DNA of 64,000 bases. Origin: a bacterium (GTDB lineage Bacteria > Actinomycetota > Acidimicrobiia > Spongiisociales > ZC4RG35). The first letter of the stretch is position 1. Every line of letters starts with the position of its first letter. This document shows, one piece after another, positions 1-64,000 of this stretch. The DNA is taken from positions 1 to 64,000 of the forward strand of contig JAPPFC010000044.1 of NCBI GenBank assembly GCA_028824015.1, given 5' to 3'. A program made the position numbers and the translations under genes. A model generated the notes under the pieces. The model saw only the letters and a program-made list of their open reading frames with translations, ran no database searches and had not been told where the DNA came from.

Positions 1-280
1 CCCTACGGTAGACCCTGGAACGCTACGAAACCTCCACAATGTGCCCTCCCCCGCCTCCACCTTTCCAGGGCCGAACGCGGTCGGCCACGCCCGATAATGG
101 GCCTCCAGACTCTGATCCCTCGGCACGGTCCCGCCGGCGCCTGAGCCGGGCCGTCCAGGTGTTTTGGCTCCTTTCAATGTGCAACCCCGGTGGGACACAG
201 TCAACTCCGGGGATCCTGTTTATTTCACAGCCCCGCCTGAACCCGTGGGCCGGGGCGCATACCGCCCGCTCCTGAACCGG
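1..280. other. No gene recognised at the left edge
   Basis: This stretch lies downstream of the apt stop on the minus strand. Short open frames on the plus strand are proline/arginine-rich and have neither a ribosome-binding site nor a recognisable domain. I see no tRNA, terminator hairpin with a T-run, or repeat here. Confidence 0.5.
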
Positions 281-793
281 CTAGTAGCAGACCAGGCTCA
301 TGATTTCGTACCCCTCGATCCTGGCCCGGCCACCCAGTTCCGCCAACTCGATCACAAACCCCAGCGCGACGACCTCGCCCGTCGCCATCTCGACCAGTTT
401 GGTGGCCGCTTCCGCAGTCCCTCCCGTCGCCAGTAAATCATCCACGATGTACGCCTTGGTCCCCGCCGACAAGGCGTCACGGTGCATGTCGAGTTGACTC
501 TCCCCGTACTCCAGGGAGTAGGCAACCGAGAAACGTGCTGCCGGCAGCTTCCCTGGCTTTCGAAGCGGGACGAAGGGAAGTCCCATGCGGTCGGCCATCG
601 CCGTACCGAACACGAAGCCTCTGGACTCGATGCCCACTATCGCGGCAGCATCCCTCGCCTCGGCATCGGCGCACAACTCTCCAACGGTGTACCGGAACGC
701 CGCCGGATTGGCCAGCAGTGGGGTGATGTCCCTGAACAGGATGCCCTCTGCCGGGAAGTCGGGAACGGCGCGGATGTGTCTCCTCAGGTCCAC
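281..793 (-). CDS. apt: Adenine phosphoribosyltransferase
   Basis: Apt salvages adenine by transferring it to PRPP to give AMP and pyrophosphate in the cytoplasm. The 170-residue length is normal for the family. Visible hallmarks are the N-terminal DFPxxGILFRDITPLL block, the IESRGFVFG segment, the RKPGKLP flap loop and the PRPP-binding motif AYIVDDLLATGGTAEAA. The start is a GTG at 793. In many actinobacteria apt sits between secDF and relA, but neither neighbour is seen here. The identification rests on full-length motif agreement and is secure. Confidence 0.95.
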   Translation of the reverse strand: MDLRRHIRAVPDFPAEGILFRDITPLLANPAAFRYTVGELCADAEARDAAAIVGIESRGFVFGTAMADRMGLPFVPLRKPGKLPAARFSVAYSLEYGESQLDMHRDALSAGTKAYIVDDLLATGGTAEAATKLVEMATGEVVALGFVIELAELGGRARIEGYEIMSLVCY

Positions 794-952
794 CGCAAGC
801 GATTGTACCCTGAGGCCTCCCCTGCTCCGTTCGATGGGACGTCATGCGGTATGCGCCACGCCCCGATAGGGACTGCCCCCGGCGCTCGGTGTGGTTCCGG
901 GAGACTCGCTGGGTACCATAGGCCGCCGCGCCGTTCATCGTTGGAGGCATAG

Positions 953-2149
953 ATGAAAGGGGACAAACACTATTACGTCGAGACCTTCGACACCGTTGAG
1001 GTCACCTCGTTTCGACTCGGCCAGTCACCCTTTGCGGCCCGGTACATCACCGATGAAACGGTCTTCGGCGTCTATTGCGACCGCTTGTATCCCCTCAAAC
1101 TCACCGATGACGAGGACCCCGTCTCCCTGTATTGGAAGTTGCGCGGGGACGTCCTCTTGTACGACGTGCCGGAAAAGCCGCTTGAGATAGTCGGCCCGGA
1201 CGCCGCCCGACTGCTCGAGAGAGTTCTCGCCTGCCGGGTCGGTACATTACGGGTCGGCCGGTGTCGCTACGGCATAGCCTGCCGGGAAGACGGTACGGTG
1301 CTCATGGATGGCGTGGTGATGCGTCTCTCCGAAGATCGCTTCTGGTATGTCAAGGCGAACGGTGAGTTCGAGAGTTGGCTGGCGGGCATGGCCATCGGTC
1401 TTGACGTGGAAGTCTCCGACCCCTATTCGCGGGTACTCCAGATCCAGGGACCCAAGTCGCTTGCTGTCCTGGATGCGGCCATCGGTGGCGGGCTGCCGAC
1501 CGATTTCCGGTACTTCCACGCCGGGTTCTTCGAAGTCTGCGGTCAGACACTGTGGGTCTCCCGGACCGGATGGACCGGGGAGGTGGGGATAGAGATCTAC
1601 TGCAACAGCGGACCCGAGCCGACGGATCACGACGCCCTCTGGGAAGGTCTGTTCGCCTGCGGTGAGCCTCTCGGGATGGAGTTCAGTTCGGGGTGGTCGA
1701 TGGGGATCCGACGCGTAGAGTCCGGGATCCTTGACAACGGCACCGACATCGAACCGGATTTGACGCCCTATGGCGCCGGTCTCGGACACTTCGTCAGACT
1801 CGAGAAGGAGGACTTCATCGGGCGCGCCGCACTGGAGCGGGCCGATCGCAGTCAGCTTCTGTTCGGCCTGGTCTGTGCCACCGCCACGCCGCAGGCCGGC
1901 ATGGAAGTCCACTTCAACAACGGCCCCGTGGGACATCTGACCGTGGGCACCTGGTCGCCCACCCTCGATGCGGGGATAGGCTATGTGCGCTTCGACCGAC
2001 CCCTGCCGGGAGATGACTGGTATCCGAAGACGGTCTTCCTGCATGATCAGGACGGAAGGAGCCACAAGGCGACCTTGGACACCCTGCCGTTCTTCGACAA
2101 GGAGAAACGCCTACCCCGCGCCACGTGGACGGCCGGAGCACACCCCTAG
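953..2149 (+). CDS. GcvT-family aminomethyltransferase-like (DmdA-like) protein
   Basis: A 398-residue protein of the GcvT / dimethylglycine oxidase-C / DMSP-demethylase fold, which moves one-carbon groups to tetrahydrofolate. Recognisable family segments are LYDVPEKPLEIVGPDAA near residue 80, VLQIQGPKS near 165, SRTGWTGEVGIEIY near 205 and the C-terminal GHFVRLEKEDFIGRAAL block. The ATG at 953 has a GGAGG 7 nt upstream. The N-terminal region, with a tyrosine-rich segment, resembles DmdA-like paralogues more than glycine-cleavage T protein, and no gcvH or gcvP lies nearby. The substrate (DMSP, glycine, sarcosine or another methyl donor) cannot be fixed from sequence alone. Confidence 0.75.
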   Translation: MKGDKHYYVETFDTVEVTSFRLGQSPFAARYITDETVFGVYCDRLYPLKLTDDEDPVSLYWKLRGDVLLYDVPEKPLEIVGPDAARLLERVLACRVGTLRVGRCRYGIACREDGTVLMDGVVMRLSEDRFWYVKANGEFESWLAGMAIGLDVEVSDPYSRVLQIQGPKSLAVLDAAIGGGLPTDFRYFHAGFFEVCGQTLWVSRTGWTGEVGIEIYCNSGPEPTDHDALWEGLFACGEPLGMEFSSGWSMGIRRVESGILDNGTDIEPDLTPYGAGLGHFVRLEKEDFIGRAALERADRSQLLFGLVCATATPQAGMEVHFNNGPVGHLTVGTWSPTLDAGIGYVRFDRPLPGDDWYPKTVFLHDQDGRSHKATLDTLPFFDKEKRLPRATWTAGAHP

Positions 2150-2345
2150 CACATCTCCGAATCCCCTGGCCGGGAACACCCGGTAAGGTCCCCCGGTCCT
2201 TGATCCTGTGAGAGACCATGGCCGAGGGTACCCTTGCCTGGAAAGCACCATCACTCCCACTACCCAGTCGTCGGAACACCCACCAGCACACTGATCGAGA
2301 CGATCATCAGCGGTGAAAACGTTACTGGAGGAAGGGCATGCGGCA

Positions 2346-3485
2346 ATGATTGAATGGCTCGGCATCAGCCACCTTTTCGAGTTGACAGGGACGGAAGCGA
2401 TTCTGGGGTTCCTGACCCCTCTCATAGTCTTCATCGTCTTCTTCCTGGCCCAACTCATACTGCCGGCACGGCGGGTTCCCGGGTACGTCATCAACCCGGA
2501 AACGGGCCAACCCCGCAACTACCGGCTTAACGGTCTTCTGGTGTACGTGCTGGCTGTGCTGGTGTGGGCTTTCGAACTCACCGGGATGCCTCACGACTGG
2601 TTCTACCGGTCCTCGATCTACGCGGTGGCCGGGGGAACGGTCCTGACCGCCCTGTTCTCGCTGGTGGCGTTCCTCACCCAGCCCAAGAACGAAGGGCAGC
2701 ACCCCTGGCTGGCGTTCTGGGACGGGCGGTCCCAGGAGATCGCCTTCTTCAAAGAACGCTTCGACATCAAGATGTACTTCTACGTCGTGGGGGGGACGAT
2801 GCTGGCGCTCAACGCCCTCTCGGGCGCCGTGTACCACTACGAGCGCTTCGGAGACGACTTCAATCCGGGCGTCTTCATCTACGCCGGCTTCTTCACCTTC
2901 TACGTGCTGGATTATTTCATCTTCGAGCGCGTCCAGCTATACACCTACGACGTGATCCATGAGAGTCTCGGCTTCAAGCTGTTTTGGGGTGGATTGATCG
3001 TCTACGGCTGGATGTTCATCATCCCACTGTGGGGGATGGCCGTTCACCCCGATCCCGGATTCTCGGGGGCCGGACGGTATCTGTGGCTGATCGGGGCGCC
3101 TGCGCTCTTCCTGCTGGGCTGGGGCATCTCCCGGGGCGCCAACCTGCAGAAATACACCTTCAAGCGGTGGCCCGACCGGAAGTTCCTGGGGCTCATCGAG
3201 CCCGAGTACATCGAAGCAGGGGACCGGAAGATCCTCACCAGCGGCTTCTGGGGCCTCGCCCGCCACTTGAACTACCTGGGCGAGGGGTTTGTCTCCCTCT
3301 CCATGGCCCTGATCTTCGGCCACTTCACCAACCTGTGGGCCTGGACCTACTTTGTCTTCATCGTCACCCTGTTCGCCTTCCGCCAACTCTTCGACGAGAA
3401 CCAGTGCCTCCAGAAGTACGGCGCCGAGAAGTGGACGGAATACCAGGAGAAGGTGAAGTACCGCATTTGCCCCTGGGTCTATTGA
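2346..3485 (+). CDS. ERG4/ERG24-family (sterol C14/C24/C7 reductase-like) membrane protein
   Basis: A roughly 379-residue polytopic membrane protein with eight to ten hydrophobic segments. The C-terminal third carries the sterol-reductase signature. It has an ARHLNYLGE motif, and the protein ends in W-x-E-Y followed by VKYRICPWVY, matching the C terminus of delta-14/delta-7 sterol reductases, which bind NADPH there. In eukaryotes these enzymes reduce sterol double bonds; bacterial homologues are sparse, with substrates mostly unknown. The ATG at 2346 is preceded by GGAGGAAGG; an in-frame GTG at 2313 is an alternative. No squalene or oxidosqualene genes are visible in the window, so the substrate is open. 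Confidence 0.8.
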   Translation: MIEWLGISHLFELTGTEAILGFLTPLIVFIVFFLAQLILPARRVPGYVINPETGQPRNYRLNGLLVYVLAVLVWAFELTGMPHDWFYRSSIYAVAGGTVLTALFSLVAFLTQPKNEGQHPWLAFWDGRSQEIAFFKERFDIKMYFYVVGGTMLALNALSGAVYHYERFGDDFNPGVFIYAGFFTFYVLDYFIFERVQLYTYDVIHESLGFKLFWGGLIVYGWMFIIPLWGMAVHPDPGFSGAGRYLWLIGAPALFLLGWGISRGANLQKYTFKRWPDRKFLGLIEPEYIEAGDRKILTSGFWGLARHLNYLGEGFVSLSMALIFGHFTNLWAWTYFVFIVTLFAFRQLFDENQCLQKYGAEKWTEYQEKVKYRICPWVY

Positions 3486-3510
3486 GGAATACCGGGGGCG
3501 TTTCCACTCT

Positions 3511-3936
3511 CTAATCGGCCCTGTTGACCAGGAAGGCCGCGGCGTTGTCGAAGTGGTCGAACATGAGGTCCCGTATCTCGTCCGGCAGCCTCCGGCCAGT
3601 CCCGTCGGCGACCGTTGCGGCGTCGAGAGCAGCTGTCATGTGTTTCATCCACGCCTCACGCTCTGCCTCACCGATCGCAAAGGGCATGTGGCGAAGCCGA
3701 AGGCGCGGGTGACCCCGCGTCTCGCTGTAACGGGGAGGGCCGCCCCAGTACTGGGCGAGAAAGCCCGCCAGCCGCTCCCTGGGGGGACGCAGATCGCTCG
3801 GGTACAGGGGCCGCAGCACCGGATCGGTCTCCACCCTTTCATAGAAGCGGTTGACAAGATCGTCGAAGAAGCTCTGGCCTCCCACCAACTCGTACACCGT
3901 AGGAGGCGCCTCCCGCAGAGATTCCCCGACGATCAC
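3511..3936 (-). CDS. Truncated haemoglobin, group II (GlbO-like)
   Basis: A 141-residue 2/2 haemoglobin. It has the N-terminal VYELVGG helix, FYERVETDPVLRPLYP, QYWGGPPRYSETRGHPRLRLRH with the proximal-side F-helix His region, and the conserved W in REAWMKHM. These are features of the GlbO subgroup common in actinobacteria and implicated in oxygen and reactive-species chemistry. The start is a GTG at 3936. It is convergent with the preceding reductase gene, with 25 bp between stops. Family assignment is firm; physiological role is inference. Confidence 0.9.
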   Translation of the reverse strand: MIVGESLREAPPTVYELVGGQSFFDDLVNRFYERVETDPVLRPLYPSDLRPPRERLAGFLAQYWGGPPRYSETRGHPRLRLRHMPFAIGEAEREAWMKHMTAALDAATVADGTGRRLPDEIRDLMFDHFDNAAAFLVNRAD

Positions 3937-4096
3937 GCCTGCCAGGGTCCCTTAGGCGCCACAGGTGCCTTCAGTTCGTCCACAGTTGGAAGCCTATAGA
4001 AGTCGCCTCCCATCCCGGGCACTTGACTAACCCGTGACCGCGCCGATAGTCTGGCACCAGAGGTCCCCCGTTTGAGTGGAGCACAGACGGAACGGA

Positions 4097-5084
4097 ATGA
4101 GCTTCGATAAACGACCCACCATCGTGGTACCCGGCGACGAGCCGATCCAAATCCAGGGCTCTCCACACCTCGATCGGTTGGAGCCGTTCGGAAGGGTGAT
4201 CGTTTATCCGGATCGCCCCACCGAGGAACAGAAGGTGGAGCGGGTCAGGGATGCGGAGGTGATCATCAACAGCCGCGGGGCGGTTACCTGGCGAGAGGAC
4301 GATCTGGGTTCCCTCGCAAGGCTCCGTCTCATAGTGGTGTGCGCCGTGGGGACCGACAGCATCGACCTCCGGGCGGCAACCGCGTTGGGAGTGGCTGTGA
4401 GCAACCAACCCGGGCGGACCGCGGGGGTGGTCGCCGAGCACATCTTCGGCCTGATGTTCGCGGTCGCTAAGCGAGCCGCATACCAGACGATCGAGATGAA
4501 ATCGGGCCGCTGGACCCGCAGGGAAAACGTGTTACTCCAGGGAAAGACCCTGGGCGTGGTCGGCACCGGCAACATAGGATCGGAGCTTGCCAGGCTGGCC
4601 AACGCCGTCGGGATGGAGGTGGTGGCCTGGACGTTCCACCCCTCCCCTGAACGCGCCCGGCGCCTCGGAGTTCGCTACGTCGGATTAGACGAACTCCTGG
4701 CCACCGCCGACGTCGTGAGCCTCAACGTTGCATTGACGGATGAGACCCGCGGGATGATCGGCGAACGCGAGATCGGGCTCATGAAACCCGGGGCGTTCCT
4801 GGTGAACGGTGGCAGGGGGGGCGCTGGTCGAGAAGGACGCCCTGGTCCGGGCCCTGCATTCTGGCCGGCTTGGAGGAGCAGGGCTGGACGTCTACGACAC
4901 CGAACCTCTGCCGGTCGACGACCCGATCCTCTCCTGCGAGCAGGTGGTTCTGACCCCCCACATGGCGGACCAGACACCCGAGGGCACCGAACTCCTCAAC
5001 GAGGGGGCGGTCGACAACGTGATCGCCTTCCTGGAGGGAAGCCCCCGCAACATCGTCAACCCCGAGGCACTGAAACGCAGCTGA
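4097..5084 (+). pseudogene. D-isomer 2-hydroxyacid dehydrogenase (SerA/GyaR-like), frameshifted in a G7 run
   Basis: Read across one frameshift this is a full-length NAD-dependent 2-hydroxyacid dehydrogenase of about 329 residues. It has a GVVGTGNIGSELARLA dinucleotide fold, the catalytic Arg in NGGRGAL, the Glu in DVYDTEPL and the His in LTPHMA. The first frame runs from 4097 (GTG at 4076 is an alternative start) into a run of seven G at 4815-4821, after which the homology continues one frame over (4809-5084). Six Gs would restore the frame exactly. Either the gene is newly broken or the run is a sequencing or assembly error; all catalytic residues being intact favours error or a very recent event. 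Confidence 0.8.
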
Positions 5085-5170
5085 CGCTCCCGACCGCCCG
5101 GGACGGTTGATGCTTCCCTCGGGTGCCGCAACTCCCTCAAGGGCTTGTTCGTATAGTCACGGTTGTAAGC

Positions 5171-7582
5171 ATGAAGGTCGTTTCTCGCATCGGGTTGTGG
5201 TGCGTCCTTCCGTCGGCGGCGCTGTTCTTGCTGCTGGCAGCACCGGTTGCCGCCCTGGAAGTCAGCCCCGCCGGGCCAAACGATTCGGGGTTTGCTGACG
5301 TCGAAGGAGGTCCCCACGCCGACGACATCCGCTTCATAGTGGACCGCGGGCTGACCATCGGCTGCGACACCGAAGGTCCCCGGTACTGCCCGGACCGAGA
5401 CGTCACCAGAGCGGAGATCGCTATCTTTCTGGCACGCGCCCTGGATCTCGATACCACCCTGTCCTACCGGGGGGTGTTCACCGATGTTCCCCCCGGCGCC
5501 CCCTACGCGCCTCATGTGGAAGTCATCGGCGCCCTGGGGCTTTCCGACACCGGCGTCGGAGACCCCTACCGGCCCAACGATCCCTTGCTCCGATCCGAGA
5601 TGGCCGTCATCCTCCAAAGGGCTTTCCGGCTGAACACCCCCGATGACATCACCTTTTCCTCATTCTCCGATATCGCCCCCGAAGCCTCCTACCTTAAAGC
5701 TGTCGAAGCCGTGCTGACTGCGGGAATCACCCGAGGATGCGAGACCGATCCTCCCCACTACTGCCCCCTGGACACCGTGAGAAGGGACACCATGGCCTCC
5801 TTCCTGGCCAGGGCACTTCGGGGAGCGGACCTGAGGGCCGTATTGGACTACGCACCCGGCCGCCACATCATGGAGACCATTGCCGTGGGAGAGGATCCGT
5901 GGAACGTGTGGACATGTGAGGGAGCCAACGTCACAGAGGACGTGCCGACCTTTCTCAACCGGCAGGTAGCCCCTTATTTCGAGTGGCTGTCGGGAGGCCG
6001 CCACCAGATCCGGTTCCAACACGGAGAAGACCCCTCCCCCGAAGTCTCGGCGATCCTGGATGGTTGTGGCGACAACAGTCGACACGTGAAACGGGTGGAA
6101 GGGACCCATGTCTTCGTTGGAAGCCCCCTGGGCGGAGGGATTGCCGGCCTGGCGTATCAAGGAGCGTTCGATTCACAGGAGGGCAAGTTTTACCGGAACG
6201 CATGGGTCGACAGAGGGGGCGTCTACCATGCCAGCATCTACGCCCACGAGATCGGCCACACTCTCGGCTGGCCGCATAACCTGGCGGCGCCGGACGCCCG
6301 GAAACCCCTGATCACCGGAATGGACATCATGGCTCAGGACCGAGGGTTGGTGGGAACTCCCGCTCACAATCTGTTTCACACCGGCTGGCTCGATCCCACC
6401 GACGTCGTCCTGCACAAGAAAGGAAGCGCCGAATACTCTCTTGCCCCGCCCCGCTCCGACCGCGGTCAGAAGCTGTTGCTCTTACCCATCCGACCAGACA
6501 GGTACCTAGCGGTCGGAGCCAGAGCCAAGGAGGGATACGACAAGAACATCACCCGCCAGGGGGTGGAACTCTACGAGATAGACCTCTGCAACCCCTGGGT
6601 GGTGCCCTGCAAGCGTGTGTACCTGCCTACCGGGTCCGGTTCCGAAGATGCCGTCGTCCTTGATGTGGGGGAGTCCTGGACAGCCCGCCTATCCGTGTTC
6701 TATGAGGGGAGGGGGTCCTTCGTGGAGTTCGAGGTGACGGTGGTTGAGTTCGTGGACGACTCATACAGGGTCCGGGTGAGCGCCACTCCCCTGACCAGCG
6801 GCTTCTCATCCATCGACGTGGGGCGGGGTATCTGTGGGACGCGGCTGAACGGCATCGTGGTCTGCTGGGACTGGCTGGGCTTTGACTCCTCTCCCAGGGG
6901 CGACCTGGTGGCGGTCAGCGTTGGGGACAGGGCCTGTGGGATCGGCGTTGACAAGACCATCGAGTGCTGGGGACGCGATATCGGCGGCACGCCCCCGCCC
7001 GAGGGGGAGTTCGTGGCCATCAGCACCAGCGGTTCACACACCTGTGCCATCGGCGTGGACGGAAACGTCGATTGCTGGGGAAGGGACGCGACCGGGGAGC
7101 CGATAGCACACCGGCCGCCTGAGGGACAGTTCATCTCCATCGGCGTGGGCTGGTCCCATGCCTGCGGGATCCTCGGGGACGGCACGGTGAGTTGCTGGGG
7201 TCGAGATTCCTACGGCGAAACCCAGCCTCCGGCCGGTGTGTTTACCTCGGTCGCCGGCGGCGGATTCTTCAGTTGCGGACTGCGGGCCGATCAATCGCTG
7301 GCGTGCTGGGGAGCCAGCGACAGGAGAGGGACGTCGCCTCCCCCTGGCCGGTTTGTCTCTGTGGATGCCGGATGGGACCATGCCTGCGCGATGCGCGCCG
7401 ACGGCACGGTGGAGTGCGGGGGAGCCAACGACGAGGGGCAGATCTCGGTGCCGGATGGTCTCTTCATAGCCATGGGAACCGGCGATCGGCGCACCTGCGG
7501 GTTGAGGCCTGATCTGAGTGTAGAGTGCTGGGGCCGGGACCATCTGAAGAGCCTGATACCGCCGCTGGAGATCGCACACTAG
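5171..7582 (+). CDS. Secreted SLH-domain metzincin protease with C-terminal RCC1-like propeller
   Basis: About 803 residues. The ATG at 5171 gives a clean signal peptide (basic start, long LFLLLAAPVAA core). Three S-layer homology repeats follow (each with FxDV..A..I....G...GC/..P...V.R...A.FLARAL), anchoring the protein to the cell wall. In the middle is HEIGHTLGWPH, the HExxHxxGxxH zinc motif of metzincins, followed about 25 residues later by a Met-turn-like DIMAQ. The last ~260 residues are seven or so repeats of the form CGI..DGTV.CWGRD with PP.G.F.....G, an RCC1/BNR-like beta-propeller rich in Cys-Trp-Gly. A cell-surface protease with a binding propeller is the likely role; its substrate is unknown. 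Confidence 0.8.
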   Translation: MKVVSRIGLWCVLPSAALFLLLAAPVAALEVSPAGPNDSGFADVEGGPHADDIRFIVDRGLTIGCDTEGPRYCPDRDVTRAEIAIFLARALDLDTTLSYRGVFTDVPPGAPYAPHVEVIGALGLSDTGVGDPYRPNDPLLRSEMAVILQRAFRLNTPDDITFSSFSDIAPEASYLKAVEAVLTAGITRGCETDPPHYCPLDTVRRDTMASFLARALRGADLRAVLDYAPGRHIMETIAVGEDPWNVWTCEGANVTEDVPTFLNRQVAPYFEWLSGGRHQIRFQHGEDPSPEVSAILDGCGDNSRHVKRVEGTHVFVGSPLGGGIAGLAYQGAFDSQEGKFYRNAWVDRGGVYHASIYAHEIGHTLGWPHNLAAPDARKPLITGMDIMAQDRGLVGTPAHNLFHTGWLDPTDVVLHKKGSAEYSLAPPRSDRGQKLLLLPIRPDRYLAVGARAKEGYDKNITRQGVELYEIDLCNPWVVPCKRVYLPTGSGSEDAVVLDVGESWTARLSVFYEGRGSFVEFEVTVVEFVDDSYRVRVSATPLTSGFSSIDVGRGICGTRLNGIVVCWDWLGFDSSPRGDLVAVSVGDRACGIGVDKTIECWGRDIGGTPPPEGEFVAISTSGSHTCAIGVDGNVDCWGRDATGEPIAHRPPEGQFISIGVGWSHACGILGDGTVSCWGRDSYGETQPPAGVFTSVAGGGFFSCGLRADQSLACWGASDRRGTSPPPGRFVSVDAGWDHACAMRADGTVECGGANDEGQISVPDGLFIAMGTGDRRTCGLRPDLSVECWGRDHLKSLIPPLEIAH

Positions 7583-7658
7583 ATCCCGGTGCCGCCCGGA
7601 CCCCGGATCGTTGGTAGCTGCCGCGCCAAGGCCGGTGCGAGTTCAGCCCTCCGGAGAG

Positions 7659-9080
7659 TCAGCAAACGGGGCGGACGGTTACAGCAGAATCGATCTTGCG
7701 AGGTATCAGCCGGCCCGAGGCGGCCGCGCTGAAGGCGCCGTTCGACACCACTACCTCGCCTCGCAGGATGGTGGTCACCGGCCACCCTTCGATCTCGTAT
7801 CCCTCCCAGATGCTGTAGTCGGAGATGTGGAAGTCCTCGGCCGCCAGCCTCCGCTTGATGTTCGGGTCGATGATGCAGATGTCGGCGTCGCTGCCCGGCG
7901 CCAGCACGCCCTTTCTCGGATAGAGGCCCATGATCCTGGCGGCGTTGGTGGACGTGACCTCCACGAACCGCTGCAGGTCCATTCCCTGCCGGGACACGCC
8001 TTCGGTGAAGGTGATGCCCATCCGGGTCTCCACGCCGTTGTGCCCGCCGGTGACGTCCAGGATGGTCCGCCCGACTGTCTTGGTCTCCCAGGACGTGCAG
8101 TACTCGTCGGTGGCCATGGTCTGGAGGTCCCCTCCGATGATGGCATCCCACAGCGCCACCCGGTCGTCCTCGGACTTCAAAGAGGGGTAGGTGTGGTATT
8201 TCATCCCGAACTCCTCGTGGTAGTTCTCCTGGCTGAAACAGCAGTAGTTATGGAGCGTCTCCCCGTAGACCGGGCGACCGCCGGCGCGAGCCTCGGCGAT
8301 GGCCTCCACTCCGGACCTGGCGCTGACATGGACGAAGTAGACCGGCGCGCCGGTCCACTCGGCCTGCCGCAGTACCCGTCGGAACGACATGTCCTCTGAT
8401 TCGACGCTGTGTACAAGGGGCATGTTGGGCCATTCCGTGCGCCCCTCCCGGACCAGCTTCCGGTGCATGTGCTGCACCATGTCGTCCTCCTCGGCATGAA
8501 CCAACAGCATGGCGTCCAACTCCCTGATGCAGGTCATGAGATCGTGGAGGTGCCCGGTGCGGACCATGCGGGGTACGTCGCCCGTCGAGGGAGGGCGGAC
8601 CTCGGTGGTGAAGATCTTGAAGGTGGGAAAGCCCTCCTCCACCGCCTCGCGAACCGAGCCGATGATCTCGTGCGGGATGGCGCCGAGAAGCATCACATGG
8701 TGGGAGTAGTCGGCATAGGACTGTCCCTGCCAGACGCCTGCCCGCTCTTCGAGGGCCATGGGGATGTCGAAGCCCGGGTACAGCACCGCGAAGTCCAACA
8801 GGGTGGTGGTGCCCCCGAACAACGCGGCGCGGCTCACCTGCTCCGGAGGCGCGGTCATAAGATCGCCGCGGCCCACGATCGGCGCGGCGATGTGAGCGTG
8901 CGGCTCGATGCCCCCGGGAACCACGACCATCCCCGAGGCGTCGACCACCCGACAACCGTCACCCGACAGGACGCCCGGCGCGGTTATGGCCGCGATCTTC
9001 TCTCCTGTGACCGCCACGTCCCACACCCCGACGCCCGCGGGGGTGACGACCTTCCCTCCTCGAACGATCAGGTCCAGCAT
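7659..9080 (-). CDS. Dihydropyrimidinase/hydantoinase-family amidohydrolase
   Basis: A 473-residue cyclic amidohydrolase. It shows an N-terminal IVRGGKVVTPAG, the HAH metal pair in GIEPHAHIAAP, a likely carboxylated Lys in FPTFKIFTTE, metal His residues in LLVHAEED and YFVHVSA, and Asp in MATDEY. The C-terminal LYPRKGVLAPGSDADICIID completes the small beta domain. It fits the D-hydantoinase/dihydropyrimidinase/allantoinase group, which hydrolyses cyclic ureides. No partner transporter or carbamoylase is adjacent, so the exact substrate is undecided. Confidence 0.85.
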   Translation of the reverse strand: MLDLIVRGGKVVTPAGVGVWDVAVTGEKIAAITAPGVLSGDGCRVVDASGMVVVPGGIEPHAHIAAPIVGRGDLMTAPPEQVSRAALFGGTTTLLDFAVLYPGFDIPMALEERAGVWQGQSYADYSHHVMLLGAIPHEIIGSVREAVEEGFPTFKIFTTEVRPPSTGDVPRMVRTGHLHDLMTCIRELDAMLLVHAEEDDMVQHMHRKLVREGRTEWPNMPLVHSVESEDMSFRRVLRQAEWTGAPVYFVHVSARSGVEAIAEARAGGRPVYGETLHNYCCFSQENYHEEFGMKYHTYPSLKSEDDRVALWDAIIGGDLQTMATDEYCTSWETKTVGRTILDVTGGHNGVETRMGITFTEGVSRQGMDLQRFVEVTSTNAARIMGLYPRKGVLAPGSDADICIIDPNIKRRLAAEDFHISDYSIWEGYEIEGWPVTTILRGEVVVSNGAFSAAASGRLIPRKIDSAVTVRPVC

Positions 9081-9250
9081 CTCCGGTGCGACCCCCTAGG
9101 AGACGGCCAGGACCATGGCCCCCGAGGTGGCTGCTGCTGGAGCGAGACTGGCCCGGTCGTCGTGCGGCATCAAACGTCAATCCTACCTGCGACGCCCCCG
9201 ACCGACCCGGCCGGCCGGCCCGTCACCCCGCCCCTCCCCGTGCGGTGCCC

Positions 9251-9889
9251 TCAGACGATGCGGCGGCGGGTCGCCCAGTGGGCGAGTTCGTGCCTGCTCG
9301 ACAACTGGAGCTTCCGCAGGACCGCCGAGACGTGGGACTCCACCGTCTTGACGCTGATGAACAGTCGCTTGGCCACCTGCTTGTACGGATAGCCGCGGGC
9401 GATCAGCCGCAGGACCTCCTTCTCCCGGGAGGTGAGCCGGTCGAGTTCCGGGTCCGACGCGGGCGAGACATCCATCGAGAAGGTGTCGAGCACGAAACCG
9501 GCCAGCATGGGAGAGAACACCGCATCGCCCTCGTTCACCCTCCGTATCGCATCCGCCAGTTCGTCGGGTCCGATGGACTTGGTGACATATCCCCTGGCTC
9601 CGGCCCGGATCATTGCGATCACGTCCTCGGCGGCGTCCGAGACCGACAGCGCCAGGAACTTCACGTCGGGGTTGGTCTCCCGGACGTTCTCCACCACCGC
9701 CAGTCCCCCTCCTCCCGGCATGTGGACGTCCACGAGCGCCACATCCGGTGGGTCCTCTCGGAGCGCCTCTATGGCCTCGTCGACGTCCTGGGCCGTGCCG
9801 ATCAGGGTCATGCCGGCCCGGCCTTGCAGTTCGGCCATGACCCCGGACAGGAACAGCCGGTGATCATCGACCACGAAAACCTTGATCAC
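9251..9889 (-). CDS. NarL/LuxR-type response regulator of envelope-stress two-component system
   Basis: A 212-residue regulator with an N-terminal receiver (VVDDH acidic pocket, phospho-acceptor Asp in ALVDVHMPG, conserved Lys in VTKSI) and a C-terminal LuxR helix-turn-helix (LTSREKEVLRLIARGYPYKQVAKRL and VKTVESHV). It overlaps the kinase gene upstream by 4 bp (ATGA), so the two are co-translated. The LiaR/VraR-type architecture and the PspC-bearing partner point to control of cell-envelope stress genes, plausibly the divergent PspC/LiaF-like operon. Confidence 0.92.
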   Translation of the reverse strand: MIKVFVVDDHRLFLSGVMAELQGRAGMTLIGTAQDVDEAIEALREDPPDVALVDVHMPGGGGLAVVENVRETNPDVKFLALSVSDAAEDVIAMIRAGARGYVTKSIGPDELADAIRRVNEGDAVFSPMLAGFVLDTFSMDVSPASDPELDRLTSREKEVLRLIARGYPYKQVAKRLFISVKTVESHVSAVLRKLQLSSRHELAHWATRRRIV

Positions 9890-11076
9890 TCGGGTTCTCC
9901 AATCAGTCGGAGGTGTACTTCGGTCCCTTCACCGGGTACCGAGGCTACGGTCGCCGTCCCGCCATGGCTCTGCATGCGGCTCACTATGGACTCCGCAATG
10001 CCCCGCCGGTCGGGGGCTACCTGGCCGGTGTCGAAACCCCGTCCCAGGTCCGACACCCAGACTTCGGACGACTCTTCGGTCGCCTCGGAGTAGACGGAGA
10101 TCCGGTCGGCGCCCGAATGCCGGGCCGCATTGGTGAGCGCCTCTCCCGCCGCCGCCACCATCGCCCGGACATGGTCGTCCACCGGCCGATCACCCACGGT
10201 CACCAGCACAACCGGCACGTCGTAGGTGTTCTCGATGCGGTCCGCCTCCTTCTGCAGCGCCCGCGACAGAAGTTCCTGGCCGTCGGCCACAGAGGAGTCA
10301 TAGAGCCACCGTCTCAGTTCCCGCTCCTGGACCCTCGCCAGGGTGGACACCCGCTTGGGGTCGTCGGTCCGCTGGATCAGGGCCAGGGTCTGCAGGACCG
10401 AGTCGTGGAGGTGGGCTGCCATGTCGGCCCGCTCCTCCTCCCGGATCCGCTTGCTCCGTTCCGCCCCGAGGTCGGTGGCCATCCTCCACACCCACGGTCC
10501 GAACAGCACCGCCATCCCCACCCCGGTCACCACCACCGCCAGCACCACCGTCTCCAACGCCGGGACCGCCGCCGCACTCAGGATCGAGACTCCCACCACC
10601 AGCAGCAGGATCCCGATCACCGCGCGGCTCCTGAACCTGCCGCTTCGCGGGTCGAAGATCGCCAGGATCGCCGAGCGGGGATCGATGTCTCGCCGGTCCA
10701 GCAGGAACGCCATCCCCAGGATCACCGCCGCGCCGGGCCACACCAGCCGGTCGCTGCTCCATATCCCGATCGAGCGGAGGGCCAGCAGGCCGCCGGCGAA
10801 GATCAGGAGGTACCCCACCTTCCGCTGCTCGCTCTCTTCCAACCCGGGCCGGGAGTCGTGGGTGCGGTCCAGGGTGTACGCCCACAGCGCCAGGTAGAGG
10901 AGTATCCCCACGCCCCATATGAGCGTCAGGACCAGGAATCCGGCCCGGACGTACAGGTCCACCACGCCCAGGCGGTCGGCTATCCCGCCCGCCACACCGG
11001 CGATCACCCGGTCGTCGCGGCGCCGAGACATCATGGCTCCCACGCGTTCCACCACCGATGGTCCCGTGCTCTCCAT
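9886..11076 (-). CDS. PspC-domain sensor histidine kinase (LiaS/DesK-type)
   Basis: About 396 residues from the ATG at 11076 (a GTG at 11094 is also in frame). A PspC domain lies at the N terminus (RDDRVIAGVAGGIADRLGV, then the membrane segment ending YLALWAYTL). Several transmembrane segments follow, then a HisKA_3 dimerisation helix with the phospho-His in AAHLHDSVLQTLALIQ. A HATPase region has EALTNAARHSGA (N box) and DLGRGFD (G1 box). PspC fused directly to the kinase suggests the membrane-stress sensor and the catalytic part are one polypeptide. It pairs with the regulator immediately downstream. Confidence 0.92.
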   Translation of the reverse strand: MESTGPSVVERVGAMMSRRRDDRVIAGVAGGIADRLGVVDLYVRAGFLVLTLIWGVGILLYLALWAYTLDRTHDSRPGLEESEQRKVGYLLIFAGGLLALRSIGIWSSDRLVWPGAAVILGMAFLLDRRDIDPRSAILAIFDPRSGRFRSRAVIGILLLVVGVSILSAAAVPALETVVLAVVVTGVGMAVLFGPWVWRMATDLGAERSKRIREEERADMAAHLHDSVLQTLALIQRTDDPKRVSTLARVQERELRRWLYDSSVADGQELLSRALQKEADRIENTYDVPVVLVTVGDRPVDDHVRAMVAAAGEALTNAARHSGADRISVYSEATEESSEVWVSDLGRGFDTGQVAPDRRGIAESIVSRMQSHGGTATVASVPGEGTEVHLRLIGEPE

Positions 11077-11151
11077 GCGGAGACATTGTCCCACAACCGG
11101 GTCCGCACGACAACCGCAAAACGCCCGAAAAGCCCCAACTCAGGGATCATT

Positions 11152-11193
11152 CAGGGTGATGCCCCATGGACACCAGGGTGATACCCCATAGAC
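11152..11193. promoter_or_regulatory. Tandem 20-bp direct repeats in divergent PspC promoter region
   Basis: Two near-identical 20-bp units, at 11152-11171 and 11174-11193, share CAGGGTGAT.CCCCAT.GAC and start 22 bp apart, two helical turns. Each contains a short inverted repeat GGGT-GAT-(A/G)CCC. A partial third match (CAGGGATCAT) lies at 11141. They sit between the kinase gene (minus) and the LiaF-like gene (plus), suggesting tandem binding sites for the NarL-type regulator encoded beside them. Binding is inference. Confidence 0.55.
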
Positions 11194-11225
11194 GGGAGCG
11201 CCCCGGTCCCCCGATAGTTAAGGAC

Positions 11226-12746
11226 ATGAGCAACCAAGCAACACGACTTCACCGACCCCAGGAAGGCCGATGGATAGCCGGGGTGGCCGCCGGGCTCGCC
11301 CTCCAACTGGGAGTGGCCGCCGGGGTAATCCGGGCCGCCTTCGCCCTGCTGTGTTTCGTCGGAGGACTGGGCGTCCTCCTGTACGTGGCGGGCTGGCTGC
11401 TGATCCCCGGCGAGGGCGAGACCGAGTCGATCGTGCACAGCTGGGTGGGCGCCGGCCAGGCGCGACGGTGGGTCGGCGTGATTCTCGTCGGCGTCGCCAT
11501 AATCATCCTGGCCGCCGAGACGTCCCTCATCCGGGGCGACCTGGCCTTCGCGGTGGTGCTTATCGGTATCGGGGTGATGCTCTTTCGCGGCGACCTGACC
11601 CGCGCGGACCGGCCGTCTGCCCCACGCAGTTCGCACAGCCGGGAGGCGCCGCCCGACGGAGCGGCCGAGGACTCAACCGCCCCTCCCCCACCCGCGGCGG
11701 CGACGACTCCCCCACCACCCAGAGAACGATCCTATCTCGGCAGGGTATTCGTGGGAGTGGCCGTGATCGCCCTGGGCGTGCTCGGTCTGTTGGATGAGGT
11801 CGTCCCGGGTTTCCATCCCCACTTCTTTCACTACGTGGCTCTGGCCGTGGGCGTGATCGGCCTCGGCGTGGTGATGGGCGCCTGGTTCGGCCGCCCCGCA
11901 GGACTGGTGATTCTCGGCGCCGTTCTCATACCGGTCCTGCTCCTCTCCCGACTGGCGGAAGCGGGAGGGGTGAACCTCGTTTCGGTCGAGATCGGTTCGG
12001 GCGGCCAAGCCATCCAGTTCACCTCGGTCGGCCAGGTTCTCCACCGACCGGGCTCGGTGGAGGATATAAACGAATCGTATGAACTGGGTGTGGGCGGTCT
12101 GATCATCGACCTTCGGGACGTCGACTTCGCGGGGCGCACGGTGACGATGGATGCGGAAGTAGGGATCGGAGAGATTGTTGTCCGGCTCCCGGAGAGCGTG
12201 GCCGCCCAGGTGAGAGGCGAGGTGGGAATGGGAAGCCTGGAGGTGGGAGACTGGGACCGTGACGGAATCGGTGTCGAGGCCGATCTTCACCTGGAGGGGT
12301 CGGAGGGCACGCTGGTACTCGATTCGGGGGTCGGCATAGGAGAGATCGAGGTCCGCGCCTGGCCGGTGGACAATCGATCGCCCGACCGGCTGTCGGAGGA
12401 CGAGGGGCTCGGGGAGGAGTACCGCATCCGGGACGGTGCGGAACTCGGCGACGAATACACGCTGTCGGCCGGGTCGCTCAGGCTCGATCTCGGGGAACTG
12501 GTCCTCACAGACGACAGGCAGGTTCCCATCAACGTGGGCCGCGGCGAGGTGTGGGTAACCGTCCCGCAGGAGGTCAGCCTGCGGATCACCACCCGGGTGG
12601 ACCGGGGCCGCGTCACCATCTTCGACCGGGTGTCGGAGGGATCCAACCTGACCATGACCCATTCAACCCAGGTTCGGAACGCCCCCCGTCTTACCCTGGA
12701 CATCCGTCTCGGCCAGGGGAACGTGACCATAGAGGAGAAAAGATGA
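11226..12746 (+). CDS. PspC-domain membrane protein with LiaF-like C-terminal region
   Basis: About 506 residues from the ATG at 11226. The N-terminal PspC domain (GRWIAGVAAGLALQLGVAAGVIR, then a membrane helix) is followed by more transmembrane segments and a Pro/Ala-rich linker near residue 150. The C-terminal half is soluble and beta-rich, with repeating VGIGEIVVRLPESV and GVGIGEIEVRAW patterns typical of LiaF/DUF2154 beta-helix domains that restrain LiaS-type kinases. It is divergent from the PspC-kinase/regulator pair and overlaps the next gene by 4 bp. Together they look like a LiaFSR-like envelope-stress module. Confidence 0.85.
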   Translation: MSNQATRLHRPQEGRWIAGVAAGLALQLGVAAGVIRAAFALLCFVGGLGVLLYVAGWLLIPGEGETESIVHSWVGAGQARRWVGVILVGVAIIILAAETSLIRGDLAFAVVLIGIGVMLFRGDLTRADRPSAPRSSHSREAPPDGAAEDSTAPPPPAAATTPPPPRERSYLGRVFVGVAVIALGVLGLLDEVVPGFHPHFFHYVALAVGVIGLGVVMGAWFGRPAGLVILGAVLIPVLLLSRLAEAGGVNLVSVEIGSGGQAIQFTSVGQVLHRPGSVEDINESYELGVGGLIIDLRDVDFAGRTVTMDAEVGIGEIVVRLPESVAAQVRGEVGMGSLEVGDWDRDGIGVEADLHLEGSEGTLVLDSGVGIGEIEVRAWPVDNRSPDRLSEDEGLGEEYRIRDGAELGDEYTLSAGSLRLDLGELVLTDDRQVPINVGRGEVWVTVPQEVSLRITTRVDRGRVTIFDRVSEGSNLTMTHSTQVRNAPRLTLDIRLGQGNVTIEEKR

Positions 12747-13009
12747 AACGCCATCCATTCAATCTCTTATCGCTGATGTTCGGGATCTTCCTGATCCTGC
12801 TGGCCGCCTGGACCACCTGGTTCGTCTTTCCCATAAGGGCATGGGTCATCGACTTCTCCCGCTGGCTGGTTCCCGCCGCGGCGATCCTGGTGGGCGCCGC
12901 CTTGCTGAGCCCGGTGTTCATACCGAGACAACGGGACGACGCGCCCGGGGACGAAACCGGGGATGAAGCCTCCGAGCTGGTTGCCGAGACGCCTGCGGAC
13001 CGCCCGTAG
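12743..13009 (+). CDS. Small two-helix membrane protein of the PspC operon
   Basis: An 88-residue protein starting at an ATG that overlaps the preceding stop (ATGA), with GAGGAG just upstream. It has two hydrophobic segments (LLSLMFGIFLILLAAWTTW and WLVPAAAILVGAALL) and an acidic, Asp/Glu-rich tail. No domain is recognised. Translational coupling places it in the LiaF-like stress operon. Confidence 0.75.
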   Translation: MKRHPFNLLSLMFGIFLILLAAWTTWFVFPIRAWVIDFSRWLVPAAAILVGAALLSPVFIPRQRDDAPGDETGDEASELVAETPADRP

Positions 13010-13057
13010 AGACCCGGGCGCGGCCTTCTCAGGGCCACCCGTCCTCAACCGTCCGAT

Positions 13058-13606
13058 TCAGTCGGGTATCCAGTTCTCCAACTCGAGGCCCAGACCGTCG
13101 GCGATCCGGTTGGCGTAGGCATAGTATCCGACCACTTCGACTATGTCGAGAATGTCACGATCGGAGAATCCGGCAGTGCGCAGGGCCTCCACGTCGGCGT
13201 CGCTCACGGCGCTGGGCGTGGCGGTCAGCTTGACCGCGAATTCCAGCATCGCCACCCGCTTGGGCGACAGCGCCGCAGTCGTCCAATCCCGCTCTATCGC
13301 CTCGGCGAGATCGTCGTCCCTGAGCAGCCGGCGCAGACCGCGCCGGTGATGGACCACTCAGTAGTGGCAGTCGTTGTGGAGGCTCACCACCAGGGCGATG
13401 ATCTCCCGCTCCACCTTGCGAAGCGTCGCCGTGCCGGCCATGGCCGACTCGTACAGCCCCTGGTGAGCCGCCATGCCCCGCGGATTCAGAGAGTGCACGG
13501 CCAGGATGTTGTCGACCCGGCCATGCACGGGGTCCACAACCCGCGGGTAAAGCTCCCCTAGGGCGCTGTCCCAATCGTCGTCGGGAATGACCTTGATGCG
13601 CGCCAT
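13058..13606 (-). CDS. AhpD/CMD-family peroxidase-related protein, probable selenoprotein (TGA read as Sec)
   Basis: Two abutting frames, 13358-13606 and 13058-13357, form one 182-residue carboxymuconolactone-decarboxylase/AhpD-like protein if the in-frame TGA at 13358-13360 is decoded. The TGA falls exactly where the family has the second Cys of its CxxC (C80-H-Y-U83, then VVHH). The remaining AhpD proton-relay positions are intact: Glu68 is 12 residues before C80, and His87 is four after U83. Downstream sequence (SPKRVAMLEFAVKLTATP, GFSDRDILDIVEVVGYYAYANRIADGLG) is fully conserved, so this is not a decayed gene. A bacterial SECIS-like hairpin begins 12 nt after the TGA. Expected activity is thiol-dependent peroxide reduction. 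Alternative: a plain nonsense mutation. Confidence 0.78.
13328..13346 (-). promoter_or_regulatory. Candidate bacterial SECIS element
   Basis: On the mRNA (minus strand) the sequence starting 12 nt after the UGA folds as CCGGCGC-GGUCU-GCGCCGG. That is seven uninterrupted G-C pairs around a five-base loop. The loop bases GGUCU are the same as in the E. coli fdhF SECIS apical loop recognised by SelB, and the loop lies 19-23 nt after the UGA, inside the usual bacterial spacing window. The hairpin is also coding (residues HRRGLRRL), as bacterial SECIS elements are. Confidence 0.75.
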
Positions 13607-13676
13607 GGTTCAGCGTTTCACCATACCAGGGGAACCGAGGCAAGCGGGAAGACCCAGGCCTGGTCGTCGCTTCTCG

Positions 13677-13699
13677 ACGTTGCCACCTGGTGGCGACGT
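13677..13699. promoter_or_regulatory. Interrupted palindrome between divergent redox genes
   Basis: An inverted repeat with arms ACGTTGCCACC and GGTGGCGACGT around a single T matches at 10 of 11 positions. It ends 22 nt before the nitroreductase start and about 70 nt from the divergent selenoprotein-candidate start. It is well placed to be a shared operator for a dimeric repressor. The regulator is not identified; a role as an RNA hairpin is the alternative. Confidence 0.45.
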
Positions 13700-13721
13700 G
13701 GGGGGCTGTAGCATCTACCCG

Positions 13722-14294
13722 GTGACCGAGAGTGCCCCCGGAACGAACAGCAGTTCGGCGGAAGCCGTGTTCGAAGCCATGCGTCTCCGCCGGATGCACC
13801 GCGTCTTCACTCCCGAGCTTCCCAGCGCCGATGTTCTCGATCGACTTGTCTACGCGGCCGGCCGCGCCCAGGTGGCCCGCCCGGGCATCCGGCACCTGAT
13901 CGTGGTCACCGACCCGCGCCTGGTGCGCACCGTGCGGCATGCCTGCCCCGGGTTCGTGAACAACGCGCCCGCCATCATCGTCATCTGCAGCGACCTCCAA
14001 AAGGCCCACGAAGTCATGGGGCCCCGGGGAGTCGAGGTGGTCACCCGGCTCGACGCCGGCGCCGCGGCCGGATACATCACCATCGCCGCCCCCGCGCTGG
14101 GGATCGGGGTATGCAAGGTCACGAGTTGGACGGAGGAGGTGGTCCAGGCCATCTTCGGCCTCCCCGACCACATACGCCCGGAAGTCCTGATGGCGATCGG
14201 GATACCCGTGGCGAACCACCCCAAGGCGGTCAAGGGCTTCCAGCCGGCCGTCCACCACGACCTCTACGGCCAAGATGGGAGCGACACACGGTGA
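13722..14294 (+). CDS. Nitroreductase-family protein
   Basis: About 190 residues from the GTG at 13722 (ATG at 13779 is the alternative). The MRLRRMHRVF N-terminal block, the LDRLVYAAGRAQ segment, HLIVVTDPRL and GYITIAAPALGIGVCKVTSW, and the C-terminal RPEVLMAIGIPV are typical of FMN-dependent nitroreductase-fold proteins. It overlaps the next gene by 4 bp (GTGA). It is divergent from the AhpD-like gene with a palindrome between, suggesting both answer to the same redox signal. Substrate unknown. Confidence 0.8.
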   Translation: MTESAPGTNSSSAEAVFEAMRLRRMHRVFTPELPSADVLDRLVYAAGRAQVARPGIRHLIVVTDPRLVRTVRHACPGFVNNAPAIIVICSDLQKAHEVMGPRGVEVVTRLDAGAAAGYITIAAPALGIGVCKVTSWTEEVVQAIFGLPDHIRPEVLMAIGIPVANHPKAVKGFQPAVHHDLYGQDGSDTR

Positions 14295-14602
14295 GCGAAG
14301 CCGGCCACGACGATCCCCTCTTCGACTTCATCCTCTATCTGATCACCTCGGCCCGCACCAGCCTCGACGAGCGGGCGATATACGGTTCGTTCCGGCTGAT
14401 CGAAGGCGCCAGCCGGCTCATCGAAGCAGCCGAGGAGATACCGGGGTTGGAAGTCGACGACTTCCTGCGGGCCACCCGGAACTCCATCGACCGGAACAAG
14501 GCCCGGATGATGTTGGAAAAGGACGCCTACCGGACGTGGCTCACAGACCTGGCGACCGGCCTGGCGTCCGAATCCGTGAAGCGAAGCAGGGGAGAGAACT
14601 GA
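14291..14602 (+). CDS. Small conserved protein (DUF6092-like)
   Basis: A 103-residue protein starting at a GTG that overlaps the nitroreductase stop. The predicted helical core includes FILYLITSARTSLDERAIYG, SFRLIEGASRLIEAAEE and ARMMLEKDAYRTWLTDLA. It resembles the small actinobacterial DUF6092 proteins, though I cannot confirm by search. There are no catalytic motifs, signal or membrane segments. Translational coupling suggests it works with the nitroreductase. Confidence 0.65.
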   Translation: MSEAGHDDPLFDFILYLITSARTSLDERAIYGSFRLIEGASRLIEAAEEIPGLEVDDFLRATRNSIDRNKARMMLEKDAYRTWLTDLATGLASESVKRSRGEN

Positions 14603-14681
14603 CGCCGAGCGTGGTCGACTGTCCGAGACGGTGCAGGTCCCGGTGTCTTGTCATGTGTTCGAAACCTCGCGGCCGGCCGAT

Positions 14682-17414
14682 TCAGGAGCAGAACTCCAAG
14701 CCGAGATCATCCAGATCATCAACCGCGGTCTCGAGCCACCGCCATTCGGCCGGCAGACATCCACTCAACTGGTTGTCATCCAAGAGCAGGTAGGCGAGGT
14801 TGGCTAGTTCGCCGAGTTCGGCCGGAATCTCCCCGGAGAGGCGATTGCCGCCGAGGTTCAACTCCACCAGCGCCACCAGCATGCCCAGCTCGGCCGGAAT
14901 CTCCCCCGAGAGGCTGTTACTGCCCAACGTCAGATGTCTCAAACCGGTCAGTTCTCCCAACTCCTTGGGTATCGAGCCCCACAGCCCGTTGTACTGAAGG
15001 TTCAGGGTCTCCAGGTTGGCGAGGCCGCCCAGTTGGTAGGGAATCTCCCTGGATAGGCGGTTGCCGCTCAGATCCAGGAGCTTGAGATTGGTGAGCCCCC
15101 CGAACTCAATGGGTATGTGTTCGGTCAACTGGTTGTCCCGCAGGTTCAGGTGTTCCAGGGAAGCCAGGGCGCCGATGTCCCGGGGAATCTCGCCCCACAG
15201 CCAGTTTCTGCTGAGATCCAGATGGACCAGCCGGAGAAGTCTTCCCAACCGGGCCGGTATCTCACCGGACAGGTCGTTGCTCCCCAGATGCAGTTCGTTC
15301 AGGTTCTCCAGATTGCCCAGTTCCGCCGGGATCTCCCCCCAAAGCTTGTTGTGCTCCAGGTTGAGAGAGGCAAGTCTCCCCAGGTCTCCCAGTTCCGCCG
15401 GGATCTCCCCCCACAGAGTGTTATGGTTGAGCCGCATTTCGGTCACCTCGGTGAGATTTCCCAGCTCAGTGGGGATCTCCCCGATCAGGTCGTTGTGCTC
15501 CAGACCCAGTTCGGTCAGGTTCACCAACCGGCCAAGTTCCGCCGGAATCCCTCCCGACAGTTGGTTGTGTCCCAGCCGAAGACGGACCAACCCGGTCAGT
15601 CTTCCCAGCCCGCCCGGCACCGGACCAGACAATGCGTTGCGATCAAGGGTGAGAATCGTCAGGTTGGCGAGGTTGGCAAGCGAAACCGGAATGGGACCCG
15701 AGAGTCGGTTGTCGTGCAAAACAAGGCGTTGCAAGTTGGGCAGGTCTCCCAGCCAGGATCCGAGCCGGCCGGACAACCGGTTGTCCTGGAGCACCAACTC
15801 CTCGAGGTTGACGAGACCGGCAAGCTCGGCGGGTATCTCACCCGACAGGTCGTTTGCATCCAGGTGCAACTGCCGAAGATTGGTCAGTCTCCCGAGTTCC
15901 GGCGGGATCTCTCCCGTCAGACGGTTGTTCCACAGGTTCAGCCTCTCCAGAGCCCTCAGGTTGCCCAGCGTTGCTGGGATCTCCCCGGAGAATCGATTGG
16001 ACCGAAGGTACAACTGGGTGAGATTGGGGAGATTGCCAAGCCAGGCAGGAATCTCCCCCGACAACTCGTTCCGTCCCAGCCACAGCCGGGAGAGTTTGGA
16101 GAGAAAGGCGAGTTCGGACGGGATCTCCCCCGAGAGTCGGTTGTTGTGCAGGTACAGGCGCTCGAGTTCGGTGAGATTGCCAAGTTGGGCGGGAATAGAT
16201 CCCGACAACTGGTTGCCCTGTAGCCACAACTCTCTCAGATCGGTGAGGTTGCCAAGCTCGGACGGGATCTCCCCCGACAGGTTGTTGGAGTCCATGTCTA
16301 GCCGCCGGAGGTTGGTCAGAGAACCCAGTTCAGTGGGAATCTCACCAGAAAGGCGGTTGTTCCACAGATTCATGATGCGTAGGTTGCCGAGTCTGCCCAA
16401 CTCCGCCGGGATCGATCCCGAAAGCCGGTTCACCCGCAGGTTCAGGATCTGCAGGTTGGAAAGCCCGCCCAATTCGGGAGGGATGTCACCGAAGAGCTCG
16501 TTGAAGCTCAGATAGAGCACCGTCAGGTCATCCAGCCTTCCCAGTTCCGGCGGGATGTCTCCCGTCAACCGGTTGTAGCTGAGATCGAGCCATTGCAGGT
16601 CCGCCAACTCCCCCAGCCAGGCGGGGATCAGCCCACCGATCGAGTTGTCCCGCAGCACCAGATGGGTCAGCCGGCTCAGGCTGCGCCACCCGTTTGGAAT
16701 CTCACTCGAGAGGTCGTTGTCGCGAGCATCCAGCACCGTCAGGTTGCCAAGCGCTCCGAACACGGCCGGAAGCGGCCCGGTGAATCGGTTCGAATCGAGC
16801 TTCAGTTCCCGTAACTCTGCCAGGTTGCCGATTTGCCAGGGAAGTTCGCCCGTCAGGTGATTTCGGCCCAGGTTCAACACCTGAAGTCCGGATAGATTCC
16901 CGATCTCCACCGGCAATTCTCCCGACAGATAGTTGCCGCTCAGGTCTAATTCTCGCAATTCGACCAGGTTCCCGATCTCCGGGGGAAGCTCTCCAGACAG
17001 GTGGTTGCCCGCCAGCCACAGTGCGGTGACCTGTCCGTCGCCGTCGGTCGTAACACCCTCCCACTCACCGAGGGGGACATCCTCCAGCCAGTTCATGGAC
17101 CTCCTCCACCGCTCCCCGTCTGTGGCCTGGTACAGAGCCACCAGGGCCCGGCGGTCACTTGCCTCATCGGCAAGGGCGGTAGGCACTCCCGACCCTTGCC
17201 CGGTCCAGACCGGACCGACCGTGGCCGACACCGCCAACCACAGCACCAGTGCCGTCCTCGCGATCGTCGGGAAACGAAAGCCGTTGTGGGACCCCTGCAA
17301 GCCGCGAGAGTTTATGAGCGGGAATGCCGGTTTGACCGATACAAGACGGCTCGAACCGGCCAGTGTTCTTGGAAGGGAATACATCCCGCCGACACTACCG
17401 GTGGCCCCGGGCAT
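14682..17414 (-). CDS. Secreted protein with 32 tandem plant-type leucine-rich repeats
   Basis: A 910-residue protein. A hydrophobic signal-like segment (ALVLWLAVSATVGPVW) is followed by an LRR N-terminal cap (RRALVALYQATDGERW, then W-x-GV). From about residue 120 to 890 there are 32 uninterrupted 24-residue units of the form LxxLxLxxNxLSGEIPxELGxL, the plant-specific/SDS22-like consensus of receptor kinases. The last unit contains CLP and the chain ends in Cys-Ser, a possible disulfide cap. No membrane anchor follows. The first Met at 17414 leaves a long pre-signal stretch; Met at 17384 is an alternative. Likely extracellular binding or adhesion. Confidence 0.85.
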   Translation of the reverse strand: MPGATGSVGGMYSLPRTLAGSSRLVSVKPAFPLINSRGLQGSHNGFRFPTIARTALVLWLAVSATVGPVWTGQGSGVPTALADEASDRRALVALYQATDGERWRRSMNWLEDVPLGEWEGVTTDGDGQVTALWLAGNHLSGELPPEIGNLVELRELDLSGNYLSGELPVEIGNLSGLQVLNLGRNHLTGELPWQIGNLAELRELKLDSNRFTGPLPAVFGALGNLTVLDARDNDLSSEIPNGWRSLSRLTHLVLRDNSIGGLIPAWLGELADLQWLDLSYNRLTGDIPPELGRLDDLTVLYLSFNELFGDIPPELGGLSNLQILNLRVNRLSGSIPAELGRLGNLRIMNLWNNRLSGEIPTELGSLTNLRRLDMDSNNLSGEIPSELGNLTDLRELWLQGNQLSGSIPAQLGNLTELERLYLHNNRLSGEIPSELAFLSKLSRLWLGRNELSGEIPAWLGNLPNLTQLYLRSNRFSGEIPATLGNLRALERLNLWNNRLTGEIPPELGRLTNLRQLHLDANDLSGEIPAELAGLVNLEELVLQDNRLSGRLGSWLGDLPNLQRLVLHDNRLSGPIPVSLANLANLTILTLDRNALSGPVPGGLGRLTGLVRLRLGHNQLSGGIPAELGRLVNLTELGLEHNDLIGEIPTELGNLTEVTEMRLNHNTLWGEIPAELGDLGRLASLNLEHNKLWGEIPAELGNLENLNELHLGSNDLSGEIPARLGRLLRLVHLDLSRNWLWGEIPRDIGALASLEHLNLRDNQLTEHIPIEFGGLTNLKLLDLSGNRLSREIPYQLGGLANLETLNLQYNGLWGSIPKELGELTGLRHLTLGSNSLSGEIPAELGMLVALVELNLGGNRLSGEIPAELGELANLAYLLLDDNQLSGCLPAEWRWLETAVDDLDDLGLEFCS

Positions 17415-17571
17415 GCGATAGCATTAGCCCCAGCAAGGCCACCGCCACCACGCCCATCATCCAGCCAGTGGCGGACCGGACCTGATGACCTACACCAACA
17501 ACCCCGAGAAGGCGTTCTCTCGTCCCTCCCGGGCGCCTCCCAATCCCCGATTGCTATTCTCTCCGGCACCA

Positions 17572-18834
17572 ATGGAGAATGGCAAGGGCATGTTGTCATC
17601 TATGCCGAACCTGCTCCGGCTCCTAGTAGCTACTTGCCTGCTCATCGCCTCCGCTGCCTGCAGTGACGGCGCTCGGGAGGAGCCGGGGGCTTCCGAATCC
17701 ATGAAGATCGGACTGCTGCTGGACTTCAGCGACGCCCCGGAGACATCGGCTGATCGGAAGCGAGCCTTCGATCTGGCTATACGACATGTCAACGAAGCCG
17801 GCGGGGTGCTCGGCAGGCCGGTGGAAGCTGTGGAGGCCGACGCCACGCGAGACCCTGAGTTGGGGGTCGACGCGGCGCGGCGCCTGGTGGAGTCGGAGGG
17901 TGTCCATGCCATCGTGGGGCCCAACGCCAGCGCCGTCGCATTGCCTGTTGCGGAGATGGTGGCCGGACCGGCCGGGGTGCCGATCATCAGCCCCTCGGCC
18001 ACTTCTCCCCGTTTGACCGCGGCTGCCGACGACGGCTATTTTTTCCGCACGGCCCTCTCCGACACCGCCCAAGGCCCGGTCCTGGCAAGAGTGACCGCCG
18101 AGCGAGGCTTCGACAACGTCGGTCTGGTCTACGTCGACGACCCGTACGGTCAGGGACTGGCCGGCAGCTTCGAGGAGTCCTGGGACGGACAGGTGCGTTC
18201 GGTCCCCGTCGACCGCGGCCAGACGGCCCATCTTGCGGACCTGCAGGTCAGCGCCGGCGGGGGCGCCCAAGCGCTGGTGGTGATCACCTTCGAGCAGCAG
18301 GCGTTGGCCATCGTCCAAGAGGCGCTACAGGAAGGCATCTACACCCAGTTCGTGTTCAGCGACGCTTCCAAGAGGCTGAGTCTGGTCAGGGAGATAGGAG
18401 GCGACCGGCTGGGCGACATGTACGGCACCGCAGGCGCTCCCGCCCCGGCCAACGACGCCACCGCCGCATGGGATGCGGCATTCGCGGCGGCTTATGGCGG
18501 GCCGCCCCAGGTCACCTACGTCAAGGAGACCTACGACGCCACCATTGCTCTGGCCCTGGCAGCCCAAGCGGCCGGAAGCCTTGACGGCGCAGCCATCCGG
18601 GACCAGCTGCGGTCCATTGCCAGTCCGCCCGGGGAAACGATCTCGGGGACTCCCGACGGAATCGCCGAAGCCCTTCGCCTGCTGGCCGACGGTCGCCAGA
18701 TCGACTACCAAGGGGTCGCCAACTCCCTTGACTGGGACAGCACCGGCGACCTGCTCCAAGGCTACATCGGCACCTGGCGCTTTACGCGGGACGAGTGGAT
18801 CCAGGATTTGGAAACGATCCTTTTCCAAAACTGA
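17572..18834 (+). CDS. Branched-chain-amino-acid-type ABC solute-binding lipoprotein
   Basis: About 420 residues. Starts at 17572, 17590 or 17602 all lead into a lipoprotein signal, LLVATCLLIASAAC, with the lipidated Cys. The mature part is a type I periplasmic-binding fold (MKIGLLLDFSDAPE, RAFDLAIRHVNEAGGVLGRPVE, VHAIVGPNASAVALPVAEM, GVPIISPSATSP), as in LivJ and urea/amide receptors. No permease or ATPase genes are adjacent, so it is an orphan binding protein here. The ligand cannot be told. Confidence 0.88.
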   Translation: MENGKGMLSSMPNLLRLLVATCLLIASAACSDGAREEPGASESMKIGLLLDFSDAPETSADRKRAFDLAIRHVNEAGGVLGRPVEAVEADATRDPELGVDAARRLVESEGVHAIVGPNASAVALPVAEMVAGPAGVPIISPSATSPRLTAAADDGYFFRTALSDTAQGPVLARVTAERGFDNVGLVYVDDPYGQGLAGSFEESWDGQVRSVPVDRGQTAHLADLQVSAGGGAQALVVITFEQQALAIVQEALQEGIYTQFVFSDASKRLSLVREIGGDRLGDMYGTAGAPAPANDATAAWDAAFAAAYGGPPQVTYVKETYDATIALALAAQAAGSLDGAAIRDQLRSIASPPGETISGTPDGIAEALRLLADGRQIDYQGVANSLDWDSTGDLLQGYIGTWRFTRDEWIQDLETILFQN

Positions 18835-19060
18835 TGACGCCCTAAGACGAACCTTCTCACACAACCACTCCAAAGGGCCACCGGGGACAACCCTCAGGGT
18901 TGCATCCTGAACGACGTGTCCAGATCACGACGACCTCAGAAAGCCATAGGGTCAAGAAACCCCCGTGGAGGTGCTGCTGATCCGTATGACAACTCCGACA
19001 TGACCCGTTGATCTGGGCTGTTGGCGGTTCTTGCAACCTCGGGAACCGGATGAATCAGTG

Positions 19061-19134
19061 TGGGCCCGGCAGGACTCGAACCTGCAACCAACGGATTATG
19101 AGTCCGCTGCTCTGACCGCTTGAGCTACGGGCCC
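19061..19134 (-). tRNA. tRNA-Ile2 (CAT anticodon, lysidine-modified type)
   Basis: Read on the minus strand: acceptor GGGCCCG pairs with CGGGCCC, D-arm GCTC/GAGC, anticodon stem GCGGA/TCCGT with loop CTCATAA, and T-arm with GGTTCGAGTCC. The anticodon is CAT. The ACTCATAATCC context is that of isoacceptor tRNA-Ile2, whose C34 becomes lysidine, rather than initiator or elongator Met; an elongator tRNA-Met is the alternative. Discriminator A; CCA is not encoded. Confidence 0.88.
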
Positions 19135-19195
19135 GGCTGTTCCCATTTTACGGCGTGCCGGAGTCGTTGGCCCGCTGTTAGCATCTAGGCGCATC

Positions 19196-19269
19196 CGGGC
19201 TGTGGCGCAGCATGGCAGCGCGCTTGACTGGGGGTCAAGAGGTCGCCGGTTCAAATCCGGCCAGCCCGA
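19196..19269 (+). tRNA. tRNA-Pro (GGG anticodon)
   Basis: Acceptor CGGGCTG pairs with CAGCCCG. The D-arm is GCGC-containing, the anticodon stem CTTGA/TCAAG carries loop CTGGGGG (anticodon GGG), and the T-arm has GGTTCAAATCC. Discriminator A; CCA is not encoded. It lies 61 nt from the divergent tRNA-Ile2. Confidence 0.93.
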
Positions 19270-19317
19270 CCCTTCCCCTACCCCTGTTTCCGGTCAGATG
19301 AAGAGGCCGCTGACCGT

Positions 19318-19815
19318 TCAGTAGCCGACATCGATGGGCGTGTCGGGCAGACAGCCCTCCAGGATCGCAGCCATGTGCTCTCCGATGAGGGTGGGTGCGA
19401 AACTTGGCCCCGCAGCCGCTTGCAACTCCGGGACACTCCACCACCGGTGCTCCAGCACCGTCTCGCTCTCCAGGTCGACCCTGACGCCTGGGGAGAGGGA
19501 GAAGCGGGGAACCCACAGGATGAAGAACCTCTCGTGTGCCTCATAGATCCGGTCGCCCCATCTCCAGACGACCTGTCTTCTCCAAACCCAAGGGCCGAGG
19601 TCAACCCCTGTGAGGCCGGTCTCTTCCCACAGTTCCCGGAGAGCCCCCTCCTCGTAAGTTTCGCCCGGCTTCAACCCCCCGCCCGGGGTGAGCCACACCG
19701 AGAGTTCCTTGCGATGGGGCAACTGGGTCCGCAACAGTAACACCCGCTCGGACTCGTCGATCACCAACACCCGAGCGGTTCGCCGGATCGGCGGTCTATC
19801 TTCTGGATCCTTCAA
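19318..19815 (-). CDS. Nudix hydrolase
   Basis: A 165-residue protein with the Nudix box GGLKPGETYEEGALRELWEE followed by TGL (G-x5-E-x7-REUxEExGU), which hydrolyses a nucleoside diphosphate linked to another moiety using Mg2+. RRTARVLVIDESERVLLLR forms the preceding beta strands. The only in-frame start after an upstream stop is a TTG at 19815. It stands alone between tRNA-Pro and the der operon. Substrate not predictable. Confidence 0.9.
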   Translation of the reverse strand: MKDPEDRPPIRRTARVLVIDESERVLLLRTQLPHRKELSVWLTPGGGLKPGETYEEGALRELWEETGLTGVDLGPWVWRRQVVWRWGDRIYEAHERFFILWVPRFSLSPGVRVDLESETVLEHRWWSVPELQAAAGPSFAPTLIGEHMAAILEGCLPDTPIDVGY

Positions 19816-19896
19816 CTATCGTGCCTCGGGTCTGTTCTTTCCTTGGAACCTCTGTGCTCCCAATTGCGGATTTGGTGGAGAACAACGGCCCCGCAA

Positions 19897-20058
19897 TCAA
19901 CCGAACACTCGGGAGATCAGCCAACCTATTCCCTGGACCAGCCGCCACAGGAGGTAGAGCGCGGTCAGGGCGATCGTGATCTTGAAGCCCCACGGATAGG
20001 ACTCCGGCTCCTCGGTTTGCCCGTCCCTCTCGGGGAGGTAGGGGTCCCGGTGGCTCAT
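19897..20058 (-). CDS. Small membrane protein coupled to der
   Basis: A 53-residue protein whose ATG at 20058 overlaps the der stop by 4 bp (ATGA). It has a polar, acidic N-terminal half (MSHRDPYLPERDGQTEEPES) and one transmembrane helix near ITIALTALYLLWRLVQGIGW. Coupling to der is the main support for it being real; function unknown. Confidence 0.65.
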   Translation of the reverse strand: MSHRDPYLPERDGQTEEPESYPWGFKITIALTALYLLWRLVQGIGWLISRVFG

Positions 20059-21377
20059 CGGCTGCTCCTGGTCCGACGACGGGTGACAAACCGTACCGGG
20101 GTTCCCACCAGGTCGTATTGCTCCCGGAGTTTTCTCTCCAGATAACGCAGGTACTCGGGGATCAACCGGCCGCCGACAGTGAAGAGCACCACGGTGGGAG
20201 GCCTCACACCCGTCTGCACCGAGTACATGATCCTGCACCGACGTCCCTTGTGAGGCGGCGGTGGCTGTGCGTCCACCCAAGCGGCCACCAGCCGGTTCAG
20301 TTCCCCGGTGGGCACCCTCTGACCGGCGTTCTCCAGTACCAACTCGAGCGCCGCCCCGAGACGTCCGATCCGAGCACCGGTCAGAGCCGAGAGGCGCAAC
20401 ACCGGCGCCCAGGAGATGAAGCCCAGCCGGTCGGGTACCGACATTTCGGTCCACTCCCGTTGCTCGGGATCGACGGCGTCCCACTTGTTGAGAAGCACCA
20501 CCAGACCGGTCCCCGCCTCCGCCGCCGCCCGGGCGATCTTCTGGTCCTGATAAGTGGCGCCATCCAGGGCGTCCACCACCAACAGCGCCGCATCGGCCCT
20601 CGACAGGGCGTCCCGGGCTCTCAACACCGCGTAGTAGTCGGCGTCCTCGGTGATCCGGGGCCTGCGGCGGATCCCTGCGGTGTCCACCAACCGGTAGGTC
20701 ACGCCGTCGAGTTCAACGTCCACATCCACCGGATCCCGGGTGGTGCCGGGAACGTCGGAGACGATCACCCTCTGCGATCCGCACAGGCGGTTCAGGAGCG
20801 TGGACTTCCCGGTGTTGGGACGGCCCACGATGGCAATCCGGAAAGGTTCGTCGGTGGGATGGGACTCCCGTTCGGGAAGGACCGCCAAGACCTCGTCGAG
20901 GAGGTCTCCCACTCCCCTGCCGTGGATTGCGCTCACCGGATGGGGCTCTCCCAGGCCGAGCGACCAGTACTCGCCCACCTCCATCTCCCGGCGGGGATTG
21001 TCCATCTTGTTGGCCGCCACCACCGCCGGGATCCCGCTCTTTTTCACCACGGCCGCCATCCCCTCGTCATCGTCACCCAGGGCCGCCGTGCCGTCCACCA
21101 CGAACAGGACGGCGTCGGCGCCGCTCACCGCGGCTTCGGCTTGGTGACGCACCGCTTCGGAAAAGGGCGATGAAGGATCCCGTTCCCATCCCCCCGTGTC
21201 CACCAGCAGGAAATGGCGGTCCGCCCACTCGGCGGTGAAGATCCGCCGGTCCCGGGTCACCCCCGGCTCCGACTGGACCACCGCGGCGCGCCGACCGATG
21301 ATCCGGTTGATCAAGGTGGACTTTCCCACATTGGGACGACCGACCACGGCTACAACCGCCAGACGCTCCGAACTCAT
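20055..21377 (-). CDS. der: Ribosome-biogenesis GTPase Der (EngA)
   Basis: A 440-residue protein with two tandem GTPase domains: G1 motifs GRPNVGKSTLINR near residue 15 and GRPNTGKSTLLNR near 180, with NKMD and NKWD G4 motifs, then a KH-like C-terminal domain (RRCRIMYSVQTGVRPPTVVLF). Der acts in 50S subunit maturation. I chose the ATG at 21377 because it directly precedes the first G domain (MSSERLAVVAVVGRPN); the frame stays open for 70 codons upstream without any family similarity. Length is typical. Confidence 0.95.
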   Translation of the reverse strand: MSSERLAVVAVVGRPNVGKSTLINRIIGRRAAVVQSEPGVTRDRRIFTAEWADRHFLLVDTGGWERDPSSPFSEAVRHQAEAAVSGADAVLFVVDGTAALGDDDEGMAAVVKKSGIPAVVAANKMDNPRREMEVGEYWSLGLGEPHPVSAIHGRGVGDLLDEVLAVLPERESHPTDEPFRIAIVGRPNTGKSTLLNRLCGSQRVIVSDVPGTTRDPVDVDVELDGVTYRLVDTAGIRRRPRITEDADYYAVLRARDALSRADAALLVVDALDGATYQDQKIARAAAEAGTGLVVLLNKWDAVDPEQREWTEMSVPDRLGFISWAPVLRLSALTGARIGRLGAALELVLENAGQRVPTGELNRLVAAWVDAQPPPPHKGRRCRIMYSVQTGVRPPTVVLFTVGGRLIPEYLRYLERKLREQYDLVGTPVRFVTRRRTRSSR

Positions 21378-21452
21378 ACCCCGAAAGACTAAGGGTCCGC
21401 AGCCGGTCGGAAGAGCGGGAAAAAAGGGGCCGGAGGAATCCTCCCGCAGACC

Positions 21453-21674
21453 TTGAAAGCGTCGCATCGGCATCACATAGTCAATAGAGACACAAACACC
21501 GGCGGCCGTCCGGACCGCCCCGGTCATATCCAAGCCTCGTCCCCGGATCCTGACAACCCCCGGCAGGACGGGCAAGCAGCCGACCACCAGACTCCCGGTC
21601 CGGATGAGCCAACGCGCCTCACCCGAAAAAAATCACGCGGCATGGCGGCGGCGGGTCGGGAGGGGAAATCCCAA
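21453..21674 (+). repeat. Two-copy ~221-nt intergenic element, copy A (possible RNA gene)
   Basis: Co-linear with a second copy at 28648-28868. Conserved blocks in the same order and spacing are TTGAAAG(C/T)GTC at the 5' end, ACAAACA, TCCGGACCGC, (G/C)CAGCCGACCACC, CGGATGAGCC and GCGGGTCGGGAGGGGAA...TCCCAA at the 3' end. TTGAAA followed after 17 bp by CATAGT looks like a sigma-70-type promoter at the start. Neither copy contains a convincing reading frame. The TCCGGA block sits in a hairpin in both copies although the arms differ, as expected for conserved RNA structure. It lies between der and ispH. Identity unknown. Confidence 0.55.
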
Positions 21675-21808
21675 ATAATTAAACAAGGTGTGCGGTGGGC
21701 GCGCATGAGAAGCCCGCGGGAGCGCATTCGGCCTCGAACCGGTCGCCGCATCGGAGGAGAGTCGGCAAAGTGGCGAGCCGCGGCCGGCGGGTGTCTAACA
21801 TCACATCT

Positions 21809-22855
21809 ATGGTTGACCGCATCATCCTGGCCGAGCCGAGGGGGTTCTGCGCAGGAGTGGAGATGGCTATCAAGGCCCTCACCTGGATGCTGCGGATCTT
21901 TGCGGTGCCGGTTTACTGCTACCACGAGATCGTCCACAACGCGTGGGTGGTGCGGGCTTTTGAGAAGGCGGGGGTGATTTTCGTGAACGACATCTCCGAG
22001 GTCCCCACCGGGTCCCCGGTGATGCTGTCCGCCCACGGGTCAGCGCCCCAGGTGGTCGAGGACGCGCAAGACCGGGCGGCGGTGGTGATCGACGCGGTCT
22101 GCCCCCTGGTCACCAAGGTCCACCACGAGGTCAAGAGGATGTCACAGAACGGATACGACATCCTGTACATAGGACACAGGCGCCACGACGAGGCGGTGGG
22201 CACCGTGGCGGTGGCCCCCCAGGCGATCACCATGGTGAGCCCCGAGTCGGGAGTCGGGGACTTCAAACCCAAGGACCCCTCCCGCGTCGCCCTCCTGGCC
22301 CAGACCACGTTGGGCATGCACGAGTGGAGCGCCGTCCACGATCAGGCCTCGGAGCAGTTCCCCGACCTCTGGACCGCCCGGCGCTCCGACCTTTGCTATG
22401 CCACCACCAACCGACAGACCGTCGTGCAGAGCCTGGCGGAGACCTGCGATCTGATCCTGGTGGTGGGCTCGGACAACTCCTCCAACACCCAGGCGCTGGT
22501 GAGGGTGGCCGACGATCTGGGCACCATCGCCCACCGCATCGACCGGGCTGCCGACATCCTCCCCGAGTGGCTGGAGGGAGTCTCGGTGGTGGGCGTCACC
22601 GCCGGCGCCTCGGCGCCCGAGCACCTGGTGCAGGAGGTGATCGAGGTCCTGGAGCCGCGGCACGGGTTCGAACTGGCCCACGTCACCGACGAGGAGGAGT
22701 ACTTCCCCCTCCCCCGCCAGCTCCGGGTCTTCACCTCGCTTCTTGGTCAGGTAGTGGAGGCGGGGCTGACCGTTCCCGCATCCGACTGGCATGCCTGGAC
22801 CGATTTCGACCGCTCCTGGACGGCCACCGACGCCCTGTCGCTGATCAACCGGTAA
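21809..22855 (+). CDS. ispH: 4-hydroxy-3-methylbut-2-enyl diphosphate reductase
   Basis: The last enzyme of the MEP isoprenoid pathway, reducing HMBPP to IPP and DMAPP with a [4Fe-4S] cluster. About 348 residues from the ATG at 21809. The three cluster cysteines are visible in PRGFCAGVEMA, DAVCPLVTKVH and DLCYATTNRQ, as are YCYHEIVHN, SAHG and GVTAGASAPEHLV. It implies isoprenoid synthesis through the MEP route, relevant when considering the sterol-reductase-like protein. Identification is secure. Confidence 0.96.
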   Translation: MVDRIILAEPRGFCAGVEMAIKALTWMLRIFAVPVYCYHEIVHNAWVVRAFEKAGVIFVNDISEVPTGSPVMLSAHGSAPQVVEDAQDRAAVVIDAVCPLVTKVHHEVKRMSQNGYDILYIGHRRHDEAVGTVAVAPQAITMVSPESGVGDFKPKDPSRVALLAQTTLGMHEWSAVHDQASEQFPDLWTARRSDLCYATTNRQTVVQSLAETCDLILVVGSDNSSNTQALVRVADDLGTIAHRIDRAADILPEWLEGVSVVGVTAGASAPEHLVQEVIEVLEPRHGFELAHVTDEEEYFPLPRQLRVFTSLLGQVVEAGLTVPASDWHAWTDFDRSWTATDALSLINR

Positions 22856-22895
22856 GGGCTTCGGGTCGGAGCCGGTCCGGGTCGAGGTCTCGATC

Positions 22896-24785
22896 TCAGC
22901 CGACCGGCTGGAACTGGGTCAGGTACAGGGTGGCGTACAGCCCGCCCAGATCAAGGAGTTCGGAGTGCGTTCCCTGCTCCACCAGGCGTCCCCGGTCGAT
23001 CACCACGATCTGATCCGCAGCTTTCACCGTGGAAAGCCGGTGGGCGATCACCAGAGACGTCCGCCTTGCCATCAGGCGTTCCAGGGCCTCCTGGATGAGC
23101 GCTTCGGAGCGGGTGTCCAGATGGGAAGTCGCCTCGTCGAGAATCAGAATGGCGGGGTTCTTGAGTATCACCCTGGCAATGGCCACCCTCTGTTTCTCGC
23201 CTCCCGACAACCGATAGCCGCGTTCGCCCACCACGGTGCCGAGGCCCTCGGGTAGGGAGCCGACCAACTCGGTGAGATTGGCGGTCTCACAGGCTTCCCA
23301 CAGCTCGGATTCGGTGGCTTCAGGGCGGGCGTAGCGCAGGTTGGCGGCGATGGTGTCATGGAGGAGGTAGGTCTCCTGGGTCACCTCCCCCACCGCTGCG
23401 GCCAGGGTGGAGAATGTCAGGTCCCGGACGTCGACTCCGTCGATCCGAACCGCTCCCCGGGTGACGTCATAGAGGCGGGGCACCAGATACGAGAGGGTGG
23501 TCTTCCCCGCTCCGGAGGGACCGACCACCGCCACCAGGGCGCCGGACGGTATCCGGAATGAGAGGTCTTCGAGAGCCCACTCCCGGGTGGAGACCTGCGC
23601 CTGGGTCTCCCCCTCCCCCTCGAAGGAAGACACGTCCCAGGGAGTGAAGCGCTGAGTGGATCCGAGCCCCTCGGGACGGTCGGTCGGGTACTGGAACCAG
23701 ATGCTGTCGAACTCGACCTCTCCGGTGACTTCATCGAGGTCCCGCGCCCGGGGGGACTCGGGAAGGTCGAGGGGGATGTCGAGCACCGCGAATACCCTCT
23801 CGAAGGAGACCAGCGACGTGGCGAACTGGACCCGGGTGTTGGAGAGGGCGGTGAGGGGCGCGTAAAGCTGGGTAAGGAGAGTGGAGAACATCACCACCGT
23901 TCCCAGCGAGATGTGGCCCTCGATCACCATCCAACCCCCCACCCAGAACACCGCAGCCGCACCCAGGGCGCTCACCACCCCCATCGCCGCCTGGAATCCC
24001 CGGCCGATCAAAGCGCTCCTGATCCCGAGGTCTCTGACTCCCGCCGCCTCATGTGAGAACCGGTCGCGCTCGCGCCCGCCCCGATCGAAGAGCTTCACCA
24101 GGAGCGCGCCTGAGACGTTGAAGGTTTCCTGGAGGATGGAGGCCATGGTGGCGTTGTGCTTCATCTGCCGTTCGGTGACCGCCCGCAGGGTCCTCGCCAC
24201 CCGGCGGGCAGGAGCGACGAACAGCGGCAGGGCGGCCACCGCCAGGAGGGTCAGGCGCCAGTCGGCGCCGATCAGCACCGCCAGGATGGCGACCACCGCC
24301 ACCAGGTTGGAGAGGATGGTGACGAACGTCCCGGTGATGGCCTGCTGGGCGCCCACCACATCCGACTGGATTCGGGAGATCAACTCGCCCGTCCGGGTGT
24401 TGGTGAAAAAGCCCAGGGACATGCGCTGGAGGTGGGCGTAGAGCTCGCATCGGAGATCGAAGATGATCCCCTCCCCGGCCTGGGAGGACCACCAGCGCTG
24501 GAGGATCCCCACTGCGGCGATCACCAGCGGCACAGCCACCATCCCGATCCCCAACACGGTCAGCGCCCCCAGGTCACCCTGGGGGATCGCCTCGTCGATC
24601 AGGAGGCGGATCAGGATGGGAGGAACCACCGACAGCCCCGAGACCACCACCACGGTGACCAGCACGCCCACCAGGCGGCCTAGATAGGGGCGTCCGTATC
24701 CCGCCACCCTCCCGAGAAGGGCCCGGTCGATGGCGGGAGGGGTCTCCCCCACGCTCCGCATGTAGCTGTACCACCCGTGCCACAT
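22896..24785 (-). CDS. ABC exporter, fused permease-ATPase
   Basis: A 629-residue half-transporter of the MsbA/LmrA (ABCB-like) type: an N-terminal six-helix membrane domain and a C-terminal ATPase with Walker A GPSGAGKTTL, Q-loop TQETYLL, signature LSGGEKQR and Walker B ILILDEATSHLD. A ~60-residue insertion between the membrane domain and the Walker A region includes an acidic linker. As a half-transporter it would act as a homodimer or with a partner elsewhere. Cargo (lipid, drug or peptide) not determinable. Confidence 0.92.
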   Translation of the reverse strand: MWHGWYSYMRSVGETPPAIDRALLGRVAGYGRPYLGRLVGVLVTVVVVSGLSVVPPILIRLLIDEAIPQGDLGALTVLGIGMVAVPLVIAAVGILQRWWSSQAGEGIIFDLRCELYAHLQRMSLGFFTNTRTGELISRIQSDVVGAQQAITGTFVTILSNLVAVVAILAVLIGADWRLTLLAVAALPLFVAPARRVARTLRAVTERQMKHNATMASILQETFNVSGALLVKLFDRGGRERDRFSHEAAGVRDLGIRSALIGRGFQAAMGVVSALGAAAVFWVGGWMVIEGHISLGTVVMFSTLLTQLYAPLTALSNTRVQFATSLVSFERVFAVLDIPLDLPESPRARDLDEVTGEVEFDSIWFQYPTDRPEGLGSTQRFTPWDVSSFEGEGETQAQVSTREWALEDLSFRIPSGALVAVVGPSGAGKTTLSYLVPRLYDVTRGAVRIDGVDVRDLTFSTLAAAVGEVTQETYLLHDTIAANLRYARPEATESELWEACETANLTELVGSLPEGLGTVVGERGYRLSGGEKQRVAIARVILKNPAILILDEATSHLDTRSEALIQEALERLMARRTSLVIAHRLSTVKAADQIVVIDRGRLVEQGTHSELLDLGGLYATLYLTQFQPVG

Positions 24786-24919
24786 GGAAAGAGCAGGCTA
24801 CCCCGGTTTCCGGGCCTATCGGCAACCGCGTGCGGGAGAGGGTCCGATGCGTGCGCCTTCGAGCAGGCGATGTGCCACAAACCGCTCTGTGCCCACCGGA
24901 GGGCCTAACTTCTGTCCTG

Positions 24920-25693
24920 ATGAGTTCTCATAGCAGAGAAAGTCCCCGCCGCATCGTGGTGGTCCGCGCCGGCAATCCCGAAAACCCGGCGCTTGACACC
25001 GCCGTGTCCCACGCATTCTTGGAGGAGGTGGCCGCAGGGCGGCAGAATGAGACCTTCCGGCTCTACGTCCCCGGCCGGGTGGTGGCCTTCGGTCGCCAGG
25101 ACACGGTGGCCGACGGATACCCCGAAGCGGTCCGTGCCTGCCGCACGGAGGGATACGAAGCGGTCGAGCGGCTGGCCGGAGGGCGCGCCGCGGTCTTCAA
25201 CGAGGGAACCCTGGCATTCTCCTGGGCGATCCCCACCTCCGATCCGCTGGGGACGATCGGAGTCCGCTTCGCAGAGATCGACCGGGTGGTGGTGGGCGCG
25301 CTCTCGTCCCTGGGCTTCGACGCCCGGGTGGGAGAGGTGGAGGGAGAGTACTGCCCCGGTCGCTACAGCGTCAATCTCTCAGGTCGCTGGAAGGTGATGG
25401 GAGTCGGCCAGCGTCTTCGCCGGGGAGTGGCACATGTGGGAGGGGTGGTGGCGGTGTGGGGACATGAGGCCATCAACCGGGTGCTCGCCCCCGTCTACCG
25501 GGCGCTGTCGTTCGACTGGGACCCCGCCGCCACCGGGTCGCTCCGAGTCGCCCGGCCGGACACAACCATCTCCGAGGTCGCAGACGCCCTCCTGGCTGAA
25601 CTGGCGCGGCTGGGCGAGGTCTCCGAAGCAGAGCTCTCCGGAGAGATCCTGGACCGTGCGCACGAACTCCTCCCCCACCACTTACCGGCCTGA
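24920..25693 (+). CDS. Lipoate-protein ligase A-like protein
   Basis: About 257 residues of the BPL/LplA/LipB fold. YVPGRVVAFGRQDTVADGYPEA corresponds to the ligase motif before the nucleotide site, ERLAGGRAAVFNEGTLAFSW to the LplA RR.GGGAVFHD block, and SGRWKVMGVGQRL to the catalytic-lysine segment. It may attach lipoate or octanoate to a carrier domain, or be a diverged acyltransferase of that fold. The ATG at 24920 follows an upstream in-frame open stretch without similarity. Genes for lipoylated complexes are not in the window. Confidence 0.75.
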   Translation: MSSHSRESPRRIVVVRAGNPENPALDTAVSHAFLEEVAAGRQNETFRLYVPGRVVAFGRQDTVADGYPEAVRACRTEGYEAVERLAGGRAAVFNEGTLAFSWAIPTSDPLGTIGVRFAEIDRVVVGALSSLGFDARVGEVEGEYCPGRYSVNLSGRWKVMGVGQRLRRGVAHVGGVVAVWGHEAINRVLAPVYRALSFDWDPAATGSLRVARPDTTISEVADALLAELARLGEVSEAELSGEILDRAHELLPHHLPA

Positions 25694-25725
25694 AATCCGA
25701 TGCGGCCCTGAGTAGCCTCGGGCCG

Positions 25726-26856
25726 ATGGGCATGCGGATCGCGGTCGTGAACGGACCCAACCTCAACCTGTTGGGAACCCGCCAACCGGAGGTGTACGGC
25801 TCCACCACCCTGGAGAGGCTGGTGCGGCTGCTCACCGCCTGGGGACGACCGGTGGCAGCGGAGATCTCCCACTTCCAATCCAACCACGAGGGCGAGATCA
25901 TCGACCACCTCCACAGCCTCCGGGGACGAGCGGACGGGGTGGTGATCAACCCTGGAGCCTTCACTCACTACTCATACGCGATCGCCGACGCGATCGAGGC
26001 GGTGGAACTCCCAACCGTGGAGGTGCATATCTCCAACATCATGAAGAGAGAGGAGTGGCGGCGGCGCTCGGTGGTCTCGCCGGTGTGCGTGGCCACCATC
26101 TATGGGAGGGGCGTCGAAGGATATCTGTGGGGGATACGCCACCTCCACCACCGGCGGATCGGGTCCCCCGAGACCATCCGGGGAGAGGGAGGAGCGGTGG
26201 GGGATCTCCGCCTGCCCGAGGGGACGGGACCCCATCCCGTGGTGGTGTTGCTGCACGGAGGGGGGTGGATGGGACAATGGCGCCGGGACCAGTTGGACGG
26301 GATGGCCGTCGACCTCTGGGCTCACGGCTACGCAACCCTCAACTTTGAATACCTCCCGCCGCGACAGGACGGACGGTTCCCGGCCGTGTTGGACGCGGCC
26401 GATGGGGCCAGGCGCTTCATCTCCGCCCGCCCGGAACTCGATCCGAGCCGGGTTGCGCTACTGGGGCACTCGGCGGGGGGGAATCTGGCTCTGATGGCGG
26501 CCGGGCGGTGGCGGGCGCAGGGATTCGCCCCCCTCCTGGCGGTCTCTGTGGCGGGCGTGACCACCCTCCGGGCAGACAGCGACCTCGACCGCGCCTACCT
26601 GGGAGCCCAGGATCCCCGGGCGGCCTCTCCCCGGTGCCTGGTGCCGATCGGAGTGGAGACCCTCATGATTCACTCCACCGATGATGAGATCGTTCCCATC
26701 GAACACTCGGTGGGATACGCGCAGGACGCCTCGGCAGCCGGGGACCGGGTGGAGACTCTGATCCTCGACCACGGAGGGCATTTGGGCTATCTGGACCCTG
26801 CCAATCGAGCCTGGACCGCGGCCCGGGAGGGGTTTGTCTCCGCTTTCCCGGCATGA
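25726..26856 (+). CDS. Type II 3-dehydroquinate dehydratase fused to alpha/beta hydrolase
   Basis: A 376-residue fusion. Residues ~3-145 are a complete AroQ-type dehydroquinase: NGPNLNLLGTRQPEVYG with the active-site Tyr/Arg loop, SNHEGEIIDHL, INPGAFTHYSYAI and the EVHISNI...RR...S lid. AroQ converts 3-dehydroquinate to 3-dehydroshikimate. Residues ~160-376 are an alpha/beta hydrolase with oxyanion HGGGW, nucleophile GHSAGG, acid in HSTDDEIV and a terminal HGGHLGY histidine, close to kynurenine-formamidase/esterase-like enzymes. Both halves keep their catalytic residues and there is no stop between. The next gene overlaps by 4 bp. What links the two activities is unknown. Confidence 0.85.
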   Translation: MGMRIAVVNGPNLNLLGTRQPEVYGSTTLERLVRLLTAWGRPVAAEISHFQSNHEGEIIDHLHSLRGRADGVVINPGAFTHYSYAIADAIEAVELPTVEVHISNIMKREEWRRRSVVSPVCVATIYGRGVEGYLWGIRHLHHRRIGSPETIRGEGGAVGDLRLPEGTGPHPVVVLLHGGGWMGQWRRDQLDGMAVDLWAHGYATLNFEYLPPRQDGRFPAVLDAADGARRFISARPELDPSRVALLGHSAGGNLALMAAGRWRAQGFAPLLAVSVAGVTTLRADSDLDRAYLGAQDPRAASPRCLVPIGVETLMIHSTDDEIVPIEHSVGYAQDASAAGDRVETLILDHGGHLGYLDPANRAWTAAREGFVSAFPA

Positions 26857-27536
26857 ACCCCCCTCCGCAGAACCGACGCTTCGACCAGCCTGAGCGGGAC
26901 TGGCTCCACCAGCTGCGAAGACGCCGGGCCATCTGGGCGAGCGTCTCCTTCGTTGCGGTGGCGGTAACCGCAGTCCTTTTGGTCAACCTGTTCTCCGAGC
27001 CCGAACCGGATCCCGCCGTCCCGGCCCAACCGGTCGGCGCCCTGATCCCCCACGGACGCAATGCGGGAGGCGCGGCCGCCCAGCTACTGGTCCTCTCCCT
27101 GAGCTCGGAGGACCTCCCCGAGCCGATCGGGCAGATCGACGATGACGCCGGAGTGGAGCAGGAGGAGGAGTTCGGGACCGGAGTACCCGACAGAAGGGAG
27201 ACGGGGCCCTCGGACGCTCCGTTCCTGCGCCGAAGAACCCTGACGTCGGCCGACATACACACGATTGCATCCCGCTACTTCCTGGAGGAGGACGTGCTCA
27301 GGGCGGTCCGCCTGGCCTGGTGCCTGTCGCGGTTCGACCCCGGGACGATCGACCCGACCACCGGTCATGTGGGCCTCTTCCAGCACGACCCGGGCTTCTG
27401 GCCCGACCACGCCCAGTTGGCCGGATTCCGGGGCTATGACCCATTCGATCCGGTCGCCAACACCGCGGTGGCGGCCTACCTGGTGTACGAAGGCGCCGGC
27501 TGGCAGACCTGGGACTGCCCATTGTGGAAAACCTAG
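26853..27536 (+). CDS. Membrane-anchored lytic-transglycosylase-like protein
   Basis: A 227-residue protein. An N-terminal basic cytoplasmic segment is followed by one transmembrane helix (ASVSFVAVAVTAVLLVNLF), an acidic linker and a C-terminal region (residues ~135-225) that resembles SLT-type domains (SRFDPGTIDPTTGHVGLFQ, then ...TAVAAYLVYEGAGWQTWDC). A canonical catalytic Glu in an ES motif is not obvious (LSRF instead), so it may be a binding-only relative. Start overlaps the preceding stop (ATGA). Confidence 0.6.
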   Translation: MNPPPQNRRFDQPERDWLHQLRRRRAIWASVSFVAVAVTAVLLVNLFSEPEPDPAVPAQPVGALIPHGRNAGGAAAQLLVLSLSSEDLPEPIGQIDDDAGVEQEEEFGTGVPDRRETGPSDAPFLRRRTLTSADIHTIASRYFLEEDVLRAVRLAWCLSRFDPGTIDPTTGHVGLFQHDPGFWPDHAQLAGFRGYDPFDPVANTAVAAYLVYEGAGWQTWDCPLWKT

Positions 27537-28567
27537 AACCCACCCCAACCGTCAGCCGTCCCCGGCGCCGCTCCTCGGGACGCCGCACCAACCTCGCATT
27601 GGCGGTGCTCCTCCCCCTGGTGGTCATCACCGGAGGGCTCTCCTTCGCGGTCGGCGTGGACACCCAGATCGATCCGGCAACCGTCCACGCGGTCCTGGCC
27701 CTGGCGGTGGCCATCCTCACCCCTTGGAAGTCGGCGATAGTCCGCCGGGGTCTCCGGCGCCGGCGCCCCAGCCGATACATCTCCGCAGCATTGGGGACCC
27801 TGGTGGCCGTAGCGCTCGCCTCGGGGCTGGTCCAGGCTGCCGGGTGGACCGACCGGGTGGGTCCTCTGACCCTCATGCAGATCCATGTGGGCGCCGGGAT
27901 CGGAGCGGTGGCGATGGTCTGGCTGCACTACCGCTCCCATCCCGTCCGGTTCAGGCGCAGGGACTTCGACCGGCGCTCGTTCCTGCGCTCGGCCGGGCTG
28001 GCGGGGATGGCCGCTGTGGTGTGGGGCGGGTGGGAATCGGTGGTGCGCGCCGCGGGCTGGCCGGGCGCCGAACGGCGGTTCACCGGCTCACACGAGCGGG
28101 GCTCATACGACCCTCGGCGGATGCCGGTCACCTCCTGGTTCAACGACCGGACCCCGCGCATTCCGGGCCCCGAGTGGCGGCTCAGGGCAGGCGGGGAGGA
28201 ACTGGGTCTCGCCGACCTCGACCTTCTCCCGCGAGAGCGCATCACCGCCATCCTGGACTGCACCGGCGGTTGGTATTCCGAACAGGAGTGGGAGGGGGTC
28301 CGCCTCGACCGCTTGGTGGAGCCCGGCGAGGCGCGCAGCGTGGTCGTGCGCTCGGAGACCGGATACCAGCGTCGATTTCCCGCCAGCGACCTCTCCCGCC
28401 TGTGGCTGGCCACCCGCCTGGGCGGAGCGCCCCTGAGCCCCGGTCACGGGTTCCCCGCCCGCCTGGTCGCTCCGGGACGCCGGGGCTTTTGGTGGGTCAA
28501 ATGGGTGGTGGAGATGGAGACATCCCACCGGCCCTCGTGGCTCCAGCTTCCCTTCCCGCCCACCTGA
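27524..28567 (+). CDS. Membrane protein with sulfite-oxidase-like molybdopterin domain
   Basis: A 347-residue protein beginning at a GTG that overlaps the previous gene by 13 bp. The first ~150 residues hold four hydrophobic segments resembling a small cytochrome-b-like membrane anchor (HAVLALAVAILTPWKS, IHVGAGIGAVAMVWLHYRSH). The C-terminal ~180 residues match the oxidoreductase molybdopterin-binding fold, with ILDCTGGWYSEQEWEGVRL holding the Cys that would ligate Mo. It ends WWVKWVVEMET, also typical. An internal RRSFLRSAGLAG segment looks like a Tat-type RR motif. Likely an extracytoplasmic molybdoenzyme; substrate unknown. Confidence 0.75.
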   Translation: MENLEPTPTVSRPRRRSSGRRTNLALAVLLPLVVITGGLSFAVGVDTQIDPATVHAVLALAVAILTPWKSAIVRRGLRRRRPSRYISAALGTLVAVALASGLVQAAGWTDRVGPLTLMQIHVGAGIGAVAMVWLHYRSHPVRFRRRDFDRRSFLRSAGLAGMAAVVWGGWESVVRAAGWPGAERRFTGSHERGSYDPRRMPVTSWFNDRTPRIPGPEWRLRAGGEELGLADLDLLPRERITAILDCTGGWYSEQEWEGVRLDRLVEPGEARSVVVRSETGYQRRFPASDLSRLWLATRLGGAPLSPGHGFPARLVAPGRRGFWWVKWVVEMETSHRPSWLQLPFPPT

Positions 28568-28647
28568 GGGACCCCGCCGAAGCCCCGGTCGCCGCCCAGC
28601 CTGTTGAGACCTGGGAAAAGTCGTCCGGAAGATCCCGCCCCCTGGGA

Positions 28648-28868
28648 TTGAAAGTGTCCCAGGCGTGCTGCATTCTGTAGGTACTACAAACATCGTGCGG
28701 TCCGGACCGCACGATCATCATCAAGGTCTCCTCTTCCGGAAAGCCCTTCATGCTTGTCCCGCCGAGAGGAGCACCCAGCCGACCACCGAGGTTCGGTTCG
28801 GATGAGCCCTGCGCGCATCCGAAAATTCTGTTCGGCACGGCGGAGGCGGGTCGGGAGGGGAATCCCAA
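28648..28868 (+). repeat. Two-copy ~221-nt intergenic element, copy B (possible RNA gene)
   Basis: Second copy of the element at 21453-21674, with identical block order and nearly identical spacing (221 against 222 nt). It opens with TTGAAA and, after 17 bp, CATTCT. Within it, 28692-28715 is a perfect 24-nt inverted repeat with a 10-bp stem and CCGG centre, stronger than in copy A. It occupies most of the 397-bp gap between the molybdopterin gene and the DUF2277 gene; the rest of that gap shows nothing recognisable. No protein-coding frame is supported. Confidence 0.55.
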
Positions 28869-28964
28869 GGGGGGATCGGTGGCCGCCGGGGGCGGCGCTC
28901 GGCGGGCGTTTATCGACCGGGCAGCCGGGGTCTTCCAGGTGAAATCCCAATAGAATCTCCGGGC

Positions 28965-29219
28965 ATGTGTCGCAACATCACCACCCTGCGAGGTCTCGAA
29001 CCGCCCGCCACTCCCGAGGAGATCGAAGCGGCCGCCCGCCAGTACGTCCGTAAGGTGAGCGGTGTGCAGAAAACCTCGGCCGCCACCGAGGCGGCTTTCG
29101 AGGACGCAGTGGCCCGGGTCAGCGCCGCCACCGCCCAGGTGCTCAACTCCCTCCCGCCCCGGAGGGTGCCGCCCCGCTACGATCCCCCGATTCGCCGGAT
29201 GGCCGCCAAACGCGCCTGA
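28965..29219 (+). CDS. DUF2277-family small protein
   Basis: An 84-residue protein that begins MCRNITTLRGLEPPATPEEI and continues AARQYVRKVSG, the distinctive start of the DUF2277 family. The family is small, soluble, widespread in actinobacteria and without known function. The N-terminal Cys-Arg-Asn is conserved in the family and could bind a metal or nucleic acid. It is preceded by copy B of the two-copy element. Confidence 0.88.
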   Translation: MCRNITTLRGLEPPATPEEIEAAARQYVRKVSGVQKTSAATEAAFEDAVARVSAATAQVLNSLPPRRVPPRYDPPIRRMAAKRA

Positions 29220-29297
29220 AGTCTGATCGCCCGGCGGTCCTCTTTCGTAAAGAGTCACGATCTCATTGCTTGCATGCCCCTCCGGGCTTGCCTACAC

Positions 29298-29333
29298 TGA
29301 TAATGATTATTATTTTGAGAATGATAATCATTT
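29298..29333. promoter_or_regulatory. Zur-like box(es) upstream of zinc-binding lipoprotein
   Basis: An AT-rich block in GC-rich surroundings, about 20 nt before the gene's GGAGGA site. It contains a perfect palindrome AATGATAATCATT (29320-29332) and an adjoining half-match TGATAATGATTATTA, giving arms AATGATTATTAT and ATGATAATCATT. These match the form of Fur-family Zur operators. Two overlapping dimer sites are plausible. The zinc transport role of the gene supports zinc repression; Fur- or manganese-type control is the alternative. Confidence 0.75.
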
Positions 29334-29354
29334 GCGTCTCGGAGGAACAGAGAA

Positions 29355-30614
29355 ATGCGTAGAGGGTGGACTTTCAAGGTATGGGCTACGGCGGTGGCGA
29401 CGCTGTTGGTGCTCGGGGCGTGTGGCGACGGCGCCGACGAAAGCGACGTCGAACCCGAGGAGACAGCTCCCACCGCCGCGGAGGTCGAGCCCGATCCGCC
29501 CGAGGAACTCCTGGTGGTGGCGACCACCACCATCCTGGGCGACCTGGTGAAGGGGATCGTGGGAGACGACGCCACGGTGACGGTGTTGTTGCCGGTGGGC
29601 GCCGATCCACACGACTACCAGCCTTCCTCCCGGGACGGCGTGACCATCAGGGAAGCCGACCTGGTGGTGGCGAACGGTCTCGCCCTTGAGGAGAGTCTCA
29701 TTCCGGTGTTGGAGTCCGCCCACGAGGACGGTGCGCGAATCCTCGAAGTCGGAGACTTGGTAGATCCCATGGAGTGGGGCGAGGGACGCGACCCCCACGA
29801 GGGTGAGGAAGACGACCACGACGACGATCACGACATGGACGAAGACCACGACGACGATCACGACGAGGACGACGACCACGACGACGAGGACGAGGACGAG
29901 GACCACGACGAGGACGAAGACCACGACGACGAGGACGAAGACCACGACGACGAGGACGAAGACCACGACGACGAGGACCACGACGAGGACGAAGACCACG
30001 CCGACGAGGACCACGACGACGAGGACCACGACGAGGATCACGACGAGGAAGACGACCATGGCCACGCCCACGAAGGAGCCTTCGATCCCCACTTCTGGTT
30101 CGATCCCTCTCGTGTCCAGAAGGCGGTGGAGTTGATCGCCGCCGAGTTGGCGGACATCGGCAAGGTGCTGTCCGCATCAGAGTGGACCCAGCGGGGCCAC
30201 GACTACGCCGAAGAGATCGGGAGAGCCGCCGACGAAGCACAGGAGATCCTGGCGGCGGTGCCCGAGTCACAGCGGAAGCTCGTCACCAACCACGATTCGT
30301 TCTCCTACTTCGGTGTGTACTTCGACTTCGAAGTGCTCGACTCGGTCCTCCCAGGCTCAGGCCTGGCCCAGGCTGACACCGCCCGACTGGCCCGGATCGT
30401 CGAACAGATCCGCGAGGAGGGCGTCACGACCCTCTTTACCGAGACCATCGCCGACGCATCGGTGGTCGTCACGGTGGCCAACGAATTCGACCCGCCGCTG
30501 GCGGTTGTGGAGCTCTACACCGGATCTCTGGGCCCGGAGGGTTCTGACGCCGACACCTACGTCAAGTGGCTCGTGGAGAACGCCCGCAGGATTGCGGAGG
30601 CGCTGGCGCCGTGA
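29355..30614 (+). CDS. znuA: Zinc ABC transporter substrate-binding lipoprotein with extended Asp/His loop
   Basis: A 419-residue cluster A-I metal-binding protein. It has a lipoprotein signal ending LLVLGAC, DLVKGIVGDDATVTVLLPVGADPHDYQPS with the first metal His, AFDPHFWFDPSRV with the next His, VTNHDSFSYFG with a third, and the C-terminal TETIADASVV Asp region. Between residues ~140 and 235 is a disordered loop of about 95 residues made almost only of Asp, Glu and His, far longer than the usual ZnuA His loop. Such loops bind or sense zinc. SD GGAGGA lies 8 nt before the ATG. No znuB or znuC is adjacent, so permease and ATPase must be elsewhere. Confidence 0.9.
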   Translation: MRRGWTFKVWATAVATLLVLGACGDGADESDVEPEETAPTAAEVEPDPPEELLVVATTTILGDLVKGIVGDDATVTVLLPVGADPHDYQPSSRDGVTIREADLVVANGLALEESLIPVLESAHEDGARILEVGDLVDPMEWGEGRDPHEGEEDDHDDDHDMDEDHDDDHDEDDDHDDEDEDEDHDEDEDHDDEDEDHDDEDEDHDDEDHDEDEDHADEDHDDEDHDEDHDEEDDHGHAHEGAFDPHFWFDPSRVQKAVELIAAELADIGKVLSASEWTQRGHDYAEEIGRAADEAQEILAAVPESQRKLVTNHDSFSYFGVYFDFEVLDSVLPGSGLAQADTARLARIVEQIREEGVTTLFTETIADASVVVTVANEFDPPLAVVELYTGSLGPEGSDADTYVKWLVENARRIAEALAP

Positions 30615-30618
30615 AGTC

Positions 30619-31305
30619 TTAAGGGGATAGCTGAGCTGAAAGGCTCTCCAGCTCAGCATCGGCGAGGCGGCGGAAACACCGTCTCGCCGACCCCTCCTCC
30701 AAGACCGCCGCCTCCCAACCGTCCAGAGGGCGGTTCTCGGTCTCCGCGAAGACCTCCATCCCCAGACGGATCGCTGCGTCGAGTTCCAAGTCCTCCGTGA
30801 AGCGCTCCCGGAGCGCCCCACCCAGCAGGTCGGCCTTCCCCCCAATGGCCAGCACGCCTCGCTCATCCACCAGGGTTCCGTCGTAACTGATCTGCAACAT
30901 ATGGTTGGGGTGTCCGTCCCTCCCCAACTCGCAGATCAGGAGTTCCACCTCGAAGGGCTTGGTCTCGTGCGAGAAGATCACGCCCAGTGTCTGCGAGAAG
31001 GCCGTGGCCAGACCCAGCGCGGTGACGTCGTCGCGGCTGTATAGATACCCCATCACGTCGGCCTGGCGTATCCCTGCCTTGCGTAGCGTCTCGAATTCGT
31101 TGTAACGGCCCACGCCGGCGAAGGCGATCCGATCATAGACCTCGCTGATCTTGTGCAGCGCCCCCCCGGGGTTCTCGGCCAGCATCAGGATGCCTTTCCG
31201 GTACTCCATGGCCACGATCGACCGTCCCCGGGCGATTCCCTTCCGGGCGAACTCGGCCCGGTCCCGCACCAACTGCTCGGGAGTGACATAGAAGCCCGGG
31301 TTCAC
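30619..31305 (-). CDS. prcA: Proteasome alpha subunit
   Basis: A 228-residue alpha-type 20S subunit. It forms the outer gate rings of the actinobacterial proteasome. The N-terminal YVTPEQLVRDRAEFARKGIARGRSIVAM segment with no Thr nucleophile, and GVGRYNEFETLRKAGIRQAD, are diagnostic. Its start overlaps the prcB stop by 4 bp. It is the last gene of the arc-dop-pup-prcB-prcA operon and ends 5 bp from the convergent zinc-binding-protein gene. Confidence 0.95.
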   Translation of the reverse strand: MNPGFYVTPEQLVRDRAEFARKGIARGRSIVAMEYRKGILMLAENPGGALHKISEVYDRIAFAGVGRYNEFETLRKAGIRQADVMGYLYSRDDVTALGLATAFSQTLGVIFSHETKPFEVELLICELGRDGHPNHMLQISYDGTLVDERGVLAIGGKADLLGGALRERFTEDLELDAAIRLGMEVFAETENRPLDGWEAAVLEEGSARRCFRRLADAELESLSAQLSP

Positions 31306-32099
31306 CGGATTCCTCCCAGCGACGAGCGGGCCACTTCCTCCAGGTCCTCCTCGGAGACCTCCCGCACACCCTCTGCATCGATCACCGCCAGGTTGGGGAG
31401 AATCCCCCGGCGAAGATCGGGACCGCCCGTGGCGACATCCACGTCGGCGGCCGCAACCAGGGCCGCCACCACCTTCTCCACCGCGTCGGCCTCGCTCATC
31501 CCAGGCTCCCAGGCGGTGCGAAGAAAGGCCCGCGCCTGGACGGCTCCCGAACCGGCCGCGCCGTAGTCGTGCTCCTCATAGCGCCCCCCCACCACGTCGA
31601 ACGTGTAAACCCGACCCTGTTCCGAACCGGGGTCATAGCCCGCGAAGAGGGGGACCACCGCCAAACCCTGGAAGGCCAGCGGGAGTTGGGAGCGCACCAG
31701 CCTCGACAGGAAGTTGGCCTTCCCCTCCAGGCTGAGCATCGCCCCCTCGATCTTCTCGTAGTGCTCCAACTCCACGCAGAAGAGTCGCACCATCTCGAGC
31801 GCCAGCCCTGCGGTCCCGGCCACCGCCACCGCCGACATCCGGTCGGACGGATACACCTTGCGCATCCGGCGATGGGCGATCAAATGGCCCTCGGTGGCCT
31901 GGCGGTCCCCGCCGATCACCACCCCGTCCCGGTAGCGGGAAGCCAGCACCGTGGTGGCCTCGGGAGCGCGGAGATCACGCACCGGCGAGTCGGGGACCTC
32001 CCATCGGGGGGAGAGTCCCAACGACTCCAGCAGATCCGAGAAGCTGGCTCCGGGGGCGGGGGCGCCGAGCGGCAGGCCCCAGTCGGCCGGTGAGGTCAC
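31302..32099 (-). CDS. prcB: Proteasome beta subunit (catalytic)
   Basis: A 265-residue proteolytic subunit. A ~48-residue propeptide is removed before Thr49 (TTVLASRY), the N-terminal nucleophile. Counting from it, the active-site Asp17 (GGDRQATEG) and Lys33 (RRMRKVYP) are in place. The residue before the cleavage site is Ala rather than the more usual Gly. Its start overlaps the pup stop by 4 bp. It degrades pupylated proteins delivered by the ARC ATPase encoded in the same operon. Confidence 0.96.
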   Translation of the reverse strand: MTSPADWGLPLGAPAPGASFSDLLESLGLSPRWEVPDSPVRDLRAPEATTVLASRYRDGVVIGGDRQATEGHLIAHRRMRKVYPSDRMSAVAVAGTAGLALEMVRLFCVELEHYEKIEGAMLSLEGKANFLSRLVRSQLPLAFQGLAVVPLFAGYDPGSEQGRVYTFDVVGGRYEEHDYGAAGSGAVQARAFLRTAWEPGMSEADAVEKVVAALVAAADVDVATGGPDLRRGILPNLAVIDAEGVREVSEEDLEEVARSSLGGIR

Positions 32100-32293
32100 T
32101 CGCCACCCTTCTGTATGTAGTTCTTCACGAATTCCTCGGCGTTCTCCTCCAGCACGCTGTCGATCTCCTCCAACAGATCATCGATCTTCTCCGAGTCCAC
32201 CTGGGCCAGCCCCAGGCCGGCTCCGTCCTCCTCGCCCGAGGGCGGACCTCCCTTGGTCCGACGCCGCCGTCTTCCCTGCTCTTGATCAGCCAT
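32096..32293 (-). CDS. pup: Prokaryotic ubiquitin-like protein Pup
   Basis: A 65-residue, highly charged, mostly disordered protein ending YIQKGGE. The C-terminal Glu is encoded directly, so it could be ligated to substrate lysines by PafA without prior deamidation of a Gln. The helical region IDDLLEEIDSVLEENAEEFV is what docks on the ARC coiled coil. The ATG at 32293 lies inside the end of dop (8-bp overlap); a GTG at 32302 is also in frame. Confidence 0.95.
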   Translation of the reverse strand: MADQEQGRRRRRTKGGPPSGEEDGAGLGLAQVDSEKIDDLLEEIDSVLEENAEEFVKNYIQKGGE

Positions 32294-33770
32294 TTCTCTC
32301 ACCCAATTCGCGGATCAACTCGGCCGGATCCGACACTCGGCCCAGCAGGGGACCGGCAGTGACCCGATCACCCTGCAATGGTTCCATCATAGACACCCTC
32401 ACCAGACCATCGTGATTCGTTTCAAACAGCAGGGAATCCCAGTTGGCCGCCACCAGAGAAGGGCCGAAGCGGGACACGCAGGTCCCCCGGAACCAGGCTC
32501 GGGTGCTCTCGGGGGGTAGCCGTTCGGCCCTCTCCACCTCCGAGCGGGTGAACATCCGACGCATCGCTCCCCTCTCGACAAGCCGGTGATAGATGCTTCG
32601 GGAGGGATCCACGTCGTGATACTGGAGGGCCAGCGCCGCCAGGCGGGGATGGGACCACCTCAGGTTCTCCCTGGCGCGATAACCCTGGAGCAGTCTCAGC
32701 TTGGCCGTCCAGTCCAGCCGGTCCGACGTCAGGAGGGGATCCTCCTCGAGGTCCAGGAGCACCCCCTCCCACTCTTCGAGAAGCTCGGTCCAGACCGGAT
32801 GGTCCAGGTGGCGCCGGGCGTACTCGGAGAGCCACTCCAAGTACAGGAATTGCAATTCCAGCGCGGTGATCGACCCACCCTCGGAGAGAGCGAGGGGCTG
32901 GGAAAGGCTCAGATCGTGGCTGATCTGCCAGCAGGCCTTGACCGGCTCGGCCAGTTCCAGGGCGGAGGGCAGCGCGTCGTCCTCCATGGCATGGAGGAAC
33001 AGAGCGGTGGTCCCGAGCTTCAGGAAGGTCTGGATCTCGGACAGGTTGGCGTCGCCGATGATCACATGCAGCCGCCGGTACCGGGTCGGATCCCCGTGGG
33101 GTTCATCCCTGGTATTGACAATGGGCCTCCGCAGGGTGGTCTCGAGTCCCACCACCTCCTCGAAGAAGTCGGCGCGCTGGGTGATCTGATAGGAGCAGGC
33201 AGGACGGTGGTTCTCAGAGCCCACCTTGCCCGATCCGGTGTAGATCTGGCGGCTGACCAGGAAGGTCGGGAGGTATTCGATCACCTTCCCGAACGGCGTG
33301 CGCCGGGAGAGCAGGTAGTTCTCGTGGGCGCCGTAGCTGCTGCTCTTTCCGTCGCTGTTGTTCTTGTAGAGGCGGATCTGCTGGTTGGGAGGGAGGGACT
33401 CCTGGACGACCCTGCCCGCCCGGGCCATCACCAACTCCCCAACCTTGTCGTACAGGGCGGCTTCGCGGGGGTCGAGGCATTCGGGTCCGGAGTACTCGGG
33501 ATGGGAGTGGTCGACATACAGGCGTGCGCCGTTGGTGAGAACCGAGTTGATCAACGCCGAATCCGGATCGGGCATCCCGAAGTTCTCATGCCCGAAGCCC
33601 CGGGCGTCGCTTCCCGGCGCCTCGTGCTCGTAGGACCACTGGACCCGGACCGGACCGCCCGGATAACCGTCGATCACCGCCGCCGCGGCCAGGGCCTGAT
33701 GGTGATGGCCCCTATTGCGTATTATCACCCCGTACTCGGTCTCGGTGCCGAGCACCTTGGGAATGGCCAT
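32286..33770 (-). CDS. dop: Pup deamidase/depupylase Dop
   Basis: A 494-residue glutamine-synthetase-like protein. The start MAIPKVLGTETEYGVIIRN and NGARLYVDHSHPEYSGPE are Dop rather than PafA signatures, including the Asp of the DHSHPEY motif. The length (~490-500) and the inserted loop near residue 40-80 also fit Dop. Because the neighbouring Pup already ends in Glu, the enzyme would serve as a depupylase and not as an activator. The ligase gene pafA is not in the window. Confidence 0.93.
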   Translation of the reverse strand: MAIPKVLGTETEYGVIIRNRGHHHQALAAAAVIDGYPGGPVRVQWSYEHEAPGSDARGFGHENFGMPDPDSALINSVLTNGARLYVDHSHPEYSGPECLDPREAALYDKVGELVMARAGRVVQESLPPNQQIRLYKNNSDGKSSSYGAHENYLLSRRTPFGKVIEYLPTFLVSRQIYTGSGKVGSENHRPACSYQITQRADFFEEVVGLETTLRRPIVNTRDEPHGDPTRYRRLHVIIGDANLSEIQTFLKLGTTALFLHAMEDDALPSALELAEPVKACWQISHDLSLSQPLALSEGGSITALELQFLYLEWLSEYARRHLDHPVWTELLEEWEGVLLDLEEDPLLTSDRLDWTAKLRLLQGYRARENLRWSHPRLAALALQYHDVDPSRSIYHRLVERGAMRRMFTRSEVERAERLPPESTRAWFRGTCVSRFGPSLVAANWDSLLFETNHDGLVRVSMMEPLQGDRVTAGPLLGRVSDPAELIRELGERNG

Positions 33771-33792
33771 CAGGGGTGGGGATCCGTTCGAA

Positions 33793-35505
33793 TCAGAGGT
33801 ACTGGCCGGTGGTCACCGTCTCCACCATGCGCCCCTTCCCGTCTTCCAGGAGGGTGCGCACATAAACGATCCGCTCTCCCTTCTTGCCGGAGATCTTCGC
33901 CCAGTCATCGGGATTGGTCGTGTTGGGCAGATCCTCGTGCTCGCTGAACTCCCGCCGCACGGCCGCCAGCAGGTCGGCCCGACCGATGCCGGACTCCCCT
34001 CCGGTGAGGTGGCGTTTTATAGCGCTCTTCTTGGAGCGGCGCACGATGTTCTCGATCATGGCTCCCGAGGAGAAGTCCTTGAAGAACAGCACTTCCCGGT
34101 CACCGTTGGCGTATGTGACTTCCAGGAAGCGGTTCTCCTCCTTCTCCGAGTACATGTCATCCACCACCGCCGCGATCAGATCCTCGAGCATCCTGGCTAC
34201 ATCCCCTGACGTCGCGGCCAACTCCTGGCGGCTGTAGGGGAGGTCGGACGTCAGGTATATCCGAAATATCTCTCGGGCCGCCACCTTGTCGGGACGGGAG
34301 ATCTTGATCTTCACATCCAGGCGACCGGGTCGGAGGATGGCCGGGTCGATGAGGTCCTCCCGGTTTGATGCGCCGATGACGATCACGTTGCGGAGCGCCT
34401 CCACGCCGTCCAGTTCGGAGAGGAGTTGGGGCACTATGGTCGATTCCACGTCCGATGAGATGCCCGTGCCCCTGGTCCGGAAGAGCGAGTCCATCTCATC
34501 GAAGAAGACGATGACCGGCACCCCCTCGGATGCCTTCTCCTTGGCCCGCTGGAAGATCAGCCGGATCTGTCGTTCGGTCTCCCCCACCCACTTGCTAAGC
34601 AGCTCAGGGCCCTTGATGTTGAGGAAATAGGAGTGGGTGTCGGGCTGGCCGGTTCGCTCGGCCACCGCGGTGGCCAGGCTGTTGGCCACCGCCTTGGCAA
34701 TCAGGGTCTTACCGCAACCGGGCGGGCCGTAGAGCAGGATTCCCTGGGGTGGATCGAGGTCATAGCAGGAGAAGAGCTCTCGGTGGACATAGGGAAGTTC
34801 CACCGCATCGCGGATCATCTCTATCTGGGACTTCAGCCCTCCCACCTGCATGTAGGTGACGTCAGGCACTTCTTCGAGGATCAACTCCTCCACCTCGGGA
34901 CGGGCCAGCTTCTCCAAGGCGATATCTCCCTGAACGTCCACCCGCACGTTGTCGCCCATCCGGATGGGCTCCTCCTGGAGCGGTCCGGCGATCCAGATCA
35001 CCCGGTTCTCATCGCCGTGGGCCTGCACCAAGAGGCGGTCGTCTCCCAGGCGGTCCTTCACCACCATCACCTCGCCGGTCCCCTCGAACTCCCGCACGTC
35101 GATGATCGAATAAGCCTCGTTCAACAGGACCTGCTGGCCGGGTTGGAGCAGCTTCACCTCTATGGAGGGCTGGGCGTCCACCCGGAGCTTTCGGGTGCCG
35201 GTTACCAGGTCCACTTTCCCGTCGGTGTTGACCTTCATCACCGTGCCGAAGGAGTTGGGAGGGCTGGTCAGTCTCTCCACCTCGGTGCGCAGCATTGCCA
35301 GTTGCTCCCGCGCCTCGGTGAGAAGGCCCCCGAGCTTCTCATTCTGGCCGCGCACCCGGTCCAGTTGGCGGCGGGTCTGCTCCATCTGGTGCTGGAGGGC
35401 GTCGACTCGCCGGGGCGTCTCCGAGCGCAGCCTGGCCAACTCGGCCTCGAGTTGGGCGATGACCGCGGTGGGGTCCGAAAAATCTGGACGGCGCTTCTCG
35501 TACAT
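33793..35505 (-). CDS. arc: Proteasome-associated AAA ATPase (ARC/Mpa)
   Basis: A 570-residue AAA+ unfoldase that binds Pup and threads substrates into the 20S core. In order: an N-terminal coiled coil (residues ~10-80), tandem OB domains, and an AAA module with Walker [15 protein letters not shown], Walker [13 protein letters not shown] and an arginine-finger region. The chain ends in TGQYL, the tail with penultimate Tyr that opens the proteasome gate. It is the first gene of the operon; a TATAGT hexamer 7 nt before the ATG suggests a leaderless message. Confidence 0.96.
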
Positions 35506-35512
35506 CGTGCCT

Positions 35513-35518
35513 ACTATA
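35513..35518 (-). promoter_or_regulatory. -10 element of the proteasome operon (likely leaderless)
   Basis: TATAGT on the minus strand ends 7 nt before the ATG of the ARC gene, which places transcription start at or next to the A of the start codon. The -35 region (ACCTAG at 17 bp) is weak. No Shine-Dalgarno sequence is present, as expected for leaderless actinobacterial mRNAs. Confidence 0.45.
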
Positions 35519-35588
35519 TGCCTGGTTGGGCCTCTCTAGGTGTGTGGGCAAGTATAAGAAAGGGCGGGTGCTTTGTGTGATCCGGGTT

Positions 35589-35597
35589 TGCTATACT
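35589..35597 (+). promoter_or_regulatory. Extended -10 promoter of the ferredoxin gene
   Basis: TGCTATACT is an extended -10 (TGN plus TATACT) about 38 nt before the ferredoxin GTG start, with a GGAAGGTGAGG ribosome-binding region in between. No good -35 is seen at 17 bp, which extended -10 promoters tolerate. Confidence 0.5.
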
Positions 35598-35635
35598 AGA
35601 GATCAAGCACCCAAAACGCGGAAGGTGAGGCATTC

Positions 35636-35881
35636 GTGAAGGTTTGGATCGATCAAGATCTGTGTACCGGCGACGGGTTGTGTGAGGAGATCGCGCCCGA
35701 TGTCTTCGTTCTCCTGGACGACGGCCTGGCCTACGTACGGGAAGGCGACACCATCTACGCAGAAGCCGAGGGGGAAGTTCAGGGTGCCGGCGGCTTGGCG
35801 GTCGTCCCCGCCGGGCAGGAGGACATCACCATAGAGTCCGCCGAAGAGTGCCCCGGGGAGTGCATCTTCATCGAGCCCTAA
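35636..35881 (+). CDS. Ferredoxin, short 3Fe-4S-type
   Basis: An 81-residue ferredoxin starting at a GTG. VWIDQDLCTGDGLCEEIAPDVF is the classic N-terminal half of actinobacterial single-cluster ferredoxins (CxxDGxC-like), and ECPGECIFIE carries the closing Cys-Pro block. Between them a ~25-residue acidic insertion (EAEGEVQGAGG) is unusual. Such ferredoxins pass electrons to cytochromes P450 or other oxygenases. Ferredoxin genes are often found beside ARC/proteasome loci in actinobacteria. Confidence 0.88.
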   Translation: MKVWIDQDLCTGDGLCEEIAPDVFVLLDDGLAYVREGDTIYAEAEGEVQGAGGLAVVPAGQEDITIESAEECPGECIFIEP

Positions 35882-35992
35882 CCCAAGGGCGGCGAACAAC
35901 CGGCTTACAGGAGTCACACAGATTCTCCGTTCGCGCCCGGGTGAGAACGCGGGGATCGCGAAAGAACCTCTGCGGAAACTCGTTATTGGGCC

Positions 35993-36029
35993 TTGAAACT
36001 GCCGCAGGCCCTTCGTACAATGAGGTACG
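35993..36029 (+). promoter_or_regulatory. Promoter and operator of hicBA
   Basis: A near-consensus sigma-70 promoter: TTGAAA (35993-35998), 17-bp spacer, TACAAT (36016-36021). An inverted repeat CGTAC-N6-GTACG (36014-36029) overlaps the -10, well placed for autorepression by the HicB antitoxin. It lies ~55 nt before the hicB start. Confidence 0.65.
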
Positions 36030-36083
36030 CATATGTGTGATGTCAAGCCACTCATCACCTAAGCCACTCACCAAGGAGGGAGA

Positions 36084-36350
36084 ATGTTGGAGAGCCCGGA
36101 CCTAAAGAGTTCGATTGCCCGGTGGGCGGAGGTCGCCGTGTCCCACGCGGTCACCAGGCGGAGTGAAGACCCTCCCGGATTGATCGCCACAGTGGAGGGA
36201 GTAGAGGGCGCATGGGGTTTCGGTGATACCAATCACAAAGCGCTTGAAGACCTGGAGTCCGTGCTAAGGGATTGGGCCGCCATGAAACTTCGTGACGGAG
36301 ACAAAGACATCCCTCACATCAAGGGCGTGGATCTCGTTCCTGCGGTGTGA
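36084..36350 (+). CDS. hicB: HicB-family antitoxin
   Basis: An 88-residue protein with the HicB-like core EDPPGLIATVEGVEGAWGFGDTNHKALEDLESVLRDW, the partially degraded RNase H-like fold that binds HicA. It neutralises the co-transcribed toxin and would bind the upstream palindrome. The antitoxin-first gene order differs from the hicA-hicB order of E. coli but is common. It overlaps hicA by 4 bp. Confidence 0.8.
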   Translation: MLESPDLKSSIARWAEVAVSHAVTRRSEDPPGLIATVEGVEGAWGFGDTNHKALEDLESVLRDWAAMKLRDGDKDIPHIKGVDLVPAV

Positions 36351-36571
36351 CCCGTCGGCTAACGCCGATCAGTCGACGCGCCCTCATCAAACGGTTCAGG
36401 AGGCTCGGCTGGGAGGGACCCAGGACCGGCGCCAAACAAGATTTCATGGTGAAGGGTCAACGGAAGGTTCGCATCCCCAACCCTCACCGCCGAGATGTCG
36501 GAGTGGACCTGTTGTACACCATCCTCAAACAGGCTGGGATCTGCCGGGAGACGTGGAGAAGGACTTCCTAG
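36347..36571 (+). CDS. hicA: HicA-family mRNA interferase toxin
   Basis: A 74-residue double-stranded-RNA-binding-like toxin. ALIKRFRRLGWEGPRTGAKQDFMVKG, then VRIPNPHRRDVGVDLL, is the HicA signature. The usual catalytic His of the G-x-H motif (commonly GSKHDFM or GAKHDFM) is Gln here (GAKQDFM), so cleavage activity may be reduced or lost. Start is a GTG overlapping hicB. Confidence 0.85.
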   Translation: MTRRLTPISRRALIKRFRRLGWEGPRTGAKQDFMVKGQRKVRIPNPHRRDVGVDLLYTILKQAGICRETWRRTS

Positions 36572-36656
36572 TCTCCCTCTCGGCGATCGGGACACCCCTC
36601 GGATGTGAGTCGGGATGTAGGCACCCGCGCTCGGCCGTCAAGGACATCCCCTTGGG

Positions 36657-37469
36657 CTAGCCGGGCGGTTGGTCCCCTTTGACGCGGGACACCAGCACGA
36701 AACCGGTGTGACCGACCATCCGGTGAGAGGGGCGCACCGAGGGTCCCGCCACGTTCCACTCCCGGTGGAAGGTCTCGAAGATCTCGGTCTCGCAGAACCC
36801 TCCTGTCCCCTTCAGCGCTTCCACCAGGGTCTGCAACTGGGGTACGGTGGGCAGGTAGGAGCAGAACACCCCGCCCACGGGCTGTGCCCCCGCCGCCACC
36901 TGGGCGGCGTGCCAAGGCTCGGGGACGTCCAGCACCACCCGCTCGGGGCCTACCTCCGCAATCGCCTCCTCGACCCTCCCCCCGCGGAGTTCCAACTGGG
37001 GGGGAATCTCCCCGAAGAATCGGCGGATCATCTTCCGGGCGTGGCCGGCGTGGTCCTCGCGAACCTCTGCCGAGACCACCCGCCCGGTCTCCCCTACCGC
37101 CCGGGCCAGTGCCATCGCCAACGCGCCCGATCCGGTCCCGCCCTCCACCACCGTCATCCCGGGAGCGATGTCGGCCCACATGAGGATCGGGCCGATGTCC
37201 TTGGGATACACCACCTGGGCGCCCCGCTTCATCTTGAGGATGAAGTCGGCCAGGCGAGGGCGGAGGAGGCGCAGTCGGGCGCCCCCCGACGACCTGAGGA
37301 GAGTCCCCTCGGGTTGACCGATGATGTCTTTGTGGGGAAGGATCCCCATGTGGTATTCGAACCGGCGGGAAGGATGGAGGAGCACCATGAACCGCCGGCC
37401 CTTCCCGTCGATGAGAAGCGCCACCTCTCCTTCACGGAGGGAGCGATCGGAGGAAGCCGTCCCGCTCAT
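36657..37469 (-). CDS. trmI: tRNA (adenine-58-N1)-methyltransferase TrmI
   Basis: A 270-residue SAM-dependent enzyme that makes m1A58 in the T-loop of tRNA. The N-terminal beta domain (GEVALLIDGKGRRFMVLL) is followed by the Rossmann motif VVEGGTGSGALAMALARAVG, and DVPEPWHA matches the catalytic Asp region. Actinobacterial homologues (Rv2118c type) are tetramers and often lie near proteasome genes, as here. It starts directly after the thiolase gene (1 bp apart), so it is the last gene of a T-loop modification operon. Confidence 0.93.
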   Translation of the reverse strand: MSGTASSDRSLREGEVALLIDGKGRRFMVLLHPSRRFEYHMGILPHKDIIGQPEGTLLRSSGGARLRLLRPRLADFILKMKRGAQVVYPKDIGPILMWADIAPGMTVVEGGTGSGALAMALARAVGETGRVVSAEVREDHAGHARKMIRRFFGEIPPQLELRGGRVEEAIAEVGPERVVLDVPEPWHAAQVAAGAQPVGGVFCSYLPTVPQLQTLVEALKGTGGFCETEIFETFHREWNVAGPSVRPSHRMVGHTGFVLVSRVKGDQPPG

Positions 37470-38384
37470 TCAGGCGCTGCGTCGGGCGATCCTGAGCACC
37501 GTCACCTTCTTCAACCGGCAGAAGGAACAGGTCTCTCCCGGCGTTGGGCGACCGCACTCCCCACAGGCCAGGAGTTCGGGAGGATCGGGCGGGAAGTAGG
37601 CCGCTCCCCTGTCGAGAAACCCGAACAGAAACTGCGCCTTCAAACCGGGAGACTGTTCTTCGAGTCGGTTCAGCCACTCCTTGTAGCGGTTGATGGTGTT
37701 CCCCGCCGCCATCGGGCACTCCTCTATCTCGTATTGAATTCCCCGCAGCACCGCATAGGCGGCGGTCTCCCTCTCAGCCACCCGCAGGAGCGGTTTCACC
37801 TTGCGCACCAATCCACCGTCCGCGGTGGGCAGCACCGGGCGCTGGCGGGCGAGATAGTCCACCTCCCATCGCAGTACGTTGCCCAGGAGCACCGCCGCTT
37901 CATCATCGAGGTTGTGTCCCACCACCAACACGTCGTATCCCATCTCGGCGGCCGCCTCATTGAGGAGATAGCGCTTGGACAGCCCACAGGCCGAGCAGGC
38001 AACCCTGCTGGTGAGCCTGGCCGCCTCGGGGATGGAGAAACCGTGTTCTGTGCCCAGGTCGATCACCCGGAGGGACAGGTCCCGCTCCGAGGCGAACCGG
38101 CGGCTCAGCCGCAGGCCGTCGGAGCTGTACTCACCGATCCCCAGATGCAAATAGACGCCGTCCACCCGGTATCCCAGCTGGGTCAGGATCTCCCAGAGGG
38201 CGAGACTGTCCTTGCCTCCCGACACACCCAGCACCAGCCGTTCGCCAGCATCGAACATGTGATGGTCGGAGATGGTCCTGGCCACCTGGCGATGGATGTG
38301 CTCTATGAAGTGGGACCGGCAGAACCCGGCGTTGTGCCGCCGCACCGAGATCACCGCTCTCTCCCGACACACCCGGCACTTCAC
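37470..38384 (-). CDS. TtuA/Ncs6-type tRNA 2-thiolation enzyme
   Basis: A 304-residue PP-loop ATPase. MKCRVCRERAV with the downstream Cys/His forms the N-terminal zinc finger; LGVSGGKDSLALW is the ATP PP-loop; VACSACGLSKRYLLN and EECPMAA supply the cluster/catalytic cysteines; CGECGRPTPGETCSFC is the C-terminal zinc finger. This is the TtuA group, which uses a [4Fe-4S] cluster to thiolate tRNA U54 (s2T54) in thermophiles, with Ncs6 as the U34 relative. Next to it lie a GG-terminated sulfur carrier and TrmI. U54 is the likelier target given that company; U34 remains possible. Confidence 0.88.
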   Translation of the reverse strand: MKCRVCRERAVISVRRHNAGFCRSHFIEHIHRQVARTISDHHMFDAGERLVLGVSGGKDSLALWEILTQLGYRVDGVYLHLGIGEYSSDGLRLSRRFASERDLSLRVIDLGTEHGFSIPEAARLTSRVACSACGLSKRYLLNEAAAEMGYDVLVVGHNLDDEAAVLLGNVLRWEVDYLARQRPVLPTADGGLVRKVKPLLRVAERETAAYAVLRGIQYEIEECPMAAGNTINRYKEWLNRLEEQSPGLKAQFLFGFLDRGAAYFPPDPPELLACGECGRPTPGETCSFCRLKKVTVLRIARRSA

Positions 38385-38391
38385 GGCGTCG

Positions 38392-38586
38392 TCAACCTCC
38401 GGAGATGACCGGACGGACCTCGATCACGTCGTCCGGACTGAGGCGGACGTCGTCGGTCAAGAGTTCATCGCCCCGGATCACCAGCACCGACTCCGACACC
38501 AGGTCGAGCCGGTTGAGCAGGGCCTTGACGGACCTCGGTCCGCTCACCTCGATCTCCCGCCGCGGCTGGTGCATTATGACTTTCAT
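38392..38586 (-). CDS. Ubiquitin-like sulfur carrier (TtuB/ThiS/MoaD-like)
   Basis: A 64-residue beta-grasp protein ending RPVISGG. The C-terminal diglycine is the site adenylated and thiocarboxylated in ThiS, MoaD and TtuB. SVKALLNRLDL and DDVRLSPDDVIEV fit the ubiquitin-like core. Its position 8 bp before the TtuA-type thiolase makes it the probable sulfur donor. The E1-like activating enzyme is not in the window. The ATG at 38586 overlaps the stop of a small upstream membrane peptide. Confidence 0.85.
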   Translation of the reverse strand: MKVIMHQPRREIEVSGPRSVKALLNRLDLVSESVLVIRGDELLTDDVRLSPDDVIEVRPVISGG

Positions 38587-38678
38587 TGGAAGACGGATAC
38601 CACCGAGGTCAGCAGGGTGAGCACCAGCGCGACGACCAGTAACCACACCAGCACCCTCCTCAACCGTGCGTTCCTCAA
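38583..38678 (-). CDS. 31-residue membrane microprotein upstream of the sulfur carrier
   Basis: A short frame starting at a TTG with a full AAGGAGG ribosome-binding site 5 nt upstream. It encodes a basic start (RNARLRR) then a single hydrophobic helix (VLVWLLVVALVLTLLTSVV). Its TGA overlaps the ATG of the sulfur-carrier gene (ATGA), so at least it would couple translation. It could be a real microprotein or only a leader; the strong SD favours translation. Confidence 0.5.
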   Translation of the reverse strand: MRNARLRRVLVWLLVVALVLTLLTSVVSVFQ

Positions 38679-38734
38679 AGAGCCTCCTTCCGGTAGGTGC
38701 CTAAGCTTGGTTGTTCACTACCTTACCCCTTCGG

Positions 38735-38869
38735 ATGAGAAGCAACCGCCTGAGAAAATACGGCATCACCAATGCCTTCCGCGGAGCGCGCACCGGCGAC
38801 TTCTGGCTGATGGCGGCCGGCCTGTTCATCTGGCGCTGGGCTTCCCGTAGAAGGCCGCGCCGTCCGTAG
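38735..38869 (+). CDS. 44-residue basic single-helix membrane protein
   Basis: Short frame from the ATG at 38735, basic at both ends (MRSNRLRKYG; SRRRPRRP) with a hydrophobic stretch DFWLMAAGLFIWRWA in between. It is divergent from the sulfur-carrier operon and convergent with two small membrane proteins. No family assigned; kept because of consistent codon use and a plausible membrane topology. Confidence 0.45.
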   Translation: MRSNRLRKYGITNAFRGARTGDFWLMAAGLFIWRWASRRRPRRP

Positions 38870-38882
38870 GTCCCGGGACGGA

Positions 38883-39101
38883 TCAGACCATCCGGGCCAG
38901 TTCGGAGATCGCTCTCTTGACCTTTCGCCGTCCCTTGCGTCTCCCGACCCAGTAGACCACACCGATCATCGCCGCGGTCCCCAGGCTCCGGAGAAAGACC
39001 GGATTGGTCATCCCGCCCGCGGTGCTGCCCAGGGTGTCGAGAATCTTCTGGGCTCCGCCCTCAAGGTCCTCCCGGGTCACCGCGGTGGGTTGATCATCCA
39101 C
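38883..39101 (-). CDS. Small membrane-associated protein
   Basis: A 72-residue protein with one hydrophobic segment (FLRSLGTAAMIGVVYWVG) followed by a very basic tail (RRKGRRKVKR). It overlaps the upstream membrane-protein gene by 8 bp and so is probably co-translated. No domain recognised. Confidence 0.65.
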   Translation of the reverse strand: MDDQPTAVTREDLEGGAQKILDTLGSTAGGMTNPVFLRSLGTAAMIGVVYWVGRRKGRRKVKRAISELARMV

Positions 39102-39393
39102 GGCCTAGGCCCACCTTCCCCACCACCAGCGCGGAGCATAGGAGCACCGCCGAGGTGATCCCGGCCGCGGCCACCCCCCACCAATCCGTGTCGGGGAGGG
39201 CTTCTGTGAGGAACCCATGCAGCGCCAGGGACCCCAGCACCGCCCCGAGGCTCACCAGGGCCGCCACCGCTACTGCGATACCCACCGAGAGGCCCAGCCT
39301 CCGCATGGGGTCGATCGTCTCCTGGCGCAGATACTGCTTGGCCAACTCGATCAGTTCGGCGACCTGTTGAGGCAACTCCCTCGGATCCGTCAT
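39094..39393 (-). CDS. Phage-holin-like/DUF1469-type membrane protein
   Basis: A 99-residue protein. The amphipathic N-terminal helix PQQVAELIELAKQYLRQE is followed by two transmembrane helices (GIAVAVAALVSLGAVLGSLAL; WGVAAAGITSAVLLCSALVV). The layout matches the actinobacterial putative holin superfamily (DUF1469/Holin-X). There is no lysis gene nearby, so a housekeeping envelope role is more likely than phage lysis. Confidence 0.7.
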   Translation of the reverse strand: MTDPRELPQQVAELIELAKQYLRQETIDPMRRLGLSVGIAVAVAALVSLGAVLGSLALHGFLTEALPDTDWWGVAAAGITSAVLLCSALVVGKVGLGRG

Positions 39394-39519
39394 CAGGCAT
39401 TCAAGGCTACCACCGCTTGTCCAGGTTCCTCGCAGGAGTTACCTTCCCCACGCCGACTCGTCTTCGAAGTTGGCGGCATGGCGCAGCAAGGGCATCGCCC
39501 TGCCAAATGTCGACGGGGC

Positions 39520-40773
39520 TCAGCGACTCCTCGCCGGGACGCGGGTCGAAAGGTAGGCGGACAGATGGTCAACCAGGTCGCGGGCGTCGTCCTCGGCGCC
39601 GTGGATGAAGCTCGACTTGCGGCGGCGGAGGAAGTTCATCCCGATCCGGTACATGCCGGGCGAGTCGGTGACGATGCCGCCGTCGTGGCGGAGTCGCCCC
39701 TTGTGGTCCAGCACCGGAACATGGAGCCAGGAATAGTCCGGCCGGTAACCGGTGGCCCACATGACGGTCTTGATCTCTCCGCTGGTGAGGTCCAGGCCCA
39801 GGGGAGGCGACTTCTCGACCCGGGTCCGCTCGTAGCGGCGGGGAGGGTCGTACTCACCGTCCAGGCCGCGCTCGGTGATCCACTCGTCTATGGTCAGCAG
39901 CAGCCGGCCCATCTTGAGGTCGGAGCGGTTGCACTTGTTGTGGAGCGAGCCCGACAGCTGGGCCTGTCCTTCCCTGATGCCGGCCAGCCGGCCCACCAGG
40001 CGCACTCCCCGGTCGGTCAGGGCGTTCAGGTCGAGGGTGATCCGTTCCGGCGTCCCCACCAACTGGGGAGAGGGGACGCTGCGGGCCCGCACGATGTCGT
40101 CCACCTCGTCGTAACGCTCGTCGGAGAGGCCGGTGACCTCGAACCAGTAGCGGATGTCCTTTCCGCGGTAAACGCGGGGCATGCGGACGTGCTCCCCAAC
40201 CGACACCGTCACCGGTCGACCGGAGCGGTGGATCTCGTCGGCTAGTTGCACGCCGGTGGCCGACACTCCCACCACCAGCACGCCTCCTTCGGGTAGGTCC
40301 GAGGGACGGCGATAGTGGAAAGGGGTCACCGACTCCACCGAGGGCGGAAGCGCCGCGGCGATGGGCGGCACCTTGGGAAGGTTGAACTCCCCGGTGGCCA
40401 GCACCACGGATCGGCACGACCACACACCGCGGCTGGTCACCACCTCGTAGTCGTTTCCATCCTTGCGGACGGAGGTCACGTTGGTAAGGGTGTGCAGGGG
40501 CGGATCGACCCACCGGGCGTACCGGTCGATGAACCCGACGAGCTCGGACATGGTCATGAAGCCGTCGGGATCGTCTCCGTCATAGGCGAAGCCGGGCAAC
40601 CGGGTCTGCCAGTTGGGAGTCAGCAGGCGGAGGGAGTCCCAGCGCTCCGTCCGCCAGGTGTTGGCCACCTCCCCGCGCTCGAGGACCACATGGTCGATCG
40701 AGTGCTGGGAAAGGAGGTAGCTGACCGCCAGACCGGTGTGCCCGGCGCCGATTACGACGGTGTCGGTCCGCAC
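39520..40773 (-). CDS. Flavin-containing monooxygenase-like oxidoreductase
   Basis: A 417-residue FAD/NADPH protein of the CzcO/YUCCA-like group. FAD motif VIGAGHTGLAVSYLLSQ at the N terminus, LERGEVANTWRTERWDSLRLLTPNW, a second dinucleotide motif VVGVSATGVQLADEI, and ATGYRPDYSWL near the C terminus. Such enzymes hydroxylate or oxidise small nucleophilic substrates. It ends 14 bp from the OsmC gene on the same strand and may share its transcript. Substrate unknown. Confidence 0.85.
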   Translation of the reverse strand: MRTDTVVIGAGHTGLAVSYLLSQHSIDHVVLERGEVANTWRTERWDSLRLLTPNWQTRLPGFAYDGDDPDGFMTMSELVGFIDRYARWVDPPLHTLTNVTSVRKDGNDYEVVTSRGVWSCRSVVLATGEFNLPKVPPIAAALPPSVESVTPFHYRRPSDLPEGGVLVVGVSATGVQLADEIHRSGRPVTVSVGEHVRMPRVYRGKDIRYWFEVTGLSDERYDEVDDIVRARSVPSPQLVGTPERITLDLNALTDRGVRLVGRLAGIREGQAQLSGSLHNKCNRSDLKMGRLLLTIDEWITERGLDGEYDPPRRYERTRVEKSPPLGLDLTSGEIKTVMWATGYRPDYSWLHVPVLDHKGRLRHDGGIVTDSPGMYRIGMNFLRRRKSSFIHGAEDDARDLVDHLSAYLSTRVPARSR

Positions 40774-40786
40774 CCCGCTCCGCCCG

Positions 40787-41341
40787 TTAGTTGACCTGGA
40801 CAGTTACGTTGGTGGGGTTGGTGAGGATGTCGAACACCGCCGAGATCTTCTGGGACTGGGCCACCAGCGCCTCGACGTCGGCCGAACTGGCCTCATCCGC
40901 GTCGATCTGGTAGGCGACCCGCACGTCGCTGAAGCCGTTCCTGACTTCGGGGTCCGATCCGAGGATGCCCCCGATGTTCATATCCGCCTCGACGGTCGCC
41001 TTGACGGAACGCAGCTTTATCTCGCGGTTCTCCGCCACGGCCGCCACGCCGGCGGTCAGACAACTCGCCAGGCCGGCCAGCACGATCTCCACTGGAGTTG
41101 CGGCGTTGTCCTCCGCGTTGAACTCCAGAGGATGGTCGGCCTCCACCTTGTAGGTTGACTTGTGAGCGCGTTCTTCGCCCAGTCCGAAGTAACCCCCGAT
41201 GGTGGTCCGGCTGTGCGTTCCGTGCACCCACTCGTTCGAGGCTCTCCATGTGTAGTCGCCCGCGGCGGGGGTGTCTCCCACAACTCCCCGGGCAAACAGC
41301 AGATGCGCTGTGTCTACTCCGTTGATCTCACCTGTGCTCAT
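40787..41341 (-). CDS. OsmC/Ohr-family protein
   Basis: A 184-residue protein with the OsmC fold: ATPVEIVLAGLASCLTAGVAA contains one reactive Cys, and the C-terminal QKISAVFDILTNPTNV lacks the second Cys seen in classical OsmC/Ohr. The family reduces organic hydroperoxides; single-Cys members may have other roles. SD AAAGGAGA precedes the ATG at 41341. The long upstream gap likely contains its promoter. Confidence 0.85.
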   Translation of the reverse strand: MSTGEINGVDTAHLLFARGVVGDTPAAGDYTWRASNEWVHGTHSRTTIGGYFGLGEERAHKSTYKVEADHPLEFNAEDNAATPVEIVLAGLASCLTAGVAAVAENREIKLRSVKATVEADMNIGGILGSDPEVRNGFSDVRVAYQIDADEASSADVEALVAQSQKISAVFDILTNPTNVTVQVN

Positions 41342-41871
41342 TGGATTCTCCTTTGATTCTCAGTCATTGTTTCGAGTTTCGTCACTGTTATGTGGTGTTC
41401 ATCCCGGAGACCGCATCCACTCTGTCTTGAGTCTTGAACTTCGAGAAGAGAGCCGGTCCCGGTGACAGAAATCAAACGCCAAGGATGGTAGGTACCAAAT
41501 GCTCCCGGGTGGTGGCGTTATCTATTGGCGGGCAGTGGTCCCGCTCCGGTGAGCCACCCGGGAGCCGAGACAACCCATGTAATCGCGCATGGACATGGAG
41601 GCGGACTGCTGAAACATCTTCGTGACGATTCCTATTCTCGCTGCCTACCGCGCCGTCAGGGGTCTTCGGTCCCGGAAAACCGGGGAAACATCATTATAGC
41701 AGAATCTCAGGTGATGCAAATGCACCAGCGTTTCCCGACCGAGAATCTGGGGTTAACGACCCCGAATCTGCATATAGCATTCGGCCCATGGGTTTGAAAG
41801 CGCCGCCCCCGGAGCGAGGGGATCGGAAGTCGGCTAAGTCGCCGGGCAAAGCCGACCGAGACAGCTAGCAG
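41342..41871. other. 530-bp gene-free region with a 12-bp inverted repeat
   Basis: No protein gene is supported here. It holds a perfect 12-bp inverted repeat, GCTCCCGGGTGG (41501-41512) and CCACCCGGGAGC (41554-41565), enclosing 41 nt that has its own CGGG/CCCG hairpin. Two smaller hairpins lie further on: GGGGT-TAACG-ACCCC near 41753, and GTCGGCT/AGCCGAC at 41829-41856 just before the next gene. This could be an RNA or a set of regulatory structures. No riboswitch class is recognised. Confidence 0.45.
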
Positions 41872-42129
41872 ATGGTCGACGACGAGATTGCCGCCTTGGA
41901 CATATTCATCCAGGCAGTGGCTCACACCACACTCACGGCGTACCGGATGGAAGAGTTTTCAGTTGGAGAGATCGCGAGCGTCCTCGACCGATTCCTGGCG
42001 GAGCACCTCTCCACCGAGGATCCCCGCTGGGAACCATTGATGGCACTGGGCAAGCTTTACCTGATCGGCTTGGAGATGAAGAAGATCGACTTTGAGTTGG
42101 ATGATCTCCTCGCTGAAGGCGACGGCTGA
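41872..42129 (+). CDS. Small acidic protein of unknown function
   Basis: An 85-residue protein starting at ATG 41872. It is acidic and predicted to be all-helical (FSVGEIASVLDRFLAEHL; LMALGKLYLIGLEMKKIDFE). No family is recognised and no Shine-Dalgarno site is clear. It lies just before a decayed endonuclease-like gene and tRNA-Leu, a region that looks rearranged. Confidence 0.45.
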   Translation: MVDDEIAALDIFIQAVAHTTLTAYRMEEFSVGEIASVLDRFLAEHLSTEDPRWEPLMALGKLYLIGLEMKKIDFELDDLLAEGDG

Positions 42130-42222
42130 AAGCTCCAGTGCAAGCGGCCCTGGCGGTTCCGGTACATGGTGACTTAGTGGACATCCGGTAGGATCCTGGC
42201 GGGAAACCACCCGGAGGAACAC

Positions 42223-42737
42223 ATGACCACCACCGTGGTGTGCTGGAACATCGACAAGCGCCACGGGCCTTGGCGTCAACTCGTACAGATGGGAGCGGAC
42301 GTAGCCCTGCTCCAGAAAGCAGGCACCGTGCCCCCGACGCGGCTGCAAAGGTCGACACGGGTCCCGAGGAGCACTGGAACTCCCTTGCTTGGAACCGCTC
42401 CGAGGTCACGTATGATCGCTGGGCGATGGTGGTCAAACTCTCAGACCACGTAGAGGTGGAGTGGTTCAAACAGATATACGGCGCCACCCCCGACAACCGG
42501 CTGGCTCTCCCGGCTCGCGACCGCACTGTCACAGACAGGATGGCCGCGCTCGGCATGGAGTTTCTGGGACCCCGCCACCCATCAAAGGATCCAGCGAACG
42601 CTGAGAACCAACTCGACCATGTCTTTGCTTCCCGCGGTTACCACGAGAGCGTCGCGGTGCGCGCCCTCAACTCCGCTGAGGAGGACGAGTGGGGCGCAAG
42701 CGGCCACTGTCGCCTGTTGATCGAAGTCGGAGGCTAA
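42223..42737 (+). pseudogene. Endonuclease/exonuclease/phosphatase-family remnant
   Basis: The N terminus VVCWNIDKRHGPWRQLVQMGADVALLQ and the C-terminal blocks NQLDHVFASRGYHESV and CRLLIEV belong to an EEP-fold protein. The frame breaks in the C5 run at 42331-42335; one more C would restore it. The part between WFKQ and IYGATPDN is too short, so the central catalytic GDxN region appears deleted, and the expected final SDH is SGH. With a frameshift, internal loss and a mutated catalytic residue, this is a decaying gene rather than a sequencing error. Confidence 0.7.
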
Positions 42738-42862
42738 CAGCACACATGACCGATCGCCTTCCCAATGGGAGGGTCGGTTACACACGTCGGAGTTCCCAGG
42801 CTAGCGTTTGGTACTGCAGAGCCGATGCACCCTCTGACCTGGGCCACGATAGTCTCGAAAGG

Positions 42863-42946
42863 TGTCGGAGGAGGGACTTGAACCCTCACCCTCCGTAGAG
42901 GACTAGGCCCTCAACCTAGCGCGTCTGCCATTTCCGCCACTCCGAC
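42863..42946 (-). tRNA. tRNA-Leu (GAG anticodon)
   Basis: Class II tRNA on the minus strand: acceptor GTCGGAG/CTCCGAC, anticodon stem CTAGG/CCTAG with loop TTGAGGG (anticodon GAG), a long variable arm (TCCTCTACGGA) and a T-arm with GGTTCAAGTCC. Discriminator A; CCA not encoded. Confidence 0.93.
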
Positions 42947-43099
42947 TTGAGGTCTCGGAAGTATACCTGCGAGGCTCCCCTTGACACTCCAGCCATTGTT
43001 CAGCCCGGCGACATCCACCCAGACGGGGCGCGGCTCAACCAGTAGACGCAACACCGCAATTCGCATAACTGGCCGACTCCCCCAGGCCGGCGACCGGGG

Positions 43100-44656
43100 T
43101 TACTCCCGGATCAGGGTGCGGGCTTGCTCCCTGACATACGATCGCATATACCAGGGACCACCGCTTCCGGCGCCTGATGTGCCTGAGCCCTTCCAACCAC
43201 CGAAGGGCTGGATGTCGGGCCAGGCGCCGGTGGTGGAACCCGCCCGGCGGTTTGCGTACACCACCCCGGCCTCGATCCTTTGGAAGAACCGGTCCACCTC
43301 CTCGTCGGTGCCGGCGAATACCCCGGCGGTGAGTCCGAAGATGGTGTCGTTGGACTTGTCGATTCCCTCGTCCAGGGAGTCAACCGCGGTGACGGCTACG
43401 AACGGCACGAACAGTTCCTTCTCCCAAACCCAGGACTCCTGGGGAGCGGTGACCACAGTGGGCTGGAGGAAGTTCCCCCTGGCCAGATCCCCGTCTGTGA
43501 CGACCTCGCCGCCGGACAGAACCTCGCCGCCGGCCTCTTTCACCTCGGCCACGGCCGAGCGGAACCGCTCCACCGCCTCCTGGTCGATGACCGGTCCCAG
43601 GAAGATCTCACGCCGGCGGGGGTCGCCGACTTCGATCTCGGCGGTCTTCTGGGTGAGGAGGTCCACGAACTCCTCGAATGCCGGGCGCTCGACATACACC
43701 CTGGAGTTGGCCGAGCACTTCTGTCCCGAGAGCCCGAATGCTGCCCTCATCACCCCTTCGGCTGCCAGGTCCAGATCGGCGGAAGCAGTCACCACTGCCG
43801 GGTTCTTTCCCCCCATCTCGCAGACCACCGGCTTGGGGCGGCTGGCTGCCACGGTCCGGTACAGGTACATTCCGACGTCGTAGGAGCCGGTGAACGTGAC
43901 GCCGTCCACATCGTCGCTGTGGGCGAGACGGTCGCCCGCCTCATCGCCACCGGTGATCACCTGGAGGGCGCCCGAGGGCAGTCCGGCGCGGAAGAAGATG
44001 TCGGCCAGGAGCAGGGAGCCCAGAGCACCCGTGTTGGACGGCTTCAGCACCACGGTGTTTCCGGTCAGGAGAGCGGCCGACGTAGGGCTGGCCACCAGCG
44101 CCATCGGGAAGTTGAAGGGGGAGATGATCGCCCACACACCCCAGGGGCGGAGTACCGAACGGTTGGTGTCCCCCACCCCGTACGCTCCCATCGCCCTCTC
44201 CAGTCCTCCAGCTTCCTCCAGCCAGTCGCAGTAGTAGTGAGCGAAAGCCGCCCCCTCGGAGACATCCCCCAGGGCCTCGAGCCGGTTCTTGCCGATCTCC
44301 AGGCTCAGGAACCCGGCCAAGAGCGGGGTCTCATCCTCCATGATCTCCGCGGCCCGGCGGACGATCGCCACCCTTTCCTGCCAGGGGGTGGCTTCCCACT
44401 CAGTCTGGAAGGCGCGAGCGGTCGCTATGGCGTCGTCGACATCGTCGTCGGAAGCCTGCGAATATATCCCCACCACCACTTCGGAATCGATGGGAGAGCG
44501 TTCCACGTAAGTCTCTTCGGTGAACCGCTTCTCGCCGTCGATGATGAGCGGGTGGGTCTGGCCGATCTGCGCGGTGGCCGCCGCCAGTCCGTCTTCATAG
44601 GCCTGGTGAAGCGCCGGATCGTCGGCCGACATGGTGGCGTAAGTGATCTTTCCCAT
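43100..44656 (-). CDS. 1-pyrroline-5-carboxylate / aldehyde dehydrogenase
   Basis: A 518-residue NAD-dependent aldehyde dehydrogenase. NFPMALVASPTSAALLTGNTVV, the EMGGKNPAVV general-base Glu, GQKCSANSRVYV with the catalytic Cys, and KELFVPFVAV match L-glutamate-gamma-semialdehyde (P5C) dehydrogenases, which finish proline degradation to glutamate. The ATG at 44656 has AAGGAA 5 nt upstream. The divergent neighbour is a proline racemase/hydroxyproline epimerase, supporting a proline or hydroxyproline pathway. Alpha-ketoglutarate-semialdehyde dehydrogenase is the main alternative. Confidence 0.88.
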   Translation of the reverse strand: MGKITYATMSADDPALHQAYEDGLAAATAQIGQTHPLIIDGEKRFTEETYVERSPIDSEVVVGIYSQASDDDVDDAIATARAFQTEWEATPWQERVAIVRRAAEIMEDETPLLAGFLSLEIGKNRLEALGDVSEGAAFAHYYCDWLEEAGGLERAMGAYGVGDTNRSVLRPWGVWAIISPFNFPMALVASPTSAALLTGNTVVLKPSNTGALGSLLLADIFFRAGLPSGALQVITGGDEAGDRLAHSDDVDGVTFTGSYDVGMYLYRTVAASRPKPVVCEMGGKNPAVVTASADLDLAAEGVMRAAFGLSGQKCSANSRVYVERPAFEEFVDLLTQKTAEIEVGDPRRREIFLGPVIDQEAVERFRSAVAEVKEAGGEVLSGGEVVTDGDLARGNFLQPTVVTAPQESWVWEKELFVPFVAVTAVDSLDEGIDKSNDTIFGLTAGVFAGTDEEVDRFFQRIEAGVVYANRRAGSTTGAWPDIQPFGGWKGSGTSGAGSGGPWYMRSYVREQARTLIRE

Positions 44657-44747
44657 GGTTATTCCTTTTCCCCTTGAACTGTGGTTGGAAGACGGAGTAA
44701 ATTTTAGCAGGCTTCCAAAACACCACCTCCGATCGGAGACCCCGACC

Positions 44748-45770
44748 ATGAGCTTTCGCCGTCGCCTACATGTGATCGACTCTCACACCGCCGGGGAGCC
44801 GACCCGGGTGGTGACCGAGGGGTTTCCCGAACTGGAGGGAGACTCGCTAGAGGAGATGGAGGCAGACCTGGTCTCCAGACACTGGGATGTCGCTCGGATG
44901 CTGGTCGGCGAGCCGCGGGGACACGCACCCACCCACGCCGTCCTGCCGCTGCCCCCTTTTCGCTCCGACGCCGACCTCTCGATCCTGATCCTGTCGTCGC
45001 TGGGGTCGCTGACCATGTGCGGGCATGCCCTGATCGGGACCGTGACCACCCTGGTGGAAACCGGCAGGATCCAGCCGACCGAACCGGTCACGAGGGTGGC
45101 GGTGGAGACTCTGAGCGGCCTGGTGATGGCGGATGCCCATGTCGAAGGAACCAAGGTCCGGGCCGTGACCTTCCAGGGTGTGCCCTCCTGGGTGGCCGTT
45201 ACCGGACTGGAAGTGGCGGTCGACGGACAGACCTTCGAGGCGGATCTGGGCTTCGGAGGAATCTGGTACGCCTTGGTGAGCGTCGAGCAGACGGGACTGA
45301 GGATTGCGGTCGACAGCATACCCAGCCTGGTGGCCCTCAGCCATCGCATCCGCCTCGCGGTGAACCGGGTGCTCTCCGCGGGCGCCGGATGGCCCCCCGG
45401 TACACCGGACCAGGTGGACCAACTCCTCTTCTTCGGACCTCCGGTCAGTCCCGGCGCCGACGGGCAGAACATGGCCACCTCCACCGGCCTGGGATTCGAC
45501 CGCTCTCCCTGCGGAACGGGAAGCTGTGCGCGCATGGCGCGGGCGCACGCCCGGGGAGAACTGGCGGTGGGTGACACCTTCGTGCACGAGAGCGTGCTCA
45601 ACACCATGTTCACGGGGACCGTCGAGGCGGAGACGGAGGCCTACGGACGGAAGGCGATCATCCCCACCATCACCGGCTCGGCCTATCTCACCGCCTTCAG
45701 CCAACTGGTGCTCGACAGCCACGACCCCCTGGGAGAGGGGATCTTCATCCCGGCGGCGGGGGGAACCTAA
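44748..45770 (+). CDS. Proline racemase / 4-hydroxyproline 2-epimerase family
   Basis: A 340-residue PLP-independent racemase. VIDSHTAGEPTRVV, the first catalytic Cys in TMCGHALIG and the second in SPCGTGSCARMA are both present, as in proline racemase and hydroxyproline epimerase (in trans-3-hydroxyproline dehydratases the first Cys is Ser or Thr). The ATG at 44748 has GGAGA upstream. It is divergent from P5C dehydrogenase across 91 bp that must hold both promoters. Hydroxyproline from collagen-like material is a plausible substrate. Confidence 0.9.
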   Translation: MSFRRRLHVIDSHTAGEPTRVVTEGFPELEGDSLEEMEADLVSRHWDVARMLVGEPRGHAPTHAVLPLPPFRSDADLSILILSSLGSLTMCGHALIGTVTTLVETGRIQPTEPVTRVAVETLSGLVMADAHVEGTKVRAVTFQGVPSWVAVTGLEVAVDGQTFEADLGFGGIWYALVSVEQTGLRIAVDSIPSLVALSHRIRLAVNRVLSAGAGWPPGTPDQVDQLLFFGPPVSPGADGQNMATSTGLGFDRSPCGTGSCARMARAHARGELAVGDTFVHESVLNTMFTGTVEAETEAYGRKAIIPTITGSAYLTAFSQLVLDSHDPLGEGIFIPAAGGT

Positions 45771-46261
45771 GGCTCGACCGGCTCGTACCAGCCGGAGCCG
45801 AAGATCAGTCCGTCGTGGAGGACCACCCAGGCGTGCTTCCGCTGCTCCTCCCCGGTGTCGGGATTCACGAAGACGTAGGAGACCCAGTGGCCGTCCCCGG
45901 TGGCCGCCAGCATGTCGTCGCCGTAGAAGTGGCCGGTTGAGTCCACCCGCAGGGCCGGGTCGCGGTATCTGAAATCCGGATTGTGATGCCCGATGGTGTA
46001 GCCGTTCTCGTCGATGATGAACACGTACCACTGCCCGTCGACGTTCATGGGAGTGTTGTGATAGGCGATGGTGAGTTCCCGGCCGTCCTGCTGGTAGCGC
46101 TCGATGGCTTGCTCCACCACATGCTGGGTGTATGCGGCCGGGTCGTCCTTGCTGGGAGTGTCGTTGCCGGTGAGCGCCCGAAACCCGATCAGGACCACCA
46201 GCATCACCGCCACCAGGATCAGCATCTGGGTAGACGAACTGCGCTTCTTCCGGGTAGTCAT
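45767..46261 (-). CDS. Membrane-anchored Cache-domain protein
   Basis: A 164-residue protein with one N-terminal transmembrane helix (MLILVAVMLVVLIGFRAL) and an extracytoplasmic single-Cache domain. GQWYVFIIDENGYTIGHHNPDFRYRD, then W-V-SYVFVNPDTGEEQRKHAWVV, is the typical ligand-binding core of small-molecule sensors. No kinase, cyclase or methyl-accepting domain follows, so it may be a stand-alone sensor or receptor. It is convergent with the racemase gene and overlaps its stop by 4 bp. Confidence 0.75.
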   Translation of the reverse strand: MTTRKKRSSSTQMLILVAVMLVVLIGFRALTGNDTPSKDDPAAYTQHVVEQAIERYQQDGRELTIAYHNTPMNVDGQWYVFIIDENGYTIGHHNPDFRYRDPALRVDSTGHFYGDDMLAATGDGHWVSYVFVNPDTGEEQRKHAWVVLHDGLIFGSGWYEPVEP

Positions 46262-46319
46262 TGGATGCTCAACCTGCTCCGAGAACCTCTTCACCAACGC
46301 AGGATAACTGCCGGGCGGT

Positions 46320-47366
46320 TTAGCCCGGCCTGATCACCTCGCCCCGGCGGGAAGACTCGTACAGCGCTTCCATCACGGCCATGGTCCGGCGTCCCTCCCA
46401 ACCGTCGACCAGGGGTGGGCGGCCCTCGGCCACCGCAGCAACGAAGTCCTCCATCTGTTGGAAGTGCAGGGTGGGGTCTGCATAACCGCTGGAGGTGAGG
46501 GTGTCGCCCCGGTCGACCGATCCGGCCTCCAACAACTCTTGGATCTCCCGGGTGGGCCCGCCCGGGACGTCCCATCGAGCCAGGTCGTCGTCCACCATGC
46601 CCACGGTCCCCTCCGTGCCGCGGATAACGAGGCTCCGGGGCTCCGGGTTGACCGTGGCCGTGGAGCTCGCCACCGTGGCCAGGACTCCGTTCCGGAAGCG
46701 CACCACCCCCAGCGTGAGGTCCTCGACCTCTATGCGGTGAAGGGCGGTGGTGGTGTAGAACCCCGCCACCGACTCGACGTCTCCCAGCATCCAGACCATC
46801 AGGTCCAGGATGTGGCTGGTCTGGGTAACCAGCGAGCCTCCCCCCTCCGACGCCCACTTGCCTCTCCACTCCGCAGAGTTGTAGTAGGCCTGGGAGCGGA
46901 AACACAGGTCCCGGCACTCGGCCACCAGCGGTTGGCCGATCAGTCCCCCCGTCACCGCCTCTCTCATCCGCAGGGCCCCCTCCATGAAGCGGTACATGAA
47001 GATCACCCCCAGGGTCACCCCGGCCTCGTCGCAGGCCGCGATCATGCGGTCTGCGTCGGCCACGCTGGTGGCGATCGGCTTCTCGGTTAGAACGTGAAGA
47101 CCCCGAGCGGCGGCGGCGACCGTCATCGGGGCATGATCCCCGGTGGGCGTGGCCAAACAGACCGCGTCGATGCCGGGAGCCTCCAACAGATCACGCCAGT
47201 CGGTGAACACCTGCGGCACGCCGTACTCCCGGGCGAACCCGGCGGCATTCTCCCGGTTGCGGGAACACACCGCAACCAACCGGGCGCCGCCGGGCCGCAT
47301 CGCCAGCGCTCCCGCGAACAGATGCCCCGCCCCTCCGGTGCCCACCAGGCCGAACCGCAGGCTCAT
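46320..47366 (-). CDS. Gfo/Idh/MocA-family NAD(P) oxidoreductase
   Basis: A 348-residue protein with an N-terminal Rossmann motif (FGLVGTGGAGHLFAGAL) and CLATPTGDHAPMTVAAAARGLHVLTEKPIA with the conserved EKP Lys. A C-terminal dimerisation domain contains GGGSLVTQTSHILDLMVWML, whose DxxxH-like His is typical of sugar and inositol dehydrogenases. It oxidises a polyol or sugar derivative; the substrate is not fixed. Divergent from the NicX-like gene. Confidence 0.9.
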   Translation of the reverse strand: MSLRFGLVGTGGAGHLFAGALAMRPGGARLVAVCSRNRENAAGFAREYGVPQVFTDWRDLLEAPGIDAVCLATPTGDHAPMTVAAAARGLHVLTEKPIATSVADADRMIAACDEAGVTLGVIFMYRFMEGALRMREAVTGGLIGQPLVAECRDLCFRSQAYYNSAEWRGKWASEGGGSLVTQTSHILDLMVWMLGDVESVAGFYTTTALHRIEVEDLTLGVVRFRNGVLATVASSTATVNPEPRSLVIRGTEGTVGMVDDDLARWDVPGGPTREIQELLEAGSVDRGDTLTSSGYADPTLHFQQMEDFVAAVAEGRPPLVDGWEGRRTMAVMEALYESSRRGEVIRPG

Positions 47367-47455
47367 GACAGGGGATGAAAAGTAGCCGAGCGCCGCATCG
47401 GAATCAAGGACACCCCCTTAACATTACGAGGCACCAACCCGACAAAGGAGTCAAA

Positions 47456-48505
47456 GTGCGTCGAGTTCCAAACACTTCCGCGGCCGGAGCGGAACTGGTT
47501 CCCCTCTTCCGGGATCAGTTGCTGCTCTGCGACGTGAAGCCGGGCGAGACCGTGCTGGGCTTCACCGACACCATGAGCAACGACGCCTACACGACCGCGC
47601 TCGGCGCCGCGGCCCGCGTGCTGGGCGCCACTTTCTTCCAGATCGTGGTCTCCGGCGACGAGGATTGGATGAAGTCCGAGGCGATCATCGACGCATGGAA
47701 GGGCTCCGACTTGGTGGTGGGGATGCTCACCACCGGTTGGATATACAGCGATGCTCACAACGCGGCCCTCGACGCGGGGGCGCGCACCCTGATGATCGAG
47801 GAGCCCGAGGACATACTGGCGCGGATGTTCCCCACTACCGAGATCCGGCGCCGGGCGGAGGTCAGCCAGAGACTCATGGAGGCGGGGACCACCCTCCGGC
47901 TCGAGTCGGAGGCCGGCACCGACCTGACCCTCAGCTACGAGGGACGTCCGGTGGGAATCCAATATGGCTACTCCGACACGCCCGGACGCTGGGACCACTG
48001 GCCGTCGGGACAGGTGGCGGTGGCCCCCCTCGAACACTCGGCGGAGGGCACCCTGGTGCTCGACGAGGCCGACTGCATGATCAACCTGGGAAGGTACGTG
48101 ATGTCACCCATCCGCCTGGAGATTCGGGAAGGGAGCATCGTCTCGATCGACGGCGCAGCCGACGCCCGCCTGGCAAAGGACTACTTCGAGCTTCCCCGGG
48201 ACGCCCGGTCCTACGGGGTCTCCCACATCGGCTGGGGCTATGAGCACCGGGCCAACTGGAACGCCCTGGGCCTGCGCTTCTGGGAAGGCGGAGGCGTGAT
48301 GGACGTCGAGAGCTACTACGGCAACATGCTGATCGCCTTCGGCGCCAACTACATGCGAGGACTGGACGGGGAGAACCGGGTTCCATTCCACTTCGACATC
48401 CCCACCCTCAACCACTCGATCTGGGTCGACGACACCCAGATCATCGACCGGGGTAACTTCGTCATCCCCGAACTGCAACTCGACTACCAGGAAGGCAGCG
48501 ACTAG
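47456..48505 (+). CDS. NicX/aminopeptidase-T-like metalloenzyme
   Basis: A 349-residue protein from the GTG at 47456, which has AAAGGAG 5 nt upstream. It resembles the leucyl-aminopeptidase/2,5-dihydroxypyridine 5,6-dioxygenase group: GETVLGFTDTMSNDAYTTALGAAAR at the N terminus, GTLVLDEADCMINLG in the middle and SHIGWGYEHRANWN with the His/Glu metal ligands near the C terminus. It may cleave an aromatic ring or a peptide-like bond. The downstream amidohydrolase abuts it (TAGTG), so the two act together, plausibly in nitrogen-heterocycle breakdown. Confidence 0.7.
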   Translation: MRRVPNTSAAGAELVPLFRDQLLLCDVKPGETVLGFTDTMSNDAYTTALGAAARVLGATFFQIVVSGDEDWMKSEAIIDAWKGSDLVVGMLTTGWIYSDAHNAALDAGARTLMIEEPEDILARMFPTTEIRRRAEVSQRLMEAGTTLRLESEAGTDLTLSYEGRPVGIQYGYSDTPGRWDHWPSGQVAVAPLEHSAEGTLVLDEADCMINLGRYVMSPIRLEIREGSIVSIDGAADARLAKDYFELPRDARSYGVSHIGWGYEHRANWNALGLRFWEGGGVMDVESYYGNMLIAFGANYMRGLDGENRVPFHFDIPTLNHSIWVDDTQIIDRGNFVIPELQLDYQEGSD

Positions 48506-49740
48506 TGACCAATCTCGTAATCCGCAACGCCGAACTACTGGACTGCACCGGAGCCGACCCGCGGGCCGGTGTGGACGTGGCGGTATCGGGTTCCCTGATC
48601 GCAGACATCGGACCGGGCGTGGGAAGTTCCCCCGATCAGGTGATCGACGGAACCGGCCTGACCCTCATGCCCGGGCTGACCGACGCCCACGTCCACATGG
48701 GTCTGGTGGATCCGGCCGGCGGGATCGGCGACCTGCCCTGGATCGACTACGTGTTCACCGTGCGGGGCGTCATCGAGAACACCCTCCAGGAGGGATTCAC
48801 CACCGTCCGGGACGCGGGGGGACTCGACCCCCACTGGGCGCGGCTCTCGGAGCAGGGAGTGATCGACGGCCCCCGGATCCTCCCTTCGGGGTCGGTGCTG
48901 TCCCAGACCGGAGGTCACGGGGACCTGCGTCCCGCCCACCACATCGCCCACCCCCGCGGGAGCATCCCCGGCCTGTCGGCCACCCCCGAGATCGTGGACG
49001 GGGTGGACCAGGTGCGCCGGGCGGCAAGGGAGCAACTCCGAAAGGGCGCCACCCAGATCAAGGTGTTCAGTTCCGGGGGCGTCCTCTCCCCCACCGACCC
49101 CTTCGACAGCCTCCAGTTCAGCTACGCCGAACTCCGGGCGGCGGTGGAGGCGGCGGCCGACTGGCACACCTACGTGCTGGCACACTGCCACACCTCCGAC
49201 GCCATCCGCCGGGCGCTGACCGCCGGCATCCGCTCCATCGAGCACGCCAGCATCCTGGATGAGGACGCGGCTCAGAAGATCTTGGATGCCAACGCTTTCG
49301 CGGTCGTAACCCTGTCGGTGAAGTACGACCTCTTGGGCGATCCGGAGGGAGCGAGACTCACGCCCGCACAGTTGACCAAGCTCAAAGCGGTCGAGTCCGC
49401 CGTACACCGGAGCCTCGAGATCATGGGAGAGACCGGACTCAAGGTGGGCTCGGGCTCGGACATCGTCGGACCTCTCCAGGACCGCCGCGGCCGGGAATTG
49501 CCCCACAAGGCCAATTTCATGAGCCCCGCCGAGGCGATCGCCACCGCCACCACCGGCAACGCCGAACTGTTCTACATGGAAGACCGGATCGGCACGGTGG
49601 AGGTGGGCAAGGAAGCCGACCTGATCCTGGTGGACGGCAATCCCCTGGACGAGATCGAAGTCTTGGCCGAACCCGACCGGATCGTGGCCGTGATCAAAGG
49701 CGGCCGCATCTACAAGGACACCCAGGGAAGGGCTGGCTGA
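48505..49740 (+). CDS. Amidohydrolase-family metal-dependent hydrolase
   Basis: A 411-residue imidazolonepropionase/prolidase-like amidohydrolase. HVH metal motif in GLTDAHVHMGLVDP, a likely carboxylated Lys in ATQIKVFSSGGV, His ligands in LAHCHTSDAI and SIEHASILDE, the catalytic Asp in VGSGSDIVGP, and GTVEVGKEADLILVDG at the end. The start GTG shares its G with the previous stop codon (TAGTG), implying translational coupling with the NicX-like gene. Substrate is unknown; cyclic amides or N-acyl dipeptides fit the group. Confidence 0.88.
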   Translation: MTNLVIRNAELLDCTGADPRAGVDVAVSGSLIADIGPGVGSSPDQVIDGTGLTLMPGLTDAHVHMGLVDPAGGIGDLPWIDYVFTVRGVIENTLQEGFTTVRDAGGLDPHWARLSEQGVIDGPRILPSGSVLSQTGGHGDLRPAHHIAHPRGSIPGLSATPEIVDGVDQVRRAAREQLRKGATQIKVFSSGGVLSPTDPFDSLQFSYAELRAAVEAAADWHTYVLAHCHTSDAIRRALTAGIRSIEHASILDEDAAQKILDANAFAVVTLSVKYDLLGDPEGARLTPAQLTKLKAVESAVHRSLEIMGETGLKVGSGSDIVGPLQDRRGRELPHKANFMSPAEAIATATTGNAELFYMEDRIGTVEVGKEADLILVDGNPLDEIEVLAEPDRIVAVIKGGRIYKDTQGRAG

Positions 49741-49796
49741 ACCCACTCTCCCCCTGAGATCCCCATCGGGATACCGGGCCGCACCCAGCTTTGGAC

Positions 49797-50126
49797 TCAG
49801 GTCTGGATGGAGATGCGCTCGTCCTCGAACACGGCCACCAGTTCCAAGTGACCACCCATTCCCTCCACAACGTGGCGGACAGTGGAAAGAAGGTTGTCGT
49901 TAGCGGCTTCCATTGCCGAGATGGAAGACCGGGCACGGGCTAGGCGCTCGGCGAGTTCCTGCTGGGTGAGATTTCGGCGCCTTCGCAATTCCTTCAGGCT
50001 CAATGCCACGGCATCAGCCTGCGCTCGTGCCTTGATGGCGTCGATCCGGGCGCGGCGATCCGGCCCGATCCCTCCGACAATGTCCCTGAACTTGCGATAG
50101 CCGATTGGAGCCTGTTCTTTTGTCAT
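49797..50126 (-). CDS. XRE-family HTH regulator (HigA-like)
   Basis: A 109-residue protein with a Cro/C1-type helix-turn-helix (LKELRRRRNLTQQELAERLARARSSISAMEAA) in its second half, preceded by a helical extension. This is the layout of HigA-type antitoxins, though no complete toxin gene is next to it. ATG 50126 has AGGAA upstream; an in-frame ATG at 50198 would add 24 residues and lies where a leaderless message would start. Confidence 0.8.
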   Translation of the reverse strand: MTKEQAPIGYRKFRDIVGGIGPDRRARIDAIKARAQADAVALSLKELRRRRNLTQQELAERLARARSSISAMEAANDNLLSTVRHVVEGMGGHLELVAVFEDERISIQT

Positions 50127-50203
50127 AGGATTCCTTCTTGCTTCAACGCTTTGAGAGCAGTCGGCAAACCGGTCCGTGCCATTGATCTCCCATCGCATGC
50201 CTC

Positions 50204-50232
50204 AACATAGATCGAACGCTATTGAGAGTCAA
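50204..50232 (-). promoter_or_regulatory. Near-consensus promoter of the HTH gene
   Basis: On the minus strand: TTGACT (50227-50232), a 17-bp spacer, TATGTT (50204-50209). Transcription would start next to the ATG at 50198, 5 nt past the -10, so the mRNA could be leaderless for a longer HTH protein or carry a ~70-nt leader to the ATG at 50126. Confidence 0.6.
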
Positions 50233-50305
50233 CCCGATGTTTTGACACTCCCGATGCCAGCACGGGCGGACCCGCTTTAGATTTTTTCTTTTTCTCTGCA
50301 AGTGG

Positions 50306-52315
50306 TCAGGCCAGGATCTGGGAGAGTTGGCGGCGCTCTTTCTTGAGTTCGGCGACCTCGTCGCGGAGCCGGGCGGCGTACTCGAAGCGCAGTTCGGCGG
50401 CGGCTTCGCGCATCTCCTCCTCCAGGGAGAGGATCACCCGGGAGAGGTCGTCGCCGGTCAGGTCGATTACCTCCCGTTCCGCCCGGGATGAGCGGCGTCT
50501 CTCCACCGACGGCGCTTCGGAGGAGACCAACTCCAGGATGTCGGAGATGCGCTTTCGGATGGTCTGCGGATCGATCCCGTGGCGGGCGTTGTACTCCAAC
50601 TGGCGGCTCCGGCGCCGGTTGGTCTCCCCTATCGCCCTCTCCATGGACGAGGTGACCTCGTCGGCATACATCACCACCTGCCCGTCCACGTTGCGAGCCG
50701 CCCGTCCGATGATCTGGATGAGTGAGGTGTCGGAGCGCAGGAAACCCTCCTTGTCGGCGTCGAGGATCGCCACCAGGGACACTTCGGGCAGGTCCAGGCC
50801 TTCTCGTAGCAGGTTGATGCCCACCAGGACGTCGAAGTCGCCCATCCGGAGTTCCCGGAGTATCTGCACCCTCTCCAGGGTGTCTATCTCCGAGTGCAGG
50901 TACCTGGCGCGCACTCCCATCTCCAGCAGGTAGTCGGCCAGGTCCTCGGCCATCTTCTTGGTGATGGTTGTGACCAGGACCCGCTGGTCAGCGGCCGCCC
51001 GCTGGCGGATCTCGGCCAGCAGATCGTCGATCTGGCCCCTGGTGGGCCGGACGATCACCTCGGGGTCGACCAGCCCGGTGGGACGGATGAGGAGTTCCAC
51101 GGGCTGGGGACATCGCTGCCGTTCGAATGGTCCGGGGGTGGCGGACATGCAGATCACCTGCCCGGTGCGGTCCAGCCACTCATCGAATCGGAGCGGGCGG
51201 TTGTCCAGGGCGGACGGCAGACGGAACCCGTGCTCCACCAGCACCTCCTTTCGGCTCCGGTCGCCCTCGTACTGGCCGCCGATCTGGGGAAGGGTGATGT
51301 GGGATTCGTCGATGATGGTTATGTAGTCGTCCGGGAAGTAGTCCAATAGCGTGTATGGGGGTTCTCCCGGCTCGCGCCCGTCCAGGTAGCGGGAGTAGTT
51401 CTCGATGCCCGCGCAGTAGCCGATCTCTCGCATCATCTCGAGGTCGTAGTTGGTCCGCATCCTGAGCCGCTGGGCCTCCAGGAGCTTTCCCTCGCTCTCC
51501 AACTCGGCAAGCCTCCCGGCCAACTCCTGCTGGATTCCCCGGATGGCCTCGGCCATCCGCTCCTCGGGAGTCACGTAGTGGGTGGCCGGGAAGACGTGAA
51601 GCTCTTTCATCTCCGAGATCACATCCCCGGTGATCGGGTTCAGGGAGACGATCCGCTCCACCTCGTCGCCGAAGTACTCCACCCGCACCACGTTCTCCTG
51701 ATAGGCCGGGAAGATGTCAAGGGTGTCTCCCTTCACCCGGAATCGGCCGCGGGTGAGACTGACCTCGTTGCGGTTGTACTGGAGCATCACTAGGCGGCGC
51801 AGCGCCTCGGACATGGGGAACTCCACTCCCCGGATCAGACGCAGGAGTTGTCCCTCGTACTGCTCGGGGGAACCCAGCCCGTAGATGCAGGAGACCGAGG
51901 CCACGATGATCACGTCGTCTCGCACCATCAGCCCCGAAGTGGCGGAGTGACGAAGCCCGTCGATCTCGTCGTTGATGGAGGAGTCCTTCTCTATGTATGT
52001 GTCGGTCTGGGGCATGTACGCCTCGGGCTGGTAGTAGTCGTAGTAGGAGACGAAGTACTCCACCCGGTTATCCGGGAAGAACTGGCGGAACTCGTTGGCC
52101 AACTGGGCGGCCAGGGCCTTGTTGGGAGCGATCACCAGCGCGGGCCGCTGGGCCTTCTCGATGGTCCACGCCACGGTGGCGGACTTGCCCGAGCCGGTGA
52201 TTCCCAGGAGCGTCTGGAACCGCTCGCCCTCATCCAGGCCCCTGGCCAGAGAGGCGATCGCGGAGGGTTGGTCGCCCGAGGGGGCGAAGTCGGCTTTGAC
52301 CTCAAAACGATTCAT
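50306..52315 (-). CDS. uvrB: Excinuclease ABC subunit B
   Basis: The 669-residue helicase-like subunit of nucleotide-excision repair. Walker [14 protein letters not shown], the beta-hairpin region [20 protein letters not shown], the DEAD-like box [10 protein letters not shown], motif V/VI with [15 protein letters not shown] and [10 protein letters not shown], and a C-terminal UVR domain ([20 protein letters not shown]) are all present. Length is normal. It lies 22 bp after coaE on the same strand. Confidence 0.97.
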
Positions 52316-52337
52316 CGCTCCTCCGAATCGTATCGGA

Positions 52338-52928
52338 TCAGTGGGACAGAATGCCCAACTCCCGGGCAGCCCTTTTTACCTCTTCGGCAAGGGCATCCCG
52401 ACCCGACCGGTTGGAGACCACCAGGTCGGCCAGTTCCAGCCATTCGCGGCGGGGGCGCTGGGAGTCCATGCGGCGACGGATGTCCCCCTCGCTCATTCCC
52501 CGCTCCCTCAGACGGGTCCGGATGGTCTCGGGCTCCGCGTCCACCACCAGCACCGGCCAGTCGGGCATAACCAGGTCGGAAGGGGCTGATATCTCGACGG
52601 CCACCGGGCGGTCGGGATGGCGGTCGACCTCCCGGAACAGGCGGGCGCGGATGTGAGGATGCGTCATCGCCATCAGTTCGGTGAGCTGACCGGCGTCGGC
52701 GAAGACAATCCTTCCCAGTGCGGACCGGTCGATCCTCCCTCCGGTGACCACCCGGGGCCAGCGGGCCGCCACCTGGGCGAAGGCCTCGCCATCGGGCCGC
52801 AGCACCGCATGCCCCAGAGAGTCCGCATCGATCACGGCCGTTCCCAGCGCGTGGAGGAGGGAACACACCAGGCTCTTGCCCGAACCGATCCCTCCGGTCA
52901 CCACCACCCGGGGAGGAGTCCCGCTCAT
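52338..52928 (-). CDS. coaE: Dephospho-CoA kinase
   Basis: A 196-residue P-loop kinase that makes CoA from dephospho-CoA. P-loop [26 protein letters not shown], the LID-proximal RMDSQ and the C-terminal [14 protein letters not shown] all fit. It sits between rpsA and uvrB, an arrangement common in actinobacteria. Confidence 0.95.
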
Positions 52929-52951
52929 CTACCCGCGCCGGTTCCTCGGGG

Positions 52952-54532
52952 TTATCGTCCCCCGATGCCCCGCTTCTTGAGTTCTTCCAGGATGGCCTCC
53001 AGGGAAGAGTCCACCCGGACCGATCGCCGCTCGGCCTCCGGCTTTTCTCTCTTGGGACGGGGGTGTTCGGTCCTCCGGGGGCGGGGGCGGGAGCGGGTCT
53101 GGCCGCGGGTCGCCCACTCCGGAAGGGCCTGCTTCACAGACAGGCTGACGCGCCGACGGTTGGTGTCGAGTTCGGTGATCTTGACTCTGATCTCCTGTCC
53201 GATCGAGAGTTCCATCTCGGGGGACTCCACCCGGTGCATGGCGATCTCCGAGACATGCACCAGCCCTTCGACCCCTTCGGCGATGGAGACGAAAGCGCCG
53301 AAGGGCACGGTTTTGGTCACCTTGCCCTCGATGACGTTCCCGACCTCGTGAGAGTCGGAGAAGACCGTCCACGGATCTTCCAGCGTCTGGCGCATGGAAA
53401 GGGAGATCCGCTCCCTCTCTCGATCCACTTCCAGCACCTTCACCATCACCTTCTCTCCAACCTCCACGACTTCGGAGGGATGGCTGATGTGCGTCCAGGC
53501 AAGTTCGGAGACGTGCACCAGTCCGTCCATCTTGCCCAGGTCCACGAACGCGCCGAACGGCACGACCGAGGAGACCGTGCCCTCGCGGGTCTCACCCTCC
53601 ACCAGGAGATTCATGAAGGAGTCCCGCTCCTCGGCCTGCTCCTCCTCGAGGAAGGCGCGCCGCGACAGCACCACGTTGTTACGCTGGCGGTCCAACTCGA
53701 TCACCTTGGCCTCGATCTCGGTGTCGACGAAGGGATGGAGGTTGCACACCCTGCGCAGGCCCACCAGCGAGGCCGGAAGGAAACCCCGGAGGCCGATGTC
53801 AACGATCAGGCCTCCCTTGACGACTTCGATGACGGTCCCCTTGACCGACTTGCTGTCCCTGTGTACTTCTTCCACCTTGCTCCAGGCTCGTTTGTACTGG
53901 GCCCGCTTCTTGGAGAGAATCGGGCGGCCGTTCTCATCCTCACGGGTGAGCACCACCCCTTCCACCTGGTCTCCCACCGAAACGATGTCTCGGGGATCGA
54001 CGTTCTTCTTGATGGACAACTCGTTGGCGGGAATCAGGGCCTCCGACTTGAAGCCGATGTCGACCAGGGCCCCCTCGATGTCCACGCTGACCACCGTGCC
54101 TTCCACCAGTTCGTTTTCCTTGAAGACCCTTATGTCCCGGCCCAGGGCCTGCTCGAATATGGCCTCATCGTCCAATCGGCTGGCTTCGGCTTCATCGACC
54201 GCGGGCCCCTCGGACGCGGTTGCCTCGCCGCCTTCCTCCGAGGCCTCGGGACTGTCCGCATCCTCCGCTTCTCCTGCGGCTTGGGGGGCTTCGGCCTCCT
54301 CCGGCTCCGCTGCGGCCTCCGCAGCCTCGGGAGCCTCGATCTCCCCCGTATCCCCTGCAGCCCCGTCGGCGATCGACTCGACTTCCCCTGCGGCGCCGTC
54401 GCTCTGCTCCGGGTTCTCGACGGTCTCCACACCGGGGTGTCCTGCCGGTGGCTCCTCCTGCAATGTCGCGGTCTTGGATGAAGCCGGCGCCGCCGTCTCG
54501 CCGACGGGCAGGTTTATTTGTTCGTCGCTCAT
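52952..54532 (-). CDS. rpsA: 30S ribosomal protein S1
   Basis: A 526-residue protein with four S1 RNA-binding domains in tandem (for example VEGTVVSVDIEGALVDIGFK, then GGLIVDIGLRGFLPASLV, VVPFGAFVDLGKMDGLVHVS and VPFGAFVSIAEGVEGLVHVS). It has a basic C-terminal tail and a ~110-residue acidic, Ala/Glu-rich N-terminal extension that is longer than in most actinobacterial S1 proteins. I chose ATG 54532 (MSDEQINLP); the frame is open to 54580. No clear Shine-Dalgarno is present. Confidence 0.94.
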   Translation of the reverse strand: MSDEQINLPVGETAAPASSKTATLQEEPPAGHPGVETVENPEQSDGAAGEVESIADGAAGDTGEIEAPEAAEAAAEPEEAEAPQAAGEAEDADSPEASEEGGEATASEGPAVDEAEASRLDDEAIFEQALGRDIRVFKENELVEGTVVSVDIEGALVDIGFKSEALIPANELSIKKNVDPRDIVSVGDQVEGVVLTREDENGRPILSKKRAQYKRAWSKVEEVHRDSKSVKGTVIEVVKGGLIVDIGLRGFLPASLVGLRRVCNLHPFVDTEIEAKVIELDRQRNNVVLSRRAFLEEEQAEERDSFMNLLVEGETREGTVSSVVPFGAFVDLGKMDGLVHVSELAWTHISHPSEVVEVGEKVMVKVLEVDRERERISLSMRQTLEDPWTVFSDSHEVGNVIEGKVTKTVPFGAFVSIAEGVEGLVHVSEIAMHRVESPEMELSIGQEIRVKITELDTNRRRVSLSVKQALPEWATRGQTRSRPRPRRTEHPRPKREKPEAERRSVRVDSSLEAILEELKKRGIGGR

Positions 54533-54641
54533 GTAGGAATAGGGATGGGGGAAGGGGTAGATGTTATTTCGTCCAAGCAAGCGCCTATGGCAGTCGGACT
54601 CCGCCTAAGTTTGGCACACCCGAGCGCACTCCGCAAATTGC

Positions 54642-57263
54642 CTAGCTCTTGCATTCCGCAAGGTTGCGTCCGAAGGCTACATCCACCTTCAGGGGAACCG
54701 CCAGATCCGCCACGCCCTCCATCACCTCCACGGTGAGCGCCGCCACATCCTCGAGGTCGTCCTCGGGTGTCTCAATGACCAGTTCGTCGTGGATCTGCAG
54801 GAGGAGACTGCACGAAGGACTCACCTGTCCGAGTCGGGAGGCAAGAACGATCATCGCCTTCTTGATGATGTCCGCGGCCGTCCCCTGCACGGGAGCGTTG
54901 AGCGCCATCCGCTCCCCCATCTGGCGGATCCGATAGTTGTCACTCCGGAGTTCAGGCAGGTAGCGACGACGCTTGAAGAGGGTGGTGGTGTACCCGTTCC
55001 TCCGAGCCTCCTGCACCATGCCGTCCATGAAGGACTTCACCGCAGGGAACTGGGAGAAGTAGGCGTCTATGTGCTCGGCTGCTTCCTCCCGGGAGATGTT
55101 CAGTCGCTGGGAGAGTCCGAATGCCTCCATCCCGTACAGCAGTCCGAAGTTGATGGTCTTGGCCCGGCGCCGCATGTCGGCAGTGACGTCCGAAACGTCC
55201 ACTTCGAAGACCCGGGCTGCGGTGGCGGTGTGAATGTCGACGTCGGACAAGAACGCCTCCAACAGGCCCGGATCGCGGCTGAAGTGGGATAGCACCCGCA
55301 ACTCGATCTGGGAGTAGTCGGCCACCAGCAGCAACTGCTCCGGACCGGCCACGAAGGCTCTTCTGACCGTCCTCCCCACCTCGGTGCGGATCGGGATGGT
55401 CTGGAGGTTCGGATTCTCCGATGAGACCCGACCGGTGGAGGTTCCCATCTGGTTGAACCGGGTGTGAATCCGCCCGTCGGCCCCGATAAGGGAGAGATAC
55501 CCGTCCACATGGGCCGAACGGATCTTCTCCAGCTGCCGGAACTCCAACAGCAGATTCACCAGGGGATGCTCCAGTTTGCCCAGCACCGAGGCGTCGGTGG
55601 ACGGTTTCCCGGTAGCGGTCTTCTTCAATACGGGAAGGCCCAGTTTTCCGTACAACACCTCCCTCAGTTGAAGGGTGGAGTTGACGTTGAAGGACCCGCC
55701 GGCCAGTCCGTAGATACGCTGTTCCAGCCCGGAGATGTCATCTCTAAGACTTCCGCTCAACTCAGACAAGTACTCCCGGTCCACCCCGATCCCCGCCTCC
55801 TCCATCTCGGCCAGCACACCCACCAGGGGCAACTCCACATCCGCGAAGAGCTCCATCTCTTCTCGCTCCTTCAGTTCGGAACGGAGGGGTTGGACCAGCC
55901 GGGCGATGGCCTCTGCCCTCAAGCCGATCTGATCGAACCGGGGACGAGGATCGAACGCCAGGCTGCCCTGTGTGGGGATGTCCTCCTCGGGAAGGTCTTC
56001 GGTGAGCGGCATGCCGATCATCCGCTCGGCCAACTCATCGAGTTGGTAACGACCGGTGGCGGGATTGATCACGTAGGCGGCCAGGGCGGTGTCGAATTCC
56101 AGGCCCCGCAACGTCACGCCCCTCGCCCCCAGCCACCGGATGAGAGGCTTGGCGTCGTGGGTGACCTTGGGGCGTTCAGGATCGGCGAGGATCTCCTCCA
56201 AACCGCCCACCACGTCCTCTGGCACCAGCGCCACCCGGTTCTCGCCCTCCCTCACCGCCAACCCGGCGAAGTGCTCGTCCCGCACCAACTCCAGCACCAG
56301 GGGATCGAGGTCACAAAGGTCCGCAACAGCTTGAGGTGTGGTCAGGACGCGGGTCTCCACCTCCACCCTGCCGACCTCCGGTTCGCCGCGTCCTCCCACC
56401 CGCACCGACTGGAGGTCCGTCCAGAGGCTGAAGAACTCCAGGGAAGTGACCAGTTCCCGGACGCGATCCACGTCCCACGCACGGCGGACCAGACCGGGGA
56501 TATCCACCTCCACCTCGAGGTCCCGCCGAAGCGTCATCAATTCCTTGTTGAGCAGGACCTGGGAACGGTTGTCGGAAAGATTGGCGCGGAGCCTGGGGGT
56601 GAGGTCCTCGAGGTTTTCGAACACCTTCTCCACCTCACCGTATTGGCCGATCAGCCGAGCGGCGGTCTTCTCCCCCACCCCCGGGACTCCCGGAAGGTTG
56701 TCGGAGTTGTCTCCCCGCAGAGCCGCGATTTCCACATACCGGGAAGGAGGGACCGAATAGCGCCTCTCCACCCACTCGGGAGTCACCTTCACCGTGTCGC
56801 TCACGCCCCGGCGGGTGTAGAGAACCTTGAAGTTCTCGTCCACCAACTGGAACACATCCCGATCACCCGTTACCGCCAGCACCTCCCATCCCTCCGCGGC
56901 AGCGCGGCCTGCCATGGAAGCGATCACGTCGTCGGCTTCGAAGCCCTCCTTGCGCAACTGCGGCACTTCCAAGGCCTCCAGGAAGTCCTGCAGGAGCGAG
57001 AACTGCGGAGCGAGCAGATCGGGAGTACGGGACCGCTGGGCCTTGTACTCCGGATACAGTTCCGTCCGAAAGGTCTGGCGGGAGACGTCCCACGCCACCG
57101 CCAGGGCCTCGGGCTGCTCGTCGGTCAGGAGCCTTATGAGCATGCGGGTGAATCCGAACACCGCATTGGTGACCTGGCCGGAGGACGTGGCGAGGTCCTT
57201 GGGAAGGGCGTAGAAGGCCCGGTAGGCGATCGAGTGTCCGTCGATCAGCGCCAGGGTCGACAT
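54642..57263 (-). CDS. polA: DNA polymerase I
   Basis: An 873-residue family A polymerase. The N terminus is a 5'-3' exonuclease (LIDGHSIAYRAFYALP; GFEADDVIAS). The middle domain keeps the 3'-5' exonuclease fold but LVLELVRDEHFAGLAV lacks the DxE metal motif, so proofreading is probably lost. The C terminus has motif A LLVADYSQIELRVLSHFS, motif B RRRAKTINFGLLYGMEAFG and motif C LQIHDELVIE. The ATG at 57263 shares sequence with the stop of the coiled-coil gene upstream. Confidence 0.96.
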   Translation of the reverse strand: MSTLALIDGHSIAYRAFYALPKDLATSSGQVTNAVFGFTRMLIRLLTDEQPEALAVAWDVSRQTFRTELYPEYKAQRSRTPDLLAPQFSLLQDFLEALEVPQLRKEGFEADDVIASMAGRAAAEGWEVLAVTGDRDVFQLVDENFKVLYTRRGVSDTVKVTPEWVERRYSVPPSRYVEIAALRGDNSDNLPGVPGVGEKTAARLIGQYGEVEKVFENLEDLTPRLRANLSDNRSQVLLNKELMTLRRDLEVEVDIPGLVRRAWDVDRVRELVTSLEFFSLWTDLQSVRVGGRGEPEVGRVEVETRVLTTPQAVADLCDLDPLVLELVRDEHFAGLAVREGENRVALVPEDVVGGLEEILADPERPKVTHDAKPLIRWLGARGVTLRGLEFDTALAAYVINPATGRYQLDELAERMIGMPLTEDLPEEDIPTQGSLAFDPRPRFDQIGLRAEAIARLVQPLRSELKEREEMELFADVELPLVGVLAEMEEAGIGVDREYLSELSGSLRDDISGLEQRIYGLAGGSFNVNSTLQLREVLYGKLGLPVLKKTATGKPSTDASVLGKLEHPLVNLLLEFRQLEKIRSAHVDGYLSLIGADGRIHTRFNQMGTSTGRVSSENPNLQTIPIRTEVGRTVRRAFVAGPEQLLLVADYSQIELRVLSHFSRDPGLLEAFLSDVDIHTATAARVFEVDVSDVTADMRRRAKTINFGLLYGMEAFGLSQRLNISREEAAEHIDAYFSQFPAVKSFMDGMVQEARRNGYTTTLFKRRRYLPELRSDNYRIRQMGERMALNAPVQGTAADIIKKAMIVLASRLGQVSPSCSLLLQIHDELVIETPEDDLEDVAALTVEVMEGVADLAVPLKVDVAFGRNLAECKS

Positions 57264-57562
57264 CAGAAGATGTCCTCGAAGGAACTCATCCGATCCAGCA
57301 GGCGATCCCGCTTGTGAAGAAGCACCGCCCTGCGGTGATCGATCTCGTCCAGGGCCCTCTCGAACCGCTCGACATCGGCCAGGGCCCGCTCGGCTTCGCC
57401 CTGATGCATCGAGGAACCGATCACCGCTGCGTCCCGCACCGCGTCGTCGGCGAGGTGGCGGTGGTAGTCCAACTCCGCAGAGACGCGCCCTTCCTCCTGA
57501 TCGAGGTGCTTCAGCCGGTCGTTCACCGCAAAGATCTGTTTGGAGAGGCGGCGCTTTCCCAT
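57263..57562 (-). CDS. Small coiled-coil protein upstream of polA
   Basis: A 99-residue charged protein, predicted mostly helical with heptad patterning (FAVNDRLKHLDQEEGRVSAEL; ALADVERFERALDEIDHRR). Its last base overlaps the first base of the polA ATG on the minus strand, so the two are co-translated. No family assigned; a scaffolding or DNA-metabolism accessory role is only suggested by the context. Confidence 0.7.
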   Translation of the reverse strand: MGKRRLSKQIFAVNDRLKHLDQEEGRVSAELDYHRHLADDAVRDAAVIGSSMHQGEAERALADVERFERALDEIDHRRAVLLHKRDRLLDRMSSFEDIF

Positions 57563-57621
57563 GGCGATCCAGCATATCGGGACACTTTGTCTCCGGTTCC
57601 CTCTAAAATGTCATTCGGCAG

Positions 57622-57709
57622 GCCGGGATGGCGAAATCTGGCAGACGCGGTGGACTCAAAATCCATTGGGGGCAACTCCGTGTGGGTTCGAATCCCACTC
57701 CCGGCACCA
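57622..57709 (+). tRNA. tRNA-Leu (CAA anticodon), island integration site
   Basis: Class II tRNA: acceptor GCCGGGA/TCCCGGC, anticodon stem GTGGA/TCCAT with loop CTCAAAA (anticodon CAA), a long variable arm, T-arm with GGTTCGAATCC, and an encoded CCA (57707-57709). Its last 32 acceptor/T-arm bases are repeated perfectly at 61043-61074, marking it as an attachment site. Confidence 0.95.
57674..57705 (+). repeat. attL-like 32-bp direct repeat (3' end of tRNA-Leu)
   Basis: The segment from AACTCCGTGTGGGTTCG to CCCGGC inside tRNA-Leu(CAA), identical to 61043-61074. Integrases commonly use the T-arm and acceptor end of a tRNA gene as attB; this copy keeps the working tRNA. Confidence 0.8.
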
Positions 57710-57824
57710 AAGATCCGAATAGTCACCCAAGTGCCGATGTGCGACTGACCGGTGGATTAGAGGCTTACGTCCAGGGAAACGCCCGGATTGTCCCTGCCCC
57801 GCTCGCGCACGGTGTCCAGTTCGG

Positions 57825-58079
57825 CTAGTACCTCATCCAAGACTTGAGGAAGAATGTGCGGGCCGATGTCTTCTTTCGTTTTACCATGCACCGCGTTGGC
57901 ACCGTATCCCAGTCAACCCGGTCGAACGTTGCTTCGGCCAGCTCCATCACCTCCACTGCGTCGAAAGCGGCTGCTGAATAGAGGATCCACTCCGGAGAGC
58001 CTGGCTCTGCATTGCGGGCTCTTGCTCGGAGTTCAGCGGGTGTCAAGCGCACGACGTCGCTCTTCAACAGTCGTGTCAA
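57825..58079 (-). CDS. Hypothetical protein of the tRNA-Leu island
   Basis: An 84-residue protein with a TTG start at 58079. It overlaps the upstream 67-residue gene by 47 bp in another frame. The sequence (SDVVRLTPAELRARARNAEPG; FDAVEVMELAEATFDRVDW) looks soluble and partly helical. No family assigned. The overlap resembles the coupling of two-gene addiction modules, but no toxin or antitoxin motif is visible. Confidence 0.4.
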   Translation of the reverse strand: MTRLLKSDVVRLTPAELRARARNAEPGSPEWILYSAAAFDAVEVMELAEATFDRVDWDTVPTRCMVKRKKTSARTFFLKSWMRY

Positions 58080-58236
58080 TTCCTCTCGATCGCTTCCACG
58101 CCAGCCTGCGCTCGTTATCTCGGGTCGTAGATAACCCGGCCCTTATAAGCCTGTCTCTGCCTCGCTGCGCCCGCTCCAGCACTTCATCCATGGACAGGAT
58201 CTCCGGAGGAGACGGAGTGGCTTCTGTGAGTGTCAT
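58033..58236 (-). CDS. Small hypothetical protein, first of an overlapping island pair
   Basis: A 67-residue protein from the ATG at 58236, with a GGGGGTGA ribosome-binding site 6-7 nt upstream. The Arg-rich helical part (VLERAQRGRDRLIRAG; ERRLAWKRSRG) could bind nucleic acid. It overlaps the following gene by 47 bp. An alternative is that the two frames are one gene broken by a frameshift. Confidence 0.45.
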   Translation of the reverse strand: MTLTEATPSPPEILSMDEVLERAQRGRDRLIRAGLSTTRDNERRLAWKRSRGIDTTVEERRRALDTR

Positions 58237-58567
58237 GAGCGATCACCCCCCACAATACCAGGCAACTCCCAGGTTGGTCAGGACAAAAAGTAGATGTCGG
58301 GAGTAAGGAGCGAGTGCTCCGTGCACCAGGCGGTGACCGGATGCTGGAGGGCATCTCCGAGGAACTGTCGCGCATCGTGGACGCCCTGGGAGAGATAACT
58401 CGCTGTAAAACGAGTCTGACATAAGCGAGGTCTGTGGGTAGGACGGTTGTGATTCTGTCGATCGGAGAGATCTAGCGACAGGTTGTGTGCTATGCTGTCG
58501 CTATGACGTTTGGTGTGGTGAGGTTCTTGGTTTGCCTTTCGCTAACGGGGTGTGGGGGATAGCTGGC
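58237..58567. other. 331-bp region before the fic gene
   Basis: Contains no supported gene. It probably carries the divergent promoters of the small gene pair (minus) and fic (plus). The only clear structure is the 9-bp-arm operator at 58474-58504, annotated separately. Confidence 0.5.
58474..58504. promoter_or_regulatory. Palindromic operator/promoter of the fic gene
   Basis: Perfect inverted repeat TAGCGACAG - 13 nt - CTGTCGCTA. The 13-nt spacer together with the right arm contains TGCTATGCT, an extended -10-like element, so a dimeric repressor bound here would block transcription. It ends 63 nt before the proposed fic start. The repressor could be the Fic protein's own C-terminal winged-helix region, or an unlinked factor. 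Confidence 0.6.
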
Positions 58568-59878
58568 GTGGCGGAGTATCGGCGGGTGTGGTGGACGCCT
58601 CGGTTCGAGGGTCCCACCCGGGCAGATCGGGCGGGCGGCTGGTACCACCCCTATTCACCGGATCTTCTGGCCGGGTGGGATCCGTCCATTCCCGGCTCGT
58701 TGGCCGCTGCGATCAGCGAAGCAGAAGAAGCGATAAGAGGGCTGAACCGATCCGATCTTCAACCTTCCGGTTTGGCCGGGTTGGGCCGGTTCCTGCTGAG
58801 AGCCGAGTCGGTGGGTTCGTCGGCCATCGAGGGACTGCGGGTGGGACCTCGCCGTTTGTTGGCAGCCGAGGAACAAAACGCTAGAGGGTGGGCGGTCAAC
58901 GACCGAGTGGCCCAAGAGGTGCTGGGGAACATCACAGCCATGCAACGGGCAACAGACCTGGGAACCCAGAGCCGGCCACTCACCCTAGGCGACATGCTGG
59001 AAGTCCACCATCTCCTGATGAGCCGCTCCCCCAACCCGGAACTGGGAGGAGTGCTGAGGGAGGAACAGAACTGGATCGGAGGCAGCAGTTTCAACCCTTG
59101 CAACGCCGCCTACGTCCCGCCCCCGCCAGACAGGGTGTCCGCGTTGATGACCGACCTGATGGCCTATGTCAACACCGACCATCACAGCCCCCTCACCCAA
59201 GCGGCCATAGCACACGCCCAGTTCGAGACGATCCATCCCTTCGGGGACGGCAACGGCCGAACCGGCCGGGCTCTAATCCACATAGTGCTCCAGAAACGCC
59301 AGGTGGCGCCCCGGTTCGTGCCGCCTATCAGTCTGGTTCTTTCCACATGGTCCGATTCCTACATAGCGGCTCTCATAGACTATCGGCACGAAGGACCGGC
59401 CGACAGCACCCAAAGATCCCAAGCCGTCGAACCCTGGCTGGAAACCTTCGCAGCCGCCACGAAGAGAGCGTGCCACGACGCTCTCGGGTTCAGCCACCGC
59501 ATAAACCAACTCACCGAAGAGTGGAACCAGAAACTGGGACGCTACCGCAAAGGATCAGCACTGGAACGACTAGTCGACGCCCTGCCCGGCAATCCTCTCC
59601 TGACTCTCGAACGCGCAACCCAACTGAGCGAACGATCCCCGGTCGCTACCAGAGCCGCGATCACCCAACTCCTACAAGCGGGCATACTGGTCCTCCGACG
59701 ATCCAGCACCCCCCGCAAGCGGACACTGGAAGCCCCCGACATCATCAAGCTGTTCACCTCCCTCGAACGCACCCTCGCCGCGCCGGGAGGCAACACCCAG
59801 CAAGAACCCCCCGTCCGACCCGTACCCGAAGGGCCACCACCGCGCCCACCCCAAACAGAACGGGGACTCAGCCTCTAG
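58568..59878 (+). CDS. Fic-family AMP-transferase, class II
   Basis: About 436 residues from a GTG at 58568. The catalytic motif HPFGDGNGRTGR is intact at about residues 222-233, so it can transfer AMP from ATP to protein hydroxyls. SSAIEG near residue 83 is the N-terminal inhibitory helix motif ((S/T)xxxE(G/N)) that makes class II enzymes self-restrained. The C-terminal part (ATQLSERSPVATRAAITQLLQAG) looks like a winged helix that could bind DNA, followed by a Pro-rich tail. It is island cargo with its own operator; a target is not predictable. Confidence 0.9.
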   Translation: MAEYRRVWWTPRFEGPTRADRAGGWYHPYSPDLLAGWDPSIPGSLAAAISEAEEAIRGLNRSDLQPSGLAGLGRFLLRAESVGSSAIEGLRVGPRRLLAAEEQNARGWAVNDRVAQEVLGNITAMQRATDLGTQSRPLTLGDMLEVHHLLMSRSPNPELGGVLREEQNWIGGSSFNPCNAAYVPPPPDRVSALMTDLMAYVNTDHHSPLTQAAIAHAQFETIHPFGDGNGRTGRALIHIVLQKRQVAPRFVPPISLVLSTWSDSYIAALIDYRHEGPADSTQRSQAVEPWLETFAAATKRACHDALGFSHRINQLTEEWNQKLGRYRKGSALERLVDALPGNPLLTLERATQLSERSPVATRAAITQLLQAGILVLRRSSTPRKRTLEAPDIIKLFTSLERTLAAPGGNTQQEPPVRPVPEGPPPRPPQTERGLSL

Positions 59879-60054
59879 CCGGCCCGATTCACCATTTCCC
59901 CGGTACAGCAGACCCAGGTCTTATCAGACATCGCCGAGCACACTCAAAGGTCGAATGACAACCCAGGGCCCTGCCGGTCGCGTTTCTGTTCGTCTCGGAA
60001 GCGGCGAAGGACATCGAGGGTCTACCACGTTCGCCCCGTGCGCAGCGAACGTTT

Positions 60055-60831
60055 CTAAGATCCGGGCGAGAGATTCCACTTGGTGCCGTACTTCTTCCTC
60101 AGCGCCAGGGTCTCTTTGCACATGAGAACATGCACCCCGTCCATCATACGGCCGTACGGTGGTGTCCCGACGATCAACTCGCCTACTGCCTCTTTGCTGC
60201 AGATCACATCCTCCATCGCGGCTACCCAAACCGACAACCCATCCGCAACCTCCCAGAAGTCAGCTTTGGCCACAACCCGCTCGTAGCCACCCACTCCAGG
60301 AAGGGCATCCACCACATTCACCATCCCCGCCGACGTCATCAGCCGTCTGTACCCGGACAGAGCGTGTTCCTCGACCGGCCCCCACTCGTCTCTCTCCAAC
60401 GGCCGCGCCTCCAACACCTCCAAGACCTCCTCCACCCGAGCTAGATTGTCTGACTCCATGCTGGGAGTGACATCGGTGTTGTAACTCGGGTAGGGAGCCC
60501 CCCGCAAATACCCGGCGCCCATCCCCACAAACACGAACTCAACCCCCCGGTCTGTGAGAGTGCTCAACACCCGCACAGGATCAAACCGAACATGCTCCTC
60601 CCCCCGGCGTTCACAGCCGAACCGCAACGACCCATCAACATAAGCCTCCCAACGCTCCAACCGCTGGGCCGGGGAACGCTTCAAGTGAGCAGCTATCTGC
60701 GAAAACCAACCGTTCGGGTCGTCGTCCTCCGGTATCGGGGGAAGACTCCGAGCATAAGCGAGGAACGCCCTAGTGTTTTCGCTAAACGTCTCCTCAACAG
60801 GCAATGGCGTCGGGCTAATCCTGGTTTGCAT
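60055..60831 (-). CDS. Nucleotidyltransferase-fold protein (AbiEii/MNT-like), divergent
   Basis: A 258-residue protein. Residues ~85-115 (VLSTLTDRGVEFVFVGMGAGYLRGAPYP, then NTDVTPS) resemble the GxxA core of minimal nucleotidyltransferases used as toxins or antitoxins and in abortive infection. The usual DxD is reduced to one Asp (TDVT), so catalysis may be altered. The N-terminal ~80 residues are extra. Placement on a tRNA island beside Fic supports a defence or addiction role, which is inference. Confidence 0.55.
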   Translation of the reverse strand: MQTRISPTPLPVEETFSENTRAFLAYARSLPPIPEDDDPNGWFSQIAAHLKRSPAQRLERWEAYVDGSLRFGCERRGEEHVRFDPVRVLSTLTDRGVEFVFVGMGAGYLRGAPYPSYNTDVTPSMESDNLARVEEVLEVLEARPLERDEWGPVEEHALSGYRRLMTSAGMVNVVDALPGVGGYERVVAKADFWEVADGLSVWVAAMEDVICSKEAVGELIVGTPPYGRMMDGVHVLMCKETLALRKKYGTKWNLSPGS

Positions 60832-61042
60832 CCGAACCCCCTTCCCCCTCTGAGGTTAGCTTGACACCACCAAGACCAATGGACAGGATAGATGGTAGAT
60901 ACCGGGAGTAAGCGACAGGCGCATGTCACAGGCTTACTGGATCTCATTGGTTGCGCGACGGTACTTCTTCGGTACTGTCGCCTGACCGCGCTTGACTTCC
61001 TCCGTTACTTCGCCGGTAGTCACGCTGATTCTCGTGCTATGG

Positions 61043-61074
61043 AACTCCGTGTGGGTTCGAATCCCACTCCCGGC
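61043..61074 (+). repeat. attR-like 32-bp direct repeat (orphan tRNA-Leu 3' end)
   Basis: Identical to 57674-57705 over 32 bp, followed by GCC in place of ACC. The upstream sequence does not form the rest of a tRNA, so this is a fragment left by integration. About 65 nt before it, CGACGGTAC and GTACTGTCG form a 9-bp hairpin near the island's right end. Confidence 0.8.
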
Positions 61075-61268
61075 GCCGCCTTTTCACTCCGGTGTGGGCT
61101 TCGACGAGCAGGCCGAAGCTCCCTGTTCACCGGGGGCGGACCGCCGTAGCCTTGTGGAGTCGTTGTGACAAGCCCTGCGCCTGGAACCGGACCGCGCCGG
61201 GAAGCGTTGAGGCGGGTGTCCTGGTTGTGTCGTTAACCGAGCGACAGCCCGCCTAAAGTTTAATCACT

Positions 61269-63650
61269 ATGAACAATGAGGAGCTTCTTAGCGAAATCAG
61301 GGCGCTGAGGAAACGTCTGTCCCGGATGAGCGCCGCCAGCCTTCACATCAACGAGAGCCTCGACTTCGACACGGTCTTGCAAGGAGTTTTGGACAGTGCC
61401 CGGACGCTGACGGATGCGCGGCATGGAGTCCTCACTCTTCTGGGTGACGCGGGCGACGTCACAAACCACCTGTCCTCGGGCATGTCCCCCGACGAGAGCC
61501 GCCGTCTCTGGGATGTGCCGAACGGGCACAGATTCATCGACTATTTGGGCGAGGTCCAGAGTCCGATACGGGTGGCGGACCTGCAGGACTACCTCCGATC
61601 ACTCGGTTTGGGAGACATGCCACTGCCGGTGGAGGGGGGTTCCTTCCTGGCGGCGCCGATCACACATCGGGGTGAACACGTCGGTCACATCTTCCTGGCA
61701 AACCGGGAACGGGGCGAAGAGTTCACCGTAGAGGACGAAGAGGTTCTGGTGATGTTCGCCGCGCAGGCGGCCCTGGTCATCTCCAACTCCCACCGTCACA
61801 TGGAGGAGCAGAGAGCAAGAGCCGACCTGGAAGCCTTGGTGAACACATCGCCGATAGGCGTCGTGGTCCTGAACGCCAGGACCGGGCAGGTTGTCTCCAG
61901 GAATCAGGAAGCCAGAAGGATCGTAGGAGATCTGAGGTTGCAGGATGGTTCCGTGGATCATCTAATGGAGGTGGTGACCATCCGCCGGGCCGATGGGCGG
62001 GAAGTGTCCCTTCAAGAGATGCCGATGGCGCAGGTTTTGGCAAGCGGAGAGACGGTGCGCGCCGAGGAGATGGTCATTGAAGTCCCCGACGGCCGCAAGA
62101 TCACAACCCTGGTGAATGCCACACCCATCCGCTCCGAGCAGGGCGACGTGGTGTCGGTGGTGGTGACCATGCAGGACATTACGCCCGTGGAGGAACTGCA
62201 AAAACTGCGTGCTGAATTCCTGGGTATGGTCAGTCACGAGCTGAGGACCCCGCTCACCACCATCAAAGGATCGGCGGCCACGGTGCTGGGATCTTCCTCG
62301 CCGCTCGACATCGCCGAGACCCGCCAGTTCTTCAGGATCGTGGACGAGCAGGCCGACCACATGCGGGACTTGATCGCCAATCTGCTGGACGTGAGCAGGA
62401 TCGCCACGGGCAGCTTGTCCGTCCACCGGGAACCGGTGGACGTGGGAAGCCTTCTGGACCAGGCAAGGGCCGGCTTTCTCAGCGGTGGGGGCAGGAACCT
62501 GGTCAGCATCGACGTCAGCAGGGACCTGCCTCCTGTGATGGCCGACCGCCAGCGCCTCCTGCAGGTGATTGGCAACCTGCTCTCCAATGCAGCCAAATAC
62601 TCTCCCGACCGGTCCTCTGTCTTGATGAAGGCGTCGCTTGACGACCAGCACGTGGTTATCTCGGTCACCGACCAGGGTCGGGGGATCGCAGCCGAGCACC
62701 TGCCCTATTTGTTCCGGAAGTTCTCAAGGTTGCACGGCGCCAGCGCCGAGAGTAGGAGCGTCGGGGACGGACTGGGGCTGGCTATCTGCAAAGGAATAGT
62801 CGAGGCTCACGGCGGGCGCATCTGGGCAACCAGCACCGGACCGGGCATGGGAGCACGATTCACCTTCAGCCTTCCCGTTGTCGAGGAAGGCGCCAGTCCC
62901 ATGATGATGGACTCGAGCCGGTTCCTCCCGGGATCGGCGGGGTTGGCAGAGCAACGTCGGGTGCTGGTCGTAGATGACGATCTGCAGATCCTCAGGTATG
63001 TGAGAGACACCCTGTCCGAGGCGGGCTACGTCCCGATCATCACCGGAGATCCGAATGAAGTGGGTCACCTGATGAGGAGGAACAAACCACACCTCGTGCT
63101 GTTGGACTTCATGCTGCTGGACACCGACGGCGTGACCCTGATGAAGGACCTCCCCGAACTGGCCGAGGTTCCTGTGATATTCCTTTCGGGGTACGGGGAG
63201 GACGAGATAGTGGCGAGCGCGTTGGACGCGGGCGCGGCCGACTACGTGGTTAAGCCCTTCTCCCCCACGGAGTTGATCGTGAGGATCGGAGCAGCGCTCC
63301 GCCCGCCCAGGGCGCCCGGCGACTTCGGGCATCCCAAGCATTTCCGGGTCGGTGATCTCGCGATCAATTACCTCGAACGCACCGTGACCGTGGAAGGCCG
63401 GCCCGTGAAGTTGACCGCCACCGAATACAAGCTGTTGACCACCCTTTCCCTCAACGCCGACCGGGCCATGTCCCAGGACCAGCTACTCAAATCGATCTGG
63501 GGCGTCGAACAGGCCGGTGACCCGCGGGTGCTTCGGTCCTTTGTCAAGAACCTCCGGCGCAAACTGGGCGACGAGGCAACCAACCCCACCTACATTCTCA
63601 CCGAACGCGGATTCGGCTACCGCATCGCCAAACCCCAACCGGCCCACTGA
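61269..63650 (+). CDS. GAF-PAS histidine kinase fused to OmpR-type response regulator
   Basis: A 793-residue protein uniting a whole two-component system. In order: N-terminal coiled coil, GAF sensor (~25-175), PAS (~185-315), HisKA with MVSHELRTPLTTIKG (His ~325), HATPase with NLLSNAAKYSPD and DGLGLAICKGIVEAHGG, receiver with VVDDDLQILRYV and phospho-Asp in LVLLDFMLLD, then an OmpR/PhoB winged helix (LTATEYKLLTTL; GFGYRIA). There is no membrane segment, so sensing is cytosolic. The start has no Shine-Dalgarno and may be leaderless. A kinase that carries its own DNA-binding output is unusual; classical hybrids lack the winged helix. Confidence 0.93.
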   Translation: MNNEELLSEIRALRKRLSRMSAASLHINESLDFDTVLQGVLDSARTLTDARHGVLTLLGDAGDVTNHLSSGMSPDESRRLWDVPNGHRFIDYLGEVQSPIRVADLQDYLRSLGLGDMPLPVEGGSFLAAPITHRGEHVGHIFLANRERGEEFTVEDEEVLVMFAAQAALVISNSHRHMEEQRARADLEALVNTSPIGVVVLNARTGQVVSRNQEARRIVGDLRLQDGSVDHLMEVVTIRRADGREVSLQEMPMAQVLASGETVRAEEMVIEVPDGRKITTLVNATPIRSEQGDVVSVVVTMQDITPVEELQKLRAEFLGMVSHELRTPLTTIKGSAATVLGSSSPLDIAETRQFFRIVDEQADHMRDLIANLLDVSRIATGSLSVHREPVDVGSLLDQARAGFLSGGGRNLVSIDVSRDLPPVMADRQRLLQVIGNLLSNAAKYSPDRSSVLMKASLDDQHVVISVTDQGRGIAAEHLPYLFRKFSRLHGASAESRSVGDGLGLAICKGIVEAHGGRIWATSTGPGMGARFTFSLPVVEEGASPMMMDSSRFLPGSAGLAEQRRVLVVDDDLQILRYVRDTLSEAGYVPIITGDPNEVGHLMRRNKPHLVLLDFMLLDTDGVTLMKDLPELAEVPVIFLSGYGEDEIVASALDAGAADYVVKPFSPTELIVRIGAALRPPRAPGDFGHPKHFRVGDLAINYLERTVTVEGRPVKLTATEYKLLTTLSLNADRAMSQDQLLKSIWGVEQAGDPRVLRSFVKNLRRKLGDEATNPTYILTERGFGYRIAKPQPAH

Positions 63651-63705
63651 GGCCTCCAACTGTTTGGCGGCGGGACCACCGGAGCCCGTTGCCTGGACCC
63701 ATCGG

Positions 63706-64000
63706 CTAGTTGAGCACCACCTCTGGGATCAACTGGGGGCCGATCCTGGTGTAAACCGCCCACAGTCGCCCGGATGCATCGAGCACCCGGGTCGGTCTGC
63801 CTTCTTCGAGTTGTAGAGCATTGTCTGCAGACAGGCGCCTCCCGTGGCGGACCATCTCCAATGTCGGGGGATCGGCCGTCCAGGCGGGCAGGTCGGCCAG
63901 GCCCTCGGCGGGTGGCAGCATCCACCTCTCCCAGTTCTCAAGGTCATCGGGACCCGGAGCGGCGCCCGCCCGCTCTCCCACCGCAAGGCTTCCCACACGT
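63706..64000 (-). CDS. truB: tRNA pseudouridine synthase B, C-terminal part (truncated by window edge)
   Basis: The visible ~97 residues correspond to the TruB C-terminal domain: RVGSLAVGERAG at the edge, then MLPPAEGLADLPAWTADPPT, VRHGRRLSADNALQ and a closing small beta domain ending PEVVLN. TruB makes pseudouridine 55 in the T-loop of tRNA. The catalytic domain lies beyond position 64000. Similarity is to a variable region, so the call is probable rather than certain. Confidence 0.7.
   Translation of the reverse strand, partial: RVGSLAVGERAGAAPGPDDLENWERWMLPPAEGLADLPAWTADPPTLEMVRHGRRLSADNALQLEEGRPTRVLDASGRLWAVYTRIGPQLIPEVVLN

Follow-up and report, generated by a model that had tools for sequence, protein, structure and literature searches.

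Does an in-frame TGA within a gene for an AhpD-like protein mark a broken reading frame, or is it decoded as selenocysteine (Sec)? The question is raised by a locus on the minus strand of a 64,000-nt stretch of bacterial DNA (the window), for which an initial annotation, made from the sequence alone, had proposed a peroxidase of the AhpD/CMD family with Sec in place of the second Cys of its catalytic CxxC. We consider the gene to be, very probably, a TIGR01926 AhpD-like selenoprotein gene in which a hairpin directs Sec to codon 83, and in which the chemistry would be that of an AhpD-type selenolate, by analogy. The computational support comprises conservation of the UGA, the presence of the Sec machinery, a conserved hairpin and the predicted fold; the actual insertion of Sec, the peroxidase-type chemistry, the substrate and the reductant are inferred.

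Gene, Reading Frame and Family

Translated from 13606 to 13058 (MARIKV...SLHNDCHY*VVHHRRGLRRLL...ELENWIPD), the gene has a single internal TGA, which is followed by 99 open codons and then by the terminal TGA (Table 1). Codons 80-83 read C-H-Y-U, and so confirm that the in-frame TGA stands exactly at the second Cys of the CxxC. When the TGA is read as a residue, the protein matches the model TIGR01926 ("peroxidase-related enzyme") with 142.4 bits against a cut-off of 81.8, and it is also matched by PF02627 (CMD/AhpD). The assignment to the AhpD/CMD family is upheld by these two models; the function implied by the name "peroxidase" is putative, being drawn from the family.

Table 1. Features of the AhpD-like gene, in window coordinates.
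Feature	Position	Strand	Basis or remark
AhpD-like selenoprotein gene (predicted), TIGR01926 peroxidase-related, CMD fold	13606..13058	minus	182 aa including Sec83
Glu68, relay residue, -12 from Cys80	13403..13405	minus	Invariant; Glu118 of M. tuberculosis AhpD
Cys80 at the first CxxU position, resolving residue by analogy	13367..13369	minus	Invariant, 48 homologues
Tyr82, relay residue	13361..13363	minus	Invariant; corresponds to Tyr50 of PA0269
UGA codon 83, second position of CxxU, predicted to be read as selenocysteine	13360-13358	minus	TGA kept at this column in orthologues
His87, relay residue, +4 from Sec83	13346..13348	minus	Invariant; His137 of M. tuberculosis AhpD
SECIS hairpin CCGGCGC-GGUCU-GCGCCGG, 7 bp	13346..13328	minus	Pairing and covariation
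Apical loop GGUCU	13335..13339	minus	Offset from UGA as in E. coli fdhF
True terminator TGA of the AhpD-like gene	13058..13060	minus	Orthologous similarity stops there

A nitroreductase-family gene (13701-14294, plus strand) is divergent from the selenoprotein gene, in a neighbourhood common to the closest relatives only, and farther along lies a gene (14682-17414, minus strand) for a 910-aa protein that consists almost entirely of leucine-rich repeats. No gene neighbour is conserved outside the genus; the flanking genes are common only to two loci (L049 and L053), which probably belong to the same genus because they are ~91% identical.

Conservation of the UGA Codon

We assembled orthologues by searching 198 related genomes in six frames and by scanning a further collection of genomes, in which the named relatives include Acidimicrobiia, Acidimicrobiaceae and Microthrixaceae MAGs; for this reason the lineage is described here as Acidimicrobiia-like. 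TGA occupies codon 83 in 65 orthologous loci (59 distinct), which are 54-99% identical to the query, and only one orthologue has a different codon, TTA. Ten more distant homologues have TGC or TGT at this column, so that the contrast between U and C forms for which the initial annotation had suggested looking does hold. AhpD-like proteins of a second Sec clade (10 loci, L068-L077; 38-42% identity to the query) likewise have TGA at this column; they, too, are found within the same class, in small genomes of 1 Mb. The second clade is a single well-supported group in the tree, and the main Sec group is separate from it, with the TTA row as its sole exception. Six Cys rows form a group of their own, and the position of a single long-branch Cys row (L078) is uncertain. 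By these alignments, the UGA is conserved across a whole bacterial order (actinobacterial, Acidimicrobiia-like).

Two individual loci deserve mention. The orthologue with TTA (Leu) at the Sec position (L032; G121:C116:218-763, minus strand) retains the hairpin and the remaining frame, and its genome, which is 79% complete, has a tRNA-Sec, with SelA and SelB not detected; the substitution is either a recent loss of Sec or an error. The other (L063) comes from a record titled Armatimonadetes bacterium, in which the sequence around the UGA is identical to that of a member of the order (L042), and this record looks mis-assigned or contaminated.

Pairwise values of dN downstream of the TGA are ~0.05-0.25 as against dS values of 0.3-1.2, and those upstream are similar. 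The frame and the family similarity do run for 99 codons past the TGA, as had been claimed, with purifying selection acting there, and none of the close relatives carries disabling mutations alongside the TGA. A nonsense mutation or sequencing error, leaving a pseudogene or a protein cut short at 82 aa, is highly improbable. In its favour, the standard code makes TGA a stop, and gene-finding software would report two ORFs, of 82 aa and 99 aa. Against it, the codon is common to 65 loci across the order, the downstream part is under purifying selection and a hairpin covaries behind it; TGA conservation together with dN/dS far below 1 on both sides excludes a pseudogene or base-call error.

The SECIS Hairpin

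The hairpin covers nucleotides 12-30 downstream of the UGA. The 7-bp hairpin with an fdhF-type GGUCU loop that had been described from the sequence is thus present, with its loop at the same offset as in fdhF, and it covaries. Comparison with E. coli genomes places the start of GGTCTGC 18 nt after the TGA in both fdhF and the present gene. The SECIS stem of E. coli fdhF carries a bulged U, which has no counterpart in the present hairpin, and the lower-stem sequences are unrelated.

Across 55 distinct sequences, 91.9% of the cells are paired. Four of the seven pairs vary on both sides, and the covariation score was reached by none of 500 shuffles, while sliding the hairpin partners abolishes it. 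The covariation occurs mostly at synonymous positions. Its main compensatory exchange, from G-C to C-G, lies between the wobble positions of two Arg codons and is silent in the protein; CGG CGC GGT CTG CGC CGG alternates with CGC CGC GGT CTG CGG CGG. The outermost pair is weak (unpaired in 24 of the 55 sequences), and the conserved core is therefore one of 6 bp.

The loop 7-mer GGUCUGC is nearly invariant among orthologues, and 58 of 59 sequences use GGT for the Gly of the loop, compared with 79 of 450 Gly codons (18%) elsewhere in the same genes. On the question posed in the initial annotation, the GGUCU loop is restricted to U forms, in that the ten Cys homologues have no such loop at that offset. 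For the second Sec clade, GGTC-type loops follow the TGA in several members, approximately 7 nt farther from the UGA.

The folding energy of the region relative to shuffled sequences is unexceptional for GC-rich DNA (z = -0.45), and hence the case for a SECIS element rests on comparison, that is, on the conserved TGA, the invariant loop codons and the covariation. The proposal that the hairpin is more than a chance structure is accordingly sustained by the comparative data, and not by the folding energy by itself.

Selenocysteine Machinery

The rest of the genome was searched with family models for selA, selB, selC and selD, as had been proposed, and all four are present. The selC product is a tRNA-Sec with anticodon TCA (79.5 bits), SelB is matched with 287.8 bits, and selA lies immediately upstream of selB on the same strand. 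SelD (381.6 bits; L065, G000:C16:13691-14608) has an in-frame TGA in the motif HGAGUGCK (HGAG-U-GCK), and is thus itself a Sec form; a GGTC-containing hairpin lies downstream of the selD TGA. Across genomes, SelB and UGA-containing AhpD are associated (53/59 versus 80/122, Fisher p = 5e-4), an association that lends weak support because SelB is widespread in the order and the genomes, besides being incomplete, share ancestry. Neither SelB, SelA nor a clear tRNA-Sec was found in three genomes (G032, G062 and G120) that contain the UGA form and are 56-75% complete; G032 and G120 have SelB-like matches below the cut-off.

Reassignment of UGA throughout the genome to another residue (e.g., Trp or Gly), with no selenocysteine involved, would also leave the frame open when TGA is read as sense. 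We find it scarcely credible: the gene itself ends in TGA, and UGA is therefore not sense throughout the genome; in the homologues read, a catalytic Cys is aligned with the residue, and in no case Trp or Gly; and all four sel genes are present. Considering the conserved TGA and frame, the TGA terminator, the Cys alignment and the Sec machinery together, we reject both the pseudogene and the altered genetic code. By these computations, Sec is almost certainly inserted at codon 83.

Active Site, Fold and Proposed Mechanism

In the AhpD reaction, the activated nucleophile is the second Cys of the CxxC, and Sec at this position (Sec83) should therefore raise reactivity. The relay set E68, C80, Y82, U83 and H87 is complete, and its four residues other than U83 are invariant in 48 aligned homologues. 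The Glu and His that had been pointed out at -12 and +4 (E68 and H87) are intact, and Y82 is added to them, as the fifth relay residue of the PA0269 structure. A relay of five such residues is known from both M. tuberculosis AhpD and PA0269 (PMC3141380).

The AlphaFold2 model of the protein (pLDDT 96.3, pTM 0.91) has the all-helical AhpD fold, and its best PDB matches are 2pfx, 2prr, 3c1l and 6k40 (TM ~0.84-0.89). The Cys-form structures of TIGR01926 type, i.e., 3C1L (Mlr4105), 2PFX, 2OYO, 2PRR and 6K40, have the same fold and the same E...CxxC...H site, but have Cys where the present protein has Sec.

In the mechanism that we propose, SelB with Sec-tRNA(Sec) would recognise the GGUCU hairpin and Sec would be inserted at codon 83, giving an active site of the form E68...C80-H-Y82-U83...H87. 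Extrapolating from AhpD, we would expect the Glu/His relay to activate U83 and its selenolate to attack a peroxide or another electrophilic or disulfide substrate. C80 would then resolve U83 by forming a selenenylsulfide, to be reduced by a thiol donor of the cell.

The protein might instead be a selenoprotein that is not a peroxidase, using the same AhpD-like site for reductive dehalogenation or to serve as a thiol-disulfide adaptor, and we regard this as possible, if rather unlikely. The debrominase Bmp8 was also returned by the fold search (6ohi and 6ohj, TM ~0.8; a C82A variant is deposited), and the shared fold makes a role in dehalogenation or thiol-disulfide exchange possible. AhpD itself combines an adaptor role with peroxidase activity, and PA0269 reduces H2O2 only weakly (PMC3141380). 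Moreover, the search of the 95%-complete genome gave no match to PF10417, the C-terminal domain of typical 2-Cys AhpC, which leaves a classical AhpC/AhpD pair putative. On the other hand, the sequence is far closer to the peroxidase-related TIGR01926 structures (28-34% in structural alignments) than to Bmp8 (17-18%). A more specific suggestion, namely that Sec is fixed here so fully that no Cys orthologue was found, because the real reaction (e.g., reductive dehalogenation or some other selenolate-dependent reduction) is poorly done by Cys, is in our view quite improbable.

Relation to Known Selenoproteins

A TIGR01926 selenoprotein has precedents. A Sargasso Sea metagenome study gives 27 AhpD-like CxxU selenoproteins, a family known since 2005 (PMC1088965); the GOS study counts 299 members of AhpD-like 1 (PMC2398784); and a 2026 review lists an "AhpD-like protein, TIGR01926, CxxU" (PMC13188914), for which the reference sequence is MCB9421940.1. 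AhpD-like 1 (TIGR01926/COG2128) has the same family model, a CxxU with Sec in the second position and a SECIS just downstream. It was described from metagenomes, whereas the present examples come from genomes of one actinobacterial order, have Sec nearly always and have the loop in an fdhF-like register. NF041238 (AhpD_rel_CFYUT, alkylhydroperoxidase-related (seleno)protein) likewise combines an AhpD domain with CxxU, but the present protein, at 40.7 bits, falls below the cut-off of 175 and is not a member.

The gene belongs to the known TIGR01926 CxxU selenoprotein family and does not define a new class. Of the initial annotation, the selenoprotein reading is therefore retained and the suggested novelty is scaled down, the family being already tabulated (PMC13188914). 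The AhpD-like passages of the three sources (PMC1088965, PMC2398784 and PMC13188914) do not name the lineage, and a partial literature search by title and abstract gave no earlier mention of its selenoproteins. Within the literature searched, we also found no account of order-wide, almost Cys-free conservation or of a separate second clade of Sec paralogues.

The ORF is of the kind that automatic annotation cuts in two or labels a pseudogene. With the UGA and the hairpin conserved throughout the order, it provides approximately 60 naturally occurring variants of a SECIS for an actinobacterial SelB, and the Sec-specific clade offers a clean setting in which to ask why Cys has not been retained.
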